This document shows, one piece after another, positions 1 to 64,000 of a stretch of DNA of 64,000 bases. Each line of letters begins with the position of its first letter. Position 1 is the stretch's first letter. The notes beneath the pieces were generated by a model, which made no database searches, was not told the origin of the DNA, and was given only the letters and a program-made list of their open reading frames with translations. The DNA is from an uncultured Flavobacteriaceae bacterium (GTDB lineage Bacteria; Bacteroidota; Bacteroidia; Flavobacteriales; Flavobacteriaceae): positions 682,001 through 746,000 of the forward strand of contig CANNCA010000002.1 in assembly GCA_947503005.1 (NCBI GenBank), given 5' to 3'. A program made the position numbers and the translations under genes.

Positions 1-681
1 AGGTGGTTGAAAGTCTTCTTTGTTTCGAATAACATCTAATAATTTCAGCTGTTGCCATTCTGATATTTTATATTTTGTTGTATCCAAAAAATAGTTAATA
101 CCCTCATGGCGTAGCGTTACCGTAGCAATCTCGGCTTGTTTTCTAATGGTACCTCGTTTATCGTTTATGAATTTGGTAATGAATCCATAAGACTCTGCCA
201 CTTCCATTTGGGTGAGTTCCAAAATACCTTTTGAAATTACTTGCCAACGCCAGCTACTTAATTTTGCGAACGCATCTTTGTGCAGCCCTAAGTCTTGGTA
301 GAGTTTAAACAAAGTTTGTTGGGCTTCCCCAGAAATGTCCCTTCTTAAATCCAACAGTATTTCTGAGAGTACTTTTCGATTGAAATCATCCTTCAGCAGT
401 TGACGAATCTCTATTTTCAAGGAAACGTAATTCGACTTTTCATCTTTTGTAGCATCTTCTTCCAAAAACAAAAACTCACTTATCATAGGTGATAACTCAC
501 GTTTTCGGTCTCTGACTTTTTTCGAGGCAGAAGAAATCCTGTTCCTATAAAAGAAAACCCCAATAAAATATAGTACAGCCAGACCTATGAACAGTATTGA
601 CAAGTCCCACAATAAATCGGTATCGATTTTTGGGGCACTTATCAGTAGGTTATTTTTATATGTCAGATTTGGTATGCTCAA
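1..681 (-). CDS. HEAT-repeat-like membrane-anchored protein, 3' end outside the window; probable TTG start at 681
   Basis: Continuous open frame read by hand on the minus strand (LSIPNLTYKNNLLISAPKIDTDLLWDLSILFIGLAVLYFIGVFFYRN...), one N-terminal TM, starts 1 nt after the stop of the response regulator; absent from the ORF track. Confidence 0.7.
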   Translation of the reverse strand, partial: MSIPNLTYKNNLLISAPKIDTDLLWDLSILFIGLAVLYFIGVFFYRNRISSASKKVRDRKRELSPMISEFLFLEEDATKDEKSNYVSLKIEIRQLLKDDFNRKVLSEILLDLRRDISGEAQQTLFKLYQDLGLHKDAFAKLSSWRWQVISKGILELTQMEVAESYGFITKFINDKRGTIRKQAEIATVTLRHEGINYFLDTTKYKISEWQQLKLLDVIRNKEDFQPP

Positions 682-682
682 A

Positions 683-1054
683 CTATGTTTTCCTCAATTG
701 CCGTTCAACACGCACTAAAAGCTCTGAAGGACTTACTGGTTTCGATAAAAAATCATTTACCCCTAAATCAAAGGCATTCAAAACATTTTCCTCATTTCCC
801 GCAGATGATATAATAATTATCGGAACGTTCGATTTTAATTCGTTACGGACATAGTCAATTAGCTCCATGCCAGAGAAATAAGGCATCATGATATCACTGA
901 TGATAATGTCCGGTATTGTTTGGGTTAAATATTCCTTTACATCACGACCGTTGATACTTAAGCTGACGTCATATCCTCCTTTTTGAAGTCTAAAATTCAA
1001 TAAGGAAGCCAACAGCTCATCATCCTCCGCAAGCAATAGTTTTTTCTTCTGCAT
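683..1054 (-). CDS. Single-domain response regulator (REC)
   Basis: REC signature LLAEDDELL...DIIISDIMMP...LSKPVSPSEL. Confidence 0.9.
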   Translation of the reverse strand: MQKKKLLLAEDDELLASLLNFRLQKGGYDVSLSINGRDVKEYLTQTIPDIIISDIMMPYFSGMELIDYVRNELKSNVPIIIISSAGNEENVLNAFDLGVNDFLSKPVSPSELLVRVERQLRKT

Positions 1055-1063
1055 CTGTCTCTC

Positions 1064-2842
1064 TTATTTTCTTAATTCGTCCATTGCCTTGTCAATTGCC
1101 TTTTCTGCTATAGGATATTCTTCAAGAAAACTATCGTATAAAAATTTTAGGTGTTTCAAATCGGAATCTGAATTACAACATTTTTGAATTTGTTCTACTA
1201 TTTCAAGTAGGGTTACGGTTTGCATCATTTTCAGGCCGGACTTGATTTTATGAGCTGCAAAGCCAATTTGCTTACTATCAGAATTTTCTAAATGTAATCT
1301 GACATTGCCAATAAATTCCAAGGCATTTTGCTTATATAGTACCATCAATTCTTCCAACAATTCCACTTGCCCCATACATTCTTCAAGAATACCTGAAAGG
1401 TCAATCTGGGTTTTCTCAGTTTTGTTATTCTTTGAATTTATTGAGCTAGAGGCTTCAATTACGGTTATACTCGTATCTCTTTTATTGTCAACAAGTTTTT
1501 GTAACAATTCATCTGAACTGTACGGTTTCAAAATAAAATCATCAAAACCACATTTTTGACATTCTTCCTTATCACGAGCTGAGAAATCGGCACTTAAGGC
1601 GATTATCGGAATTGATGTAGCGTCAGGTTTTTCAAAACTTCTGATGAGTTTAGCAATTTCAAAGCCGCTCATACCGGGCATTTTCAAATCCATCAGGACC
1701 AAATCGATTTTGTGATTTGCTAAAACATGTAGTCCAAATTGGGCATTGTCGGTGATATAGGTTTTACACTCCCAAGCCTTAAGGCGTTGATCGATAAGTC
1801 TTTGATTTAAAATGTTGTCTTCAAAGATTAAAACCTGCATACCGCTTACGGCATCTTTTTGTTTTGCAGAAACCTGTGAAAGAATATCGGTCGTCTGAAC
1901 GGGACTCTCAGCATTTGAAACTTCAAACGGTACCGAAAACTCAAAAGTAGTTCCAGCACCCAATTCACTGGTCACTTTAATTCTACCACCCAATTGTTCA
2001 ATAATCTGCTTTACAATACTTAAGCCAAGACCAGAACCGCCATACTTCATATAGGTATTGGTTTCAGCTTGTTTGAATGAGTCAAAAATGTGTTTCAGGT
2101 TTTCTTCCGAAATTCCGATTCCAGTATCGGCAATATTAAATTTTAGTATTGTTTTGTTCTTATCTACTAATTCTGACTGAACGGATACCTCTATACTCCC
2201 TTTTTCTACAAACTTTATAGCATTGCCCAGTAAGTTCAATAATACCTGGGTAAGCTTGGAAGGGTCGCCCACTAGCGTAGCGGGAACATTCTTATCAATT
2301 TCAACATTCAGGTTCACTTCTTTGTCGGAAACCAGCGTTTTGCATAAATAAATTACATCTCCAACGAGATTTCGAAAATTAAAGGGCACCGATTCAAATG
2401 TTTCAACACCAGCAGAAAGTTTTGAGTATTCTAACAATTCGTTGATAATTTCCATCAAGGAATATGATGCTTTTTGAATCGCATTCACCCTTTCCATTTG
2501 TTGGTGGTTCAAGTCTTCGTCTTCTTTCAAAAGATCTGTAAAACCAATAATTCCATTTAATGGGGTCCTGATTTCGTGACTGACCTTCGCGATGAGCATA
2601 TTGGAATCAGTGTACTCAGGGCTCTTACTATTAGCGAATTCTTCATTTTCGAGAAATTCATTTTCGTCTTTTAACGAAACCGGAATACTTGGCTGAAAAA
2701 TTTTACTTTCAAGATTTTTCTTGAAGGTTTCAAAAATTGTTTTGAGTTGGGCCGCCTCTTTTGAAGTCAATTCTTCAAATGAAAAGTCCTGAAGCGAATG
2801 CTCCATACGGGATAATTGAAAAAGTAGGTCTTTCGCTTTCAA
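1064..2842 (-). CDS. Hybrid sensor histidine kinase (HisKA, HATPase, REC, Hpt-like C-terminus)
   Basis: H-box SHEIRTPLNGIIGFTDLLK, G-boxes DTGIGISEENL/GGSGLGLSI, REC VLMDLKMPGMSG, C-terminal AAHKIKSGLKMM Hpt-like helix. Confidence 0.92.
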   Translation of the reverse strand: MKAKDLLFQLSRMEHSLQDFSFEELTSKEAAQLKTIFETFKKNLESKIFQPSIPVSLKDENEFLENEEFANSKSPEYTDSNMLIAKVSHEIRTPLNGIIGFTDLLKEDEDLNHQQMERVNAIQKASYSLMEIINELLEYSKLSAGVETFESVPFNFRNLVGDVIYLCKTLVSDKEVNLNVEIDKNVPATLVGDPSKLTQVLLNLLGNAIKFVEKGSIEVSVQSELVDKNKTILKFNIADTGIGISEENLKHIFDSFKQAETNTYMKYGGSGLGLSIVKQIIEQLGGRIKVTSELGAGTTFEFSVPFEVSNAESPVQTTDILSQVSAKQKDAVSGMQVLIFEDNILNQRLIDQRLKAWECKTYITDNAQFGLHVLANHKIDLVLMDLKMPGMSGFEIAKLIRSFEKPDATSIPIIALSADFSARDKEECQKCGFDDFILKPYSSDELLQKLVDNKRDTSITVIEASSSINSKNNKTEKTQIDLSGILEECMGQVELLEELMVLYKQNALEFIGNVRLHLENSDSKQIGFAAHKIKSGLKMMQTVTLLEIVEQIQKCCNSDSDLKHLKFLYDSFLEEYPIAEKAIDKAMDELRK

Positions 2843-3038
2843 TTTGGGGGGACGGTTTTACGGTTAAATTATAATCTTATACAACCACGGCATACAACCG
2901 CTTTGCTATAGTTAACTTTAATAGATTAGTGATTGGTGTAAAAATCCTGAATTAAGGCAGGGCAGCCAATTAAATGTTACCTATGTTTCCATATGTGTTG
3001 TCAAATGGCTTAATTTGTAGGTATAAACAAATAATAGC

Positions 3039-4319
3039 ATGAAATATTTAAGTCTTTTTGTCTGTTCCTTGATTTTGTTCAGTTGCGGGGAATCCCAACA
3101 AAAAACAGAGCTAACCTTAGAAGAACGCGCAAGAATAATCCATGACAAAGTGATTACAATTGACACTCATGATGACATCAATGTGAAGAACTTTACGGAC
3201 AGTATCAACTACACCCAAAGGCTAGATACTCAAGTGAATTTGCCCAAGATGGAAGAAGGTGGTCTTGATGTCGCCTGGCTCATTGTTTACACGGGTCAAG
3301 ATACATTGACTTCGGAAGGTTATACATCCGCAGAAGCTAACGCCATGGCAAAATTCGATGCCATTCACAAACTTTGTAAGGAAATCGCTCCCGATAAAAT
3401 CGAACTGGCACTGACTTCAGACGATGTTCGCCGCATAGACGCAGCTGGCAAAAAAGTCGCAATGATTGGTGTGGAAAATGCATATCCGATCGGGGAAGAT
3501 ATGGCCAACTTTGAAAAGTACCACGAACTGGGTGCACGATATATCTCTTTAGCTCACAACGGGCACAGTCAATTTTCCGATTCGAATACTGGGGAAGCTG
3601 ATAGTCTTTGGTTACATAATGGTTTAAGTAAAATAGGTAAAGAGGCTGTAAAAGAGATGAATAGACTTGGCATTATGATTGATGTCTCACACCCTTCAAA
3701 AGAAGCTTTCAATCAAATGATCGCTTTGTCAAAAGCACCTCTAATCGCTTCACATTCTTCAGCGCGAGCACTTTGCAATCATAGTCGAAATTTAGATGAC
3801 GACCAACTAAAAATGCTAAAAGAAAATGGTGGAGTAGTCCAAACCGTTGCATTTAAGTCTTACTTGAATACAGAAAAGTATGAGGCTCGTAATGAGAAGG
3901 TTAAGGAAATTGAAAAAGCTGTGATGGACTCCTTGGGAATGGCCTCCATTTCACGAAAAGAGGTTATGGCTTTACCATCAGATGAGCGCGATGCTTATAT
4001 CAGTAAATACATGCAGGTACGAGGTATAGTAGATGCGAAAACGGAGACCATGACTGACCTTCCGCCGGCCGTGGATGTAGGGGATTTTGTAGATCATATA
4101 GATTATATGGTTGAACTAATTGGTATTGACCATGTCGGAATCAGTTCTGACTTTGACGGTGGCGGCGGTATTGAAGGATGGTCCGATGCTTCTGAGACCT
4201 TTAATGTAACCTTAGAACTTGTCAAGCGAGGCTACACTGAAGATGAAATCGAAATGTTATGGGGAGGTAATCTGCTTCGCGTTTTGGATGAGGTGCAGGC
4301 AGTAGCCGCTAGCATGTAG
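3039..4319 (+). CDS. Membrane dipeptidase (peptidase M19, renal dipeptidase family), lipoprotein
   Basis: Lipobox LILFSCGES; TIDTHDDIN metal motif, SHSSARAL, GIDHVGISSDFDGGGG. Confidence 0.9.
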   Translation: MKYLSLFVCSLILFSCGESQQKTELTLEERARIIHDKVITIDTHDDINVKNFTDSINYTQRLDTQVNLPKMEEGGLDVAWLIVYTGQDTLTSEGYTSAEANAMAKFDAIHKLCKEIAPDKIELALTSDDVRRIDAAGKKVAMIGVENAYPIGEDMANFEKYHELGARYISLAHNGHSQFSDSNTGEADSLWLHNGLSKIGKEAVKEMNRLGIMIDVSHPSKEAFNQMIALSKAPLIASHSSARALCNHSRNLDDDQLKMLKENGGVVQTVAFKSYLNTEKYEARNEKVKEIEKAVMDSLGMASISRKEVMALPSDERDAYISKYMQVRGIVDAKTETMTDLPPAVDVGDFVDHIDYMVELIGIDHVGISSDFDGGGGIEGWSDASETFNVTLELVKRGYTEDEIEMLWGGNLLRVLDEVQAVAASM

Positions 4320-4336
4320 TTTTTAGAAAAATGCTA

Positions 4337-4726
4337 CTATTTCGCCAGTCTATCCCTCACGAATTCTATTTTCGTTTTACCGTGAGGTTTTGGTTTTCCG
4401 TCTTCTCCTAGATTCACCATGATTATATTGTCTACGGTAACAATGGTTTCGCGGGTCATTTTGTTGCGTACTTCACAATTCAGGTTCAATGAAGTCTTTC
4501 CGAACTTAACCACTTCGATACCTATTTCAATAATATCGCCTTGAACTGCGGTGCTCATGAAATTGATTTCCGACATATATTTCGTTACTACCCTTTTGCT
4601 CTCCAATTGAATAATACTGTACAGTGCCGCTTCTTCATCTACCCAAGCTAGTACACGGCCACCAAATAGTGTTTCATTGGCATTCAAATCTTCTGGCTTA
4701 ACCCACTTCCTTGTATGGAATCGCAT
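4337..4726 (-). CDS. Acyl-CoA thioesterase (hotdog fold, YciA-like)
   Basis: NETLFGGRVLAWVDEEAA motif. Confidence 0.85.
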   Translation of the reverse strand: MRFHTRKWVKPEDLNANETLFGGRVLAWVDEEAALYSIIQLESKRVVTKYMSEINFMSTAVQGDIIEIGIEVVKFGKTSLNLNCEVRNKMTRETIVTVDNIIMVNLGEDGKPKPHGKTKIEFVRDRLAK

Positions 4727-4768
4727 AAGTTTCGTATTTGTCTGGTAAAATTAGACAAGAAAAAAACA

Positions 4769-5665
4769 TTAAGATAGGGTTGGACCAGAATCATCGAGAG
4801 ATTTAGGAATTCTGAGATTACATCCCAATTTTTTATTCAATTCGTTAATAAAACGAGCCGATAATAATGGAGATTCCAATTCCATATTCTGATGGACAAA
4901 GAAATGTATGTTTTTCAAACCCTTTTGGGTCCAGTCGTCCAATTTTAAGACCCAGTTATCAATTCTATCATAGTCAGTGGGGTGATTAGCGCCTACATAT
5001 CGGATAAAGGCCTCGTTATTGGTTAAACGCATATGCATTAAATCACGACGACCTGCCGTGTCTACCAAGATATTGGCAATATTGTTTTCTTCCAACAGAT
5101 GATAGAGTTCTTGTGATACCTTTTCGTCATTGAACCAATCGGTATGGCGGAATTCCATCGCTAATTGAAATTCCTTAGGCCAGTATTCCACAAAGCGAAC
5201 TACCCTGTCCCAATTCTTTGGCCCAAAATTATTATGCATTTGAAGGAAAATAGTTCCCAACTTATCCTTCAAAACGGAGGTAACCCTCAGAAACTCATCC
5301 AGAACTGGGTAGGCCTCATCGTTTAAGCGCCGTAAATGACTAACGTTCCGAACTATTTTTGGAAAGAATTTAAAATCTTCCGGGGTCTTATCATACCATT
5401 TCTGGTAGGTTTCCTCAGGAAATATCCGATAAAAGGTTGCATTAAGCTCTATACAATTGAATTGTGTAGAATAATATACAAGTTCATCTTTGGTGCCCCG
5501 AGGATAGAAGTTCTTTAAATCCTGCCTGTTCCACTTAGCGCATCCAACATAAATATTTGATGTGCCGGAATTCTTTGATTTAGAAAGCACCATCGTGGTA
5601 TCAGGATGGTCATTTGGGATAGTAAAATCAACAAGTTCTGGTTGTTCAACTTTGCCAAACTTCAT
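4769..5665 (-). CDS. DUF72 family protein
   Basis: YVGCAKWNRQDLKNFYP...FNCIELNATFYR...LAMEFRHTDWF. Confidence 0.88.
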   Translation of the reverse strand: MKFGKVEQPELVDFTIPNDHPDTTMVLSKSKNSGTSNIYVGCAKWNRQDLKNFYPRGTKDELVYYSTQFNCIELNATFYRIFPEETYQKWYDKTPEDFKFFPKIVRNVSHLRRLNDEAYPVLDEFLRVTSVLKDKLGTIFLQMHNNFGPKNWDRVVRFVEYWPKEFQLAMEFRHTDWFNDEKVSQELYHLLEENNIANILVDTAGRRDLMHMRLTNNEAFIRYVGANHPTDYDRIDNWVLKLDDWTQKGLKNIHFFVHQNMELESPLLSARFINELNKKLGCNLRIPKSLDDSGPTLS

Positions 5666-5809
5666 GATAGTTATGTTTATTTAAAAATAATCATAAGTAA
5701 ACAAAGGCATGCAAAACGCACAGGAAGAATCTAAATATTAAATTTATTTTATAAATACTGTAACAATCCACTTATATTTGGTACTAATGAAAATGATAAC
5801 ATTAAAAAT

Positions 5810-6583
5810 TTGAATATGAGAACATTAAAACTTTGTATTGCTTTTTTGGCAATGTCCTTTATCGTGCCATTACAAGCACAAACGGCCGATGAAATCTTAG
5901 ATAGCTATTTTGAAAATACAGGTGGGCTTGAAAAATGGAAAAGTATTGAAGGTATGAAAATGACCGCCAAAGTGAACCAACAAGGAATGGAAATTCCTCT
6001 AGAAATTATTCAATTGAGCGACGGACGTCAAATGACAATGATTAATTTTCAGGGCAAAGAAATAAAACAAGGAGTCTTCGATGGTGAAACCTTGTGGAGT
6101 ACCAATTTTATGACCATGAAAGCCGAGAAAAGTGATGCTGAAGCTACGGCAAACTTTAAATTGAACGCAAATGATTTTCCCGATTCATTCATCGATTACA
6201 AAGAAAAAGGGTATACCGTTGAACTATTAGGCAAGGAAACCATAGATGGTGCCGAAACTTTCAAAATCAAATTGGTTAAGGAACCTGTTACTATAGACGG
6301 TAAGCAAGAAGAAGATGTCAGTTTTTACTTTTTTGATACCGAGAATTTTGTTCCAATCGCCATGCAGTCTGAAATCAAATCAGGTCAAGGCAAGGGCATG
6401 GTTCAGGAAATAACCATGAGCGATTATCAAGAAGTAGATGGGGTTTATTTCCCTTTTGCAATGACTCAGGGGGTTAAAGGACAACCTGGAAGTCCGCTGA
6501 CTATCGAAAGCATTGAACTCAACCCAACTGTTGATGCTGCAGCTTTTGCTTTTCCCGATGAAATGGAAGGTGAGAAAAAATAA
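5810..6583 (+). CDS. LolA-like outer membrane lipoprotein-sorting family protein
   Basis: Signal peptide followed by ADEILDSYFENTGGLEKWKSIEGMKMTAK. Confidence 0.65.
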   Translation: MNMRTLKLCIAFLAMSFIVPLQAQTADEILDSYFENTGGLEKWKSIEGMKMTAKVNQQGMEIPLEIIQLSDGRQMTMINFQGKEIKQGVFDGETLWSTNFMTMKAEKSDAEATANFKLNANDFPDSFIDYKEKGYTVELLGKETIDGAETFKIKLVKEPVTIDGKQEEDVSFYFFDTENFVPIAMQSEIKSGQGKGMVQEITMSDYQEVDGVYFPFAMTQGVKGQPGSPLTIESIELNPTVDAAAFAFPDEMEGEKK

Positions 6584-6594
6584 CTACAACTTTC

Positions 6595-6630
6595 AAAAAG
6601 ACCCTTTCCTAAAAGGGTCTTTTTCTTAAA
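6595..6630 (+). terminator. Rho-independent terminator between the two co-directional genes
   Basis: Perfect 13-bp stem AAAAAGACCCTTT-CCTA-AAAGGGTCTTTTT. Confidence 0.85.
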
Positions 6631-6641
6631 ATCAACTTACA

Positions 6642-9600
6642 ATGAAACAACTAATTACAATTGTAGCCCTTATCGGGCTAGTAATACCCCGTACTACAAA
6701 TGCTCAGGACGAGAACAATGACGGGAAGGCCCTCTTTGGCGATATGACTGCCCGGCACATAGGCCCTGCTTTAATGAGTGGCCGTATCAATGATATGGAA
6801 GTTCACCCGACCAATAGTAGAATTATCTATGCAGGTTCGGCCGGTGGTGGTGTTTGGAAGTCAAATGACGCGGGTACCTCTTTCAATCCTATTTTTGATG
6901 ATTATTGCCAGTCCATTGGTGCCGTAACGCTCGACCCCAATGATCCTGATAACACCATTTATGTTGGTACGGGCGAAACCTGGACGCGTAACAGCGTCTC
7001 CATTGGTGATGGATTGTATAAATCTGTAGACGGTGGCGCCAACTGGAAAAAAATCGGTCTTGAGAAATCCGAACGAATTGCAAACATCATCGTAAACCCT
7101 AAAAACTCAAATGAAATCTATGTAGCTGAATTAGGGGCCTTATGGGGTGATAGTGAAGAACGTGGGGTTTATAAGTCGACCGATGGTGGCGAAACCTGGA
7201 ATAAACTATTGTATGTAAACGCCAAAACTGGTTGTGCGGATTTAGTTATGGACCCAAACGACCCGAATATTCTTTATGCCTCAATGTGGGAATTCAGGAG
7301 AACGGGCTGGGGCTTTGATTCCGGTGGAAGCAATAGCGCCCTGTATAAATCTACCGATGCGGGTGCAACATGGAATAAAATACATAATGGTTTCCCATCT
7401 GGGAAATTGGGAAGACTAGGGATTGCGGTAGCTCCATCCAATCCAAAAGTGCTTTATACCGTAATCGAAGCCGAAAAGAACGAACGTAAGGGTTTGTACC
7501 GAAGTGACGACTCCGGTGAAAGCTGGAAACAATTGAACAACGATTTCGATATCACCGTACGACCTTTCTATTTTTCAAGAATCGTGGTAGACCCACGGGA
7601 TGAAAACGTGGTCGTTAAAGGAGGATTGTTCGGTTCAATTTCACGAGATGGAGGAAAGACCTTCAAAAGTCTCGGAGGTATGCATAGCGATATTCATGAC
7701 ATTGTATTCAGCATCAAGGATTCCGACATTATGTATGTGGGTACCGATGGCGGTGTTTACCGTTCTTGGGACGGTGGTACAAATATGGAAATCGTAGAAA
7801 ACCTTCCTTTATCGCAGTTTTATCATGTAAGTGTTGACGATGCCACTCCATATAATGTATATGGAGGTCTTCAAGATAATGGCTCTTGGTACGGTCCTTC
7901 TTCTTCTCCTGGAGGTGTTGAAGCTAGGGATTGGAATTCAGTCGGATTCGGCGATGGATTTAGAGTTTTGAAGCATCCAACTAAGAACATCATTTATTCC
8001 GAAATGCAGGGCGCTGAAAATGTCTGGCGCTATGATGTAGATCGAAGACTATCAAAAACCATTCAACCACTGGCAACAAAAGGTACGCCCAAACTAAGGT
8101 TCAATTGGAATGCGCCCATGGCCGTTAGTACGCATCAACCCGACCGTTTTTATATGGGCAGTCAATTTCTTCATAAGTCCGAGGATATGGGAAATAGCTG
8201 GAAAATCATTTCCCCAGATTTGACGACAAACGACCCTACAAAACAAACTCAGGAAGATTCTGGTGGACTTTCAAAAGACAACTCCGGTGCTGAAAACCAT
8301 ACTACTATTTTTACCATTGCTGAATCCACACTAGATGAGAATGTGATTTGGGTCGGTACCGATGACGGCAATGTTCAAGTAACCCAAGATGGTGGTAAAA
8401 CTTGGACGAATACCGTAGACAATATTACCGGACTTCCCAAAAACACTTGGGTCTATCATATTGAGGCAAGTGTATTTGACAAAGGTACGGCATATGCCGT
8501 TTTTGATGGGCATACGCAAAATGACATGAATCCTTATGCATATAAAACCACCGATTTCGGTAAAACGTGGACGAACATTATTACAGATGATATCAAAGGA
8601 TTTGTTCGAAATATCCAAGAGGACTACGTAAATCCTGATTTATTGTTCTTAGGAACCGAGTTTGGATTGTACATCACTTTGGATGGCGGTCAAAATTGGA
8701 AGAAGTTTACCAATAATATGCCAGCGGTTTCAGTGCATCATATCGAATTGCAAAAGGCTACCAATGATCTCGTGATGGGTACACACGGCCGTGGTGTGAT
8801 AATCATCGATGACATTTCACCTTTACGTGAGTTGAACGCGGAAGTAATGGATAAAACCTTGCATTTTTTTAAGAGCAAGCCGACCGTAATCAATGAGGAA
8901 ACCAGCTTCTCAGGTAATTTTGGAACTGAAACCCAATTCGTGGGCCAGAATGCAACAAAGAACGCACAGATAAAATACTATCTGAAGAAGCGACATACAT
9001 TTGGCAAAATGACCATGGAAATCCAAGATATGGATGGAAACAAAGTCATGGAAATTGGCCCCGGAAAGTCAAAAGGAATTAATATCGTGAATTGGGGTGG
9101 TATGCTTAAGCAACCTAAAGTTGCCAAAGGAAAAACCTTTTCATTTGGAGGTTTCACTTCACCAAAAGTACCCGCAGGCACTTATAAGGCGGTACTGACC
9201 AAAGGCAAAGAAACCTATGAACACAGCTTTGATTTGGTTTATGACGAGCGTTCTCCCTTAACAGCGGATGAACGTAAGTTCAAGCACGAAACAACCATGA
9301 AGATGTATGATATGACGCAAGAATTAGCCTATGTAGTCTATGAATTGGATGAAATGATTGCTAAGGCAACTGCTGACAAGAATTTAAAAATGGTTGCAAA
9401 ATTAAACGCCCTGAAAGAAACTTTGGTGGTCACCACTGGTGATAACTATGTAGGCGCAGCAGAACCTCAATTACGAGAGAAGATGGCGGATCTATATAGC
9501 AAGCTCGCGGATAACTATGATAAGCCTTCCGCATCGGAAATGGAAAATCTTAGCGTCATCTCGGAACGTTTTGAGGAGGCCAAAGCGGATTTTGCCAAGT

Positions 9601-9671
9601 TGAAGAAAAAGTTCAAGAGTAAAGAGCCGTTGGATTTAATGAATTTTGACGAGTTTTTAGAAAGTAAATAG
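6642..9671 (+). CDS. VPS10/sortilin-like BNR-repeat (Asp-box) exported protein
   Basis: Signal peptide and many S/T-x-D-x-G-x-x-W Asp-boxes (KSTDGGETWNK, RSDDSGESWKQ, VTQDGGKTWTN). Confidence 0.88.
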   Translation: MKQLITIVALIGLVIPRTTNAQDENNDGKALFGDMTARHIGPALMSGRINDMEVHPTNSRIIYAGSAGGGVWKSNDAGTSFNPIFDDYCQSIGAVTLDPNDPDNTIYVGTGETWTRNSVSIGDGLYKSVDGGANWKKIGLEKSERIANIIVNPKNSNEIYVAELGALWGDSEERGVYKSTDGGETWNKLLYVNAKTGCADLVMDPNDPNILYASMWEFRRTGWGFDSGGSNSALYKSTDAGATWNKIHNGFPSGKLGRLGIAVAPSNPKVLYTVIEAEKNERKGLYRSDDSGESWKQLNNDFDITVRPFYFSRIVVDPRDENVVVKGGLFGSISRDGGKTFKSLGGMHSDIHDIVFSIKDSDIMYVGTDGGVYRSWDGGTNMEIVENLPLSQFYHVSVDDATPYNVYGGLQDNGSWYGPSSSPGGVEARDWNSVGFGDGFRVLKHPTKNIIYSEMQGAENVWRYDVDRRLSKTIQPLATKGTPKLRFNWNAPMAVSTHQPDRFYMGSQFLHKSEDMGNSWKIISPDLTTNDPTKQTQEDSGGLSKDNSGAENHTTIFTIAESTLDENVIWVGTDDGNVQVTQDGGKTWTNTVDNITGLPKNTWVYHIEASVFDKGTAYAVFDGHTQNDMNPYAYKTTDFGKTWTNIITDDIKGFVRNIQEDYVNPDLLFLGTEFGLYITLDGGQNWKKFTNNMPAVSVHHIELQKATNDLVMGTHGRGVIIIDDISPLRELNAEVMDKTLHFFKSKPTVINEETSFSGNFGTETQFVGQNATKNAQIKYYLKKRHTFGKMTMEIQDMDGNKVMEIGPGKSKGINIVNWGGMLKQPKVAKGKTFSFGGFTSPKVPAGTYKAVLTKGKETYEHSFDLVYDERSPLTADERKFKHETTMKMYDMTQELAYVVYELDEMIAKATADKNLKMVAKLNALKETLVVTTGDNYVGAAEPQLREKMADLYSKLADNYDKPSASEMENLSVISERFEEAKADFAKLKKKFKSKEPLDLMNFDEFLESK

Positions 9672-9693
9672 TTAGGTTAACTTATAGAACATG

Positions 9694-9730
9694 AGTGTCA
9701 TATGTCATAAGATATATGGCACTTTTTCTT
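9694..9730 (+). terminator. Rho-independent terminator
   Basis: AGTGTCATAT / ATATGGCACT stem followed by TTTTTCTT. Confidence 0.7.
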
Positions 9731-9812
9731 GTTCATAAACCCGTTAAAAACTAAAAAAAAAGTAAAGAAATCGTCGTACTTGGAATTTCTATCTTTATAA
9801 AAACGAAAAATC

Positions 9813-10220
9813 ATGAATGAACGTTCCCATAGTCTTCAAAAAATTCGTCCAGAGCTACTTTCTGCAAAAATAACCGAGAATATAAGCGATGATGAGCGTT
9901 TTCAGAACCAAACGCTTCGGCCGATAATTAAACTTCAAAATCAGCTTTTATTGGATGTATTTCAAAATTACATTGTAAAACGAAAAAACCACTTCTATGA
10001 ACTTACGATAGAAAAGCGCATGCCATACATTACCCATGCGATTCATAAAGATTTGAAATTTCGTAACTCCTTAAAAGGGATGATAATCGGACATTTTACA
10101 GTGGAAGAATATAAGCGCTACATCCAGAATTCTTCGGCCTTGAACAAACGTATGATGGCAATGGTCGTCAAAAGAATACAAGACCAGGTACAGTATTTTG
10201 AAAATGAAGTGTTAGTCTAA
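9813..10220 (+). CDS. Conserved hypothetical protein
   Basis: ORF of 135 aa; resembles flavobacterial proteins often annotated loosely as glyoxalase, no such motif visible. Confidence 0.7.
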   Translation: MNERSHSLQKIRPELLSAKITENISDDERFQNQTLRPIIKLQNQLLLDVFQNYIVKRKNHFYELTIEKRMPYITHAIHKDLKFRNSLKGMIIGHFTVEEYKRYIQNSSALNKRMMAMVVKRIQDQVQYFENEVLV

Positions 10221-10895
10221 TAACGACTCCCCGTTCAAATTGGTCGTCAGAATATCGCTCATCAAGTTAAAAAAGGGACGAATTGCTTTGAACCGTGAAC
10301 TTACGTCATCAAAAAATTTAGGGGAAATAACCGCATCATCTGAAAATTCATGGGTAAAAACATAGGCTTTTTTTCGTAAAAGGCCAATGTTCGGGTGTTC
10401 TTTGTCAAAACCTTTGGGTGCCGTTTTGAGCTCCTCCCCTTTTAATTCTCCCCAAGCTTTTTTAAATGATTTTTCATTAATTGTATTTTCGAATTCCGTG
10501 GCATTTAATTCCAATTCCTTTCTGATACGGAGTAAATCCTCTTTATCAGGTTGCCAAAATCCACAGGCCATAAAACTTTCGTCGCCTGGTCGGATTCGCA
10601 AATAGTAACCCCCGCGCAATCTTGCACCAGAACGGGAGAAGGACCCAGCAAAATGATGTTGGTACGGTGTTTTGTCTTTAGAGAAACGTACATCCCTATA
10701 AATACGGAACATCTTCAGCTTTTCGATTTCATCGTGTGTGTTCAAATCTTCCATAAGATTGGTGTAAAATTCTTTGACTTCGGCTTCAATAGATTTAAAC
10801 TCCTTTTTATGCTCAGCGAACCATTCTCTATTATTGTTGTTCTTAAGACGATTAAGAAATTGAATGACTTCTTCAGTAATTATTGGTTTTGACAT
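10212..10895 (-). CDS. DUF2461 domain protein
   Basis: NREWFAEHKKEF...FRIYRDVRFSKDKTPYQHHFAGSF. Confidence 0.88.
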   Translation of the reverse strand: MSKPIITEEVIQFLNRLKNNNNREWFAEHKKEFKSIEAEVKEFYTNLMEDLNTHDEIEKLKMFRIYRDVRFSKDKTPYQHHFAGSFSRSGARLRGGYYLRIRPGDESFMACGFWQPDKEDLLRIRKELELNATEFENTINEKSFKKAWGELKGEELKTAPKGFDKEHPNIGLLRKKAYVFTHEFSDDAVISPKFFDDVSSRFKAIRPFFNLMSDILTTNLNGESLLD

Positions 10896-11035
10896 ACGGG
10901 CAAGATTTAATAGTGCATCTAAGATAATTTAAAATATCGTTTTAAAAATCAAAGCCATTTTAAGCAAAACTTAACCTTTTAAATCTATAGACTGATAGGT
11001 AAAAAAGTATTTTTGAAGTACAAACAACATGTTAT

Positions 11036-11830
11036 ATGGATAAAAAGAACATCGTCCACCAAATCATTCAGCACAAAAAGCAACCAAATCTGAGATATCA
11101 ACTGAAAGAAAGAACCGAGGTTTTTACCAACCTCTTGTTTTACACCCTTTTTGATATAGATACGGAAGTTGAAAGCAATTTGGATAAATTGGAACTTGAA
11201 TTTGACGCCTTGGTTGATTTGGCTTGTTGGGATACCGAAAAACCATGTAAAAAACTTTGGGAAAACTATGTGCAAAAACTTCCTGGTATTTTACGCAAAT
11301 TAAATCTTGATGCAGAAGCTACCGTGAATTGTGACCCCGCTTCCCTTTCCATCGAAGAAGTTTATATGGCATACCCAGGCTTTTATGCAATCGCGATTTA
11401 TCGGTTGGCCCATGAGCTCTATATGGAAGGTTTTCCTTTGGTTCCGAGATTGATGACCGAATATGCCCATCGTCAGACAGGGGTGGATATCAATCCCGGT
11501 GCGCAGATTGGAGATTCGTTTCACATAGACCATGGTACCGGTGTCGTCATTGGAGAAACAGCGATTATTAAAAATCATGTGAAAATATATCAGGGTGTTA
11601 CTTTAGGCGGATTATTTGTCGCGAAAAACCTTCAAAAAACAAAGCGTCATCCAACAATCGAAGACAATGTGACCATTTATGCAAATGCAACTATATTAGG
11701 TGGCGAAACCATTATTGGAGAAAATACGGTTATCGGAGGAAATGCTTGGTTGACAAAATCTGTACCCGCAAATTCGACCGTCTTTCATACTCCTGAAATA
11801 AAAATCAAACCCACAACAGATGTCTCATAG
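11036..11830 (+). CDS. cysE: Serine O-acetyltransferase
   Basis: GVDINPGAQIGDSFHIDHGTGVVIGETAIIKNHVKIYQGVTLGG left-handed beta-helix. Confidence 0.93.
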   Translation: MDKKNIVHQIIQHKKQPNLRYQLKERTEVFTNLLFYTLFDIDTEVESNLDKLELEFDALVDLACWDTEKPCKKLWENYVQKLPGILRKLNLDAEATVNCDPASLSIEEVYMAYPGFYAIAIYRLAHELYMEGFPLVPRLMTEYAHRQTGVDINPGAQIGDSFHIDHGTGVVIGETAIIKNHVKIYQGVTLGGLFVAKNLQKTKRHPTIEDNVTIYANATILGGETIIGENTVIGGNAWLTKSVPANSTVFHTPEIKIKPTTDVS

Positions 11831-12704
11831 TATCTTAGATTTAATTGGGAATACGCCAATGGTTGAGTCTCGTGTATTGAATACCAATCCCGGTGTTAAA
11901 CTACTTTTTAAGCTAGAGGGGCATAATCCCGGAGGTAGCGTAAAAGACCGCGCTGCTTACAATATGATTAAAAGTGGATTAGAACGTGGTGATTTTGATA
12001 AAAACTCAAAGCTGATTGAGGCAACAAGTGGAAATACAGGAATCGCCTTAGCCATGATAGCGGGCATTTATGGACTTAACATTGAATTGGTCATGCCTGA
12101 AAATTCTACCATTGAGCGTGTACAAACGATGCGAGCCTATGGCGCTAAAGTTACCCTCACCCCAGCAGATATTGGCATTGAAGGTGCTCGAGATTATGCT
12201 GAGAGCAAGGTAAAAGAAGAAGGTTACCTTATGATGAATCAATTTGCCAATGATGATAACTGGAAAGCTCATTATAAAACCACTGGACCCGAAATCTGGA
12301 GCGACACCAATGGGGAGATAACCCATTTTGTATCGGCAATGGGCACTACGGGGACTATAATGGGCACGTCTACCTATTTGAAAGAACAGAACCAAGCTAT
12401 TCAAATAGTTGGTGTGCAACCTAAGGATGGTTCAAAGATCCCCGGAATTCGTAAGTGGCCTGAAGAGTATCTTCCAAAAATATTCGATGCCAATAAAGTG
12501 GATACCGTATTGGAAGTCAGTGAAGAAGAAGCAATAGATATGGCTAGAAAATTAGCGAAGGAAGAAGGCATTTTCTCTGGTATGAGCAGTGGGGGCGCCG
12601 CAACAGCCGCCCTGCGGTTGGCCAACACGCTAGACCATGGTACCATTGTTTCCATTGTATGTGATAGAGGAGATCGTTACCTATCTTCCGGATTGTTCGA
12701 ATAG
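11820..12704 (+). CDS. cysM: Cysteine synthase (O-acetylserine sulfhydrylase)
   Basis: SHSILDLIGNTPMV...GGSVKDRAAYNMI...EATSGNTGIALA; 11-nt overlap with cysE. Confidence 0.93.
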   Translation: MSHSILDLIGNTPMVESRVLNTNPGVKLLFKLEGHNPGGSVKDRAAYNMIKSGLERGDFDKNSKLIEATSGNTGIALAMIAGIYGLNIELVMPENSTIERVQTMRAYGAKVTLTPADIGIEGARDYAESKVKEEGYLMMNQFANDDNWKAHYKTTGPEIWSDTNGEITHFVSAMGTTGTIMGTSTYLKEQNQAIQIVGVQPKDGSKIPGIRKWPEEYLPKIFDANKVDTVLEVSEEEAIDMARKLAKEEGIFSGMSSGGAATAALRLANTLDHGTIVSIVCDRGDRYLSSGLFE

Positions 12705-12711
12705 GGTTCTC

Positions 12712-13542
12712 TTATTCAAAAGCTTCTGACATACCCTCTTTAAAAACATCGAAATCTTGCAGGTAATTGTGACCACCCCCTTCAACGGTGTATAACTTTT
12801 TTACCGTCGTTTCGGGAATATCCTCATAAAGCTTCTTAGCAAATTCATATGGGATGACGCTGTCATCCGTACCATGAAAAATATAAATTGGGCAGTTGAC
12901 CTTCTGCAAATATTCATTTGAAGGAAAACGGAATTCCGATAGCCAATCCACAGGAAGAATCGGAAATCGGTGTTGGCCCAAGGAAACGGCGCTATAAAAT
13001 GGACTTTCTAAAATTAATTTTCTTGGGGAATTAGAAGCGGCGAGACCTGATGCGATTCCTGTCCCAAAAGAACGACCATAAAGTATAATATCTTCCTCAT
13101 CATATTTGGTAAGGGCATGGTTATAAAACAATTGGGCGTCTTTTTTTAAAGCATCCTCGCTTAGCTCCCCCGTGCTTTTTCCGTAAGTTCTGTAATCAAC
13201 CAAAATCGCATTATAGCCTTTTTGTTCGACGAGGTTAGCAACATGGTTCAGATGCGATATGTTTCCCGAATTACCATGAAAGTACAATACTACTCCCCTT
13301 GCACTATCTTGTTTGATGTGGACTGCATTCAGTTTGGCGCCGTCGTTAGTTGTTAAGTCGAACTCCTCGAATTCTTGACAAAACTCAAAGGTGTGGTTGA
13401 CAGGCATTTTCTGAGGGAAGAAAATTAATCGTTCTTGGAAGAAATAGGTTGAAATAACTAGAAGTAAATAAAGAATTGCAAGTACAATACTAATTTTTTT
13501 AAGCCTACGCATTTGTTCTTTTTGAGGAATGTTGAACATCAA
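12712..13542 (-). CDS. Alpha/beta hydrolase, membrane-anchored
   Basis: GVVLYFHGNSGNISH, LYGRSFGTGIA nucleophile elbow, HGTDDSVIPYEFAKKLY. Confidence 0.88.
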   Translation of the reverse strand: MMFNIPQKEQMRRLKKISIVLAILYLLLVISTYFFQERLIFFPQKMPVNHTFEFCQEFEEFDLTTNDGAKLNAVHIKQDSARGVVLYFHGNSGNISHLNHVANLVEQKGYNAILVDYRTYGKSTGELSEDALKKDAQLFYNHALTKYDEEDIILYGRSFGTGIASGLAASNSPRKLILESPFYSAVSLGQHRFPILPVDWLSEFRFPSNEYLQKVNCPIYIFHGTDDSVIPYEFAKKLYEDIPETTVKKLYTVEGGGHNYLQDFDVFKEGMSEAFE

Positions 13543-14374
13543 TACTTGAACCTGTCAAATTTACTACTTTGGGTTTTGAGTTAATAATTTCTTCAAGGAT
13601 TTTATGGTATGATTCAAAAGTGTTCAAATTTTTGTGTCCCCCTCCAATGATGGAATGTAAAGTGGTCAACTTGGATTTAATCTTCGATAGTTTTACGCTG
13701 GTCTTAAAAGGAATCAACTTATCGTCCGTACCGTGAATGATATGAACAGGACATTGTACATATTGCAACCATTTATACGTTGGCATCGGAAATTTAATCA
13801 ACAACGAAAGCGGCATAAAAGGAATATAGCGCTTGGCCACTTTACTCAAACTGTAATAGGGAGCATCAAGAATCAGCATTCTGGGCTGGTTCATTGAAGC
13901 CAATTTAGTAGCAAAACCAGATCCAAGCGATCGGCCGTATAAAATGATATATTTTTCAGGAACATTCTCCTTTATCTTATTATAGATTACCTGTAGGTCA
14001 CGCTTAACGGCTTTCTGCGTTCGTTTTCCAGTACTTTTCCCAAAACCACGGTAGTCGACCATTAGTACGTCATACCCATGTCGGGTGAAATCTACTGCGA
14101 ATTTTCCCCAACCTTTGATGCTTTTTGAGTTCCCTTTCAAGTAGAAAACCACTCCCTTCGGATTTTTGGATTTAAAGCGCAATCCATTGATAATAGCACC
14201 ATCACGTGTTTCTACATTGTATTCCTCGATTTCTTGGTTCTCGTAATAGAACTGAAAATCTTCAGGCAGTTTTTCAGGTTTGAACATCAAGTAATCCTGC
14301 AAGAAAAAAAGCAAGATGCTAATGACAATATAAATCGCCAAAAGCACTAATAAAATGTACGCCCAGTAAGGCAT
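13505..14374 (-). CDS. Alpha/beta hydrolase, tandem paralog
   Basis: GVVFYLKGNSKSIKGW, LYGRSLGSGFATKLA, HGTDDKLIPF. Confidence 0.88.
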   Translation of the reverse strand: MPYWAYILLVLLAIYIVISILLFFLQDYLMFKPEKLPEDFQFYYENQEIEEYNVETRDGAIINGLRFKSKNPKGVVFYLKGNSKSIKGWGKFAVDFTRHGYDVLMVDYRGFGKSTGKRTQKAVKRDLQVIYNKIKENVPEKYIILYGRSLGSGFATKLASMNQPRMLILDAPYYSLSKVAKRYIPFMPLSLLIKFPMPTYKWLQYVQCPVHIIHGTDDKLIPFKTSVKLSKIKSKLTTLHSIIGGGHKNLNTFESYHKILEEIINSKPKVVNLTGSSIDVQHSSKRTNA

Positions 14375-14444
14375 TTTGTTTGGTTTTCAAACAATGTACG
14401 AAAAATTTAGTCTTCACTATTCGATAGATAAAACTTGAACATTT

Positions 14445-15530
14445 TTATAACCAACGTTTTCTTTTGAAATAAACCATCATGCCGATAAAAAGAATAATCA
14501 TAACGCCCCAGACAACGAAATACCCATATTCAGTCTGTAGTTCAGGCATATTCTTAAAATTCATCCCGTATATACCGGCGACAAACGTAAGCGGAATAAA
14601 GATGGAAGCCATGATGGTAAGCACCTTCATCACCTCGTTCATTTTATTGCTCATATTGCTCATATACATTTCCATCAAGCTCATTGACATTTCTCTATAA
14701 ACCTGTAACGTTTCATTAATTTCGGTGCAATGATCATGTACGTCCCGAAGAAACAGTTTAGTATCTCTTGAAATCAATTGGTTTTCGGTATCGATTAGGC
14801 GACTTATCAATTCCTTCACAGGAAAAACATACCGTCGTATTTTTAAGATATCTTTTTTTAACTGTTGAATTTTTTGGGCCACATTCGGGCTCGGGTCGTT
14901 ATAAACCTCCTCTTCTAATACTTCCATACGGTGGTTAATGCTTTCTAACACCACGAAATAGTTATCTATAATGGCATCTAACAAGGCAAAGAATAAATAA
15001 TCACTAGTTCTTGAACGAATACGGCCAAGTCCGTTAATTAAACGGTTTCTCACCCCTTCGAAAACGTCTTCCTTTACTTCTTGAAAAACCAAAACGCAGT
15101 TTTCAAAAAGAACAAGAGCAACATGTTCATTTACCAATTCATTAGAATTTGACAAATATAACATCTTGAAAACACCAAAAATATAATCCTCGTACTCATC
15201 AATTTTGGGGCGTTGTTGGGTATTAATTGCGTCTTCCAGTAATAATGGATTCAATCCAAACTTTTGTCCTAGATCCGCTATGAACAATTCGTCGCTGATG
15301 CCCACCACATCAATCCAAGAAGTGGAAACTGAGTCTTTATAGCTTAATATTTCTTCTGTAGTCTTGGGGTAGTATTCATAAACCTCCTCCGGAGAATAAT
15401 CTAATACATTAACACTACTATCAGTTTTTTCCCGGCGACCTAGATACGTTATCGTACCTGGAGCCTTGCCAATTTTTCTCCTAGCCCGAGATACTTTTGG
15501 TTTTTCCTGTGTAGTTGATTTTCTTTTCAT
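14445..15530 (-). CDS. corA: CorA-family magnesium/cobalt transporter
   Basis: C-terminal FVAGIYGMNFKNMPEL (GMN motif) and two terminal TM helices. Confidence 0.93.
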   Translation of the reverse strand: MKRKSTTQEKPKVSRARRKIGKAPGTITYLGRREKTDSSVNVLDYSPEEVYEYYPKTTEEILSYKDSVSTSWIDVVGISDELFIADLGQKFGLNPLLLEDAINTQQRPKIDEYEDYIFGVFKMLYLSNSNELVNEHVALVLFENCVLVFQEVKEDVFEGVRNRLINGLGRIRSRTSDYLFFALLDAIIDNYFVVLESINHRMEVLEEEVYNDPSPNVAQKIQQLKKDILKIRRYVFPVKELISRLIDTENQLISRDTKLFLRDVHDHCTEINETLQVYREMSMSLMEMYMSNMSNKMNEVMKVLTIMASIFIPLTFVAGIYGMNFKNMPELQTEYGYFVVWGVMIILFIGMMVYFKRKRWL

Positions 15531-15577
15531 AGAACATTGAGAAGTACCTAAAGATACTAAAAGTTACACGTGTTGAA

Positions 15578-16363
15578 TTATTTGAACTCTAATTTGTTCA
15601 GCATGAGCCCTGAGCCAGGCGCGACATAGTTAAGTTGCGTATCCGTATTCTCCAGAAGGGATTCGCGAACTTGCTGAAGAGAAAGTTCACTTTTTCCTAC
15701 TTGAATAAGAGCCCCCATTATCATTCGAACTTGATAGCGCATGAATCCCTCTGATTTAACATGCAAAGCATAGCTTTTCTCAGGAAAGAAATTTGCCTTA
15801 AGAATCTTATTATCCAGTATCTCACAACTCTTAACTTTTCTATGGGATATAGTGTTCTCTTGAATTCTAGCAGTATAGGAAGAAAAATTATGTACTCCCT
15901 CGAACAGTTTGGCTGCTTTTTTCATTAGTTCAATATCTAAATCCTCTAGGATATTTGCTAAAAACGGGGCAGAAAACGGGTGATTTTTTTCCCCAAAGGA
16001 AAACAAGTATACGTACTCCTTTAATTTACTGCTTTGAATAATGTTGAAATCTTTCGTGATTTCCGATATTGAGAGGGCTCTAATATCTGGTGGAAGATTT
16101 TTATTAAATTTCTTTAGAAATAACTGGGTATCTAAAATAGGGTGATTTTGAACAAAAAGTTCGAAAGCGGCATCGAGAGCGGAGACTTTTGCATCGGTAC
16201 GGCCTGCACCTAGAATCTTCAGCTTCCTATTGGGCAACACAAACTTCAATGTTTTAACAATCATCTGCTCAATCGTCCTTTGATTGGGCTGTTTTTGCCA
16301 GCCACTATAACGAAAACCCAAAAATTGTATTCGTATTAGGTAACAAAAGCGTACTTCTTGCAT
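15578..16363 (-). CDS. TruA-like tRNA pseudouridine synthase
   Basis: YSGWQKQPNQRTIE...GAGRTDAKVSAL...EGFMRYQVRMIMGAL. Confidence 0.88.
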   Translation of the reverse strand: MQEVRFCYLIRIQFLGFRYSGWQKQPNQRTIEQMIVKTLKFVLPNRKLKILGAGRTDAKVSALDAAFELFVQNHPILDTQLFLKKFNKNLPPDIRALSISEITKDFNIIQSSKLKEYVYLFSFGEKNHPFSAPFLANILEDLDIELMKKAAKLFEGVHNFSSYTARIQENTISHRKVKSCEILDNKILKANFFPEKSYALHVKSEGFMRYQVRMIMGALIQVGKSELSLQQVRESLLENTDTQLNYVAPGSGLMLNKLEFK

Positions 16364-16495
16364 AGTCTATACTTTGAACCCTAAATGTAAGTCATCGCTC
16401 AGAATTGATACGATTGTCACACAAGAAAATTTTTGTCACATTAAACCAATGTATTTTTTTCGTAATTTGACACTTCAACCAATAACCATCTTAAA

Positions 16496-16936
16496 ATGAA
16501 CAGTCAATCAAGAATCACCCCGACCATATGGTTTTGGATTTTAGCCATATTAGGTTTATTATGGAATCTTATGGGCGTATATGCTTACCTGATAGATGCC
16601 TATGAGAAAGATGTGTCAATGGCAGCATATACAGAGGCTCAAAAAGAAATTTTTATCAACCAGCCAACTTGGTTGACCGCAGCGTATGCCATTGCCGTTT
16701 TTGGTGGAGCACTAGGGTGTATCGCATTATTGATTCGAAAAAAATGGGCGACACCGCTATTTTTGATTTCCCTGATTGCAGTAATAGCAAGAACCAGTTA
16801 TTATTTTTTTATGACAAATTCGACAGAGGTTTTCGATATAGTTCCGGGCACTATTTTGCCCATCGCTGTTATAATTATAGGAGCGCTATTATATATCTTC
16901 TCCAAAATAGCCACCGAGCGTAGATGGATAACTTGA
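16496..16936 (+). CDS. Hypothetical membrane protein
   Basis: Four predicted hydrophobic segments. Confidence 0.75.
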   Translation: MNSQSRITPTIWFWILAILGLLWNLMGVYAYLIDAYEKDVSMAAYTEAQKEIFINQPTWLTAAYAIAVFGGALGCIALLIRKKWATPLFLISLIAVIARTSYYFFMTNSTEVFDIVPGTILPIAVIIIGALLYIFSKIATERRWIT

Positions 16937-17123
16937 GATATTGTTATAGTATGTTGAAATTGTAACGAAACAGGATTTATGTAACTTGAAAATCTAATCT
17001 CACCACTGTTTCTAAGCATTACCCAACATTAGGTGCGCTTCATCGAATTTTTTAAATAAACGAAGTGGACAATCGTTCTAAATAACCAGAACTGGTTCCC
17101 CAAAGGCCAGAAAGCAATTTATC

Positions 17124-17603
17124 ATGCAGGCAATTTTGAAAATATTCACTTTAAAGCGCAGTTATATCCTATCTGCTCTTATTATTCTTATACTAGTCAT
17201 TTTTAACTTTTATGGGCCCTATACAGGTAAGTTTTACTTTTTTAAATTGGATAATTACATTTTTCCCGTTTTGACTTTAGTTCACATCGTGTATTTGTAT
17301 GTGCTATGGTTCAAAATCAAAGAAGATGAATTAACAGATCCTCAAATGCGAAATTTAGAATACGCATTGTATGTTATTTCAATAGTTTACGTTTATAAAG
17401 CTTGTGAAAGTATTTATGTTCTAACAACCTATAGCGAATATGAAGATCACTTGTTACCAAGTGCATTTTTATTGATTGGTATTTCATTAGTGGTGCTTCA
17501 TCTAATCTTTTTAGGATTAACTTTATTAACGTTTAGATATCGCAAACATAGAGTCGGAGATTATAAGTTTAATGACATGGATCATATCGATTCGTGGGAA
17601 TGA
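17124..17603 (+). CDS. Hypothetical membrane protein
   Basis: Four hydrophobic segments; flanked by a conserved upstream motif and a strong terminator. Confidence 0.7.
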   Translation: MQAILKIFTLKRSYILSALIILILVIFNFYGPYTGKFYFFKLDNYIFPVLTLVHIVYLYVLWFKIKEDELTDPQMRNLEYALYVISIVYVYKACESIYVLTTYSEYEDHLLPSAFLLIGISLVVLHLIFLGLTLLTFRYRKHRVGDYKFNDMDHIDSWE

Positions 17604-17644
17604 AAAAATAAGAGAATTACAATATTAAAGTGTTATGGCAAACC

Positions 17645-17679
17645 AAAAGGCCTAAGAAAATTCTCTTAGGCCTTTTTTC
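17645..17679. terminator. Bidirectional terminator between convergent genes
   Basis: Perfect 13-bp stem AAAAGGCCTAAGA / TCTTAGGCCTTTT with A- and T-runs on the two sides. Confidence 0.85.
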
Positions 17680-17700
17680 ATAAACAACAAGGAATTCAAA

Positions 17701-20100
17701 TTATCTAATGATTACTTTTTTAGTTGTAACGTTGGTTCCATCGTTTACGCTAACCAAGTATATTCCGCTAGGAATACCCCTAACATCAAAGGATAGTCCT
17801 TCTTCATTATTTCTTCTCATTTTTTTTGTAATATCATTACCACCGAAATCAAAAAGTGAAACTTTGACCTTTCTAACATCAGTAGATCCAACTGAAATGT
17901 TCAACTTGTCCGACGAAGGGTTTGGAAACAAACTTACCGAAGTTTTACCACTCACAGGTACAGTACGAACGACCTCAACGGGATTCGACAAATCAAAACA
18001 ACCCATCAGATTATGAGCGTTCAAATCCATCTCGGCACCTACTAGTCCATCTTCGTATCTCAAATACCAAATCAAACAAGTACCGGCACCAGCACCGTCG
18101 AAGTTCACACCTTCTACGGCTTCCATCGTTGGTGGAAGTCCGAGGATTTTACCTTGGTCGTCGGTAATCACGAATGTACTATTGGTTCCCGTGCGATCCC
18201 CTTCTAAAGAAAGTCCAGATACCATATCAGGTGCCCCATCAACGTTGAAGGCAAACGGCCCACCGAGCAGTTCGCCAGCTTCCGGCTGGTTTCTCGTCAC
18301 TGTTACATAGTCATCCGAAAAATCATAGGTCCCTACAAGATCCGTCATGGCATTGTTTCCGACTTCCAATCCTGTCAGACCATCTGCATAAGCAAGGTTC
18401 CATATTAAACAGGTTCCTGCTCCCGCACCATCGAAATTCACGGCTTCCGCTGTAGGTGGGAGTCCTAAAATCTCCCCTGCTGTAGAGGTAACGACCCATT
18501 GCATATTCGGGCCTACTGCATTTTCGGCACTAACGTTGCTAACATGGTCAGCCACTCCGTCACCAACGCAAAATGAATAATCATCCTCCGACAAGGTTCC
18601 TCCATTAACGGCAACTGCATCTGTACGTACTACCTCAACAGGATTCGACAAATCGAAACAGCCCATAAGATCATTCGCATTAAGGCCCATCTCGGCACCT
18701 ATTAACCCATCCTCATATCTCAAATACCAAATCAAACATGTACCGGCACCTGCACCATCGAAGTTTACACCTTCTACTGCTTCCAGTGTTGGCGGCAATC
18801 CTAAAATTTTTCCTTGATCGTCAGTGATTACCCAGCTGCTGTTAGTGCCGGAGCGTTCGCCATCAAGTGAGAGACCATTTACCATATCAGGAGTACCGTC
18901 AACATCAAATGAAAATGGACCACCTAACAGCTCTCCGGCTTCGGGTTTACTTCTGGTAACGGTGACATAGTCTTTCGAGAAGTCATGCGTGCCTTCTAGG
19001 TCGGCCACATTTTTACCTCCTTCCAATCCTTCAAGTCCGTCCGCATAAGATAGATACCAAATCAAGCATACGCCTGCCCCAGCCTCATCAAAGTTGACAG
19101 CTTCGGGTGTCGGTGGAAGCCCTAGGATGACTCCTTCTGGGGAGGTAACCACCCACTGACCATTGGGGCCACTTGCCCCTTCAACGCTCACTTTTGATAC
19201 ATGGTCGGCGGTTCCATCAACACAAAAATAAAAATCATCTTCGTTGAGGGAGCCGCCCTCTACGGTTACAGTTTGTGTACGTACCACTTCAACAGGGTTC
19301 GACAAATCATAACAACCCATTAGGTCATTCGCGTTTAATCCCATCTTTGCACCTACCAAGCCATCTTCATATCTTAAATACCAAATCAAACATGTACCAG
19401 TACCAGCACCGTCGAAGTTCACACCTTCTACGGCTTCCATCGTTGGTGGAAGTCCGAGGATTTTACCTTGGTCGTCGGTAATCACGAATGTACTATTGGT
19501 TCCCGTGCGATCCCCTTCTAAAGAAAGTCCAGATACCATATCAGGTGCCCCATCAACGTTGAAGGCAAACGGCCCACCGAGCAGTTCGCCAGCTTCCGGC
19601 TGGTTTCTCGTCACTGTTACATAGTCATCCGAAAAATCATAGGTCCCTACAAGATCCGTCATGGCATTGTTTCCGACTTCCAATCCTGTCAGACCATCTG
19701 CATAAGCAAGGTTCCATATTAAACAGGTTCCTGCTCCCGCACCTTCGAAATTCACGGCTTCCGCTGTAGGTGGGAGTCCTAAAATCTCCCCTGCTGTAGA
19801 GGTAACGACCCATTGCATATTCGGGCCTACTGCATTTTCGGCACTAACGTTGCTAACATGGTCAGCCACTCCGTCACCAACGCAAAATGAATAATCATCC
19901 TCCGACAAGGTTCCGCCATTGATTTCTTCCTCTTCAATTGCCCCAACCGAGGCAACAGTGTTCGCCATTGTCATATTTGGCGAGAAGGTCATTAAAAGCA
20001 GCAATAGTGCTCCGCTCCATTCAAATCGGATTAATCCGTTGTTCGAATTATTAAAATAGTGTAATGCTCTTTTCATAGTTTTAATTTTTAGATTATACAC
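17701..20100 (-). CDS. Secreted repeat protein with type IX secretion sorting domain; likely start Met9 (about 20076)
   Basis: Six alternating ~110-aa repeats (ILGLPPTxEAVNFxGAGxGTCLIWxLxYxDGL) followed by T9SS type A CTD (VSLFPNPSSDKLNI...GIPSGIYLVSVNDGTNVTTKKVIIR). Confidence 0.88.
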   Translation of the reverse strand: MYNLKIKTMKRALHYFNNSNNGLIRFEWSGALLLLLMTFSPNMTMANTVASVGAIEEEEINGGTLSEDDYSFCVGDGVADHVSNVSAENAVGPNMQWVVTSTAGEILGLPPTAEAVNFEGAGAGTCLIWNLAYADGLTGLEVGNNAMTDLVGTYDFSDDYVTVTRNQPEAGELLGGPFAFNVDGAPDMVSGLSLEGDRTGTNSTFVITDDQGKILGLPPTMEAVEGVNFDGAGTGTCLIWYLRYEDGLVGAKMGLNANDLMGCYDLSNPVEVVRTQTVTVEGGSLNEDDFYFCVDGTADHVSKVSVEGASGPNGQWVVTSPEGVILGLPPTPEAVNFDEAGAGVCLIWYLSYADGLEGLEGGKNVADLEGTHDFSKDYVTVTRSKPEAGELLGGPFSFDVDGTPDMVNGLSLDGERSGTNSSWVITDDQGKILGLPPTLEAVEGVNFDGAGAGTCLIWYLRYEDGLIGAEMGLNANDLMGCFDLSNPVEVVRTDAVAVNGGTLSEDDYSFCVGDGVADHVSNVSAENAVGPNMQWVVTSTAGEILGLPPTAEAVNFDGAGAGTCLIWNLAYADGLTGLEVGNNAMTDLVGTYDFSDDYVTVTRNQPEAGELLGGPFAFNVDGAPDMVSGLSLEGDRTGTNSTFVITDDQGKILGLPPTMEAVEGVNFDGAGAGTCLIWYLRYEDGLVGAEMDLNAHNLMGCFDLSNPVEVVRTVPVSGKTSVSLFPNPSSDKLNISVGSTDVRKVKVSLFDFGGNDITKKMRRNNEEGLSFDVRGIPSGIYLVSVNDGTNVTTKKVIIR
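18088..18600. repeat. Intragenic repeat copy near the 3' end of the T9SS gene
   Basis: Identical to 19402-19914 except position 18430 (a) vs 19744 (t), read by direct comparison. Confidence 0.95.
19402..19914. repeat. Intragenic repeat copy near the 5' end of the T9SS gene
   Basis: 513 bp, one mismatch to 18088-18600; offset 1314 bp = 2 x 657 bp. Confidence 0.95.
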
Positions 20101-20317
20101 AAACTAAATTCTATAAAATGAAAGCGAGATCACAAAAACATAAACTTTGAAGCAACTTCTGTTAGTATTATGTGACCTTTTCGACTAGCTATACGAAGGT
20201 TTTCGTCAAAGACCACCTGAACATAACTGTTTTAAGCATTAATCACTGTTTAGTTATTTTTAGTTCCCTGTGATGTTTGTGTGATACTTTTTAACTTCTT
20301 TCGTAACCAAGTTCATT

Positions 20318-21016
20318 ATGAAACAGATACTTATTATTGAGGATGATCCAGAAATCATCAAATTGCTGGAAATACATATCACCGATTTAATTTACACAAC
20401 CTCGAAAGCCATGGATGGCGAGATCGGACTCCAAATGGCACTGGAGAATGACTACGATCTCATCTTGTTGGATTTAACACTACCTTCTATGGATGGTGTA
20501 GAAATATGTAAGAAGCTTAGAAAGGTTAAAAACACCCCAGTGATTATGCTTACGGCTAAATCGGAAGAAATCGACAGGGTTCTAGGTTTGGAAATAGGTG
20601 CGGATGATTACATTACAAAACCCTTCAGTATTCGTGAGCTTTTGGCACGCGTTAAAGCGGTAATGAGAAGAACGGATGTCTCGAAGATTGGAAGGGAAAA
20701 TACCACGGCTATTTCTGCAGAAGGATTGCTTATCGATATCGACAAACGAAAAGTTGTTTTGGATGATAAAAAAGTGGAGCTCTCACCGAAGGAATTTGAA
20801 CTTTTGGTGTTAATGGCTTCCAACCCGGGTAGGAATTATACTAGAACAGAGTTATTGGATATGATATGGGGTTATAATTTTGATGGCTACGAGCACACGG
20901 TGAATTCACATATAAACCGACTTCGAGCGAAAATAGAATCAGATATGGCGAACCCAACCTTTATTTTAACCACTTGGGGTGTAGGATACAAGTTTAACGA
21001 AGATATTGCTATATGA
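20318..21016 (+). CDS. OmpR/PhoB-family response regulator
   Basis: REC (ILIIEDDPEI...LILLDLTLPSMDG...GADDYITKPF) plus winged helix. Confidence 0.93.
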   Translation: MKQILIIEDDPEIIKLLEIHITDLIYTTSKAMDGEIGLQMALENDYDLILLDLTLPSMDGVEICKKLRKVKNTPVIMLTAKSEEIDRVLGLEIGADDYITKPFSIRELLARVKAVMRRTDVSKIGRENTTAISAEGLLIDIDKRKVVLDDKKVELSPKEFELLVLMASNPGRNYTRTELLDMIWGYNFDGYEHTVNSHINRLRAKIESDMANPTFILTTWGVGYKFNEDIAI

Positions 21017-22506
21017 GCAACAAGTCTAAGACGCTAACCCCAAAATTGGTCAAGAAATTATGGGCGGCATTCATTTTATTGGTGCTATTGATGGGTGCTT
21101 CGTATATCGGAATTACCAGTTATTTTGCCAATATGCACCATCAAGAAACAGCACAACGCCTTGATGCCGAAGTGGCAAACCATGTCATTGCCGAAAAGTT
21201 CAATGATGCTTCCCCTTTCTTGGAAGATGGCAGTGTGAACAAACCGTTGTTCGGTGATTTAATGCATGACATGATGGCCGTGAATCGGGGGATTGAGGTG
21301 TATTTACTGGATGATGTTGGTTCAATTTTATACTCAGTAGTACTTGATCCGAATGATAAGGACGCCACCAAAAACGTTTCACTGGAACCAATCAATTCAT
21401 TCATTGCTGATAAAGGTGAAAACTTCATATTAGGTGATGATCCCAGAAATCCAGGAGAACAAAAGATATTCTCTGCGGCTCCATACTCGATTGACGGACA
21501 TCATGGTTTTATATATATCATTCTTGCCGGAAGTAAATTTCAAGAAGTGAGCAGTACCCTAATGGGCCAGTATTTCGCCAAATTAGGCCTTGGTGCTTTT
21601 TTATTAACCATGCTGTTTTCTGTGTTGATTGGATTATTGGCCATATGGTTTTTGACCAAAAATCTTCGTGTCATTACAGGTACGGTAAGGCGTTTTCAAG
21701 AAGGTGATTTGACTGCCCGAATTGAAAATCCAAATGAATCTGATATTTCGATTTTTGCAAATTCGTTTAATGAAATGGCAGATTCTATAGTGGGAAATAT
21801 GGATAGGATGCAATCTGTAGATTTATTACGTAGAGAACTGATTGCCAATGTTTCACATGATTTGAGAACTCCGCTTGCAGTTTTAAAGGGATATATAGAA
21901 ACCCTGCAAATGAAAAGGGATACCTTATCGGAAAAAGACAAACAAGAATACCTTCAAATCACTCATGACAATGTAGATAAATTATCAAAATTGATCAATC
22001 AGTTGTTTGAGTACTCCAAGTTGGAGGCAGAACAAGTAGTACCTGTGAAAGAACCTTTTTCAATCACCGAACTATCGCATGACTTGATCGCTAAGTTCAA
22101 GGTGTTGGCAGAAAAGAAACAAATAGCGTTGGAAATGGAAAGACCAGAAGAAAACAATATGGTATTCGCAGATGTCAGTCTTGTAGAACGCGCGCTACAA
22201 AATCTCATTGAAAATGCCATAAAATACACCGAGCCAAAAGGAAAGGTAACGCTTTCCTTGCGGAAAAAAGGTAAGAATATTGAAATCAATATTACAGATA
22301 CCGGTTCTGGAATACCTGTAAATGAGCAACCTTTTATCTTTGATCGATATAAACAGGTCAATGAAAGTGCGAAAAGACAAGGTTCTGGTTTAGGTTTGGC
22401 AATCGTAAAAAAGATTATGGAACTGCATGATACTACTATTACCGTCTTAAGTAAGCCTAAAGAAGGTAGTTCGTTTGTTTTCAATTTACCTGCTTATCAG
22501 GTTTAA
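21013..22506 (+). CDS. Sensor histidine kinase (HAMP, HisKA, HATPase)
   Basis: NVSHDLRTPLAVLKGYIETL, DTGSGIPVNEQPFIFDRYKQ, GSGLGLAIVKKIM; 4-nt overlap with the response regulator. Confidence 0.93.
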   Translation: MSNKSKTLTPKLVKKLWAAFILLVLLMGASYIGITSYFANMHHQETAQRLDAEVANHVIAEKFNDASPFLEDGSVNKPLFGDLMHDMMAVNRGIEVYLLDDVGSILYSVVLDPNDKDATKNVSLEPINSFIADKGENFILGDDPRNPGEQKIFSAAPYSIDGHHGFIYIILAGSKFQEVSSTLMGQYFAKLGLGAFLLTMLFSVLIGLLAIWFLTKNLRVITGTVRRFQEGDLTARIENPNESDISIFANSFNEMADSIVGNMDRMQSVDLLRRELIANVSHDLRTPLAVLKGYIETLQMKRDTLSEKDKQEYLQITHDNVDKLSKLINQLFEYSKLEAEQVVPVKEPFSITELSHDLIAKFKVLAEKKQIALEMERPEENNMVFADVSLVERALQNLIENAIKYTEPKGKVTLSLRKKGKNIEINITDTGSGIPVNEQPFIFDRYKQVNESAKRQGSGLGLAIVKKIMELHDTTITVLSKPKEGSSFVFNLPAYQV

Positions 22507-22598
22507 ACGAAAATTATTGATATGAAAGGGAAACCCCGATTATTACATCGTGGTTTGTTATTTTTATAAAGGATTGGAAAATAATTCGCTATCCTTTG

Positions 22599-23108
22599 TT
22601 ACTTCAAATTCATGCTGTCTTGCGTAACAGGATAGTTTCCGATATGCCATTCCCAAACTTTATTGTCAGTGCTAATATATTCATTGAACTCCACGGGTCC
22701 CTTCTTATGGTATTCCCTCCAAAATTTAATTTTTCCACTTTTCAATTCCACCACGGCTATTCCTGTATCAGCGGTTTCTTTTCCATAACTGAAGGTAAAT
22801 TCACATGCCCCGGTTTGGCTTTTGAAATCAAACCATAAATGATGAAAAATCATTTTGTGTTCATTTGTCAGTTCATCAAAATAAGGTCTTAGCTGCTCAT
22901 GACCTTTGTAATATTGAGTATTTGGTGGTTCCATGAAAATGGCATCTTTGTCGAAGCTGCTCAGCGCCAAAATTGTATTTTGAGTTGACCATCCCTCTGC
23001 AACATTATTCATTAATAATTCAAAATCATTATAATCAACTTCGGTCTTTTCTTTACAGGAAATTAGAAGAAGACCAATACAGATAGCAATTAGTATCCAA
23101 TTTTTCAT
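22599..23108 (-). CDS. SnoaL/DUF4440-like lipoprotein
   Basis: Lipobox LLLISCKEK; NTF2-like pattern ILALSSFDKDAIFMEPPNTQYYKGHEQLRPYF. Confidence 0.7.
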   Translation of the reverse strand: MKNWILIAICIGLLLISCKEKTEVDYNDFELLMNNVAEGWSTQNTILALSSFDKDAIFMEPPNTQYYKGHEQLRPYFDELTNEHKMIFHHLWFDFKSQTGACEFTFSYGKETADTGIAVVELKSGKIKFWREYHKKGPVEFNEYISTDNKVWEWHIGNYPVTQDSMNLK

Positions 23109-23141
23109 TTTTTTGATAATGTATATAACTTCGGGGGTATT

Positions 23142-24689
23142 TTATAATCCGCTTATAAAACTTCCGTAAAGATCTTTGAACTGATAGCCCTCCGAAAAAC
23201 GATGTCTGCTCAGTTTTTTATGAGAGACCAATCCCCAAAGCAGCAATTCCTTTAGGAAATAAGTATCCTCTATCGTAAAATCAGATTGGTAATCTCTTAT
23301 AAGCTTATTGAGTTCTGGAATACTATCTAAACTTCTCTTATATTCTTCATCCGTAAAATCATCCAAAAGCTCGAAAGCTTCACTTTGTTGAAAGAACCAA
23401 GACAACAAATCGTCATAAGGCGTTTCTTCATCCTTACGCTCTAACTTGTTGATCTTTGGGAAATACACCGGAAATAATGATTTAACCGCATCGTCAATCA
23501 AAATAGCAGCAACACCGTCAGCTCCCTCCTGCTCTCCTTCGTATACCAATTCAATTTTACCGGTTATTGCGGGAATCACACCCAAGAAATCGCTTAATCT
23601 CACTATAGTACTTTCCGCACCTGTCTGCAACGCTCTTCTTTCGGCAGTACTCAACAAATTTTCAAAAGCCGTAATACTCGTACGTGCACTTACCCCACTC
23701 TTAGCATCGACATATTCGCTGTTACGGGCCTCAAAACTAATTTGTTCCAATAAATCTTTGGCGATATCGGGTACATAAACGGCATCGGATTGACGCTTAT
23801 CGAGATTTGATTCCTGAGCCGTTATTTTTCGGGCCGTTTCAATATCATCGGGATAATGCGTTAATATTTGAGAACCTATTCGATCCTTCAATGGTGTCAC
23901 GATACTACCCCTATTGGTGTAATCCTCTGGATTTGCTGTAAATACAAATTGTAAATCCAACGGAAGTCTTAATTTGAAGCCTCGAATCTGTATATCGCCT
24001 TCCTCTAAAATATTGAATAATGATACCTGAATTCTTGCCTGCAAATCGGGCAGTTCATTAATGACAAAAATACAGCGGTTCGCACGCGGAATCATTCCGA
24101 AATGGATGACGCGGTCATCGGCGTATGATAATTTGAGGTTCGCAGCTTTTATTGGGTCGACATCTCCTATTAAATCCGCAACTGTTACATCGGGTGTAGC
24201 CAGTTTTTCATAAAAGCGTTCATCACGATGTAACCAGCTTATTGGAGTATCATCCCCTTTTTCTTTTATAAGCTCCAAAGCATATCTTGACATCGGTTTC
24301 AAGGGATCGTCATTGATTTCTGAACCTTCGACTACCGGAATATATTCATCCAACAAATTGACCATAAGGCGTGCCAATCGCGTCTTGGCTTGACCACGAA
24401 GGCCTAATAAATTGATATTGTGTCTTGATAAAATCGCTCTTTCCAGTTCCGGAATTACCGAGTCCTCGTACCCCCAAACTCCTACGAAAGCATCCTCACC
24501 TTTCTTTATTTTCTCGCGTAGGTTATCACGGAGTTCGTCTTTGATACTTTTTGATTGGTAACCCGCGGCTTTTAACCCGCCAAGGGTTTTTATTTTACTG
24601 TGATCTAATTTCATATAATTCTCTTTCGCAATTTTGTTTTTAGCATTGTTTTGAATGATTTTGGATGTTTTCGGAATCCGCCAAAACAT
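23142..24689 (-). CDS. MoxR/Mg-chelatase-type AAA+ ATPase; likely start Met at about 24614
   Basis: NINLLGLRGQAKTRLARLM Walker A-like, FVINELPDLQARIQVSLFNILEEGD. Confidence 0.88.
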   Translation of the reverse strand: MFWRIPKTSKIIQNNAKNKIAKENYMKLDHSKIKTLGGLKAAGYQSKSIKDELRDNLREKIKKGEDAFVGVWGYEDSVIPELERAILSRHNINLLGLRGQAKTRLARLMVNLLDEYIPVVEGSEINDDPLKPMSRYALELIKEKGDDTPISWLHRDERFYEKLATPDVTVADLIGDVDPIKAANLKLSYADDRVIHFGMIPRANRCIFVINELPDLQARIQVSLFNILEEGDIQIRGFKLRLPLDLQFVFTANPEDYTNRGSIVTPLKDRIGSQILTHYPDDIETARKITAQESNLDKRQSDAVYVPDIAKDLLEQISFEARNSEYVDAKSGVSARTSITAFENLLSTAERRALQTGAESTIVRLSDFLGVIPAITGKIELVYEGEQEGADGVAAILIDDAVKSLFPVYFPKINKLERKDEETPYDDLLSWFFQQSEAFELLDDFTDEEYKRSLDSIPELNKLIRDYQSDFTIEDTYFLKELLLWGLVSHKKLSRHRFSEGYQFKDLYGSFISGL

Positions 24690-24766
24690 CGCCTTACCCT
24701 AATTTAAAGGGTAATTTTTCAATTCAACTTTCTTATTTTATTCTTTCGTGCTGCGTACGTCGTACC

Positions 24767-25930
24767 TCATTTCAACCTTTTTCTTCGATTCGATTCATAA
24801 TCCTCAAAAATCATTTCTCCTAGACCTTTTAATCCCGTAAAGAACGCTTTCCCTTTGTTCGCCTCCGTAAAGTGACGAATGAACTGCATCAGATAGGGGT
24901 CTTGGGCAATCATAAAAGTAGTTATAGGAATATGTAATTTTCTAGCCTGGCGGGCCATATTGTAACATTTCTCAACTATGAAATCATCTAGACCCACACT
25001 GTTCTTATAATACGTGCCGTCCGGCATGCGCAAACAACTGGGTTTGCCATCGGTTATCATGAAAATCTGTTTGTTGGTATTTCGTTTTCTACGGAGCATG
25101 TCCATAGCCAATTGTAAACCCGCTACGGTATTGGTGTGATACGGACCTACTTTCAAATAAGGCAAGTCTTTTATAGGAATTGGCCATGCATCATTTCCGA
25201 ATACCAGAATATCCAGTGTGTCCTTAGGATATCGCGTTGTTATTAATTCGGCCAAAGCCATCGCCACCTTTTTCGCAGGTGTAATACGATCTTCGCCGTA
25301 TAGAATCATACTATGGCTGATGTCGATCATTAGAATCGTACTCATTTGAGCCTTGTAATGCGTGTCCTCAACAACCAGGTCTTCTTCACTTAAATTAAAA
25401 TTTCCGATGCCGTGATTGATTTGGGCATTTTTCAAACTCTCGGTCATCGAGATATGCTCTAGTCCATCACCATAGCGGTATTCTCGAAAATCACCTGTAT
25501 GCTCATCACCTTGACCCGATTTACCGGTTTTATGGTTCCCTGCCCCACTTCGTTTAAGTTTTCCAAAAATTTGATCTAAAGCGCGTTGGCGTATGATACG
25601 CTCCATTTTTGCAGTGATGGAAATCGCTCCGTTTCCGTCACCATCTTGTCTTTCTTTCCCCTCTTCTCCCATTTCGCCTCCTCCATCTTCAAACTCTTCT
25701 CTGATATAGCCCTTTGCTTTTAAATCTTCGATAAAATCATCAATGGTATAATCGTCTGTGGTTAAGTCATATTCTTTATCCAATTCGCGCAACCAATCGA
25801 TAGCCTCATCAAAATCACCGGAAGTATGGGTGATGAGTTCTTGAAAAATATCGAAAAGTTTATCGAAAGGAGCTAAGTCCGGTGCTTCGTAGGTTGCAAA
25901 CCGGAATCCTTTTCTTGTATTCATAGCCAT
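24767..25930 (-). CDS. VWA-domain protein, partner of the AAA+ ATPase
   Basis: TILMIDISHSMILYGEDRITPAKKVAMAL MIDAS (DxSxS), same strand and adjacent to AAA+. Confidence 0.88.
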   Translation of the reverse strand: MAMNTRKGFRFATYEAPDLAPFDKLFDIFQELITHTSGDFDEAIDWLRELDKEYDLTTDDYTIDDFIEDLKAKGYIREEFEDGGGEMGEEGKERQDGDGNGAISITAKMERIIRQRALDQIFGKLKRSGAGNHKTGKSGQGDEHTGDFREYRYGDGLEHISMTESLKNAQINHGIGNFNLSEEDLVVEDTHYKAQMSTILMIDISHSMILYGEDRITPAKKVAMALAELITTRYPKDTLDILVFGNDAWPIPIKDLPYLKVGPYHTNTVAGLQLAMDMLRRKRNTNKQIFMITDGKPSCLRMPDGTYYKNSVGLDDFIVEKCYNMARQARKLHIPITTFMIAQDPYLMQFIRHFTEANKGKAFFTGLKGLGEMIFEDYESNRRKRLK

Positions 25931-26009
25931 ACTATAAAAATACAGCTTTTAACAAATACCAACTTTGGTTTTAGGTAAAACTTAACGGTTTCGTTTAACT
26001 TCGTATTTC

Positions 26010-26816
26010 ATGCTAACAGACCAATATATCGGCTTTCTATCCACTCCTCCCCTTTGGGTCAATACCCAATTCGGTATTGAGCAATTCCTCTTTCCTGAAA
26101 TGGATTTATCCTCCTTTACGCCAAAACCTATTCCGAAGCGGATTCGATTGGGACATCAAATGGAATACGTTTGTAAGCAACTCATTGAATTTCAGCCCGA
26201 CTATGAAATTCTCTTGCACAACTTGCCTATTCGAGAAGGCAAGAAAACCATCGGGGAAATCGATTTTATTCTTCGGGATGTTCATTCCCGTAAAATCATA
26301 CATGTAGAACTGACTTATAAATTCTATATCATCAATCCAGAGATCAGCGAGCCGATACATCGGCTGATGGGACCTAATAAGCGAGATATGTTCTTCACTA
26401 AAATGGAGAAGATAAAGAATGAACAATTTCAACTACTGCATTCTCCTCAAGGAATTAAAGCTCTTGAAGCACTCGGAATTGAGCATAATGAAATTATACA
26501 TAGAGTTTGTTTTAAAGCCCAATTATTCAAATCGTATGGGGCTAACGCTTCACATATTCGCCCATTAAATAGTGATTGTGTTCGTGGGTACTGGATGCGC
26601 TTTGATGATTTCAATACTGTCGAATTTAGACAGAACCAATTCTACATTCCCTCTAAATCGGAATGGGTGATTGAACCACATGCCAAGGTTAAATGGAGTT
26701 CCTATTTTGAAACTCTGATGGAGGTTAATCTTCTTTTACTCAAAGAAAACGCACCCATGATCTGGATGAAAAAATCCGAAATGGAGTTTGAAAAGTTTTT
26801 TGTGGTTTGGTGGTGA
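26010..26816 (+). CDS. DUF1853 family protein
   Basis: FLSTPPLW...LGHQMEYVCKQLIEF...GEIDFILRD...HVELTYKFYI. Confidence 0.85.
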   Translation: MLTDQYIGFLSTPPLWVNTQFGIEQFLFPEMDLSSFTPKPIPKRIRLGHQMEYVCKQLIEFQPDYEILLHNLPIREGKKTIGEIDFILRDVHSRKIIHVELTYKFYIINPEISEPIHRLMGPNKRDMFFTKMEKIKNEQFQLLHSPQGIKALEALGIEHNEIIHRVCFKAQLFKSYGANASHIRPLNSDCVRGYWMRFDDFNTVEFRQNQFYIPSKSEWVIEPHAKVKWSSYFETLMEVNLLLLKENAPMIWMKKSEMEFEKFFVVWW

Positions 26817-27004
26817 ACGGAAGCCCTAAATGTTGTGTGTTGAGAGTTGGGTTTATGGTAAAGATGGAACACTGTGCACTATCAATTTTACCAACTAGCT
26901 GCATTTCATCGAATTAACATTTTTTTTAACACAATGGTGTCGGCCAAATTTGACTTTTGATCCGTATATCAATTTCAATTTAGTAACCCCTAAATCCTAC
27001 ACAT

Positions 27005-27871
27005 ATGTTTAAAACTGTTTCTTGGCTGCGACATGCTACGCTGCTTTTGCTTCTTTTATCGCTAACCATTTATTCCTGTAGTAAAGATGAACAAACACTA
27101 ATCAATACTGATCCAGAAATCGCTTTGGACGAAACTGATGATGTGGATGTGAATTCTGATACTAATTCCGAGGAAACCCCAATTGAAGAAGAGCCAGTTC
27201 CAGAAGAAGAAGAAGAAGAAGAAGTACCAAATACAGAGGAGATTTCTTGTACGAATCCATCTGATTTTATATTTAACGAAAAAGATGGACTTGTCTTGGT
27301 AGAATTTGAAAATACAGCGTTCTCAGCAGATTGGAACCTCAAAAATGATGGTACGAGCCATTCAGGAGGTGGTTACTTGGTCTGGGAAGGTCCTCAATAT
27401 TTTAATTCCCCAAGCATTGGTACCATAACTTATAAAATTAAAATTGAAAATCCCGGCTCTTACCGATTTTTATGGCATACCGCAATTAAGACTGGGACCA
27501 ACGGAACTGAACATAATGACACTTGGTTGCGTTTTAATGATGCTGATGATTTTTACGGATTAAATGGACAGGGTAGCACGGTTTATCCACAAGGTTCTGG
27601 CAAAGGTCCCAATCCCGAAGGTTCATCTTCGGATGGTTGGTTTAAGATTTATAGAAGTGGCAACAACGTTGACTTTAAATGGGAAGCCCTAACTTCTGAT
27701 AACAGTGGTTACGATGTTTATGTGAAGTTTGACAACCCCGGTGTTTATTTGATGGAAGTATCTGCTAGGTCTTCCGGCCACGCCATTGACAAATTTGTAC
27801 TTTTTAAAGATTCAATCTCCGTTGCAGCTGCTACTTCGAGTATGGAGTATAGCTTGGTTAGTTGTGATTGA
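27005..27871 (+). CDS. Lipoprotein with Glu-rich linker and C-terminal carbohydrate-binding-like beta domain
   Basis: Lipobox LTIYSCSKD; PEEEEEEEVP linker; jelly-roll-like GSYRFLWHTAIKTG...GVYLMEVSARSSGHAIDKFVLF. Confidence 0.7.
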   Translation: MFKTVSWLRHATLLLLLLSLTIYSCSKDEQTLINTDPEIALDETDDVDVNSDTNSEETPIEEEPVPEEEEEEEVPNTEEISCTNPSDFIFNEKDGLVLVEFENTAFSADWNLKNDGTSHSGGGYLVWEGPQYFNSPSIGTITYKIKIENPGSYRFLWHTAIKTGTNGTEHNDTWLRFNDADDFYGLNGQGSTVYPQGSGKGPNPEGSSSDGWFKIYRSGNNVDFKWEALTSDNSGYDVYVKFDNPGVYLMEVSARSSGHAIDKFVLFKDSISVAAATSSMEYSLVSCD

Positions 27872-28030
27872 TCATTAAGTCTAAGGGTCAAAGGTTATGG
27901 AGAATCTTTCAACATTTATTTTTTGACCCTTTGTGTTTTTACCCTAAACCTATCTTCTTTTTGATAAGCATTATTCGTTTTATACACTCCATTGTTGTAG
28001 TTTTAAATTTCATCAGCAAAAGTATACTAA

Positions 28031-28477
28031 ATGAAAAATTCTTACACACTACTCGTAGCTGCCCTATTCTTATTATACGTTTCACCAGTGATATGTCAAG
28101 ACAATGACCAAGAATTGGTACAATCTGCCATTGAAGATTATGTAGAAGCTCTTTATGAAGTAGACCCTTCAAAAATCGAACAAAGTGTCGATACCTCCCT
28201 TCGAAAAATCGGTTATTGGTATGATTCGGAATCCAACAAATACAAAGACAACCTGCCCATGACCTACCAGCAGCTTTACGATTTAGCAGGTTTATGGAAC
28301 AAAAACGGAGATAAGGCCGCTGAAGACTCCCCAAAAGAAATCGTCATCTATGAAGTCAATGATAAAACCGCCACAGGTAAATTAACCGCGGAGTGGGGTA
28401 TTGATTTATTTCACTTGGCCAAAGTGAACGGCAGCTGGAAAATAATGAATATCATTTGGCAAAGCTCTCCTCAGTAA
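28031..28477 (+). CDS. NTF2-like / putative lumazine-binding exported protein
   Basis: Signal peptide; VQSAIEDYVEALYEVDPSKIEQSVD...WKIMNIIWQ. Confidence 0.8.
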   Translation: MKNSYTLLVAALFLLYVSPVICQDNDQELVQSAIEDYVEALYEVDPSKIEQSVDTSLRKIGYWYDSESNKYKDNLPMTYQQLYDLAGLWNKNGDKAAEDSPKEIVIYEVNDKTATGKLTAEWGIDLFHLAKVNGSWKIMNIIWQSSPQ

Positions 28478-28581
28478 ATTCCTGTTCGGGCGAGTGTATC
28501 TCCTTCTTGGAATGTCGTTTCTAAAATTGAAGTTGTTAGCCCATTGGCTATACAACTCGTCATAATCAAGTATCTTCATAG

Positions 28582-29589
28582 TTGTTCACCTCATTTAAAA
28601 ACATGAAAGTCAAAGTAATTTTTTTCCTCATTCTTCTCCTAGGGATTAGTTGCAAAAGGGGGATCAAAGTAGTCGAAAAAACGCCAAAATTTGAACATGA
28701 TGTGACCTTCGGCCCTACACCTTGGACTAGTACCGACTTTGAACTGGAGGAAGAAGACTTCACCTTTGCCATCATCTCCGATCTAAACGGAGGGGAACGT
28801 GAAGGAGTTTACAGTACGGCAGTATCACAATTAAACCGTTTAGATCCCACTTTTGTTCTGAGTGTTGGCGATTTGATCGATGGCGGTACTGAAGATTCGT
28901 TACAACTGGCCAAAGAATGGGACTCTTTTGACAAACGGACATCAAAGCTGAACATGCCATTCTTTTACCTTGGAGGCAATCATGATCTGACCAACCCAAG
29001 AATGCGAACGTTTTGGAAAAACCGCTTGGGCCCACGTTATTATCATTTTGTCTATGAAGACGTATTGTTTTTGATGCTTGATTCTGAGGATTATAGTGAA
29101 AAAAGAATGCTTGAAATCTATGAAGCCCGAGATAAGGCCCTAAAAATAATTGCAGGTGAAATCGAAGGCGCCTATGAGGAATCGGAATACTACCGTATGT
29201 CCGAACGCAAGACGGGTGGTATGAGTGCCGATCAACTAGCCTATTTCAAAACCGTTTTAGAAAAGTATCCGACAGTCAAATGGACCTTTGTTCTTATGCA
29301 CAAACCCCTCTGGATGCGGGAAGACGAAAATGGTTTGGGAAAATTGGAGACTTTACTTGCCAAACGCCCCTATACCGTAATCAATGGCCATTTTCATTCC
29401 TTCTCCCATCAAAAAAGGAATGGCAGGGACTATACAATTCTTGGAACAACAGGTGGTAGCCAACACGAGGGAGATTCACTTTCTTTTGATCATGTCACTT
29501 TGGTACGCATGGCGAAGGAACCTGTTGTCACCCATCTTAAAATGGATGGTATCTTGGATGAAACGGGTCAAGTTCCTTCAACTAATTAG
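28582..29589 (+). CDS. Metallophosphoesterase lipoprotein
   Basis: AIISDLNGG...SVGDLIDGG...YLGGNHD...GHFHSFS. Confidence 0.9.
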   Translation: MFTSFKNMKVKVIFFLILLLGISCKRGIKVVEKTPKFEHDVTFGPTPWTSTDFELEEEDFTFAIISDLNGGEREGVYSTAVSQLNRLDPTFVLSVGDLIDGGTEDSLQLAKEWDSFDKRTSKLNMPFFYLGGNHDLTNPRMRTFWKNRLGPRYYHFVYEDVLFLMLDSEDYSEKRMLEIYEARDKALKIIAGEIEGAYEESEYYRMSERKTGGMSADQLAYFKTVLEKYPTVKWTFVLMHKPLWMREDENGLGKLETLLAKRPYTVINGHFHSFSHQKRNGRDYTILGTTGGSQHEGDSLSFDHVTLVRMAKEPVVTHLKMDGILDETGQVPSTN

Positions 29590-29696
29590 ATTACATGTGT
29601 AATTCTAATGAACAAAAGTAACACGGGGTGTCACATGCAAGAGTATTCAATAATAAACCTTCATGAACATTAGAAACAAAAGCATCAACTACACAC

Positions 29697-30296
29697 CTAG
29701 TTGTTCCTTTTTTTTAATTCTGCCTCAATATCTGACAAAGTGAAACCTTTTGCCTGTAGCAGTATCATATAGTGAAAAAGTAAATCAGCACTTTCATAAA
29801 GAAAAAGTTCGTCATTGTCATCTTTCGCTTCGATAACCGTTTCAATAGCTTCCTCTCCTACTTTTTGGGCTATCTTATTGATGCCTTTTTCAAATAGGGA
29901 AGCTACATAAGAAGAACTGCCATCGCTAGAATTTCTCCTTTGTTCTATAATATTCTCAAGTACGGAAAGAAACCCAAAACTTGAGCTATTTTCCTCATTC
30001 CAACAGGTATCACTACCGGTATGACAAGTAGGCCCTTCAGGGTTTACAGCAATCAGCAAGGTATCATTATCACAATCGTTTTTGATATTGACTACATTCA
30101 AAAAATTACCGCTTTCCTCCCCCTTTGTCCACAGTCGTTTTTTTGAACGACTATAGAAAGTAACCTTTTTCGCCTCTTGAGTTTTATCCAATGCTTCTTG
30201 ATTCATATAGCCAAGCATCAAAACATTCTTGGTCTGAGCATCTTGAATTATGGCCGGAACGAGTCCGTCCGCGCTTTTATTGAAATCTATTTTCAT
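29697..30296 (-). CDS. hisIE: Bifunctional phosphoribosyl-AMP cyclohydrolase / phosphoribosyl-ATP pyrophosphatase
   Basis: MLGYMNQEAL...CDNDTLLIAVNPEGPTCHTG...KVGEEAIETVIEAK. Confidence 0.95.
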   Translation of the reverse strand: MKIDFNKSADGLVPAIIQDAQTKNVLMLGYMNQEALDKTQEAKKVTFYSRSKKRLWTKGEESGNFLNVVNIKNDCDNDTLLIAVNPEGPTCHTGSDTCWNEENSSSFGFLSVLENIIEQRRNSSDGSSSYVASLFEKGINKIAQKVGEEAIETVIEAKDDNDELFLYESADLLFHYMILLQAKGFTLSDIEAELKKRNN

Positions 30297-30306
30297 AACG
30301 TTCTCA

Positions 30307-30888
30307 TCAATTCATTCTCAAAAGGTAAATCGGAAAACCCAGCTCCTTCTCCTTATTATAAATCTTCAATCCGAATTTCTGATACAATTTGACATGGTTC
30401 TCTGAAGCCGTATCAACGATAACAGGCAATTCATTATTTTTAAAATCCTTGAATACCTGCATGATCAACTTGGCCGCGGTCACAGTACCCTTGTACTCGT
30501 TTTTTACCGCAAATATCATTGGGCGTATATATTTACCGTTCGGATAATTTCGCTGTACTATCTTTTGACGCCTTAAGACCTTACCTAATCTTTCAATTCC
30601 TATACATCCAACAGCTAACCTAAGAGTCGACAGTAGCTTGGCAAAACTAAACTTGTCTTTATGGGCGTATGAAATCAAAAGGCAACTTGCACGATTATCA
30701 GATAGGAATACTTCTCCTGTACGCATGGCTTTATCAAACAAATACTCCATTAAAATATGCATTCGTTGGGTACGCCTTTCATCTTGCTTTACAACGAGAT
30801 TGATGGAATTGTCCTCTGTTAGTGGTTCAAAAGCTTCTACTAAAATAGCTACAACTTCTTTTCTGTCTTCTTTATTTGCGCGTATCAA
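30307..30888 (-). CDS. GNAT-like acetyltransferase embedded in the his operon
   Basis: GNAT-like EAFEP...YKGTVTAAKLIMQVFKDF...VDTASENHVKLYQKFGLKIY. Confidence 0.75.
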   Translation of the reverse strand: MIRANKEDRKEVVAILVEAFEPLTEDNSINLVVKQDERRTQRMHILMEYLFDKAMRTGEVFLSDNRASCLLISYAHKDKFSFAKLLSTLRLAVGCIGIERLGKVLRRQKIVQRNYPNGKYIRPMIFAVKNEYKGTVTAAKLIMQVFKDFKNNELPVIVDTASENHVKLYQKFGLKIYNKEKELGFPIYLLRMN

Positions 30889-30899
30889 TTTGGTCGGAT

Positions 30900-31655
30900 T
30901 TATAGGCGTACGGGAATACCGCTTCCTTTTAACGCTTCTTTTAAATCTTTAATCTTAATCTCTTTAAAGTGAAAAACACTAGCTGCCAAAGCAGCATCTG
31001 CTTTACCATAAACAAAAGTATCAGTAAAATGTTGTATCGTACCCGCACCGCCTGAGGCAATAACGGGAATATTCAGTTCGGTTGATAATTTGGCCAAAGC
31101 CTCATTGGCGAATCCGTTTTTGGTACCATCATGATCCATAGAAGTAAACAAGATTTCACCTGCACCTCTTTCTTCAACTTCCTTGGCCCACGAAAATAAT
31201 TCTTTTTCTGTTGGGACTTTACCACCAACCAAATGTACCATCCATCTACCGTCAATCTGTTTCGCATCAATGGCAACAACAATACACTGCGATCCAAATT
31301 TAGCCGCCAAATCATTGATCAATTGCGGATTTTTAACCGCCGAGGAGTTTATAGAAACCTTATCTGCACCATTTTGCAACAAAACATCCACATCTTCGAC
31401 CGAGGATATGCCACCACCCACTGTAAAGGGTATACTTACCTTTTCCGCTACGCGATAGACCATATCGGCTAATGTTTTTCTTTTTTGTTCAGTAGCTGAA
31501 ATGTCAAGAAAAACTAACTCATCTGCACCCTCGCGACTATATATTTCGGCCAACTCAACTGGGTCGCCCGCGTCCCTCAAATCTACAAAATTGATTCCCT
31601 TTACGGTACGGCCATCTTTAATATCTAAACAAGGGACTATTCTTTTTGCCAGCAC
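30900..31655 (-). CDS. hisF: Imidazole glycerol phosphate synthase, cyclase subunit
   Basis: [23 protein letters not shown]...[11 protein letters not shown]...VIASGGAG. Confidence 0.97.
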
Positions 31656-32173
31656 TATTCTTTATTTTTTGTGTTTAGATTAAGCCCATCATAAAAACCT
31701 AAATCTTTTTTTTTCAATTGTTTTACCCAAAAGGCAATCTGTCCCGTATGGTAAGAATAATGTTCAACCGCATGAATTATCACTCCAATACCGGAAAATG
31801 AGAACCCTTGTACCGAACGAATTTTTAGTAGTTGTTCTTGAGATGCGTCAAAAACAACCCGCTTTGCAGTATCTACAGTGGTTTCTAATTTGGCCAACAA
31901 TGTTGCTTTGTCAAAGCATTCAACCGCAGAAAACTCCTCATCGCGATTTCTGACGTCTTCGGTTTCCCCTAATGACGAAATCACATATTGGGTAATGTTC
32001 CCGCATAAGTGCAAAATTAGATTCGCAATACTATTCAGATTGTCGTTCGGTTTTAACCAAAGTTCATCTTCCGTGATTTCAGCCAAGCTTTTTTCTATCA
32101 TTCGCGTACTTTCGTCGAACCGGTACAACGCGTTTTTTACTAATTCTTCCCTTAATTGCGCTTCTTTGCTCAT
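31655..32173 (-). CDS. DinB superfamily (DUF1572-like) protein inside the his operon
   Basis: [14 protein letters not shown] and [16 protein letters not shown] metal-His pattern; overlaps hisA by 4 nt and hisF by 1 nt. Confidence 0.85.
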
Positions 32174-33000
32174 TTGTTTAAGATATAGTCTTTCAACTGT
32201 TTTAAACTAATTCGGTTTTCATAAATAGCTTTTCCAATAATCGTTCCTTCGCAGCCTATTTCGGCCAACCTTGGCAACTCATCAAATGATGATATACCGC
32301 CCGAAGCTATTAGTTTTAGGGAATTTTCAATACGGTTCTCGACTCCTTTCGAACTGACAGTAGATAAAATTTTTTTATATAAATCAAACGACGGGCCTTC
32401 CAGCATACCGTCTTTACTGATGTCAGTGCATATCACATATTTGATTCCTTCTTGTTGGTAATTTTGAACAAAGGGAAGCAATTCTTCTTTGGATTCTTCT
32501 TGCCAGCCAGATACCGCCACTTTTTCATCTAGAGCGTCGGCGCCTAATATTATTTTTTCAGCTCCGTGTTTTTGAATCCATCCTAAGAAAGTGTCCCTGT
32601 CTTTAACGGCTATACTCCCGCCAGTAACTTGACTGGCACCACTTTCAAAAGCTATGCGTAAGTCATCATCGGTTTTTAGTCCACCACCAAAATCAATTTT
32701 CAATTTGGTTTGTGACGCTATTTGTTCCAATACTTTGTGGTTCACGATATGCTTCGATTTCGCTCCGTCTAAATCGACCAAATGGAGGTACTCGATTCCG
32801 TGAGCCTCGAATTCTTTAGCCACTTCCAAAGGATGCTCATTATAGATTTTTTTGGAATCATAGTCTCCTTTAGAGAGTCGGACACATTTGCCCTCAATGA
32901 TATCTATTGCAGGTATAATTCGCATTCTTATTCTAGTTTTTTCCTGTCCATTGTCATTAAAAATGTTAAGTTTCCAACCTTTGTAAACCCTTAATTTCAA
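32170..33000 (-). CDS. hisA: Phosphoribosylformimino-5-aminoimidazole carboxamide ribotide isomerase; true start likely about 32925
   Basis: [22 protein letters not shown]. Confidence 0.95.
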
Positions 33001-33040
33001 TAATGCTGTATTTCAATCGAAATATGAAATTGAGTTAACG

Positions 33041-33622
33041 TTATATTTCTAAAAAATTCTTTAATATTCTCTCACCGACATCACTACTTTTTTCGGGATG
33101 AAATTGAGTTCCATAAAAATTGTCTTTCCGCAAAGCGGAGCTATATTTCAAATCGTATTCCGATTCAGCAATAGTTTCGTTACACAATGGCGCATAATAA
33201 CTATGGACTAAATAAATATGTTCTTTTTCCCGTATACCCTCAAACAATTTCGTTTTCAAATTGCTAATTTGATTCCATCCAATTTGTGGGACTTTAACTT
33301 TATTCGAAAATCTGATTACATCTACATCGAATATCCCCAATCCCTTTGTGTTACCTTCTTCAGAAGAGTTACACATCAGTTGCATGCCCAAACAAATGCC
33401 TAAAACAGGTTGTTTCAACTCGGGAATAACTTTATCCAAACCGCTTGCTCGAAGTTTGTGCATGGCACTGCTGGCTTCTCCAACACCAGGGAAAATAACT
33501 TTATCAGCATTTTGAATCTCCTTGACGTTGTTGCTCAAAATAGCACTATGGCCTAAACGTTGAATTGCGAACTTGATGCTTTGGATGTTTCCCGCTCCGT
33601 AATTGATGATAACAATTTTCAT
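33041..33622 (-). CDS. hisH: Imidazole glycerol phosphate synthase, glutaminase subunit
   Basis: [11 protein letters not shown]...GICLGMQLM...GTQFHPEKS. Confidence 0.96.
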
Positions 33623-34761
33623 AAAACTCCCTTTGTTGAGGGTAAAACCATCTTCTCTACATCCCTTTTTACAGCCATTTTTATCGATTTTGCAAAAGCC
33701 TTAAAAATAGCCTCTATCTTATGATGCTCATTGTTACCCTCGGCTTTTATATTCAAGTTAGCTTTTGCACCATCGGTAAATGACTTGAAGAAATGGTGGA
33801 ACATTTCCGTTGGCATATCACCCACTTTCTCCCTTCTGAAATCTGCATCCCAGACCAGCCAATTCCGTCCGCCAAAATCAATCGCAACTTGCGCTAAGCA
33901 ATCATCCATGGGCAAACAAAAGCCGTATCGCTCAATACCTAGCTTATTTCCCATGGCATTATGAAAAACTGCTCCCAAAGCAATTGCAGTATCTTCTATG
34001 GTGTGATGTTCATCAACTTCTAAATCTCCATCTACTTTAATATCTAAATCCATTTGACCGTGACGTGCTAATTGATCTAACATGTGGTCAAAAAAAGCGA
34101 GTCCGGTCTTGATATTGCTTTTGCCTGTACCATCGAGATTTAACTGAATTTTTATATTGGTTTCGTTCGTTTTTCTATGGGTTTCAGCTGTTCTATTCTT
34201 CAGCTTCAAGAATTCATAAATTTTTTCCCAATCATTGTTTTCCAAAGCTATTACCGAATCCAATTCTTCTCGTTTTACCGTAATTTCGCCTGTTCCTAGA
34301 TTAGTATTGTCATTGATAAAAATTCCGTTAGCCCCTAAGTTTTTCGCCAATTCCATATCGGTTAGGCGATCTCCGATGACAAATGAATTTTCCAAGTCAT
34401 ATTCTTCTGAAAAATACTCTGTCAATAAACCTGTGCCCGGTTTTCGTGTATCGGCATTTTCATCGGGGAAAGTTCGATCTAAGAATATTTTATCGAATAC
34501 AACTCCTTCGTTTTCAAAGGATTTCAAAATAAAATTGTGTACCGGCCAAAAGGTTTCCTCTGGAAAAATATCCGTTCCCAGTCCATCTTGATTGGTAATC
34601 ATCACCAACTTGTAGTCTAGCTCTTTTGCAATCTTTCCTAGAAAAGTAAATGCTTTCGGATAGAATATCATTTTTTCAAACGCATCGATTTGTTCATCGA
34701 CGGTTTCTTTTATGATGGTGCCATCACGATCTATAAATAGCACTTTCTGTTTACTCATCAT
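33619..34761 (-). CDS. hisB: Bifunctional histidinol-phosphatase / imidazoleglycerol-phosphate dehydratase
   Basis: [13 protein letters not shown] plus [19 protein letters not shown]...[11 protein letters not shown]. Confidence 0.96.
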
Positions 34762-35800
34762 TACAATCTTTTAATACTTCAATCAATTTTTTATTCTCCT
34801 CAGGGGTTCCCACCGTAAATCGCAAAGTGTTTTCACATAAAGGCTGTGTACTTCTGTTACGGATGACAATACCCCTATTTAGCAGTTGATTATAACGCTT
34901 ATCGGCATCATCCACCCATGCCAAAACAAAATTAGCATCCGTGGGATAAACTTTCTTTACAAAAGAAACTTCTCGTAAGGCTTGAATAAGCGTATTTCTT
35001 TCGGCTAATATGTTAGTAACCTCTTGAGTCACAGTGGTGGTGGCCGAAAGCCGCTCCAAAGCTTTTAGTTGAGTAAGTCCATTTACGTTATAGGGAGGTT
35101 TTATTTTATTCAAAACAGCAATGATTTCTTTGGATGCAATACAGATTCCCAGACGAATTCCCGCCATTCCATAGGCTTTAGACAAGGTTTGAGTAACAAT
35201 CAAATTTGGAAAATCGCGTAATCGAGAAACCCAACTTTCTTTTGCTGCAAAATCGATATATGCCTCATCGATTACCACCAACCCATTGAAACTATTCAGT
35301 ATTTGAACAATCTTTGTTTCGGAAAAACTATTACCTGTTGGATTATTGGGCGAGCAAATGAAAATTATTTTCGTACCGCCGTTTACTTTTTCAAGTATTT
35401 TCGCTGTATCCGGTTGAAAATCTTTAGTCAACAAAACTTCTTGATTTTCAATGGCATTGATTCCCGCCAGCACTTTATACATTCCATATGTTGGTGGCAG
35501 CGTAATTATGCTATCCTCTTTCGGTTCGCAAAAAGCTCGAAATAACAAATCCAACACTTCATCACTACCGTTACCTACTAAGATGTTTTCGACTTCAACC
35601 CCCTTCTGTTCCGCCAAAACAGTTTTAAGACTTCGTTGCTGCGGGTCAGGATAGCGATTTACCCCATTCTCAAATGGATTCTCATTAGCATCTAAGAAAA
35701 CCATTTCAGAACCATCGGAAACATATTCATCACGTGCTGAGGAGTAAGGCTTTAGGCCTTTTACGTTTTCTCTTATTATGTTTTCTAAACTAAAACTCAT
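34751..35800 (-). CDS. hisC: Histidinol-phosphate aminotransferase
   Basis: LDANENPF...SPNNPTGN...[14 protein letters not shown]. Confidence 0.96.
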
Positions 35801-37080
35801 TTCAAACTATTCAATCTCAAGGTCACCGCATTTTTATGCGCTTGCAAACCTTCGGCTTCAGCCATGACTTCTATGGCTCCTCCTATTTTTTGAATCCCTT
35901 CTTTTGAAATCTTCTGGAAGGTCATACTCTTCATAAAGCTATCTAGATTTACACCACTGTACTGTTTTGCGTAACCGTTCGTTGGCAATGTATGATTGGT
36001 GCCAGAAGCATAATCACCAGCGCTTTCAGGAGTATAGTTTCCAATAAAGACTGAACCAGCATTCATAATGTTTTCTACATAAAAATCTTCATTATCTGCG
36101 CAAATGATATAGTGCTCGGGCCCGTATTCGTTTATCAATTCTACTGCAGTGTTATCATCTTCAACATAGATTAATTTACTATTTTCTATGGCTTTTTGTG
36201 CGATTTCCTTACGGGGCAAGGCACCGATTTGTTTTTCAACTTCAATTTCCACCGCATCAATCATATCCCTGGACGTGGAAACTAAAATAACCTGACTATC
36301 AACACCATGCTCCGCTTGACTTAACAAATCTGAAGCGACAAAAGAAGCATTCGCTGACTCATCTGCGACAACCAATAATTCACTTGGACCAGCTGGCATG
36401 TCTATCGCTATACCATATTTTGTTGCAATCTGTTTGGCAACGGTAACAAATTGATTACCAGGACCAAATATTTTATAGACTTGTGGAATTGTTTCCGTTC
36501 CGAAAGTCATTCCCGCTATGGCTTGAATACCCCCTACCTTAAAAATCTGGGTTACCCCACATAAGGCGGCCGTATATAAAATTGCAGGATTGATATTTCC
36601 TTCTAAATTGGGTGGTGTACATAGAACTATCTCTTTACAGCCCGCTAGATTTGCTGGTACTGCTAACATGAGAATGGTTGAAAATAAAGGTGCGGTTCCG
36701 CCCGGGATATACAATCCTACTTTTTGAATCGCACGTTTTTCTTGCCAACAACACACTCCACTACTAGTCTCAACTTCAATACGTTCCGTTTTTTGAGCCT
36801 CATGAAAGGCCTCTATATTTGATTTTGCAAGTTGAATTGCTTTTTTTAACTCGGTTGATACTACTGACTCTGCTTCTTCAATTTCCTTTTGGGAAACCTT
36901 GAAATCATTTATTATAACATTGTCGAATTTTTCAGTATATTTTTTTAAAACTGAATTGCCATCTTGCTCAACCTCTAAAAAGATTTTAGTAACTGTTTCC
37001 TCGATATCGGCAACGGTTTGAGTCGGCCGTTTTAAAACAACTTTCCATTCTTCTTTATTTGGATTGTAGATTTTATTCAT
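35797..37080 (-). CDS. hisD: Histidinol dehydrogenase
   Basis: VGLYIPGGTAPLFSTILMLAVPA...DMPAGPSELLV...GPEHY. Confidence 0.97.
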   Translation of the reverse strand: MNKIYNPNKEEWKVVLKRPTQTVADIEETVTKIFLEVEQDGNSVLKKYTEKFDNVIINDFKVSQKEIEEAESVVSTELKKAIQLAKSNIEAFHEAQKTERIEVETSSGVCCWQEKRAIQKVGLYIPGGTAPLFSTILMLAVPANLAGCKEIVLCTPPNLEGNINPAILYTAALCGVTQIFKVGGIQAIAGMTFGTETIPQVYKIFGPGNQFVTVAKQIATKYGIAIDMPAGPSELLVVADESANASFVASDLLSQAEHGVDSQVILVSTSRDMIDAVEIEVEKQIGALPRKEIAQKAIENSKLIYVEDDNTAVELINEYGPEHYIICADNEDFYVENIMNAGSVFIGNYTPESAGDYASGTNHTLPTNGYAKQYSGVNLDSFMKSMTFQKISKEGIQKIGGAIEVMAEAEGLQAHKNAVTLRLNSLK

Positions 37081-37940
37081 TACAATACCATTTTTTCAAT
37101 TGGACAAACCAGAATTCCTTCGGCACCTGCTTGTTTCAACTCATCAATGACTTCCCAGAACCTGTCTTTATTAATTACCGTATGAACTGAACTCCACCCC
37201 TCTTCCGCCAACGGTAAAACCGTGGGACTGCGCATACCTGGCAATAACCTAAGAATAGCATCCAACCTATCATTCGGAGCGTTCATTAACACATATTTTG
37301 ATTGACGGGCCTTTAAAACGGATTTAATCCGGAACTGCATCTTTTTTAAAATCTCTTTCCTGTCTTCTGAAATCATGGGAGAAACCGCCAAGACGGCTTC
37401 ACTCTTCAACATAACCTCTACCTCTTTTAAATTATTTTTGAAAAGCGTGCTACCACTTGAAACAATATCGCAAATGGCATCTGCCAGACCTATATTCGGA
37501 GCAATCTCTACTGAACCGTTGATAATGTGCAAGTCTGCCTTCACTCCCTTTCTCTCTAAATAATTGCGCACTGTATTCGGGTAGCTTGTTGCAATTCTCT
37601 TACCCTCAAAGTCTTTTACCGAATCGTATTTCACCGATTTAGGAACGGCCAAGGAAACTTTGCATTTCGAAAAACCAAGTTTTTCCACAAATTGGATATC
37701 AACACCTTTCTCAATCAAAACATTTTCTCCAATAATCGCAATATCCACTACTCCATCTTTTAAATATTGTGGGATATCACCATTTCGCAAGTAAAACACT
37801 TCCAACGGAAAATTATGGGACAAAGCCTTTAGCTGATCCTTGCCGTTGTCAATAGAAATTCCACAGTCCTTAAGAATCTTCAAGGAATCCTCGTTCAACC
37901 TCCCCGATTTCTGAATAGCAATTCTAATGTTCATACACAA
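37080..37940 (-). CDS. hisG: ATP phosphoribosyltransferase (long form)
   Basis: IRIAIQKSGRLNEDSL...DVAIIGENVL...RIATSYPNTVRNYL. Confidence 0.96.
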   Translation of the reverse strand: MCMNIRIAIQKSGRLNEDSLKILKDCGISIDNGKDQLKALSHNFPLEVFYLRNGDIPQYLKDGVVDIAIIGENVLIEKGVDIQFVEKLGFSKCKVSLAVPKSVKYDSVKDFEGKRIATSYPNTVRNYLERKGVKADLHIINGSVEIAPNIGLADAICDIVSSGSTLFKNNLKEVEVMLKSEAVLAVSPMISEDRKEILKKMQFRIKSVLKARQSKYVLMNAPNDRLDAILRLLPGMRSPTVLPLAEEGWSSVHTVINKDRFWEVIDELKQAGAEGILVCPIEKMVL

Positions 37941-37951
37941 TTATTTTCTTT

Positions 37952-37984
37952 TCATTCCCGCGAAGGCGGGAATCGTTTCAATCT
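37952..37984 (+). repeat. REP-like palindromic element, copy 1
   Basis: TCATTCCCGCGAAGGCGGGAATCGTTTCAATCT; perfect 8-bp stem ATTCCCGC-GAAG-GCGGGAAT. Confidence 0.7.
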
Positions 37985-38030
37985 AAAACTAAATTCCAAT
38001 TTCTATAGAATAACAAACCTAATTATGGTC

Positions 38031-38062
38031 TTCAACAGATTCCGGCCTTCGCCTGAATGACA
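38031..38062 (-). repeat. REP-like palindromic element, copy 2, inverted relative to copy 1
   Basis: Minus strand TGTCATTCAGGCGAAGGCCGGAATCTGTTGAA, aligned with copy 1 core TCATTCCCGCGAAGGCGGGAATCGTTTCAA. Confidence 0.65.
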
Positions 38063-38077
38063 CTACAAGTACCCTAA

Positions 38078-38110
38078 TTAAAAAACCCGTTTGATTGCTC
38101 AAACGGGTTT
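38078..38110 (-). terminator. Attenuator terminator of the his operon leader
   Basis: Perfect 12-bp stem AAACCCGTTTGA-GCAA-TCAAACGGGTTT followed by U-run on the minus strand, between the leader peptide and hisG. Confidence 0.85.
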
Positions 38111-38139
38111 CAAATATGCTGTAATACTACAATACACCT

Positions 38140-38193
38140 TTACCTCGCTTGACAGCCAGTTGATAGATGATGGTGTGTATTCTTATTTTTCAT
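38140..38193 (-). CDS. His operon leader peptide MKNKNTHHHLSTGCQAR
   Basis: 18-codon ORF (with stop) with a His-His-His run immediately upstream of the terminator; below the size cut-off of the ORF track. Confidence 0.8.
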   Translation of the reverse strand: MKNKNTHHHLSTGCQAR

Positions 38194-38285
38194 TACCCTG
38201 TAAAAGTAAACCGTATTTTTGATTTAACAAAAGAAAAGTTAGAAATCAAACAAAAAGCTTTCAGCTTCACTTCTCTTTAAACATT

Positions 38286-39101
38286 TTAATTGTTGCCCAA
38301 AATCAATGGAAGGCCTGAATCACCGCTACCAACGATAACCACTTTTGCATTAGGCGATTTTGACAATTCTAAAGTAGCATCTATTCCCTTATCCTGTAGA
38401 ATTTTATCAGTTAGTGACGCACTTAATATCTTATTCGCATCTGCTTTACCTTGTGCCTCAATCGTTACTTTTTCGGCCTCTTTCTGTGCAGTAACCAATC
38501 GAAACTCATATTCTAATGATTCTTGTTCTTGCTTTAATTTACGCTCAATGGCCTCCTTTATAGTGGCTGGTAACGTGACATCGCGAACCAAAACCTCATT
38601 CAACTGGATATATTGACCGTCAACAATTTTTTTTGTTTCTTCAAATATTTCGGCTTGTATGGCGTCTCTTTTGCTTGAATATAATTGCTCAGGGGTATAT
38701 CGACCAACAACACTTCGAGCGGCAGAACGGATAGTGGGCAATAATACTCGTTGAATATATTCTGTACCTTTTTCTTGATGCAGTTTACCTAAAAATTGAC
38801 GTTTTGGTTCAAACCATGCCGAAGCATCCAATTTAATTTCCAATCCGTTCGACGATAATACCTGCATTTTTTCAAAAACCTCTTGCTGACGCACCTCATA
38901 AATAAAGACTTTGTTCCAAGGTGCCACAATATGAAAGCCTTCTCCCATAGCGGGTTTATCGGTAACAACACCGCCTCCGAAAGTCTTATAGAGTACTCCA
39001 GCTTCTCCAGACCCGATAGTAACTGCGGATTTTGAAATTAAAATAACCAATGCGATTAAAATGAAAATTGCCGGTAAGGCAATCTTAGGTAACTTTTCCA
39101 T
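38286..39101 (-). CDS. Prohibitin/SPFH-domain membrane protein
   Basis: N-terminal TM, GEAGVLYKTFGGGV, YTPEQLYSSKRDAIQAEIFEETKKIVDGQYIQLNEVLVRDVTLP. Confidence 0.9.
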   Translation of the reverse strand: MEKLPKIALPAIFILIALVILISKSAVTIGSGEAGVLYKTFGGGVVTDKPAMGEGFHIVAPWNKVFIYEVRQQEVFEKMQVLSSNGLEIKLDASAWFEPKRQFLGKLHQEKGTEYIQRVLLPTIRSAARSVVGRYTPEQLYSSKRDAIQAEIFEETKKIVDGQYIQLNEVLVRDVTLPATIKEAIERKLKQEQESLEYEFRLVTAQKEAEKVTIEAQGKADANKILSASLTDKILQDKGIDATLELSKSPNAKVVIVGSGDSGLPLILGNN

Positions 39102-39114
39102 AATGTTCTGTTTT

Positions 39115-41145
39115 TTAAATTAGTCCGTTATATTTTCTGATAAACCACTCTAATGCGAGTGATGCGGCGATAAGTGCCATTAATGTTCTAAAGTCTATCA
39201 AAGATACGACATTTTTAGTGCCTTTTTGGGTAGGCGTATAGCGATTAGAACCACTTAACTCGAGCAGTAAAGAATCTATTTTAGAGGGAAAATATAATGT
39301 ACCATCAGTTTCATTAGCCAACCGCTCTAGCTTTTTATAATCAGCGGATAAAAATTGTTGTTCCACATCAAAATCCAAGATTGTAAAACTTCCCGATTTT
39401 GAACGGTTTTCCTCGGCTACGCTTACTTTAAAGTTGTAGTCTCCAGCTGGTATTCCTAATAAATCAGCTTCATAAAAATCATTCTTTAGCAACATAGGTA
39501 TTACTTTGGAAAACCCACTTTCTACACCCATAATCTGTAACGAAATATCCGCATTGGAATCAAAAACAAAGGCTTCGTCGAAATAGGTCGCTGTAATCTT
39601 TGAATCACCACTTCCATTATAGATGCGTTGGTAATCAATATTCAATCGGTTTTTAGTAGCATTGTTCGATAAATACAAAATAAGTCTGCTGATGAATTGG
39701 TCAAAATTTTCGAAATTCTGATTATTTCTAAAACTTTGCATCCGCCATTTCCAAATGTTCTCACCTAGCAATAACAGCTTCTTGCCAACAGGCTCTTCTT
39801 TTGCCAATATCAATGGGGTTCTCAAATCTCTTCCCCTAATCATCATCGTCGCTAGCACATCACTGTCACCGCTAACTTCTACTGTGCCTGCATCACTTTC
39901 CAAAGGAGGGAAATCATCCATTGAAACATCGGAAATATCAAATTTGGAAAAAGATGGATTCAAAACCGGAATAACCTCTTGATTAGGATAACCATCTTCG
40001 ATACGAATCTCCGATTGAACTGAATTTAAAAAGGTCCAATCGGTTTTATTTCCACCAATAATGAAGCTACTTGCCTTTTTTTGTTTGATGTAATCGAATA
40101 CAGGCTTGAACGTACGGGTAGGCTGGTACAATATAAAAACATCTATTTCTTCTAAATCCGAAGACTTGGCCGTTGGTTTCTTAAGTGTTACAGAACGCTG
40201 TTCATTGCTTTCTATCGACTTCGTCAACGCTCCAATATCAGGGTGGAGAATATTCGATACGATTGCAACATTGGTTTTTTCATCAATTACCTCAATCGCG
40301 ACTCGCTTTTGATTATTTACGGTATTACGCTCATTTTCCAAAGCTTGCAAACTCACTGAAACAGATTTGATTCCTACACTGTTGGCATCAAGTAGTGTAT
40401 TGACGACCTTTGTACTGTTTCTGTTCGAAAATTGAAGCGTTTCTCGATATGCAGTTTTTCCATTTACGGTAATACTCAAAATCGTAGAAACCGATGCTCC
40501 GCCTTCATAAGTTGTATAAACCTCAACTGGATATTTATTCTTTAAAAAAGCATACTTATTGACATTGATCTGATCAATTCGTAAATCTTCATATTTCGTG
40601 GTATCACCAATAACAATGGGATAAATTGGGAAGCTTAAGGTGTTTCCTTGATATCCATAGTCCGAGCCAATCGTCTGGTTGCCGTCTGTTAACAATACAA
40701 CAGCGGTATTGGTATTATTGTAGATGTCTTTAATGGAAGAAAGCGCTTTGGAAATATCGGTATTTCTATCTTGAAAGGATAAACTATCATTTAGTTCTTG
40801 CAGTTCCTTCCCAAATTGATAGCTTTTGACGTTAAACCTATTCGAAATTTCCTGATTATTGCTCAATCTATCCAAAATACTGTTAACCGGACTAACGCCA
40901 CTTGCCATAGAAGTCGAATTATCAGCTAGTACTACGAGATTTGTTTTTTCCAAGGTATACTCGTTCTTGGAGAATTTTGGATTGATGAGCAAAACAAAAA
41001 GTGCGAACAAAGCCAAAAAGCGGAGAAAAGTAAGCATAATGGGAAGCTTACTTTTTCGTTTGGTTTTAAAAAAGTACTGAAAAAGAGCTAACGCCAAAGC
41101 CAGAAGGGCCGCTGCTAATATTAGTAGAAGGGTTGTCGTCTGCAT
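39115..41145 (-). CDS. Membrane protein with VWA domain
   Basis: Two N-terminal TMs, LVVLADNSTSMA, TAVVLLTDGNQTIGSDYG, C-terminal TM. Confidence 0.8.
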   Translation of the reverse strand: MQTTTLLLILAAALLALALALFQYFFKTKRKSKLPIMLTFLRFLALFALFVLLINPKFSKNEYTLEKTNLVVLADNSTSMASGVSPVNSILDRLSNNQEISNRFNVKSYQFGKELQELNDSLSFQDRNTDISKALSSIKDIYNNTNTAVVLLTDGNQTIGSDYGYQGNTLSFPIYPIVIGDTTKYEDLRIDQINVNKYAFLKNKYPVEVYTTYEGGASVSTILSITVNGKTAYRETLQFSNRNSTKVVNTLLDANSVGIKSVSVSLQALENERNTVNNQKRVAIEVIDEKTNVAIVSNILHPDIGALTKSIESNEQRSVTLKKPTAKSSDLEEIDVFILYQPTRTFKPVFDYIKQKKASSFIIGGNKTDWTFLNSVQSEIRIEDGYPNQEVIPVLNPSFSKFDISDVSMDDFPPLESDAGTVEVSGDSDVLATMMIRGRDLRTPLILAKEEPVGKKLLLLGENIWKWRMQSFRNNQNFENFDQFISRLILYLSNNATKNRLNIDYQRIYNGSGDSKITATYFDEAFVFDSNADISLQIMGVESGFSKVIPMLLKNDFYEADLLGIPAGDYNFKVSVAEENRSKSGSFTILDFDVEQQFLSADYKKLERLANETDGTLYFPSKIDSLLLELSGSNRYTPTQKGTKNVVSLIDFRTLMALIAASLALEWFIRKYNGLI

Positions 41146-41271
41146 TTAATTATCTCTCTTCTCAAAGTCTTCATGCTTCTTATCTTCAATTCTTTTCAGA
41201 ATAAGATAAAGTAGAATACCAAAAAGACTTCCATAGACTAAAAGGATAGGAAGCAAAGGTGCAAGTTCCAT
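41146..41271 (-). CDS. 41-aa single-TM membrane micropeptide MELAPLLPILLVYGSLFGILLYLILKRIEDKKHEDFEKRDN
   Basis: Hand-read ORF; stop codon directly abuts the ATG of the VWA gene (TAAATG); absent from the ORF track. Confidence 0.7.
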   Translation of the reverse strand: MELAPLLPILLVYGSLFGILLYLILKRIEDKKHEDFEKRDN

Positions 41272-41281
41272 GGGAAACTAA

Positions 41282-41596
41282 TTATTTCAATTTGACAGCA
41301 GTTCCGTAAGCCAGCATCTCAGCGGCACCTTGCATCACTTGGGAAGTATTAAATCTTACGTTCACCACTGCATCTGCCTCAACTCGTTGAGCATCATCCA
41401 ACATTCGTTTGATTGCTTGCTCCCTAGCTTGGGCCAATAAACTCGTATACTCCGAAATTTCTCCACCAACTATGTTCTTGAACCCCGCAAAAATGTCACG
41501 ACCAATATTTCTTGCGCGAACAGTACTTCCGCGAACAATGCCCAAAGTTTCATAAATTTCCTTACCTGCAATTGTTGGTGTTGTAACGTAAATCAT
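41282..41596 (-). CDS. YbjQ/DUF74 heavy-metal-binding domain family protein
   Basis: VRGSTVRARNIGRDIFAGFKNIVGGEISEYTSLLAQAREQAI...ADAVVNVRF. Confidence 0.92.
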   Translation of the reverse strand: MIYVTTPTIAGKEIYETLGIVRGSTVRARNIGRDIFAGFKNIVGGEISEYTSLLAQAREQAIKRMLDDAQRVEADAVVNVRFNTSQVMQGAAEMLAYGTAVKLK

Positions 41597-41618
41597 GTGT
41601 ATTTAAATTGTTAAATAG

Positions 41619-42365
41619 TTAGGTCAACATTCCCCCGTCAACATTCAATACCTGACCGGTTACATAGGCAGATAAATCAGAAGCGAAAAACAAGCACGCA
41701 TTCGCAATATCCTCAGTGGTTCCTCCTCGTTTCAATGGAATACCATCGCGCCATCCCTGAACTACTTTTTCATCTAATTTATCGGTCATTTCCGTTTCTA
41801 TAAACCCAGGTGCTATTGCGTTACAACGAATATTTCGTGAACCCAGTTCCAAGGCCACAGATTTGGTAAAACCTATCATACCAGCTTTTGAGGCCGCGTA
41901 ATTAGTTTGACCGGCATTGCCTTTTACGCCAACAACACTGCTCATATTGATTATGGAACCTTTGCGTTGTTTTAATAAAGTACGTTGCACCGCCTTGGTC
42001 ATATTAAATACGGACTTCAGATTAATCTCGATGACTAAATCGAAATCCTCTTCCGCCATGCGCATCAACAGATTATCTTTGGTAATGCCCGCATTGTTGA
42101 TCAGTACATCAATACCTCCGAAATCTTCAAGCACCTTGGCGACAAGTGCTTCTGATTCGGCAAAACTTGCAGCGTTACTCTTGTAGGCTTTCGCATTGAC
42201 TCCTTTATCCTTTAGCTTCTTTTCCAATTCCAGCGCAGGGCCTTCGCTTGAGCTATAGGTAAAAGCTACATTTGCCCCATGTTCAGCAAATACTTCAGCA
42301 ATGCCTTTACCAATACCTCTGCTAGCACCTGTAATAATGACGTTTTTCCCTTCTAGTAATTTCAT
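41619..42365 (-). CDS. fabG: 3-oxoacyl-ACP reductase
   Basis: VIITGASRGIGKGIA...NNAGITKDNLLMRM...YAASKAGMIGFTKS. Confidence 0.95.
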   Translation of the reverse strand: MKLLEGKNVIITGASRGIGKGIAEVFAEHGANVAFTYSSSEGPALELEKKLKDKGVNAKAYKSNAASFAESEALVAKVLEDFGGIDVLINNAGITKDNLLMRMAEEDFDLVIEINLKSVFNMTKAVQRTLLKQRKGSIINMSSVVGVKGNAGQTNYAASKAGMIGFTKSVALELGSRNIRCNAIAPGFIETEMTDKLDEKVVQGWRDGIPLKRGGTTEDIANACLFFASDLSAYVTGQVLNVDGGMLT

Positions 42366-42406
42366 TTAATAGCAGTTAAGAAAGTTGTAATTCAAATATA
42401 CCAATT

Positions 42407-42441
42407 AAAAAGCCCGTGCATGAAAATTGGCAGGGCTTTTC
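42407..42441 (-). terminator. Terminator downstream of the M16 peptidase gene
   Basis: AAAAGCCC...GGGCTTTT stem with T-run. Confidence 0.7.
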
Positions 42442-42463
42442 TGACTAGAAAATTGTTTCAAAT

Positions 42464-45400
42464 TTAATCTTTTATTGGAGATGGTTTTTCATAATTAAAA
42501 AGATAATCAACATCTAACTCTTTAACAACACCCAATCGTGAAAGGGACTTCACATTAACATCATTTTTGTTACCCACTACCAGGACATCGTATGAACCTC
42601 CTTTTACATTATTTTTGAAGAAAGAACTTAAATCTTCAAGCGTCATGTCTTGAATGGCGTTATAAATCTCTTCCCTATTATTACCCGTTAATCCTCTCTT
42701 TTTAAGTCGCTCGTAACTCCAAAAAATATTCGATTTGGTTACACGGTCAGCAGCCATTGATTTAAGGGTGGATTCTTTAGCCGCTTTAAAATTTTCTTCA
42801 GCTTCTGGCATATTGTTCATTAATTGCATCATAGCGTCAACTGCCTGGTCTAATTTGTTGGCCTGAGTACCGATATAGGCATAAGTATAATCGAAATCAC
42901 CCTCTTGTTGGGCATTACTATATCTGGCAAAAGCCGAATACGCCAAAGACTTTGACTCTCGTATTTCTTGAAAAACTATAGATGAGAGACCACTTCCAAA
43001 ATACGTATTGAACAAACTTGATGCAGCCATTTTCTCAGGGTCAAAAGTATCTCCTTTCGATAAAAAAAGCATTTCAGCTTGTACCATATCATAATCCACA
43101 AAGAACACGTTATCACCGGATTCTTTGAAAGCATATTCTTTTTTCTCTGGATACTCGTTCAATTCATTTGAAATTTTATGATGTCGGTTCAAGGCCTCTT
43201 TAGCTTGATCTACATCTTTACCATAATAAAAGACACGATGTTTAAAGTCTTTGAGTTCTTTGATAATCTCGGTAAGCTCTTTGGGGTCAAATTGCTTTAA
43301 CTGGTCGATGGTATAAATATCACGCAACCTCGAATTTTCACCGTATTGTCCATAACTGTACAATCCATTCCATAAAATCTGAGATTTGTTTGCTTTAATG
43401 TCTTGTCGATCTTTGGCGATTTTTAGCACGTACTTATCATATGTATCTTGATTGGCGACCGCATCAGATAATAGCTCTTCTAGCAATAATAGGCCTTTGC
43501 CAAGATTTTCACGCAAACCTGATAAGTAAATGACCGTTCGATCACTTCCTGCGCGAACACCGTATTCGACACCCAGTTTATAGAATTCTTTGCTGACATC
43601 CTCCGGAGAATGTTCAGAAGTACCTAAGTAGTTAAGGTAACCCACCGCTAGACCAAGCTTTTTAATGTTGTCATTGCCCATATCAAAAATAAGGTTCAAT
43701 TCAGCCAAATCATTAACCTCATTAGGCACATAGGCTAGTTCTAATCCGTTATCCAATGTGAAGTTTTGTATGGCATTATTGTAATCTATGAACTCAGGCT
43801 TAAGTTCAGGACTTTCCATTTTCTCGAAGTTCTGCACAAAGACCGATTTCTTATCCCGATTCAATTCTATCGGAGTGATACCGGGGTTCTCAACCTTGAC
43901 CAAATCTTGGATTTCGCCTTGTCTTTTGTAAACTGCTACATAGTTATCCTTGTAGAAACTGTTTGCGAAATCCACCAGTTCTTGTTTTGTAACCTTCCGC
44001 ATTTTATCAAAAACATCAATGCGAGATTTCCAATCTTGAAAGTGCACAAAAGCGTTCACATATTCATAGGCAACGCCGGAGGCATTTTCAAAATTTCTAA
44101 TTTGATTTAATTTTAGATCATTAATCACCGCTTCAATCAACCATTCTTCAAAATTTCCCTTCTTGATTTCATCGATTTGACCGAGAATCAAATCCTTAAC
44201 CTCCTCTAGACTCTGACCTGATTTTGGATTTCCATAAAATTGGTGCATCCCATAATCGTTCAAAAATTGAGTGTAGCTACCAGCTCTTTGTACTTTTTGC
44301 TTTTGATTTAAATTCAAATCGATTAGACCGGCAGTACTATTATTAAGTAACATATCTACAAGCCGAAGCTTTAGCTCATCTTCTGAACCTATCCCCTTTG
44401 ATCGAAACGCAATGTTGACCCTTTCGTTTTCAGGCCCAAAAACCTCTTCTTCAACAGGGGCAGTTATTGGTTCTTCAACTGGTCTTTTTGGATGATTTAC
44501 CTCTTTGGTTTCAAAATGACCAAAAGCATCATTCACCTTTTTTATTGTTTCATCGAACTCAAGGTCGCCAACCAAGATAACCGCCATGTTATTTGGAACA
44601 TAATAGGTGTTAAAATAGTTATGAATGGCTTCCATTGATGGGTTTTTCAAATGTTCCGAGGTGCCAATGGTGGTTTGCTGACCGTAGGGATGTGTGGGAA
44701 ATAATGCCTTGTTCAGAGCATAAGCAGATCTGCGATAATCATTATCCTGACTTCTATTGAACTCTTCGTACACTGCTTCTAGCTCGGTATGAAATAATCG
44801 CAAAACCAATTGACTAAATCTTTCACTTTCAACGTGCAACCATTTGTCGAGTCCATTAGAAGGTATTTTGTTTACATAAACGGTTTCTTCATGCCAGGTC
44901 CAAGCATTAGTGCCCTCTGCTCCCAGTGAATTGACCATAATATCATATTCATTCGCGACGGAAAGTTTAGAAGCCTCTTGTGAAACCTTGTCGATTTGCT
45001 TGTAGATTTCTTGTTTCTTAAAAATCTCCGATTCTGCTTTGTGAATCTCATATAATCTTGAAATAGAATCTAGCAATACCTTTTCAGCGTCCCAATCTTG
45101 GGTTGCAATTTCATCGGTACCTTTAAAAACCATGTGCTCCAAATAATGGGCCAAGCCAGTATTGTCCGCCGGATCATAAACTGAACCTGCACGAACGGGA
45201 ATAAAGGTTTGAATTTTAGGTTCTGTCTTGTTTTGACTTAAATAAACTTTAAGTCCGTTATCTAAAGTGTACAAACGTAACCCTGTAGGATCATCGTTAA
45301 CAGTTTCATATTTAAATCCGTTAGGATCTACCGAGGAGTTTATCGCGAATTTTTCTTCTTCCGAAGTGTTGCTTTTACAAGAACTCAATAGGAAAAATCC

Positions 45401-45499
45401 TAAAAACAATAAGGTGAAAAAGTGTTTCATGTTACTTGGTTTGATAAGATGATATCGGTGAGTATGGACTTCCATATCTATTAAAACTGATAGCGACAA
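42464..45499 (-). CDS. M16 family zinc metallopeptidase (two-domain, lipoprotein); likely start 45430
   Basis: MKHFFTLLFLGFFLLSSCKS lipobox; HYLEHMVFKGT (HxxEH). Confidence 0.92.
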   Translation of the reverse strand: MSLSVLIDMEVHTHRYHLIKPSNMKHFFTLLFLGFFLLSSCKSNTSEEEKFAINSSVDPNGFKYETVNDDPTGLRLYTLDNGLKVYLSQNKTEPKIQTFIPVRAGSVYDPADNTGLAHYLEHMVFKGTDEIATQDWDAEKVLLDSISRLYEIHKAESEIFKKQEIYKQIDKVSQEASKLSVANEYDIMVNSLGAEGTNAWTWHEETVYVNKIPSNGLDKWLHVESERFSQLVLRLFHTELEAVYEEFNRSQDNDYRRSAYALNKALFPTHPYGQQTTIGTSEHLKNPSMEAIHNYFNTYYVPNNMAVILVGDLEFDETIKKVNDAFGHFETKEVNHPKRPVEEPITAPVEEEVFGPENERVNIAFRSKGIGSEDELKLRLVDMLLNNSTAGLIDLNLNQKQKVQRAGSYTQFLNDYGMHQFYGNPKSGQSLEEVKDLILGQIDEIKKGNFEEWLIEAVINDLKLNQIRNFENASGVAYEYVNAFVHFQDWKSRIDVFDKMRKVTKQELVDFANSFYKDNYVAVYKRQGEIQDLVKVENPGITPIELNRDKKSVFVQNFEKMESPELKPEFIDYNNAIQNFTLDNGLELAYVPNEVNDLAELNLIFDMGNDNIKKLGLAVGYLNYLGTSEHSPEDVSKEFYKLGVEYGVRAGSDRTVIYLSGLRENLGKGLLLLEELLSDAVANQDTYDKYVLKIAKDRQDIKANKSQILWNGLYSYGQYGENSRLRDIYTIDQLKQFDPKELTEIIKELKDFKHRVFYYGKDVDQAKEALNRHHKISNELNEYPEKKEYAFKESGDNVFFVDYDMVQAEMLFLSKGDTFDPEKMAASSLFNTYFGSGLSSIVFQEIRESKSLAYSAFARYSNAQQEGDFDYTYAYIGTQANKLDQAVDAMMQLMNNMPEAEENFKAAKESTLKSMAADRVTKSNIFWSYERLKKRGLTGNNREEIYNAIQDMTLEDLSSFFKNNVKGGSYDVLVVGNKNDVNVKSLSRLGVVKELDVDYLFNYEKPSPIKD

Positions 45500-45501
45500 C
45501 T

Positions 45502-45537
45502 AAAAAATCCATCACTCTAAAGTAAGAATGATGGATT
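45502..45537 (-). terminator. Terminator of sucD
   Basis: AATCCATCA / TGATGGATT stem followed by T-run on the minus strand. Confidence 0.75.
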
Positions 45538-45582
45538 GATTTCAATCTTGAATTTTTAAAATTTTAACAAACGTGGCGCTCG

Positions 45583-46455
45583 TTATCCCATTACTTCTTT
45601 AACTTTCTTTCCAATTTCAGCAGGAGAATCAACTACATGAATTCCGAATTCACGCATAATTCTTTTCTTTGCTTGAGCGGTATCATCGCTACCACCAACT
45701 ATAGCGCCTGCATGGCCCATTGTTCTTCCGGCAGGAGCAGTTTCGCCTGCAATAAAACCAACCACCGGTTTTTTGCTACCACTTTCTTTGTACCACTTGG
45801 CCGCATCAGCTTCCAGTTGTCCGCCAATTTCACCAATCATAACTACACAATCTGTTTCAGGATCGTTGATTAATAGTTCAACCGCTTCTTTGGTAGTTGT
45901 TCCGATAATCGGGTCACCACCAATACCAATAGCTGTAGTAATCCCCAATCCTTGACGTACTACTTGATCGGCAGCCTCATAAGTAAGTGTACCTGATTTA
46001 GAGACAATACCCACATTTCCTTTTTTGAAAACAAAACCGGGCATGATACCTACTTTAGCCTCCCCTGGGGTAATTACACCAGGGCAGTTTGGACCTACCA
46101 ATCTGCAATCTCGATTTTTAATATAATTCGAGGCCTTCACCATATCAGCAACGGGAATACCTTCTGTAATTGTAATGATAACTTTGATACCTGCGTCAGC
46201 AGCTTCCATTATCGCATCTGCTGCAAATGCTGGCGGTACAAAAATTATAGTTGTATCAGCACCTACCTTTTCTACAGCTTCTTCAACAGTGTTGAACACT
46301 GGTCTGCCTAAATGCTCTTGACCACCTTTGCCTGGAGTAACACCCCCAACTACATTGGTACCGTATTCTATCATTTGTTCTGCGTGAAAGGTACCTTCAC
46401 TACCGGTGAAGCCCTGTACTATTATTTTGGAATCTTTGTTTACTAAGACACTCAT
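45583..46455 (-). CDS. sucD: Succinyl-CoA ligase alpha subunit
   Basis: [35 protein letters not shown]...GHAGAIVGG. Confidence 0.97.
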
Positions 46456-46528
46456 GTTCTTTTCGGTTTATTTAAAGCAGCACAAAAATATAGGTTTGCA
46501 AATGAATTCTAAAGTAATCGTGCGCATA

Positions 46529-47461
46529 TTATTCTTCTAATTTTCTTAGGATGGAAGGAATCTTTTTTACATAGGCCAATTGCTTAAAAGTTTCCCTTGA
46601 TTCTTGAACAGGAGTGCCAAAATAGCTTTTCCCACCCGGAACCGATTTCGAAACACCTGCTTGACCCAATAGAACTGCTTTTTTTCCAATTGTAACAGCA
46701 CTGCTAATTCCTACTTGGCCCCATAAGGTGACTTCATCTTCGATAACAACACAGCCGGCAATGCCTACCTGTGAGGCAATTAGACATTTTTCACCTATTA
46801 GAGTATCATGGCCAACTTGAACTTGATTGTCAAGTTTGGTGCCTTGCTTAATCGTGGTATCACCTGTTACACCCCTATCAAGGGTACAGAGTGCTCCTAT
46901 TTCTACATTATCTTCCAAAACCACCCGTCCACCTGATTTTAACCTGTCAAATCCATCCGGTCTGTTTTTATAATAAAAAGCATCGGAGCCTAAAACAGAT
47001 CCAGCATGAATGATTACGTTGTTACCAATTACACAATCATCGTAGATGCAAACATTAGAATGTATAATACAATTATCACCAATTGTAACATTATTTCCTA
47101 TGAACGTATTAGGCTGAATAACAGTGTTTTTTCCTATTTTAGCGGAATCAGAAATAGACTTTACTGCCTTTTCAAAAGGCTTGAAAAAATCAGTTAGTTT
47201 GTTGAAATCCCTAAAAGGGTCATCGGAAATTAAAAGTGCTTTTCCCTTTGGGCAATCTACCCGTTTATTTATCAAAATCACAGAAGCCTGACTCTGCAAC
47301 GCTTTGTCATAATACTTCGGATGATCCACAAAAACAATTTCCCCTTCTCGCACTACGTGAATTTCGTTCATTCCGAATACAGGAAAATCTTCAGAACCAA
47401 CCATGTCACAACCAACTAGGGTAGCAATTTGTTGAAGCGTATAGGGTGACGGAAATCTCAC
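46529..47461 (-). CDS. LpxD-like acyltransferase paralog
   Basis: Hexapeptide repeat, ALCTLDRGVTGDTTIKQGTKLDNQVQVGHDTLIGEKCLIASQVGIAG. Confidence 0.88.
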   Translation of the reverse strand: MRFPSPYTLQQIATLVGCDMVGSEDFPVFGMNEIHVVREGEIVFVDHPKYYDKALQSQASVILINKRVDCPKGKALLISDDPFRDFNKLTDFFKPFEKAVKSISDSAKIGKNTVIQPNTFIGNNVTIGDNCIIHSNVCIYDDCVIGNNVIIHAGSVLGSDAFYYKNRPDGFDRLKSGGRVVLEDNVEIGALCTLDRGVTGDTTIKQGTKLDNQVQVGHDTLIGEKCLIASQVGIAGCVVIEDEVTLWGQVGISSAVTIGKKAVLLGQAGVSKSVPGGKSYFGTPVQESRETFKQLAYVKKIPSILRKLEE

Positions 47462-47542
47462 TTTGGTAGTTTAAGTATTTAATAAAATTGTGCTTGGCGT
47501 ATCAAAGAACACTTACTACTGGCTGTAATCAAATGAAAATCA

Positions 47543-48109
47543 CTATTCCTTGACGCGCTCCATATAGAGCCCTTTCTCAGTGTCTACTTTAATTTTATCT
47601 CCTTCATTTATAAAAAGAGGAACGTTCACCTCAGCACCCGTCTCAACTTTAGCCGGTTTCGTTGCATTTGTTGCGGTGTTGCCCTTTACTCCGGGTTCCG
47701 TATAGGTTACCTCCAAAATAACACTCGCGGGCATATCTACGGAAAGCGGCATACTGTCTTCGGTATTGAAAAGAATGGTGACGATTTCACCCTCTTTTAA
47801 TAAACCTGGAGCATCTAGACTACTTTCTTGAAGCGAGATTTGATTGTAATCATCGGTGTTCATGAAATGATACGTCTCCCCTTCAGCATAAAGAAACTGA
47901 TAGGAACGTGTTTCAACACGTACATCATCAATTTTATGTCCGGCAGAAAACGTGTTGTCAATTACTTTTCCGGTGGTTACACTTTTAAGTTTAGTTCGCA
48001 CAAAAGCCGGACCCTTGCCCGGTTTGACGTGTAAAAATTCTATTATTTTAAAAATGTCATGGTTGTACTTGATGCACAGACCTTTTCTAATATCAGATGT
48101 TGATGCCAT
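47543..48109 (-). CDS. efp: Elongation factor P
   Basis: TSDIRKGLCIKYNHDIFKIIEFLHVKPGKGPAFVRTKLK. Confidence 0.96.
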   Translation of the reverse strand: MASTSDIRKGLCIKYNHDIFKIIEFLHVKPGKGPAFVRTKLKSVTTGKVIDNTFSAGHKIDDVRVETRSYQFLYAEGETYHFMNTDDYNQISLQESSLDAPGLLKEGEIVTILFNTEDSMPLSVDMPASVILEVTYTEPGVKGNTATNATKPAKVETGAEVNVPLFINEGDKIKVDTEKGLYMERVKE

Positions 48110-48118
48110 ATATGGTAT

Positions 48119-48904
48119 TTAATTGGTACTAAAGTATCCTTTCATGATACCTCTTTGGGAATCCCGAATAAACTGCAAAATCTCATCACGTTCAGGAGTG
48201 GCCTCCATTTCCGCTTCTATAATCTGTACAGCTTGGGAATTATTGTAATTTTTTTGATAGAGTATACGATAGATATTCTGAATTTCCCTGATCTTGTCAG
48301 ATTCAAACCCCCTTCGTCTTAATCCAACGGAGTTGATTCCAACATACGAAAGTGGTTCACGGGCTGCTTTTACGAAGGGCGGAACATCTTTTCTAACCAG
48401 AGAACCTCCTGTCACAAAGGCATGTTGCCCTACGGAAACAAATTGGTGTACGGCAACCAAACCGGCTAAAATCACATTGTCACCAATGGTCACGTGACCG
48501 GCAAGGGTAGAATTATTCGAAAAAATACAGTTGTCACCTACCACACAATCATGTGCTACATGACAATACGCCATTATCAAACAGTTTTTTCCAATTACCG
48601 TTTTGTTACGATCTGATGTGCCTTTATGTATGGTTGCACATTCCCGAATTGTAGTACCATTGCCAATTCGCACAATAGTTTCTTCCCCATTGTATTTTAA
48701 ATCTTGTGGAGGAGCTGAAATTACCGCGCCGGGAAAAATATTGCAATTTTTTCCGATTCGGGCACCTTCCATAATGGTAACGTTAGAACCAATCCAGGTA
48801 CCATCGCCTATGGTAACATTATTATGAATTGTGGTAAAGGGTTCTACCACCACGTTCTTTGCAATCTTAGCGCCTGGATGAATGTAGGCTAGTGGTTGAT
48901 TCAT
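48119..48904 (-). CDS. lpxA: UDP-N-acetylglucosamine acyltransferase
   Basis: YIHPGAKIAKNVVVEPFTTI...HKGTSDRNKTVIGKNCLIMAYCHVAHDCVVGDN. Confidence 0.96.
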   Translation of the reverse strand: MNQPLAYIHPGAKIAKNVVVEPFTTIHNNVTIGDGTWIGSNVTIMEGARIGKNCNIFPGAVISAPPQDLKYNGEETIVRIGNGTTIRECATIHKGTSDRNKTVIGKNCLIMAYCHVAHDCVVGDNCIFSNNSTLAGHVTIGDNVILAGLVAVHQFVSVGQHAFVTGGSLVRKDVPPFVKAAREPLSYVGINSVGLRRRGFESDKIREIQNIYRILYQKNYNNSQAVQIIEAEMEATPERDEILQFIRDSQRGIMKGYFSTN

Positions 48905-48905
48905 T

Positions 48906-50312
48906 CTAGTTACCTTTTACTTTGATTATCTGTGCCATGATTTCAGCTTCAGAGGCGAGCTTGCCATTTGTATAAGCCTTCGCATGCATTTGACACAGTC
49001 CCCTACGAATGGGTTGCATCAAATCTAGTCTAAAAATCAGTGTATCACCAGGAACGACTTGTTGCTTATATCGAACATTGTCAATTTTTAAAAGATACGT
49101 CAAGTAATTTTCAGGATCAGGAACCGTGGTCAATACCAAAATACCGCCTGTTTGAGCCATCGCTTCCAATTGTAAAACCCCTGGCATTACTGGTGCCCCG
49201 GGAAAATGCCCAACAAAAAAAGGTTCATTCATCGTGACATTTTTGAGGCCTATAACATGGGTGTCAGATAGTTCCAATATTTTATCAACCAACAAAAAGG
49301 GAGGTCTATGCGGCAACATCTCCATAATTTTTGTCACATCCATTAAAGGAGGTTGATTTAAATCTACAACCGGTACGTTATTCCGTCTTTCTGTTTTGAT
49401 TATTTTAGATAATTTTTTTGCAAACTGGGTGTTTACATAATGGCCAGGTTTATTTGCAATTACTTTCCCTCTGATTCTAGTACCTACCAGTGCCAAATCT
49501 CCAATAACATCTAATAGCTTATGTCTTGCAGCTTCATTGGGTTGATGTAGTGTCAAATTATCAAGAATTCCATTCGGTTTTACGGAAAGTTTTTCCTTGT
49601 CAAAAGCTTTTTCGAGCTTTTTCATTGTTTCTGCGGAAATTTCCTTGTCTACATATACGATAGCATTATTTAAGTCTCCTCCTTTAATCAAGCCATTTTC
49701 AAGCAATTCTTCCAATTCATGTAAAAAACTAAAAGTACGGGCATCAGCTATCTCTGTCTTAAACTCGGAAAGATTTTCCAAGGTGGCATTTTGAGTTCCC
49801 AAGACTTTGGTTCCAAAATCTACCATGGTAGTTACCTGATATGTTTCAGATGGTATAACGGTAATTTCACTACCCGAGTTTTCATCTTTGTATGAAATAA
49901 CTTCTTTTACTACGAATTCCTCCCGTTCCGCTTCTTGCTCCTCTACACCAACAATTTCCAAGGCTTCTACAAAATACTTAGACGAACCATCCATAATTGG
50001 AGGTTCAGGTGCATTTAGTTCAATAAGCACATTGTCTATTTCCATTCCTACAAGTGCTGCAAGCACATGTTCGGAGGTCTGAATCTTTACTCCATTTTTC
50101 TCCAGATTGGTACCTCTTTGGGTATTGACCACGTAGTTTGCATCGGCCTCGATAACCGGTTGACCTTCCAAGTCAACCCGTTTGAAAGCATATCCATGGT
50201 TTGCTGGCGCCGGTACGAATTTCATGGTAACGTCCTCACCTGTATGTAAGCCAACCCCTTTAAGGATTACCTCTTTTGCTATAGTTTTTTGCTTTTTAGT
50301 CGTAGTTATCAC
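48906..50312 (-). CDS. lpxC/fabZ: Bifunctional LpxC deacetylase / FabZ dehydratase
   Basis: N-term KEVILKGVGLHTGEDV...SEHVLAALVGM; C-term LPHRPPFLLVDKILE...GHFPGAPVMPGVLQLEAMAQ. Confidence 0.96.
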   Translation of the reverse strand: MITTTKKQKTIAKEVILKGVGLHTGEDVTMKFVPAPANHGYAFKRVDLEGQPVIEADANYVVNTQRGTNLEKNGVKIQTSEHVLAALVGMEIDNVLIELNAPEPPIMDGSSKYFVEALEIVGVEEQEAEREEFVVKEVISYKDENSGSEITVIPSETYQVTTMVDFGTKVLGTQNATLENLSEFKTEIADARTFSFLHELEELLENGLIKGGDLNNAIVYVDKEISAETMKKLEKAFDKEKLSVKPNGILDNLTLHQPNEAARHKLLDVIGDLALVGTRIRGKVIANKPGHYVNTQFAKKLSKIIKTERRNNVPVVDLNQPPLMDVTKIMEMLPHRPPFLLVDKILELSDTHVIGLKNVTMNEPFFVGHFPGAPVMPGVLQLEAMAQTGGILVLTTVPDPENYLTYLLKIDNVRYKQQVVPGDTLIFRLDLMQPIRRGLCQMHAKAYTNGKLASEAEIMAQIIKVKGN

Positions 50313-51330
50313 TGCTAAGCTTTTTGTCTAGTTCGTTAATTTGAGATACTATTTTAGGTAAATTCTTGAAGTGCACGTATGACTTGTTATAATCGCCATA
50401 AGCCAATGCCGGAGACCCTTGTAGTATTTCACCATCTTTAATATTTCTACCAATACCTGATTGGGCTTGAATTCTTACATCATCCCCTATTACAATGTGA
50501 CCTACTATGCCTACCTGCCCGCCTATTAAACAACGTTTTCCAATTTTGGCAGAACCAGCAATGCCTGTTTGTGCTGCAATAACAGTATGTTCACCAATTT
50601 CAACATTATGGGCAATCTGTATTTGATTATCCAGCTTAACTCCTTTCCTAAGAATCGTGGATCCTAGGGTAGCTCTATCAATTGTTGTTCCGGCGCCAAC
50701 GTCAATGTCGTCTTCGAGTATAACATTGCCTGTTTGGGGTATCTTGTTGAAAATTCCATCTTTGTTAGGTGCAAAACCAAAACCATCGGAACCAACAATA
50801 GCTCCACTGTGAATCACACAGTTGTTTCCAATAATTGAATCAGCATATACTTTTGCCCCGGAAAACAAGGTTACGTTGTCTCCTAACTTTACATTTTCTC
50901 CGACATAGGCATGTGGGTATATTTTAACTCCCTTGCCCATAACCACATGCTCACCAACATAGGAAAAAGCCCCCATGTAAAGGTCCTCTCCGTGATTGGC
51001 ACTTTCCGATAAATAACAGGGATGTTCTACACCTACCTTGGCGCTTTTGACCTTGTCATAATACTCCAACAATTTGGAAAACGACTCATAGGCGTCATCA
51101 ACCTTTATCAATGTTGTCAGTACCTCGTGTTCGGGGATGAAATCTTTGTTTACTATGGTAACGGAAGCTTTGGTCGTATAGATATAGGGTGTATACTTCG
51201 GATTTGCCAGAAATGTCAAAGATCCTTGCTCTCCTTCTTCTATTTTGGCAACTTTATGAACGGCTATTTCTGGGTTTCCTTCTACTTCACCTTCTAAAAT
51301 ACCCGCAATCTGACCTGCTGTAAAAATCAT
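50296..51330 (-). CDS. lpxD: UDP-3-O-(3-hydroxymyristoyl)glucosamine N-acyltransferase
   Basis: SGAIVGSDGFGFAPNKDG...DIDVGAGTTIDRATLGSTILRKGVKLDNQIQIAHNVEIGEHTVIAAQTGIAGS. Confidence 0.95.
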   Translation of the reverse strand: MIFTAGQIAGILEGEVEGNPEIAVHKVAKIEEGEQGSLTFLANPKYTPYIYTTKASVTIVNKDFIPEHEVLTTLIKVDDAYESFSKLLEYYDKVKSAKVGVEHPCYLSESANHGEDLYMGAFSYVGEHVVMGKGVKIYPHAYVGENVKLGDNVTLFSGAKVYADSIIGNNCVIHSGAIVGSDGFGFAPNKDGIFNKIPQTGNVILEDDIDVGAGTTIDRATLGSTILRKGVKLDNQIQIAHNVEIGEHTVIAAQTGIAGSAKIGKRCLIGGQVGIVGHIVIGDDVRIQAQSGIGRNIKDGEILQGSPALAYGDYNKSYVHFKNLPKIVSQINELDKKLSSDNYD

Positions 51331-51375
51331 GAAAACAAAAGTAAGAAAAATAGTTAAACCGCAACTAGATTCAGG

Positions 51376-52611
51376 TTAAACAGATTCTTTGGGATAACAG
51401 ATATAATATTTGGTTACTGTCTTTGAAAGTGCCTTCAAATTTAGATGATCTGAAGCTTTTGCAACATCGGTGATTTTACCATTTTTTTTCAGAATGTTTA
51501 TGTTCTGACTAGCAGAGTCATAGGCTCTGTTCGAAATCATTCCAGTAAAGACAAAATATTCACATTCTTCGTCAGAAACTTTATGATGCTCTTTAAATTT
51601 GGTAGCATACTTCGATACCAACTCTTTTGCAATGGGTTTCTTTTTTAATTTTATCTTCAACAGCGTCCTATTGATCACCATACGGCATAGTCGAGACAAA
51701 ACAAAATCTTGGTGGCTTTGCCAATCTTTAATTGCGGATAATAAATCGATATCATCTAACTGAGCGAACTTATTCAAAATATCGGAATCGAAATTGTCCC
51801 TTGAAATTTTGTGCTTCATAAAGAACAAGAAAACAGGACTGCATCGAAGATAAACTCCGTTCTGTAAGAGCATTTTGGCACGCTTCAAAATACGAATCAA
51901 CAATTGTTCTGCAACGATGCCCGTCTTGTGCAAGTATACCTGCCAATACATAAAGCGACGCGCCATCAAAAACTTTTCTACGGAATAAATGGCCTTTTCT
52001 TCCATCACTAATTCACCTTCTACCACATTCATCATACTTATCAAGCGCTCCGCATTAATATTGCCTTCTGCAACACCAGTATAGAAACTATCCCTTTTAA
52101 GATAGTCCAGCCGATCCATATCCAATTGACTTGACACCAATTGATTTAAAAACTTTTTCGGATAGTTCCCTTTGAAGATTTTTAATGCGACCGTTAAACT
52201 TCCGTTAAACCTAAGGTTTAAATCTTCCATAAATAAGGTCGAAATGTATTCGTGATGAACACCTTCTACAATACTTTCCTCCATCGCATGTGAAAAAGGC
52301 CCATGGCCAATATCATGTAACAAAATAGCGCACAAAAGGCCTTCTTTTTCGACATCACTTATTTCAACACCCTTAAAACGAAGTACTTGTATCGCCTTGT
52401 GCATTAAATGCATACTGCCCAATGCATGGTGAAATCGTGTATGATGGGCACCTGGATATACGAGATATGAAAGACCCATTTGCGAAATTCTTCGCAACCG
52501 CTGAAAATATGGTTCAGCGATGAGGTCGAATATCAAGGTATTGGGAATTGTAATAAATCCGTAAATTGGATCATTGAATATTTTGAGCTTGTTTGAATTG
52601 GCCAAAATCAA
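51376..52611 (-). CDS. HD-domain phosphohydrolase (dGTPase-like); apparent non-ATG (TTG) start
   Basis: IFNDPIYGFITIPN...YPGAHHTRFHHALGSMHLM...LLHDIGHGPFSHAME. Confidence 0.9.
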   Translation of the reverse strand: MILANSNKLKIFNDPIYGFITIPNTLIFDLIAEPYFQRLRRISQMGLSYLVYPGAHHTRFHHALGSMHLMHKAIQVLRFKGVEISDVEKEGLLCAILLHDIGHGPFSHAMEESIVEGVHHEYISTLFMEDLNLRFNGSLTVALKIFKGNYPKKFLNQLVSSQLDMDRLDYLKRDSFYTGVAEGNINAERLISMMNVVEGELVMEEKAIYSVEKFLMARRFMYWQVYLHKTGIVAEQLLIRILKRAKMLLQNGVYLRCSPVFLFFMKHKISRDNFDSDILNKFAQLDDIDLLSAIKDWQSHQDFVLSRLCRMVINRTLLKIKLKKKPIAKELVSKYATKFKEHHKVSDEECEYFVFTGMISNRAYDSASQNINILKKNGKITDVAKASDHLNLKALSKTVTKYYICYPKESV

Positions 52612-52630
52612 TTAAATTTTTTCTCACTGG

Positions 52631-52638
52631 CAAAGTTA
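52631..52638 (-). promoter_or_regulatory. Candidate Bacteroidota -7 promoter element (TAACTTTG) for the HD gene
   Basis: Matches TAnnTTTG about 20 nt upstream of the HD gene start. Confidence 0.45.
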
Positions 52639-52653
52639 TGCAAACGAAATGAG

Positions 52654-52673
52654 ACCCCGCTATGTAGCGGGGT
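52654..52673. promoter_or_regulatory. GC-rich perfect hairpin between HD gene and porX
   Basis: ACCCCGCTA-TG-TAGCGGGGT in an AT-rich divergent intergenic region. Confidence 0.6.
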
Positions 52674-52689
52674 TAGTTCAACTTGGTAA

Positions 52690-54276
52690 TTGAATACGAC
52701 TTGCAGGCTTTTAAAAAACAGTATCGTGAATATGAATAAAATAACAATCCTATGGGTCGATGATGAAATTGACCTTCTGAAACCCCATATTATTTTTCTC
52801 CAGAATAAAAACTATGATGTCATCACTTGTCAAAGTGGTCAAGAGGCGCTCGAAGAGCTCGCGCAGTCAAGAGTCGACATTGTTTTCTTGGATGAAAATA
52901 TGCCTGGAATTTCAGGCCTGGAAACCTTGAACGAAATCAAAGTGATGAATTCGAGTCTTCCCGTGGTCATGATTACGAAAAGTGAAGAAGAATTCATAAT
53001 GGAAGAGGCCATCGGTTCTAAAATTGCTGATTATCTTATTAAACCGGTCAATCCAAATCAAATTCTTTTATCCCTAAAGAAAAATTTAGATCACTCCCGT
53101 TTGGTTTCTGAAAAGACTACCGCTAATTATCAGCAAGAGTTTCGAAAGATTGCCATGGACTTATCTATGGTGAACACCTATGAAGAATGGATAGAATTGT
53201 ACAAAAAATTGATTTATTGGGAAATGCGACTTGAGGATATCGAGGACTCTGGAATGTTCGAGATATTGGAATCACAAAAGGTTGAAGCTAACAACCAGTT
53301 CGGCAAATTCGTCGAAAAGAATTATGAAGATTGGTTTACCGATGTGAACGGACCTGTAATGTCACATACCCTATTTAAAGAATGGGTGCAGCCTGAATTG
53401 AAAGGACAACCCACATTGCTCGTCGTGGTTGACAATTTACGATACGATCAGTGGTTCGCTTTTGAAGATACGGTGAGTTCCTATTATAAAAAGACGGATG
53501 AAAAGTCATATATGAGCATTCTTCCAACCGCCACTCAGTATGCAAGAAACGCGATTTTTTCTGGACTTACACCGCTTGCAATGGAAAAAAAATATCCCGA
53601 TTGGTGGAAGAACGATACCGATGATGGCGGCAAAAACTTGTTTGAAGATAAATTCTTAGGGGAGCAAATCAAACGTTTAGGACTAAACCTGAAGTGGGAA
53701 TATCACAAAATAACCAATCTAAAAAAAGGAAAACAGCTATCACAAAACTTCCGCTCTCAAAAGGACAATGATCTAACGGTGATTGTTTATAATTTTGTGG
53801 ATATGCTTTCGCATTCCAAAACAGAAATGGAGGTCATTAAAGAATTAGCGTCCAATGATAAAGCTTATCGCTCATTGACCCAAAGTTGGTTTAAGAACTC
53901 CCCATTATTGGAAATTATACAACAGGCACAAACCATGGGAATGAAACTGATTATCACAACGGACCATGGAACCATCAATGTAAAACAACCTTCTAAATTA
54001 ATTGGGGATAAAGACACCAGTTTAAATCTTCGCTATAAAACTGGAAGGAGTCTCTCTTATGAAGAAAAAGATGTATTGGCAGCTCAAGACCCGAGAAGTA
54101 TCCATTTGCCCAGTATTAATATGAGCAGCTCCTTTGTTTTTGCAAAGAACGATTTGTTTTTTGCCTATCCTAACAACTATAATCACTATGTAAGCTACTA
54201 CCGGAATACCTATCAACATGGTGGGGTTTCTTTGGAGGAGATGATTATTCCATTTATAGTTTTAGAGCCGAAATAA
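52690..54276 (+). CDS. porX: T9SS response regulator PorX (REC plus PglZ/alkaline-phosphatase-like domain); likely start 52732
   Basis: ILWVDDEIDLLKPHIIFLQNKNYDV...FLDENMPGISGLE; PglZ part VVVDNLRYDQW...ITTDHGTINVKQPSK. Confidence 0.95.
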   Translation: MNTTCRLLKNSIVNMNKITILWVDDEIDLLKPHIIFLQNKNYDVITCQSGQEALEELAQSRVDIVFLDENMPGISGLETLNEIKVMNSSLPVVMITKSEEEFIMEEAIGSKIADYLIKPVNPNQILLSLKKNLDHSRLVSEKTTANYQQEFRKIAMDLSMVNTYEEWIELYKKLIYWEMRLEDIEDSGMFEILESQKVEANNQFGKFVEKNYEDWFTDVNGPVMSHTLFKEWVQPELKGQPTLLVVVDNLRYDQWFAFEDTVSSYYKKTDEKSYMSILPTATQYARNAIFSGLTPLAMEKKYPDWWKNDTDDGGKNLFEDKFLGEQIKRLGLNLKWEYHKITNLKKGKQLSQNFRSQKDNDLTVIVYNFVDMLSHSKTEMEVIKELASNDKAYRSLTQSWFKNSPLLEIIQQAQTMGMKLIITTDHGTINVKQPSKLIGDKDTSLNLRYKTGRSLSYEEKDVLAAQDPRSIHLPSINMSSSFVFAKNDLFFAYPNNYNHYVSYYRNTYQHGGVSLEEMIIPFIVLEPK

Positions 54277-54298
54277 TTTCAATCATTAGTATGCCAAA

Positions 54299-54988
54299 AT
54301 GAGATTTTTATTTTTCTTGATTTTAACCATAAAAGTGGTAACACTTTCGTCTCAAATTTTAGAAATTAGCGATAAATCGCTTGACGCAGCCATTTTTACG
54401 GTCAACCTAATGAACCGAAACTATGATTCTGCAATAGGTTCTCCTTATATAAAAGATGAATTCGTACCTGCCAAAATCAACAATGGTAGCGTTACCCAAT
54501 TTGTTAGATTCAATTGTGTCGATGACGAAGTTGAAGTCAAACAGGGAATGACCAAAGTGCTATTATTGGATTTAGCCAAAAATCAAAAAATCAGTCTGTC
54601 AGACGGTTCAGAAAAGATTTATCATATCTATAAGTACAAGGATAAAAATAAAAAGGCGAAAGTTACTTTTCTTGAATTGATCAAGGAGGATAAGCAATAC
54701 AGACTTTATAAGAAGGTTCGGAAAAAATTTATTCCAAAACAAAATGCTGAAGGGTATAGGGAAGCGACCCAGGCAGAATTTGTCCGACTAAACACAATTC
54801 ACTTTATAACGGATTTTCAATCGAAAACAGATAAACTTCTTGCGATTCCAACGAAAAAGAAAAAGTTTTTCTCTTTTTTTGGTAAAAAGAAAGGAGAGCT
54901 CGAACGTTTTACAAAGGACGAAAAATTGGATTATTTAAAAAGCGAAGATCTTGAAGAAATTATTGCTTTCTACTTTAAGCAGTTTTGA
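54299..54988 (+). CDS. Hypothetical exported protein
   Basis: Signal peptide MRFLFFLILTIKVVTLSSQ; Lys-rich C-terminal half; co-directional between porX and tsaE. Confidence 0.7.
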   Translation: MRFLFFLILTIKVVTLSSQILEISDKSLDAAIFTVNLMNRNYDSAIGSPYIKDEFVPAKINNGSVTQFVRFNCVDDEVEVKQGMTKVLLLDLAKNQKISLSDGSEKIYHIYKYKDKNKKAKVTFLELIKEDKQYRLYKKVRKKFIPKQNAEGYREATQAEFVRLNTIHFITDFQSKTDKLLAIPTKKKKFFSFFGKKKGELERFTKDEKLDYLKSEDLEEIIAFYFKQF

Positions 54989-55031
54989 TTGTATAAACTT
55001 GCCCCTAAAAATCATTTGAATAGAAATACCA

Positions 55032-55436
55032 ATGGTTTACAAATTAGAAGAAATAGAAGCAGTTGCACAAAGCGTTCTTGATAATGCGAAATCAAAGGTG
55101 GTTTGCTTTTATGGACCTATGGGCGCCGGCAAAACTACATTGACCAAAGCTTTAGTCAAAGAATTGGGTGGATCTGATGAGGTTAGTAGCCCAACTTTTG
55201 GAATTGTCAACGAATACCATTTGAAATCAGGTGAGGTACTGGCCTATCACTTTGATTTTTATCGTTTGAATGATGAAACCGAGGCTTTGGACCTTGGTTT
55301 TGAAGATTATTTATCTCAAGGTGTATGGATTTTCATTGAATGGCCTGAAAGAATTCCATCTTTTCTTCCTGATAAGGCCACTAATGTTCATATCAAAATA
55401 TTGGATGAGGTTATGCGTCAAGTTGTTCTTTCCTAG
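55032..55436 (+). CDS. tsaE: tRNA threonylcarbamoyladenosine biosynthesis ATPase
   Basis: FYGPMGAGKTTLTKALVKELG...SSPTFGIVNEY...FIEWPERI. Confidence 0.95.
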   Translation: MVYKLEEIEAVAQSVLDNAKSKVVCFYGPMGAGKTTLTKALVKELGGSDEVSSPTFGIVNEYHLKSGEVLAYHFDFYRLNDETEALDLGFEDYLSQGVWIFIEWPERIPSFLPDKATNVHIKILDEVMRQVVLS

Positions 55437-55691
55437 TTAACTTTCTGGTTGAATTAATCTTCGACTCCTCTATCTCCAGTCTACCCAATACCAATTTTCC
55501 CATTGACAAAATCTCTCTATATCGTTAGAAGTGAGTTTTTATTGTATAATTTTCGACGAACGGTAAAAAAATCGACCAAACCGCTAATTTTAACGTCAAA
55601 ATGCACAATTTTAACATGAAAAACTTATAATACAGTCTTGAATTTCTTACTTTGCGACCGATTTAATTGTCCGATTTCTAACTAAAACTTA

Positions 55692-55919
55692 ATGAAAATG
55701 AAAACGAAACAAATTGTTTTTGGCATTATCGCCTCCGTTACGTTGCTAGCTGTTTCCTGTGAACCAAATACCACTGCTCAAGAAGATGATTTATATGAAG
55801 TTGGTATTGACAAGGGCTCAATTGTTCTTAAAGGTCAAAGCAGCGATATTGATAAAAGTTCAATTGTGCTTAAAAGTAGTGATATAGACAAAAGCTCTAT
55901 AGTGCTAAAAGGAAATTAA
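55692..55919 (+). CDS. 75-aa repeat lipoprotein (three xIDKxSIVLK decapeptide repeats)
   Basis: Lipobox LLAVSC; GIDKGSIVLKGQSS-DIDKSSIVLKSS-DIDKSSIVLKGN; own terminator downstream. Confidence 0.8.
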   Translation: MKMKTKQIVFGIIASVTLLAVSCEPNTTAQEDDLYEVGIDKGSIVLKGQSSDIDKSSIVLKSSDIDKSSIVLKGN

Positions 55920-55942
55920 AGAAAATTGATAAAATTGAATTG

Positions 55943-55970
55943 AAAAGAGCAATAATATTGCTCTTTTTTT
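55943..55970 (+). terminator. Terminator of the 75-aa lipoprotein gene
   Basis: AAAAGAGCAAT-AAT-ATTGCTCTTTT plus T-run. Confidence 0.85.
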
Positions 55971-56011
55971 GTTGTATTCATATACCGCCTTAATAGTCCC
56001 AATCTATTGAC

Positions 56012-56680
56012 ATGAACACAGATAGGAAAAAAGTAAAAAAGAAGATATTCATTGAGTCTATTGTACTCATTTTGATTGCCCTAACCCCCTTTTTTTTAAA
56101 AGCTTACGATTACTTTCCAGGACCTAACAGTCCATTCGCACATGGTCCTATTTCTTTTTTGGGAATAGAAATTGGAAGTAATGGATTTAATAGTATTGAA
56201 ACGAATATTTGGTTTTATTCAAATAAACTGATACCACTAGTTTTATTGATTTGCTGGTTTTTTACTTCAAAAGACTGGTGGTACCATATCCTGATTATCC
56301 CAATCGCCACTTACGCATTTCAACTTTTTGAACTAATTTTTTCTGAAGACAACGTCATAGATACAGAAAATATCTGGTGGTTACTTCCAGTGTGTATGGT
56401 TGTTGTTCCAATTGTTTACTTAGTAAGAATTAAACTATATGACAAATATGTCAATGGTATCGATTTAGAAGCAATGGAAATCGAGCTTAACGCTTTGAAA
56501 GAAAAAAGATCTAAATTTGAAGCTACTAAACCGAAAGACTTGGGCGCACCGAGCCCGGACACTATTGAATACCGTTCGCTTTCTGAATGGCTGGACCAAA
56601 AACTCTCAACAAATAACTTAGAACTGATCTTCAGGCAATTTCAGAACAGCCTCAAAAACTGGATGCATTTGAAATTTTAG
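56012..56680 (+). CDS. Hypothetical membrane protein with C-terminal coiled region
   Basis: Four hydrophobic segments then EAMEIELNALKEKRSKFEA. Confidence 0.7.
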   Translation: MNTDRKKVKKKIFIESIVLILIALTPFFLKAYDYFPGPNSPFAHGPISFLGIEIGSNGFNSIETNIWFYSNKLIPLVLLICWFFTSKDWWYHILIIPIATYAFQLFELIFSEDNVIDTENIWWLLPVCMVVVPIVYLVRIKLYDKYVNGIDLEAMEIELNALKEKRSKFEATKPKDLGAPSPDTIEYRSLSEWLDQKLSTNNLELIFRQFQNSLKNWMHLKF

Positions 56681-56731
56681 ATGTCATTACTTTCCACATT
56701 TTCTAGCAGGAGTATTTTCATTTTAAAATTG

Positions 56732-56739
56732 TAAATTTG
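56732..56739 (+). promoter_or_regulatory. Candidate -7 element TAAATTTG upstream of ald, followed by GATGG-TGCAT-CCATC inverted repeat
   Basis: Matches TAnnTTTG; 5-bp perfect inverted repeat at 56744-56758. Confidence 0.4.
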
Positions 56740-56775
56740 ATTTGATGGTGCATCCATCATGAAGAATTACCGTTC

Positions 56776-57966
56776 ATGGACCAACCCTTTACCAAGCAAC
56801 AATTACTTCCCCAAGAAGAAACCTTAGAAATTCTCAAACAAAAAGGAGAACTTTTTATTGGTGTCCCCAAAGAAAATCAATTTCAGGAAAAACGAATTTG
56901 CCTTACCCCAGATGCGGTGACAGCGATTACGGCTAATGGACATCGTGTCATGATCGAATCGGGTGCCGGTGAAGGTGCCTTTTATACCGACATTGAGTAT
57001 TCGAATGCAGGTGCAGAAATAACAAAAGACCCGAATAAGGTCTTTGGTTGTCCATTGATTTTAAAAGTGGAACCGCCCACCTTCGCCGAAATTGAAATGA
57101 TTAACCCGCAGAGCGTTGTCATTTCAGCTTTGCAGTTAAAGGTGCAGAAGAAGAAGTATTTTGAAGCGCTGGCGAGAAAACGAATCACAGCAGTAGCCTT
57201 TGAATACATAAGGGATGAAGACGGAAAGTTCCCTGTAGTGCGTTCACTAAGCGAAATTGCGGGAATATCCTCCGTATTGATTGCTTCTGAAATCTTAGCG
57301 GCTACCAATGATGGCAACGGACTCATGTTTGGAAATATCAGTGGTGTACCACCTATCGAAGTTGTAATAATAGGAGCCGGCACGGTTGGGGAATTTGCAG
57401 CGCGATCAGCAATTGGCCTAGGAGCGAATATCAAACTTTTTGACAATTCCATTACTAAATTACGCCATATTCAAACCTGTTTGGGCCAAACAATATATAC
57501 ATCGACCGTTCAGCCTAAAAACTTAAACAAAGCCTTACGTCGCTGTGATGTGGCTATAGGGGCGACGCGCGGTAAAGATAGATCACCAGTTGTTGTCACC
57601 AATACCATGGTTGAGAACATGAAAAAGGGTGCGGTCATTATTGATGTGAGTATTGATATGGGGGGCTGTTTTGAAACCAGTGAAATAACTTCTCATGAAA
57701 AACCAACTTTTGAAAAGTATGGGGTTATTCATTATGCTGTGCCGAACATTCCTTCTAGATACCCCAAAACGGCATCCATTTCCATTAGTAATATTTTCAC
57801 TCCGTATCTTTTAAAATTAGGTGAAGACGGCGGACTCGAGAATTCACTGCGCTTTGATAAAGGGCTGCGAAATGGCCTCTATATGTATCATGGTATATTG
57901 ACGAGCAAGTCCGTTGGCGAATGGTTCGATTTACAATACAGCGATATCAATTTCCTTATTTTTTAG
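56776..57966 (+). CDS. ald: Alanine dehydrogenase
   Basis: GVPKENQFQEKRICLTPDAV...VVIIGAGTVGEFAARSAIGLGA...VDVSIDMGGCFETS. Confidence 0.92.
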   Translation: MDQPFTKQQLLPQEETLEILKQKGELFIGVPKENQFQEKRICLTPDAVTAITANGHRVMIESGAGEGAFYTDIEYSNAGAEITKDPNKVFGCPLILKVEPPTFAEIEMINPQSVVISALQLKVQKKKYFEALARKRITAVAFEYIRDEDGKFPVVRSLSEIAGISSVLIASEILAATNDGNGLMFGNISGVPPIEVVIIGAGTVGEFAARSAIGLGANIKLFDNSITKLRHIQTCLGQTIYTSTVQPKNLNKALRRCDVAIGATRGKDRSPVVVTNTMVENMKKGAVIIDVSIDMGGCFETSEITSHEKPTFEKYGVIHYAVPNIPSRYPKTASISISNIFTPYLLKLGEDGGLENSLRFDKGLRNGLYMYHGILTSKSVGEWFDLQYSDINFLIF

Positions 57967-57986
57967 TTAGCTTATAAACTCATTTC

Positions 57987-58382
57987 ATGTCATTATTTGA
58001 TGCCAGTTTTTTTAAACGCCTCGGTTTTTATTTATTCGGACTTTCTATAGGAATCATTTTCTTGGCGTTCTTTTTTAAGAAAAAAACAAAGGAAACAGGT
58101 GTATCTTTTTGCTACTTTCCCAATTGTAGAACTTTAAAGGATATGCGGTCAAAGCCCATTTCCTATTCAGAAGAAATAAACCAACTTTTGGAAAACCAAC
58201 AATTGGATACGACCGATATCAATTCTTTTTTCAGGGATGGCGATGTTGATTTCGGAAGAAGTGATACCAAATCAGTGCCCTGTAAAACCTATTTTATCGA
58301 AGGAATAATTGACGAAAACGAAGCTGTTTTGGAAGTGAAAAATTGTCTCGAAAAAGTTTTGGTTCAAGGGTTGAGCCGATAA
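57987..58382 (+). CDS. DUF4258-like protein with TM anchor
   Basis: CNYFPNCRTLKDM-type region read as CYFPNCRTLKDMRSKPISYSEEI; C-terminal YFIEGIIDENEAVLEVKNC. Confidence 0.7.
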   Translation: MSLFDASFFKRLGFYLFGLSIGIIFLAFFFKKKTKETGVSFCYFPNCRTLKDMRSKPISYSEEINQLLENQQLDTTDINSFFRDGDVDFGRSDTKSVPCKTYFIEGIIDENEAVLEVKNCLEKVLVQGLSR

Positions 58383-58481
58383 AATTACTGCTTCTTTAAT
58401 ATTTCGAATTTTGAAAACTAACCTAACCGTCATCGCCTGTGTCTCAGAGAATTCTTTTATACTTTATTACTAATTAGCACC

Positions 58482-59648
58482 TTATATTTTCCTTCGCTTT
58501 CGCTCTATTTTCAATAAGGAAAGTTCGCGAGTTGTTTGACCAGCAACCGAAGTATTCTCCTCCGCCCTTCTAATCAAATAAGGCATCACATCTTTTACAG
58601 GTCCAAATGGCAGATACTTTGCAACATTATACCCCCTATCCGCGAGATTGAAAGAAATATGATCGCTCATTCCATATAATTGCCCGAACCAGACACCACG
58701 ATCATTATTTTTCCAGCCCCTTTCTTTCATGATTGCCATGAGCTTTAAACAGCTTTCTTCATTATGGGTGCCCGCAAAAACGGAGATGTTATCTAATTTA
58801 GTAACCATATACTTTATGGTTTCATCAAAATTCTTATCGGTTTCTTCCTTGGAAGCACAAATTGGCGAGGGATATCCTTTTTCTTTGGCCCTATCGTTTT
58901 CCTTCTCTAAATACGCCCCACGAACGACTTTCATTCCTACTTTAAAACCTTCCGCTTCGCCTCTTTCATTCAATTCTTTTAAGTACGGCAAACGGTCCCA
59001 TCTATAAGTTTGTAAGGTGTTGAATACAATAACTGAATTCTTATTGTATTTGCGCATCATATCTTCTATTAGGTCATCGGCAGCATCTTGCATCCAACTT
59101 TCCTCGGCATCGACTAAAAGCGATACGTTCAAATCATATGCTTTTTTACACACCCTATCAAACCTGTTCACTACACGTTGCCACTCTTGCTTTTCGTCAT
59201 CCGTCAATTCCTTTTTCTCCCCTATTTTTTGATACAGGGCAAAGCGCCCGAAACCAGTGGGTTTAAAAACCGCAAAGGGAATGGCCTCTTTCTCTTTTAC
59301 AAAGTCCAATATCTTTAAAATCATTGCCAAGGCGTTATCGAAAGGATCCTCTTCGTCTTTCCCTTCCACAGAATAATCCAATACTGAACATACCCCCTTT
59401 TCATACATACGATCTACCACAGGCAAACAATCCGCTTCATTAACCCCGCCACAAAAATGATCAAATACGGTAGCCCGGATCAGGCCTTCAACAGGAAGGT
59501 TCGCTTTAATCGCAAAATTGGTCATCGCTGTACCGATGCGAACCAAGGGTTCATTTGCTATCATTTTAAAAAGAAAATAAGCGCGTTCTAATTCAGAGTC
59601 CGTTTTTAAGGCAAATGCAGTTGCAGTATCGTCAAAAATTCGTTCCAT
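58482..59648 (-). CDS. Proline dehydrogenase
   Basis: FGRFALYQKIG...LLVDAEESWMQ...GFKVGMKVVRGAYLEKE...YLPFGPVKDVMPYLIRRAEEN. Confidence 0.93.
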   Translation of the reverse strand: MERIFDDTATAFALKTDSELERAYFLFKMIANEPLVRIGTAMTNFAIKANLPVEGLIRATVFDHFCGGVNEADCLPVVDRMYEKGVCSVLDYSVEGKDEEDPFDNALAMILKILDFVKEKEAIPFAVFKPTGFGRFALYQKIGEKKELTDDEKQEWQRVVNRFDRVCKKAYDLNVSLLVDAEESWMQDAADDLIEDMMRKYNKNSVIVFNTLQTYRWDRLPYLKELNERGEAEGFKVGMKVVRGAYLEKENDRAKEKGYPSPICASKEETDKNFDETIKYMVTKLDNISVFAGTHNEESCLKLMAIMKERGWKNNDRGVWFGQLYGMSDHISFNLADRGYNVAKYLPFGPVKDVMPYLIRRAEENTSVAGQTTRELSLLKIERKRRKI

Positions 59649-59774
59649 AGCTTGTAAAAATAATTGCTTTCAAAGATAAAGACCAACTTTCTATTCTTTT
59701 GATAAAATTTACCTTTATTTTGTATGCTTAAATTTGTTTGCCTAAGGTTTTTAAGGCATTGAAAAGCAGCTTCT

Positions 59775-60839
59775 ATGGAGTCCATAATCACATCAACCTA
59801 TTCGGTCTATTTCAACGAGGAGGCCTATTCAACATTGAATTCGTTTCTGGCAAGTAACTCCTATTCTTCGCTATTTATAATCGTTGATGAGAATACTTAT
59901 GAATTTTGTTTGCCCCAATTCATGGCGGCCATTGAAGGTGACTTTCATTTTGAGGTTTTAGAGATAGAGTCCGGTGAAATTAACAAAAATATTGCCACAT
60001 GCATGAACCTGTGGCAAGCACTTTCTGATTTGGATGCTGACCGCAAAAGTCTTGTTATAAATTTAGGTGGCGGTGTTGTAACTGATTTAGGCGGGTTTGT
60101 GGCTTCAACCTTCAAGCGTGGAGTAGACTTTATCAACGTGCCCACTACCCTACTAGCTATGGTGGATGCATCAGTTGGAGGTAAAACCGGTGTTGACTTA
60201 GGTTCTTTGAAAAACCAAATTGGGGTTATCAATCAGTCAGAAATGGTATTGGTGGTGACATCATTTTTAAAAACCCTTGAAGAAAGGCAATTACAAAGCG
60301 GTTATGCCGAAATGCTGAAACATGGCCTTATTCAAGACCATCCGTATTGGGAAACCCTAAAGTCTGTATCGACCTTTGATGGTCTTGACAACATGATTCA
60401 TACATCAGTAGCAATTAAGAACAAGATAGTTCTTGAAGATCCCACCGAACAAGGATTACGAAAGATTTTAAATTTTGGCCATACCTTGGGTCATGCCATT
60501 GAATCGTATTTCTTAGAAAGTACTGCACACCAAACCTTACTACATGGGGAAGCAATTGCTATCGGTATGATTTTAGAGGGGTTTCTTTCCCATAAATTAT
60601 CAGGGCTTTCAGAAAATGAAATGACGGATATTAAATCTACTTTTTTAAGCAGGTATGAGAAAGTAGTGTTTACTGAAGAAGACATTTACAACATCCTTTC
60701 CTTATTGAAATTCGACAAGAAGAACTCGCACGGCAAAATCAACTTTGTACTTCTTGAACACATTGGAAAGCCTGTAATAGATGTCCAAATTCCGTCAAAT
60801 TTATACCTAGAAGCATTCGCATACTACAAAGAACATTAG
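59775..60839 (+). CDS. aroB: 3-dehydroquinate synthase
   Basis: LGGGVVTDLGGFVASTFKRGVDFINVPTTLLAMVDASVGGKTGVD...LNFGHTLGHAIES. Confidence 0.97.
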   Translation: MESIITSTYSVYFNEEAYSTLNSFLASNSYSSLFIIVDENTYEFCLPQFMAAIEGDFHFEVLEIESGEINKNIATCMNLWQALSDLDADRKSLVINLGGGVVTDLGGFVASTFKRGVDFINVPTTLLAMVDASVGGKTGVDLGSLKNQIGVINQSEMVLVVTSFLKTLEERQLQSGYAEMLKHGLIQDHPYWETLKSVSTFDGLDNMIHTSVAIKNKIVLEDPTEQGLRKILNFGHTLGHAIESYFLESTAHQTLLHGEAIAIGMILEGFLSHKLSGLSENEMTDIKSTFLSRYEKVVFTEEDIYNILSLLKFDKKNSHGKINFVLLEHIGKPVIDVQIPSNLYLEAFAYYKEH

Positions 60840-60939
60840 CTTCATATACTAAATCATGTAGTTTACAACTCTTTAAAAAATCAGAAGCAAAAAAAACATA
60901 GTTTAGGTATCTAGAATAAACCAAATCAAACCTACTACT

Positions 60940-61275
60940 ATGTTACGTAAACTTGTTGATTACAAAAAGTTAGACCATGAACTGGCTGCTTTATTAATTG
61001 AGACCTATCCTGATGGCTATGGCGACGATGACATCATCACTTTCAGAAATGGAAATGGCGAATTTGTCGAAGCTGTTGAAATTCAAACCAACGATACGCT
61101 TTATCTTGTAAAGATAAGTAAGAGCCTTGCTAGTTTTATTTCCAATTTTGAGGATAACATTGAAAAAGAATTGGAAGATAAGGATGAACCCGTTCTTGAA
61201 GAAGTGGACTCACCAGATTATGAGTCTGAATTCAATACCGATCAAGAATCGGAAGAAGATTCAGATTTCGAATAG
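60940..61275 (+). CDS. Conserved hypothetical, acidic C-terminus
   Basis: ORF of 111 aa with Glu/Asp-rich tail. Confidence 0.75.
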   Translation: MLRKLVDYKKLDHELAALLIETYPDGYGDDDIITFRNGNGEFVEAVEIQTNDTLYLVKISKSLASFISNFEDNIEKELEDKDEPVLEEVDSPDYESEFNTDQESEEDSDFE

Positions 61276-61280
61276 CTTTT

Positions 61281-61799
61281 TTACAAGTAACGTTCACGAA
61301 TGATGTTTCTGTGATGTCGCTGGTGACCACAGATTACAAAACCAAGACCGGCAACGCTCCACTGTAGGTTGCTAGCCATACCGGTGTATCTAAGTTCAGC
61401 TTCGCTTAACCATTTGAAAATGGCAATAGTTGAAGCGCGCACTGTTTTATATTCTTCAATTATACTATCCTTTGACCTGCCTCGTGGGTCATTCTCACGC
61501 ACATAATTATCTTGTTCAAATCCCATAAGCGGTGTTTTATCCTGACGGGAAAAACGAAAGGCACGGTATTGAAAAATTCGTTCTGAATCGATAATATGAA
61601 GTAAGGCCTGTGCAACAGTCCATTTTCCATCGGCGTAAGCATAATTTAGCTTAGCATCGGGAATACTATTGATGAACTTCGGAAAGTTGTCATAACCTTT
61701 CGCCAATTGTTCCATCAAATCGGTTTCATCGTCAAGTGTTGCCAAATAGACCCCATAAAATTGCTCATATTCTTCAACCTGTAAATCTTTCTTTTTCAT
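61281..61799 (-). CDS. DinB superfamily protein
   Basis: WTVAQALLHIIDSERIFQYRAFRFSR...CGHQRHHRNIIRERYL. Confidence 0.88.
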   Translation of the reverse strand: MKKKDLQVEEYEQFYGVYLATLDDETDLMEQLAKGYDNFPKFINSIPDAKLNYAYADGKWTVAQALLHIIDSERIFQYRAFRFSRQDKTPLMGFEQDNYVRENDPRGRSKDSIIEEYKTVRASTIAIFKWLSEAELRYTGMASNLQWSVAGLGFVICGHQRHHRNIIRERYL

Positions 61800-61865
61800 A
61801 GTGCTGTCGTATAAAAAATCCCAAACAAAATTTGAATGGGATTTATTCTAAAAATTGAATTCGGT

Positions 61866-62345
61866 TTATAGTTCGTTGAATATTTTATGCATCAAACGTT
61901 TTTTATCATTGAAACTCTCTTCCAAAGAAATCATTGTTTCTGTTCTGCTGATGCCTTCAATATCATCAATCGTAAAAATTATATTTTTGGCGTGCGTGGT
62001 ATCTCTGGCCCGAATCTTACAAAAAATATTGAACTTTCCGGTCGTGATGTGCGCAATCGTCACATTGGGAATTTCCTCCAAACGTTCCAAAACAAACTTT
62101 GTTTGATGCGTTTTCTCCAGAAATATACCTACATATGCAATGAAAGAATACCCAAGTTTTACATAATCAAGGGTTAACGAAGAACCTTTTATTATTCCGG
62201 CTTCTTCCATCTTTTTCACGCGAACATGAACGGTACCTGCGGAAATTAATAACTTCTTTGCAATATCTGTGAAGGGCGTTCTGGTATTATCAATTAACAT
62301 ATCCAGAATTTGGTGGTCAATTTCGTCTAGTTTCACTTTTGACAT
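61866..62345 (-). CDS. Lrp/AsnC-family transcriptional regulator
   Basis: LDEIDHQILDMLIDNTRTPFTDIAKKLLISAGTVHVRVKKMEEAGII. Confidence 0.95.
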   Translation of the reverse strand: MSKVKLDEIDHQILDMLIDNTRTPFTDIAKKLLISAGTVHVRVKKMEEAGIIKGSSLTLDYVKLGYSFIAYVGIFLEKTHQTKFVLERLEEIPNVTIAHITTGKFNIFCKIRARDTTHAKNIIFTIDDIEGISRTETMISLEESFNDKKRLMHKIFNEL

Positions 62346-62403
62346 ATCAAAATAATTTTTGACAAAAATAATACTTTAAGAAATAAAATGCATGAAATCT
62401 TCT

Positions 62404-62430
62404 GTTTTTGTAACAAAAACGTAACGTTTT
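62404..62430. promoter_or_regulatory. Two overlapping perfect palindromes upstream of the Lrp gene
   Basis: GTTTTTG-TAA-CAAAAAC (62404-62420) and AAAACGT-A-ACGTTTT (62416-62430). Confidence 0.5.
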
Positions 62431-62458
62431 ATTGGATTTGGCGAAATATCTTCAAAAA

Positions 62459-63562
62459 TTAAATATCCAGAAGCTTCCCTAGATTCGCGCTTTTCAAATA
62501 TTCAACATCTTTAGAATTATTAAAGTCATACTCTTGATGACCAAAAAACCCGTCAAGATTTCCACTTTGTTCAATCAAGGGAATGAATGAAATTTTTTTA
62601 TCCTCTAAAACTTCTTCAAATAAAATACCAATGTCTTTCTTTTCGGCTGCTTTGCCAAAAACTACGTTTTTTACCAATACATCAAAAAATTGTTTCCTGT
62701 TTTCCGGGATATCAAAATAGGCTTTGCGTTCATAGTTTCCGATGCTTTTACAGGCAATAACATCAAGAGCTTTGATGAGAGCGTAAAAAATATATTCCCT
62801 TGTTCTTTCACGTTCATAGTCTCTATGAAAATGGCCTGCTTCGAAAAGTATTGTTGGAGTGTTCAACATCTGAAATGTGTCGCCAACGCAATTGGAATTG
62901 AAGGCATCATCGTATCTACCAACTTGACCAGGAATTATTTTTTGTAAAGTTTCGTTCATGGCAGCAATTAGTTGCATACTTACTTTACGTGTCTTTGAAA
63001 TAGTTCTCATAGCATCATGAGCGGGTGCTAGAAAAGATACTGTTGCGGGTTTTGAACTGCCTCCTACGTTATAAATAGTTCGCTGATCATGAAGGTTAAA
63101 ACAAAAATTAGGTTTAAAACTATCAAACTCTGCACGTAATATTTGGCTTTCTGGTTGACTTCTATTTTGTGCATCACGATTTAAATCTATTTGATTGGCA
63201 TTAAAACGAGTATAAGCATTTGCCCCATCAGGATTCAATATCGGTAGAATTCTTATTGTACACTGCTGACGTATCTTCAACGCAGCATCTGTGTTTGAGG
63301 CAAGAAAGTTCATTAGATCTAATACCGCTTTGGTGGTAGTTGATTCATTTCCATGCATTTGGGACCACATAAAAACTCTTTGAACGCCATTACCAATAGT
63401 AACGCTCCTTATAGGTCTGCCCTCAACCGATTTACCCACGGTCTCCACTTCGAAATCACCACCCTTAGTGTTCAAAAAACCAATGATTTGTTCGTTTACA
63501 ACATAACGGCCTTGAATCCGATTTTCTTTTAGTCTATTGTACGTGTCTTTTGAAATAGTCAT
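62459..63562 (-). CDS. M14-family zinc carboxypeptidase
   Basis: WSQMHGNESTTTKAVLDLMNFL...ILPILNPDGANAYTRFNANQIDLNRD...NLHDQRT. Confidence 0.92.
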   Translation of the reverse strand: MTISKDTYNRLKENRIQGRYVVNEQIIGFLNTKGGDFEVETVGKSVEGRPIRSVTIGNGVQRVFMWSQMHGNESTTTKAVLDLMNFLASNTDAALKIRQQCTIRILPILNPDGANAYTRFNANQIDLNRDAQNRSQPESQILRAEFDSFKPNFCFNLHDQRTIYNVGGSSKPATVSFLAPAHDAMRTISKTRKVSMQLIAAMNETLQKIIPGQVGRYDDAFNSNCVGDTFQMLNTPTILFEAGHFHRDYERERTREYIFYALIKALDVIACKSIGNYERKAYFDIPENRKQFFDVLVKNVVFGKAAEKKDIGILFEEVLEDKKISFIPLIEQSGNLDGFFGHQEYDFNNSKDVEYLKSANLGKLLDI

Positions 63563-63696
63563 AACCCGATATAGGATTTCATCAAAAATAGTTCAATATC
63601 ACGGAGTAGGAACAAGACAAACAAAATAATTGAAATCGTTAAAAAAAGAAGGTATAAAACTAGGCGCTCTAACGGCTATTTACTTATTTTGCGACT

Positions 63697-64000
63697 ATGT
63701 TGAAGAAAATTTTCTTTGTCGTTATTCTTATCTTTTCGGCCATTAGTTGTTATCGACCCGAACGAAATTGCGCTGATTTTAAAAATGGCGAATTCATCTT
63801 CACCACCATTGTGGATGGTGAGGAATTAAAAACAACATTCACACGAACAGATGATTTGGAAATTGATTATTTCGAGGGAAAAGTAGATTCTTCTTCTGTT
63901 CGTTGGATAAACGAATGTGAGTACATTGTCAAAAAGCTTCATCCTGATAATAAAGCGGAGGAAAAGCCCATTCACATGAAAATATTGTCCACAACGGATA
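63697..64000 (+). CDS. Small lipoprotein, truncated by the window end
   Basis: MLKKIFFVVILIFSAISCYRPERNCADFKNGEFIFTTIVDGEELKTTFTRTDDLEI, open to the edge. Confidence 0.75.
   Translation, partial: MLKKIFFVVILIFSAISCYRPERNCADFKNGEFIFTTIVDGEELKTTFTRTDDLEIDYFEGKVDSSSVRWINECEYIVKKLHPDNKAEEKPIHMKILSTTD

Follow-up and report, generated by a model that had tools for sequence, protein, structure and literature searches.

The window (the whole 64,000-nucleotide stretch of DNA that was analysed, from an uncultured Flavobacteriaceae bacterium) carries a gene for a very small exported lipoprotein with a repeated tail, followed on the same strand by a gene, here called F2, for a membrane protein with four predicted transmembrane helices. 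A phased operator and a probable promoter element precede the lipoprotein gene, and an intrinsic terminator separates it from F2; the coordinates of these features are collected in Table 1.

Table 1. Features of the lipoprotein-F2 locus; positions are those of the window unless given as residues of the lipoprotein.
Feature	Position	Strand	Detail or basis
Phased operator, four direct half-sites WCG(A/T)YnAA	55553..55621	+	half-sites at 55553, 55572, 55593, 55614
Probable -7 promoter element TACTTTGC, TAnnTTGY type	55648..55655	+	read from sequence
Small exported lipoprotein, 75 aa	55692..55919	+	ORF translation, homologues
Signal peptide and lipobox	residues 1-23		
Acidic linker	residues 24-37		
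Repeated tail	residues 38-75		
Tail unit 1, GIDKGSIVLK	55803..55832	+	translation, codon comparison
Tail unit 2, DIDKSSIVLK	55845..55874	+	translation, codon comparison
Tail unit 3, DIDKSSIVLK, six synonymous differences from unit 2	55881..55910	+	codon comparison
Intrinsic terminator, 12-bp stem and T-run	55942..55971	+	hairpin between peptide gene and F2
F2, four predicted TM helices, 222 aa, both termini predicted cytoplasmic	56012..56680	+	no Pfam/NCBIfam family

Translation of the ORF gives MKMKTKQIVFGIIASVTLLAVSCEPNTTAQEDDLYEVGIDKGSIVLKGQSSDIDKSSIVLKSSDIDKSSIVLKGN, and bears out the coordinates and sequences of the three near-identical decapeptides that the first-pass annotation had reported. 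Compared codon by codon, the only differences between units 2 and 3 are the six synonymous ones that it had named, with no amino acid changed; unit 1 departs from both at two residues, having G in place of D and G in place of S. The lipobox and the short acidic stretch of that description are both there: AVSC at residues 20-23 ends the signal peptide in Cys23, as in a Sec/SPII lipoprotein, and the acidic stretch reads QEDDLYE. The LES surface-export signal is an acidic motif soon after the +1 Cys, with an optimum of C-X-K-(D/E)2 (PMC5080379); in the window lipoprotein (CEPNTTAQEDD) the acidic run begins only at about +9, outside that pattern. The gene is present in a single copy in its own genome and, as had been proposed, belongs to no named family, its best Pfam and NCBIfam matches lying far below the curated cut-offs.

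A single-sequence search of 301 genomes of the family recovered clear relatives of the lipoprotein, which align over a 45-residue core consisting of the signal peptide, the lipobox and then approximately NxTAEDDxLYExG(V/I)DKxK(I/L); the mature lipoproteins have 25-90 residues. The repeat corresponds to the C-terminal tail unit of this family, which follows the pattern (V/I)(D/E)Kx(K/S/E)(I/V/L)... (DIDKSSIVLK in the window protein) and is present in one copy in most relatives, the range being one to six. Multi-unit tails of 2 to 6 copies are found in about a fifth of the relatives, for example IDKSEVIVK x3 (L089), VDKTKIPSQA x3-4 (L091, L093), VDKTQLINGDKK x3-4 (L097, L174), VDRSKITTTNRK x4 (L179), VDRTKIRTSN x6 (L194, Pricia antarctica) and VDRTKITKGTDA x4 (L210). 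These repeat-bearing homologues exclude the outcome, a lack of homologues with conserved repeats, that the first-pass annotation had equated with a non-functional ORF. Zobellia species differ widely in their unit (KIPSQA, QLINGD, KITTTN), and identical unit types recur in other genera. Many Maribacter peptides have a plain signal peptide with no lipobox cysteine and keep the tail (AMAAPIIDIDNQELGIDKRKLTQKI); because so many homologues lack it, the lipobox does not define the family, so that conservation extends to export and to the tail but not to the lipid.

Repeats occur in 20 of the 58 lipidated members and in 0 of the 30 non-lipidated ones (raw counts, with kinship ignored), a distribution that bears on the leading idea of the first-pass annotation, namely that the protein is a multi-copy precursor from which proteases free decapeptides as pheromones for neighbouring cells. 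The near-identical units 10-15 residues apart, the discrete tail types, which are reminiscent of pherotypes, and a sibling class adjoining TPR kinases (described below) would all suit such a precursor; however, most members have a single unit, the repeats are confined to lipidated forms, the spacers vary within and between proteins (GQSS, SS, none, KQSF) with no conserved cleavage site seen on inspection, and no dedicated protease gene adjoins. We consider a precursor unlikely, chiefly in view of the restriction to lipidated forms and of the processing site that inspection failed to reveal; since the repeats are limited to lipidated members, added reach or avidity of a tethered tail fits them better.

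The repeat copies are old and have been held identical as peptides. Pooled over 21 repeat proteins, one of which (L090) belongs to the sibling class associated with TPR kinases, dN/dS between copies is 0.062 (bootstrap 95% interval 0.037-0.097), with a dN of 0.11 and a dS of 1.8 that is near saturation; this strongly supports the earlier proposal that selection acts on the peptide itself, and makes the family a clear natural case of peptide copies kept identical across saturating synonymous divergence. About 20 related proteins carry such within-protein repeats, with old synonymous and almost no amino-acid divergence, and because the same pattern recurs in them the window repeat is more than a chance occurrence. 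A slippage product or junk ORF, an idea to which the small size of the gene lends itself, is ruled out by the dN/dS of 0.06 and the deep conservation; the conserved operator and terminator likewise count against a non-functional ORF, and we regard this explanation as refuted for practical purposes.

The gene had been described as standing alone; it is instead paired with F2 in a conserved two-gene unit, of which it is the first member. F2 is the gene that follows in essentially all the genomes. The F2 start lies 92 bp downstream of the lipoprotein gene (about 90 bp in relatives), and in other genera the peptide gene overlaps it. In nearly all relatives tsaE and ald enclose the pair, usually as one locus per genome, and at one locus (L087) at which it has moved off tsaE the two genes are still together and still with ald. 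Starting the search from F2 rather than from the lipoprotein yielded 126 distinct F2 genes, and a tail-bearing exported peptide gene lies just upstream of all of these except two on truncated contigs. F2 itself matches no Pfam or NCBIfam family above the curated cut-off; it has no recognisable output domain and no TPR, DNA-binding or kinase domain, and a structure search found no PDB relative for its fold (best E 2.4), its predicted model being only moderate (pLDDT 72, pTM 0.45).

The copy number of the two genes varies at a few loci: L116 (4785-6573) has three tandem full peptide-F2 cassettes with differing tails, L124 (5997-7150) has six near-identical peptide genes in steps of ~201 bp before one F2, and L125 (5369-6299) has four peptide gene copies ahead of one F2. 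Besides tsaE and ald, other genes lie near the pair. A response regulator with REC and PglZ domains (52690-54276), whose architecture we take to be PorX-like and linked to type IX secretion control, is near the pair in many relatives, and a 229-aa exported-looking protein with no Pfam match (54299-54988; F16) is found at this spot in close relatives only. L089, L096, L102, L103 and others encode a divergent 400-436-aa protein resembling two F2 units, neighboured by a 125-138-aa gene that has no Pfam match and looks helix-turn-helix-like by eye; both form an insertion close to the pair, in the interval from tsaE to the gene for the PglZ-type response regulator.

The pair's neighbours are thus tsaE, ald and other genes conserved at the site in relatives, and no dedicated protease, export, processing or modification gene was recognised beside it. 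This setting weighs on the possibility that the genes form a toxin-immunity or bacteriocin-immunity pair, in which F2, with its four helices, would confer immunity to a small, cationic, exported peptide. Such a pair would match the small, mostly cationic peptide beside a membrane protein, the matched types (below) and the tandem cassettes of L116 with their different tails, but it sits poorly with the fixed housekeeping site that tsaE and ald mark out in nearly all relatives, with lipid anchoring, with the lack of export or processing genes nearby, with a sibling class beside sensor kinases and with strong purifying selection on the copies. We consider it very improbable.

The four half-sites of the operator are spaced by 19, 21 and 21 bp, the last of them (ACATGAAA) being degenerate. 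Across 88 related upstream regions, half-site pairs at 21-22 bp number 50, versus 0.2 in dinucleotide shuffles, and the half-sites stand at fixed distances from the start codon in relatives; the conservation of this phased operator indicates that the peptide gene is specifically regulated. In their 21-bp spacing the half-sites recall LytTR direct repeats, although the match is imperfect. The putative -7 element is consistent with the SM5 promoter class described for F. psychrophilum (PMC9723704). The terminator noted in the first-pass annotation is real, both as hairpin (55942-55968) and as T-run, and 80 of 85 relatives keep it where 1.7 would be expected; lying between the two genes, it should yield peptide in excess over F2. 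No Rfam match to a structured RNA was found in 55400-56100. The only other strict copy of the operator in the genome lies in the promoter of a TPR sensor histidine kinase (L302 811-3014; C2:797310-799513) and is retained in part by two close relatives but largely missing from more distant ones; elsewhere, matches precede two genes that were recognised by eye as gldK-like and as of secreted type (L333, L334). Given the poor conservation of the second site and the genes that follow the other matches, we claim no operator regulon.

Two sibling classes of peptide gene were found. In class 2 (L126, L127, L129, L255, L256, L258-L260) a lipoprotein whose tail is acidic (such as AIDKDEITEDDT or IERDEIKETDV) accompanies an F2-like membrane protein, the match of which to the F2 profile is weak (E 2e-6 to 0.01), and several of the loci add a 100-aa protein of no known family. 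Class 3 (L265-L294; L090, L128, L130, L131, L132) consists of tiny acidic lipoproteins of the form SCTTDSIAETDTLYETQATEGDDGD; at 28 of 30 loci the gene immediately downstream encodes a TPR sensor histidine kinase. The TPR domain of these kinases is predicted from hydropathy to be periplasmic, between a signal/TM segment and a second TM segment. Some class-3 tails are repeated, and pairwise comparison of their codons gives 43 synonymous and 4 nonsynonymous differences in L274 (x5), and 18 and 0 in L265 (x3). Upstream of the class-3 genes of L282 and L287, TACTCATA-like elements ~21 bp apart were seen by eye, forming a different phased operator.

The tail varies more closely with F2 than with the flanking genes tsaE and ald. 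Over the 88 loci that supplied all four of tsaE, ald, F2 and a tail, distances between tails follow those between F2 proteins once tsaE and ald are removed (partial r 0.36, p 0.001), a partial Mantel result of a kind that may overstate significance among related sequences; the same tests leave the tail no residual link to tsaE (-0.05) or ald (-0.10), and none to the cytoplasmic C-tail of F2 (r 0.015, p 0.41). The tail-F2 correlation is 0.45 among lipidated forms alone with the peptide leader controlled too. By parsimony, nine tail types require 17 changes on the F2 tree, 34 on the tsaE+ald tree, 38 on the tsaE tree and 44 when shuffled. Peptide type thus matches F2 type, by association in both analyses. 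The F2 columns that covary with the tail are mainly periplasmic (mean 0.116 versus 0.060; rank test 8e-5; permutation 0.002), and mean charges are opposite, at +3.6 for the tails and -3.7 for F2 loop 2; class-2 pairs are inverted, with tails at -2.4 and a slightly basic loop 2 at +0.9.

Part of this association could reflect co-transfer of adjacent genes; tsaE and ald, equally adjacent, are without it. In the extreme case the tail and F2 would be swapped between strains as one DNA segment and would not interact at all, which the separation of about 90 bp would allow and with which the correlation of the leader with F2, weaker though it is (r 0.18), is in keeping. We judge linkage of this kind unlikely as the whole explanation, as no residual correlation is left with tsaE or ald, although both border the pair at comparable distances, the covariation is concentrated on the periplasmic side of F2 and absent from its cytoplasmic tail, and the charges pair across classes. 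Shared ancestry is not fully removed by these tests, and contact between tail and F2 is therefore supported, not proven.

Together, these results suggest an undescribed peptide-and-partner signalling pair in marine flavobacteria, in which the tail of the lipoprotein is probably a ligand or regulatory subunit of F2; a signalling role is favoured mainly because the class-3 lipoproteins adjoin TPR sensor kinases. A protein-binding role was among the alternatives raised in the first-pass annotation, and the apparent coupling of the tail to its membrane neighbour, as judged from sequence, makes a protein-binding ligand the best fit and changes how the architecture is read. Under the mechanism that we propose, the signal peptide and lipobox would take the peptide out of the cytoplasm, the C-terminal unit would touch the periplasmic face of the four-helix inner-membrane protein F2, and the tail and F2 would change jointly as matched types. 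The unit would have been duplicated in the window protein, with copies staying identical since each would have to fit one F2, and the peptide would be made in excess of F2 through the intergenic terminator. Binding of the peptide might then set the state of F2, most likely for use as an envelope or cell-cell signalling module. The family, the pairing, the selection on the copies, the covariation, the terminator and the operator are computational results; physical binding, the face bound and the signal output are what we infer from them. The weakest element of the proposal is F2, in view of its lack of a known domain, its moderate model and its lack of a structural relative. Moreover, should the short single-unit forms reside in the outer membrane, their 25-residue tail would be too short for an inner-membrane partner.

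A variant of this proposal is that the pair is an envelope sensor and not a cell-cell signal, with F2 reporting, for instance, lipoprotein traffic or inter-membrane distance through a tethered peptide whose repeats provide reach or avidity, in the manner of the enterobacterial pairs RcsF-IgaA and NlpE-CpxA. The confinement of repeats to lipidated members (20/58 versus 0/30) suggests such a function, as does a locus that is usually single, fixed in the chromosome and vertically kept; however, many Maribacter members have dropped the lipid anchor and retained the tail, and a sensor of lipoprotein traffic would have no need of tails in discrete types that change from one related species to another. 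We hold an envelope sensor to be a possible but minority explanation. Taken further, the ligand reading would point to genetically encoded peptide communication in Bacteroidota, with polymorphic exported lipopeptides recognised by cognate F2 receptors and, for the siblings, by the periplasmic TPR domains of sensor kinases; this extension is tentative, and at present we would not expect it to hold in full.

Flavobacteria are major marine polysaccharide degraders. We found no description of the peptide-F2 pair, nor of genetically encoded peptide signalling of such a kind in Bacteroidota, in the open-access papers searched. The locus provides a concrete candidate in cultured genera (Maribacter, Zobellia, Muriicola, Robiginitalea), a two-gene unit whose members come in matched types, with a regulatory region that is conserved and a further branch beside sensor kinases; even as an internal envelope sensor, it would offer a first handle on two unnamed protein families.

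Among the closest known systems are the RRNPP pairs, in which a short secreted propeptide is encoded beside its receptor, a TPR protein of 250-500 aa (PMC10075063). As in Rap-Phr, PlcR-PapR and NprR-NprX of Firmicutes, the gene for a short exported propeptide, the C-terminal peptide of which varies, adjoins that of its partner here, and the two form discrete matched types; the partners of the class-3 siblings (L265-L294) also have TPR domains, but these are predicted periplasmic and are fused to a histidine kinase. F2, in contrast, is a 222-aa four-TM protein with no TPR or DNA-binding domain, and the peptide is lipidated or SPI-exported, its tail units are repeated and its hosts are Gram-negative Flavobacteriaceae. 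AgrD-AgrC and ComC-ComD likewise co-encode an exported peptide and a membrane partner that diverge as matched types, but F2 is without a kinase domain, no processing or export gene was recognised near it and no modification of the peptide is evident. Like RcsF-IgaA and NlpE-CpxA of enterobacteria, the pair has a lipoprotein that may contact an inner-membrane regulator through its exposed part; the sequences are unrelated, and here the mature protein is of 25-90 residues, the tails are repeated and the anchor has been dispensable in evolution. Braun lipoprotein Lpp and the entericidins are also very small lipidated proteins, but they lack the variable repeated tail and the pairing with F2, and the conserved C-terminal lysine that links Braun lipoprotein to peptidoglycan has no counterpart in this family, whose C-termini vary (K, I, G, N, S, A). 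Finally, yeast alpha-factor, cyanobactins and graspetides resemble the window protein in carrying tandem near-identical short units in one precursor; they differ from this family, in which one unit is the rule, modification and processing enzymes are not adjacent and repeats occur in lipid-anchored forms only.
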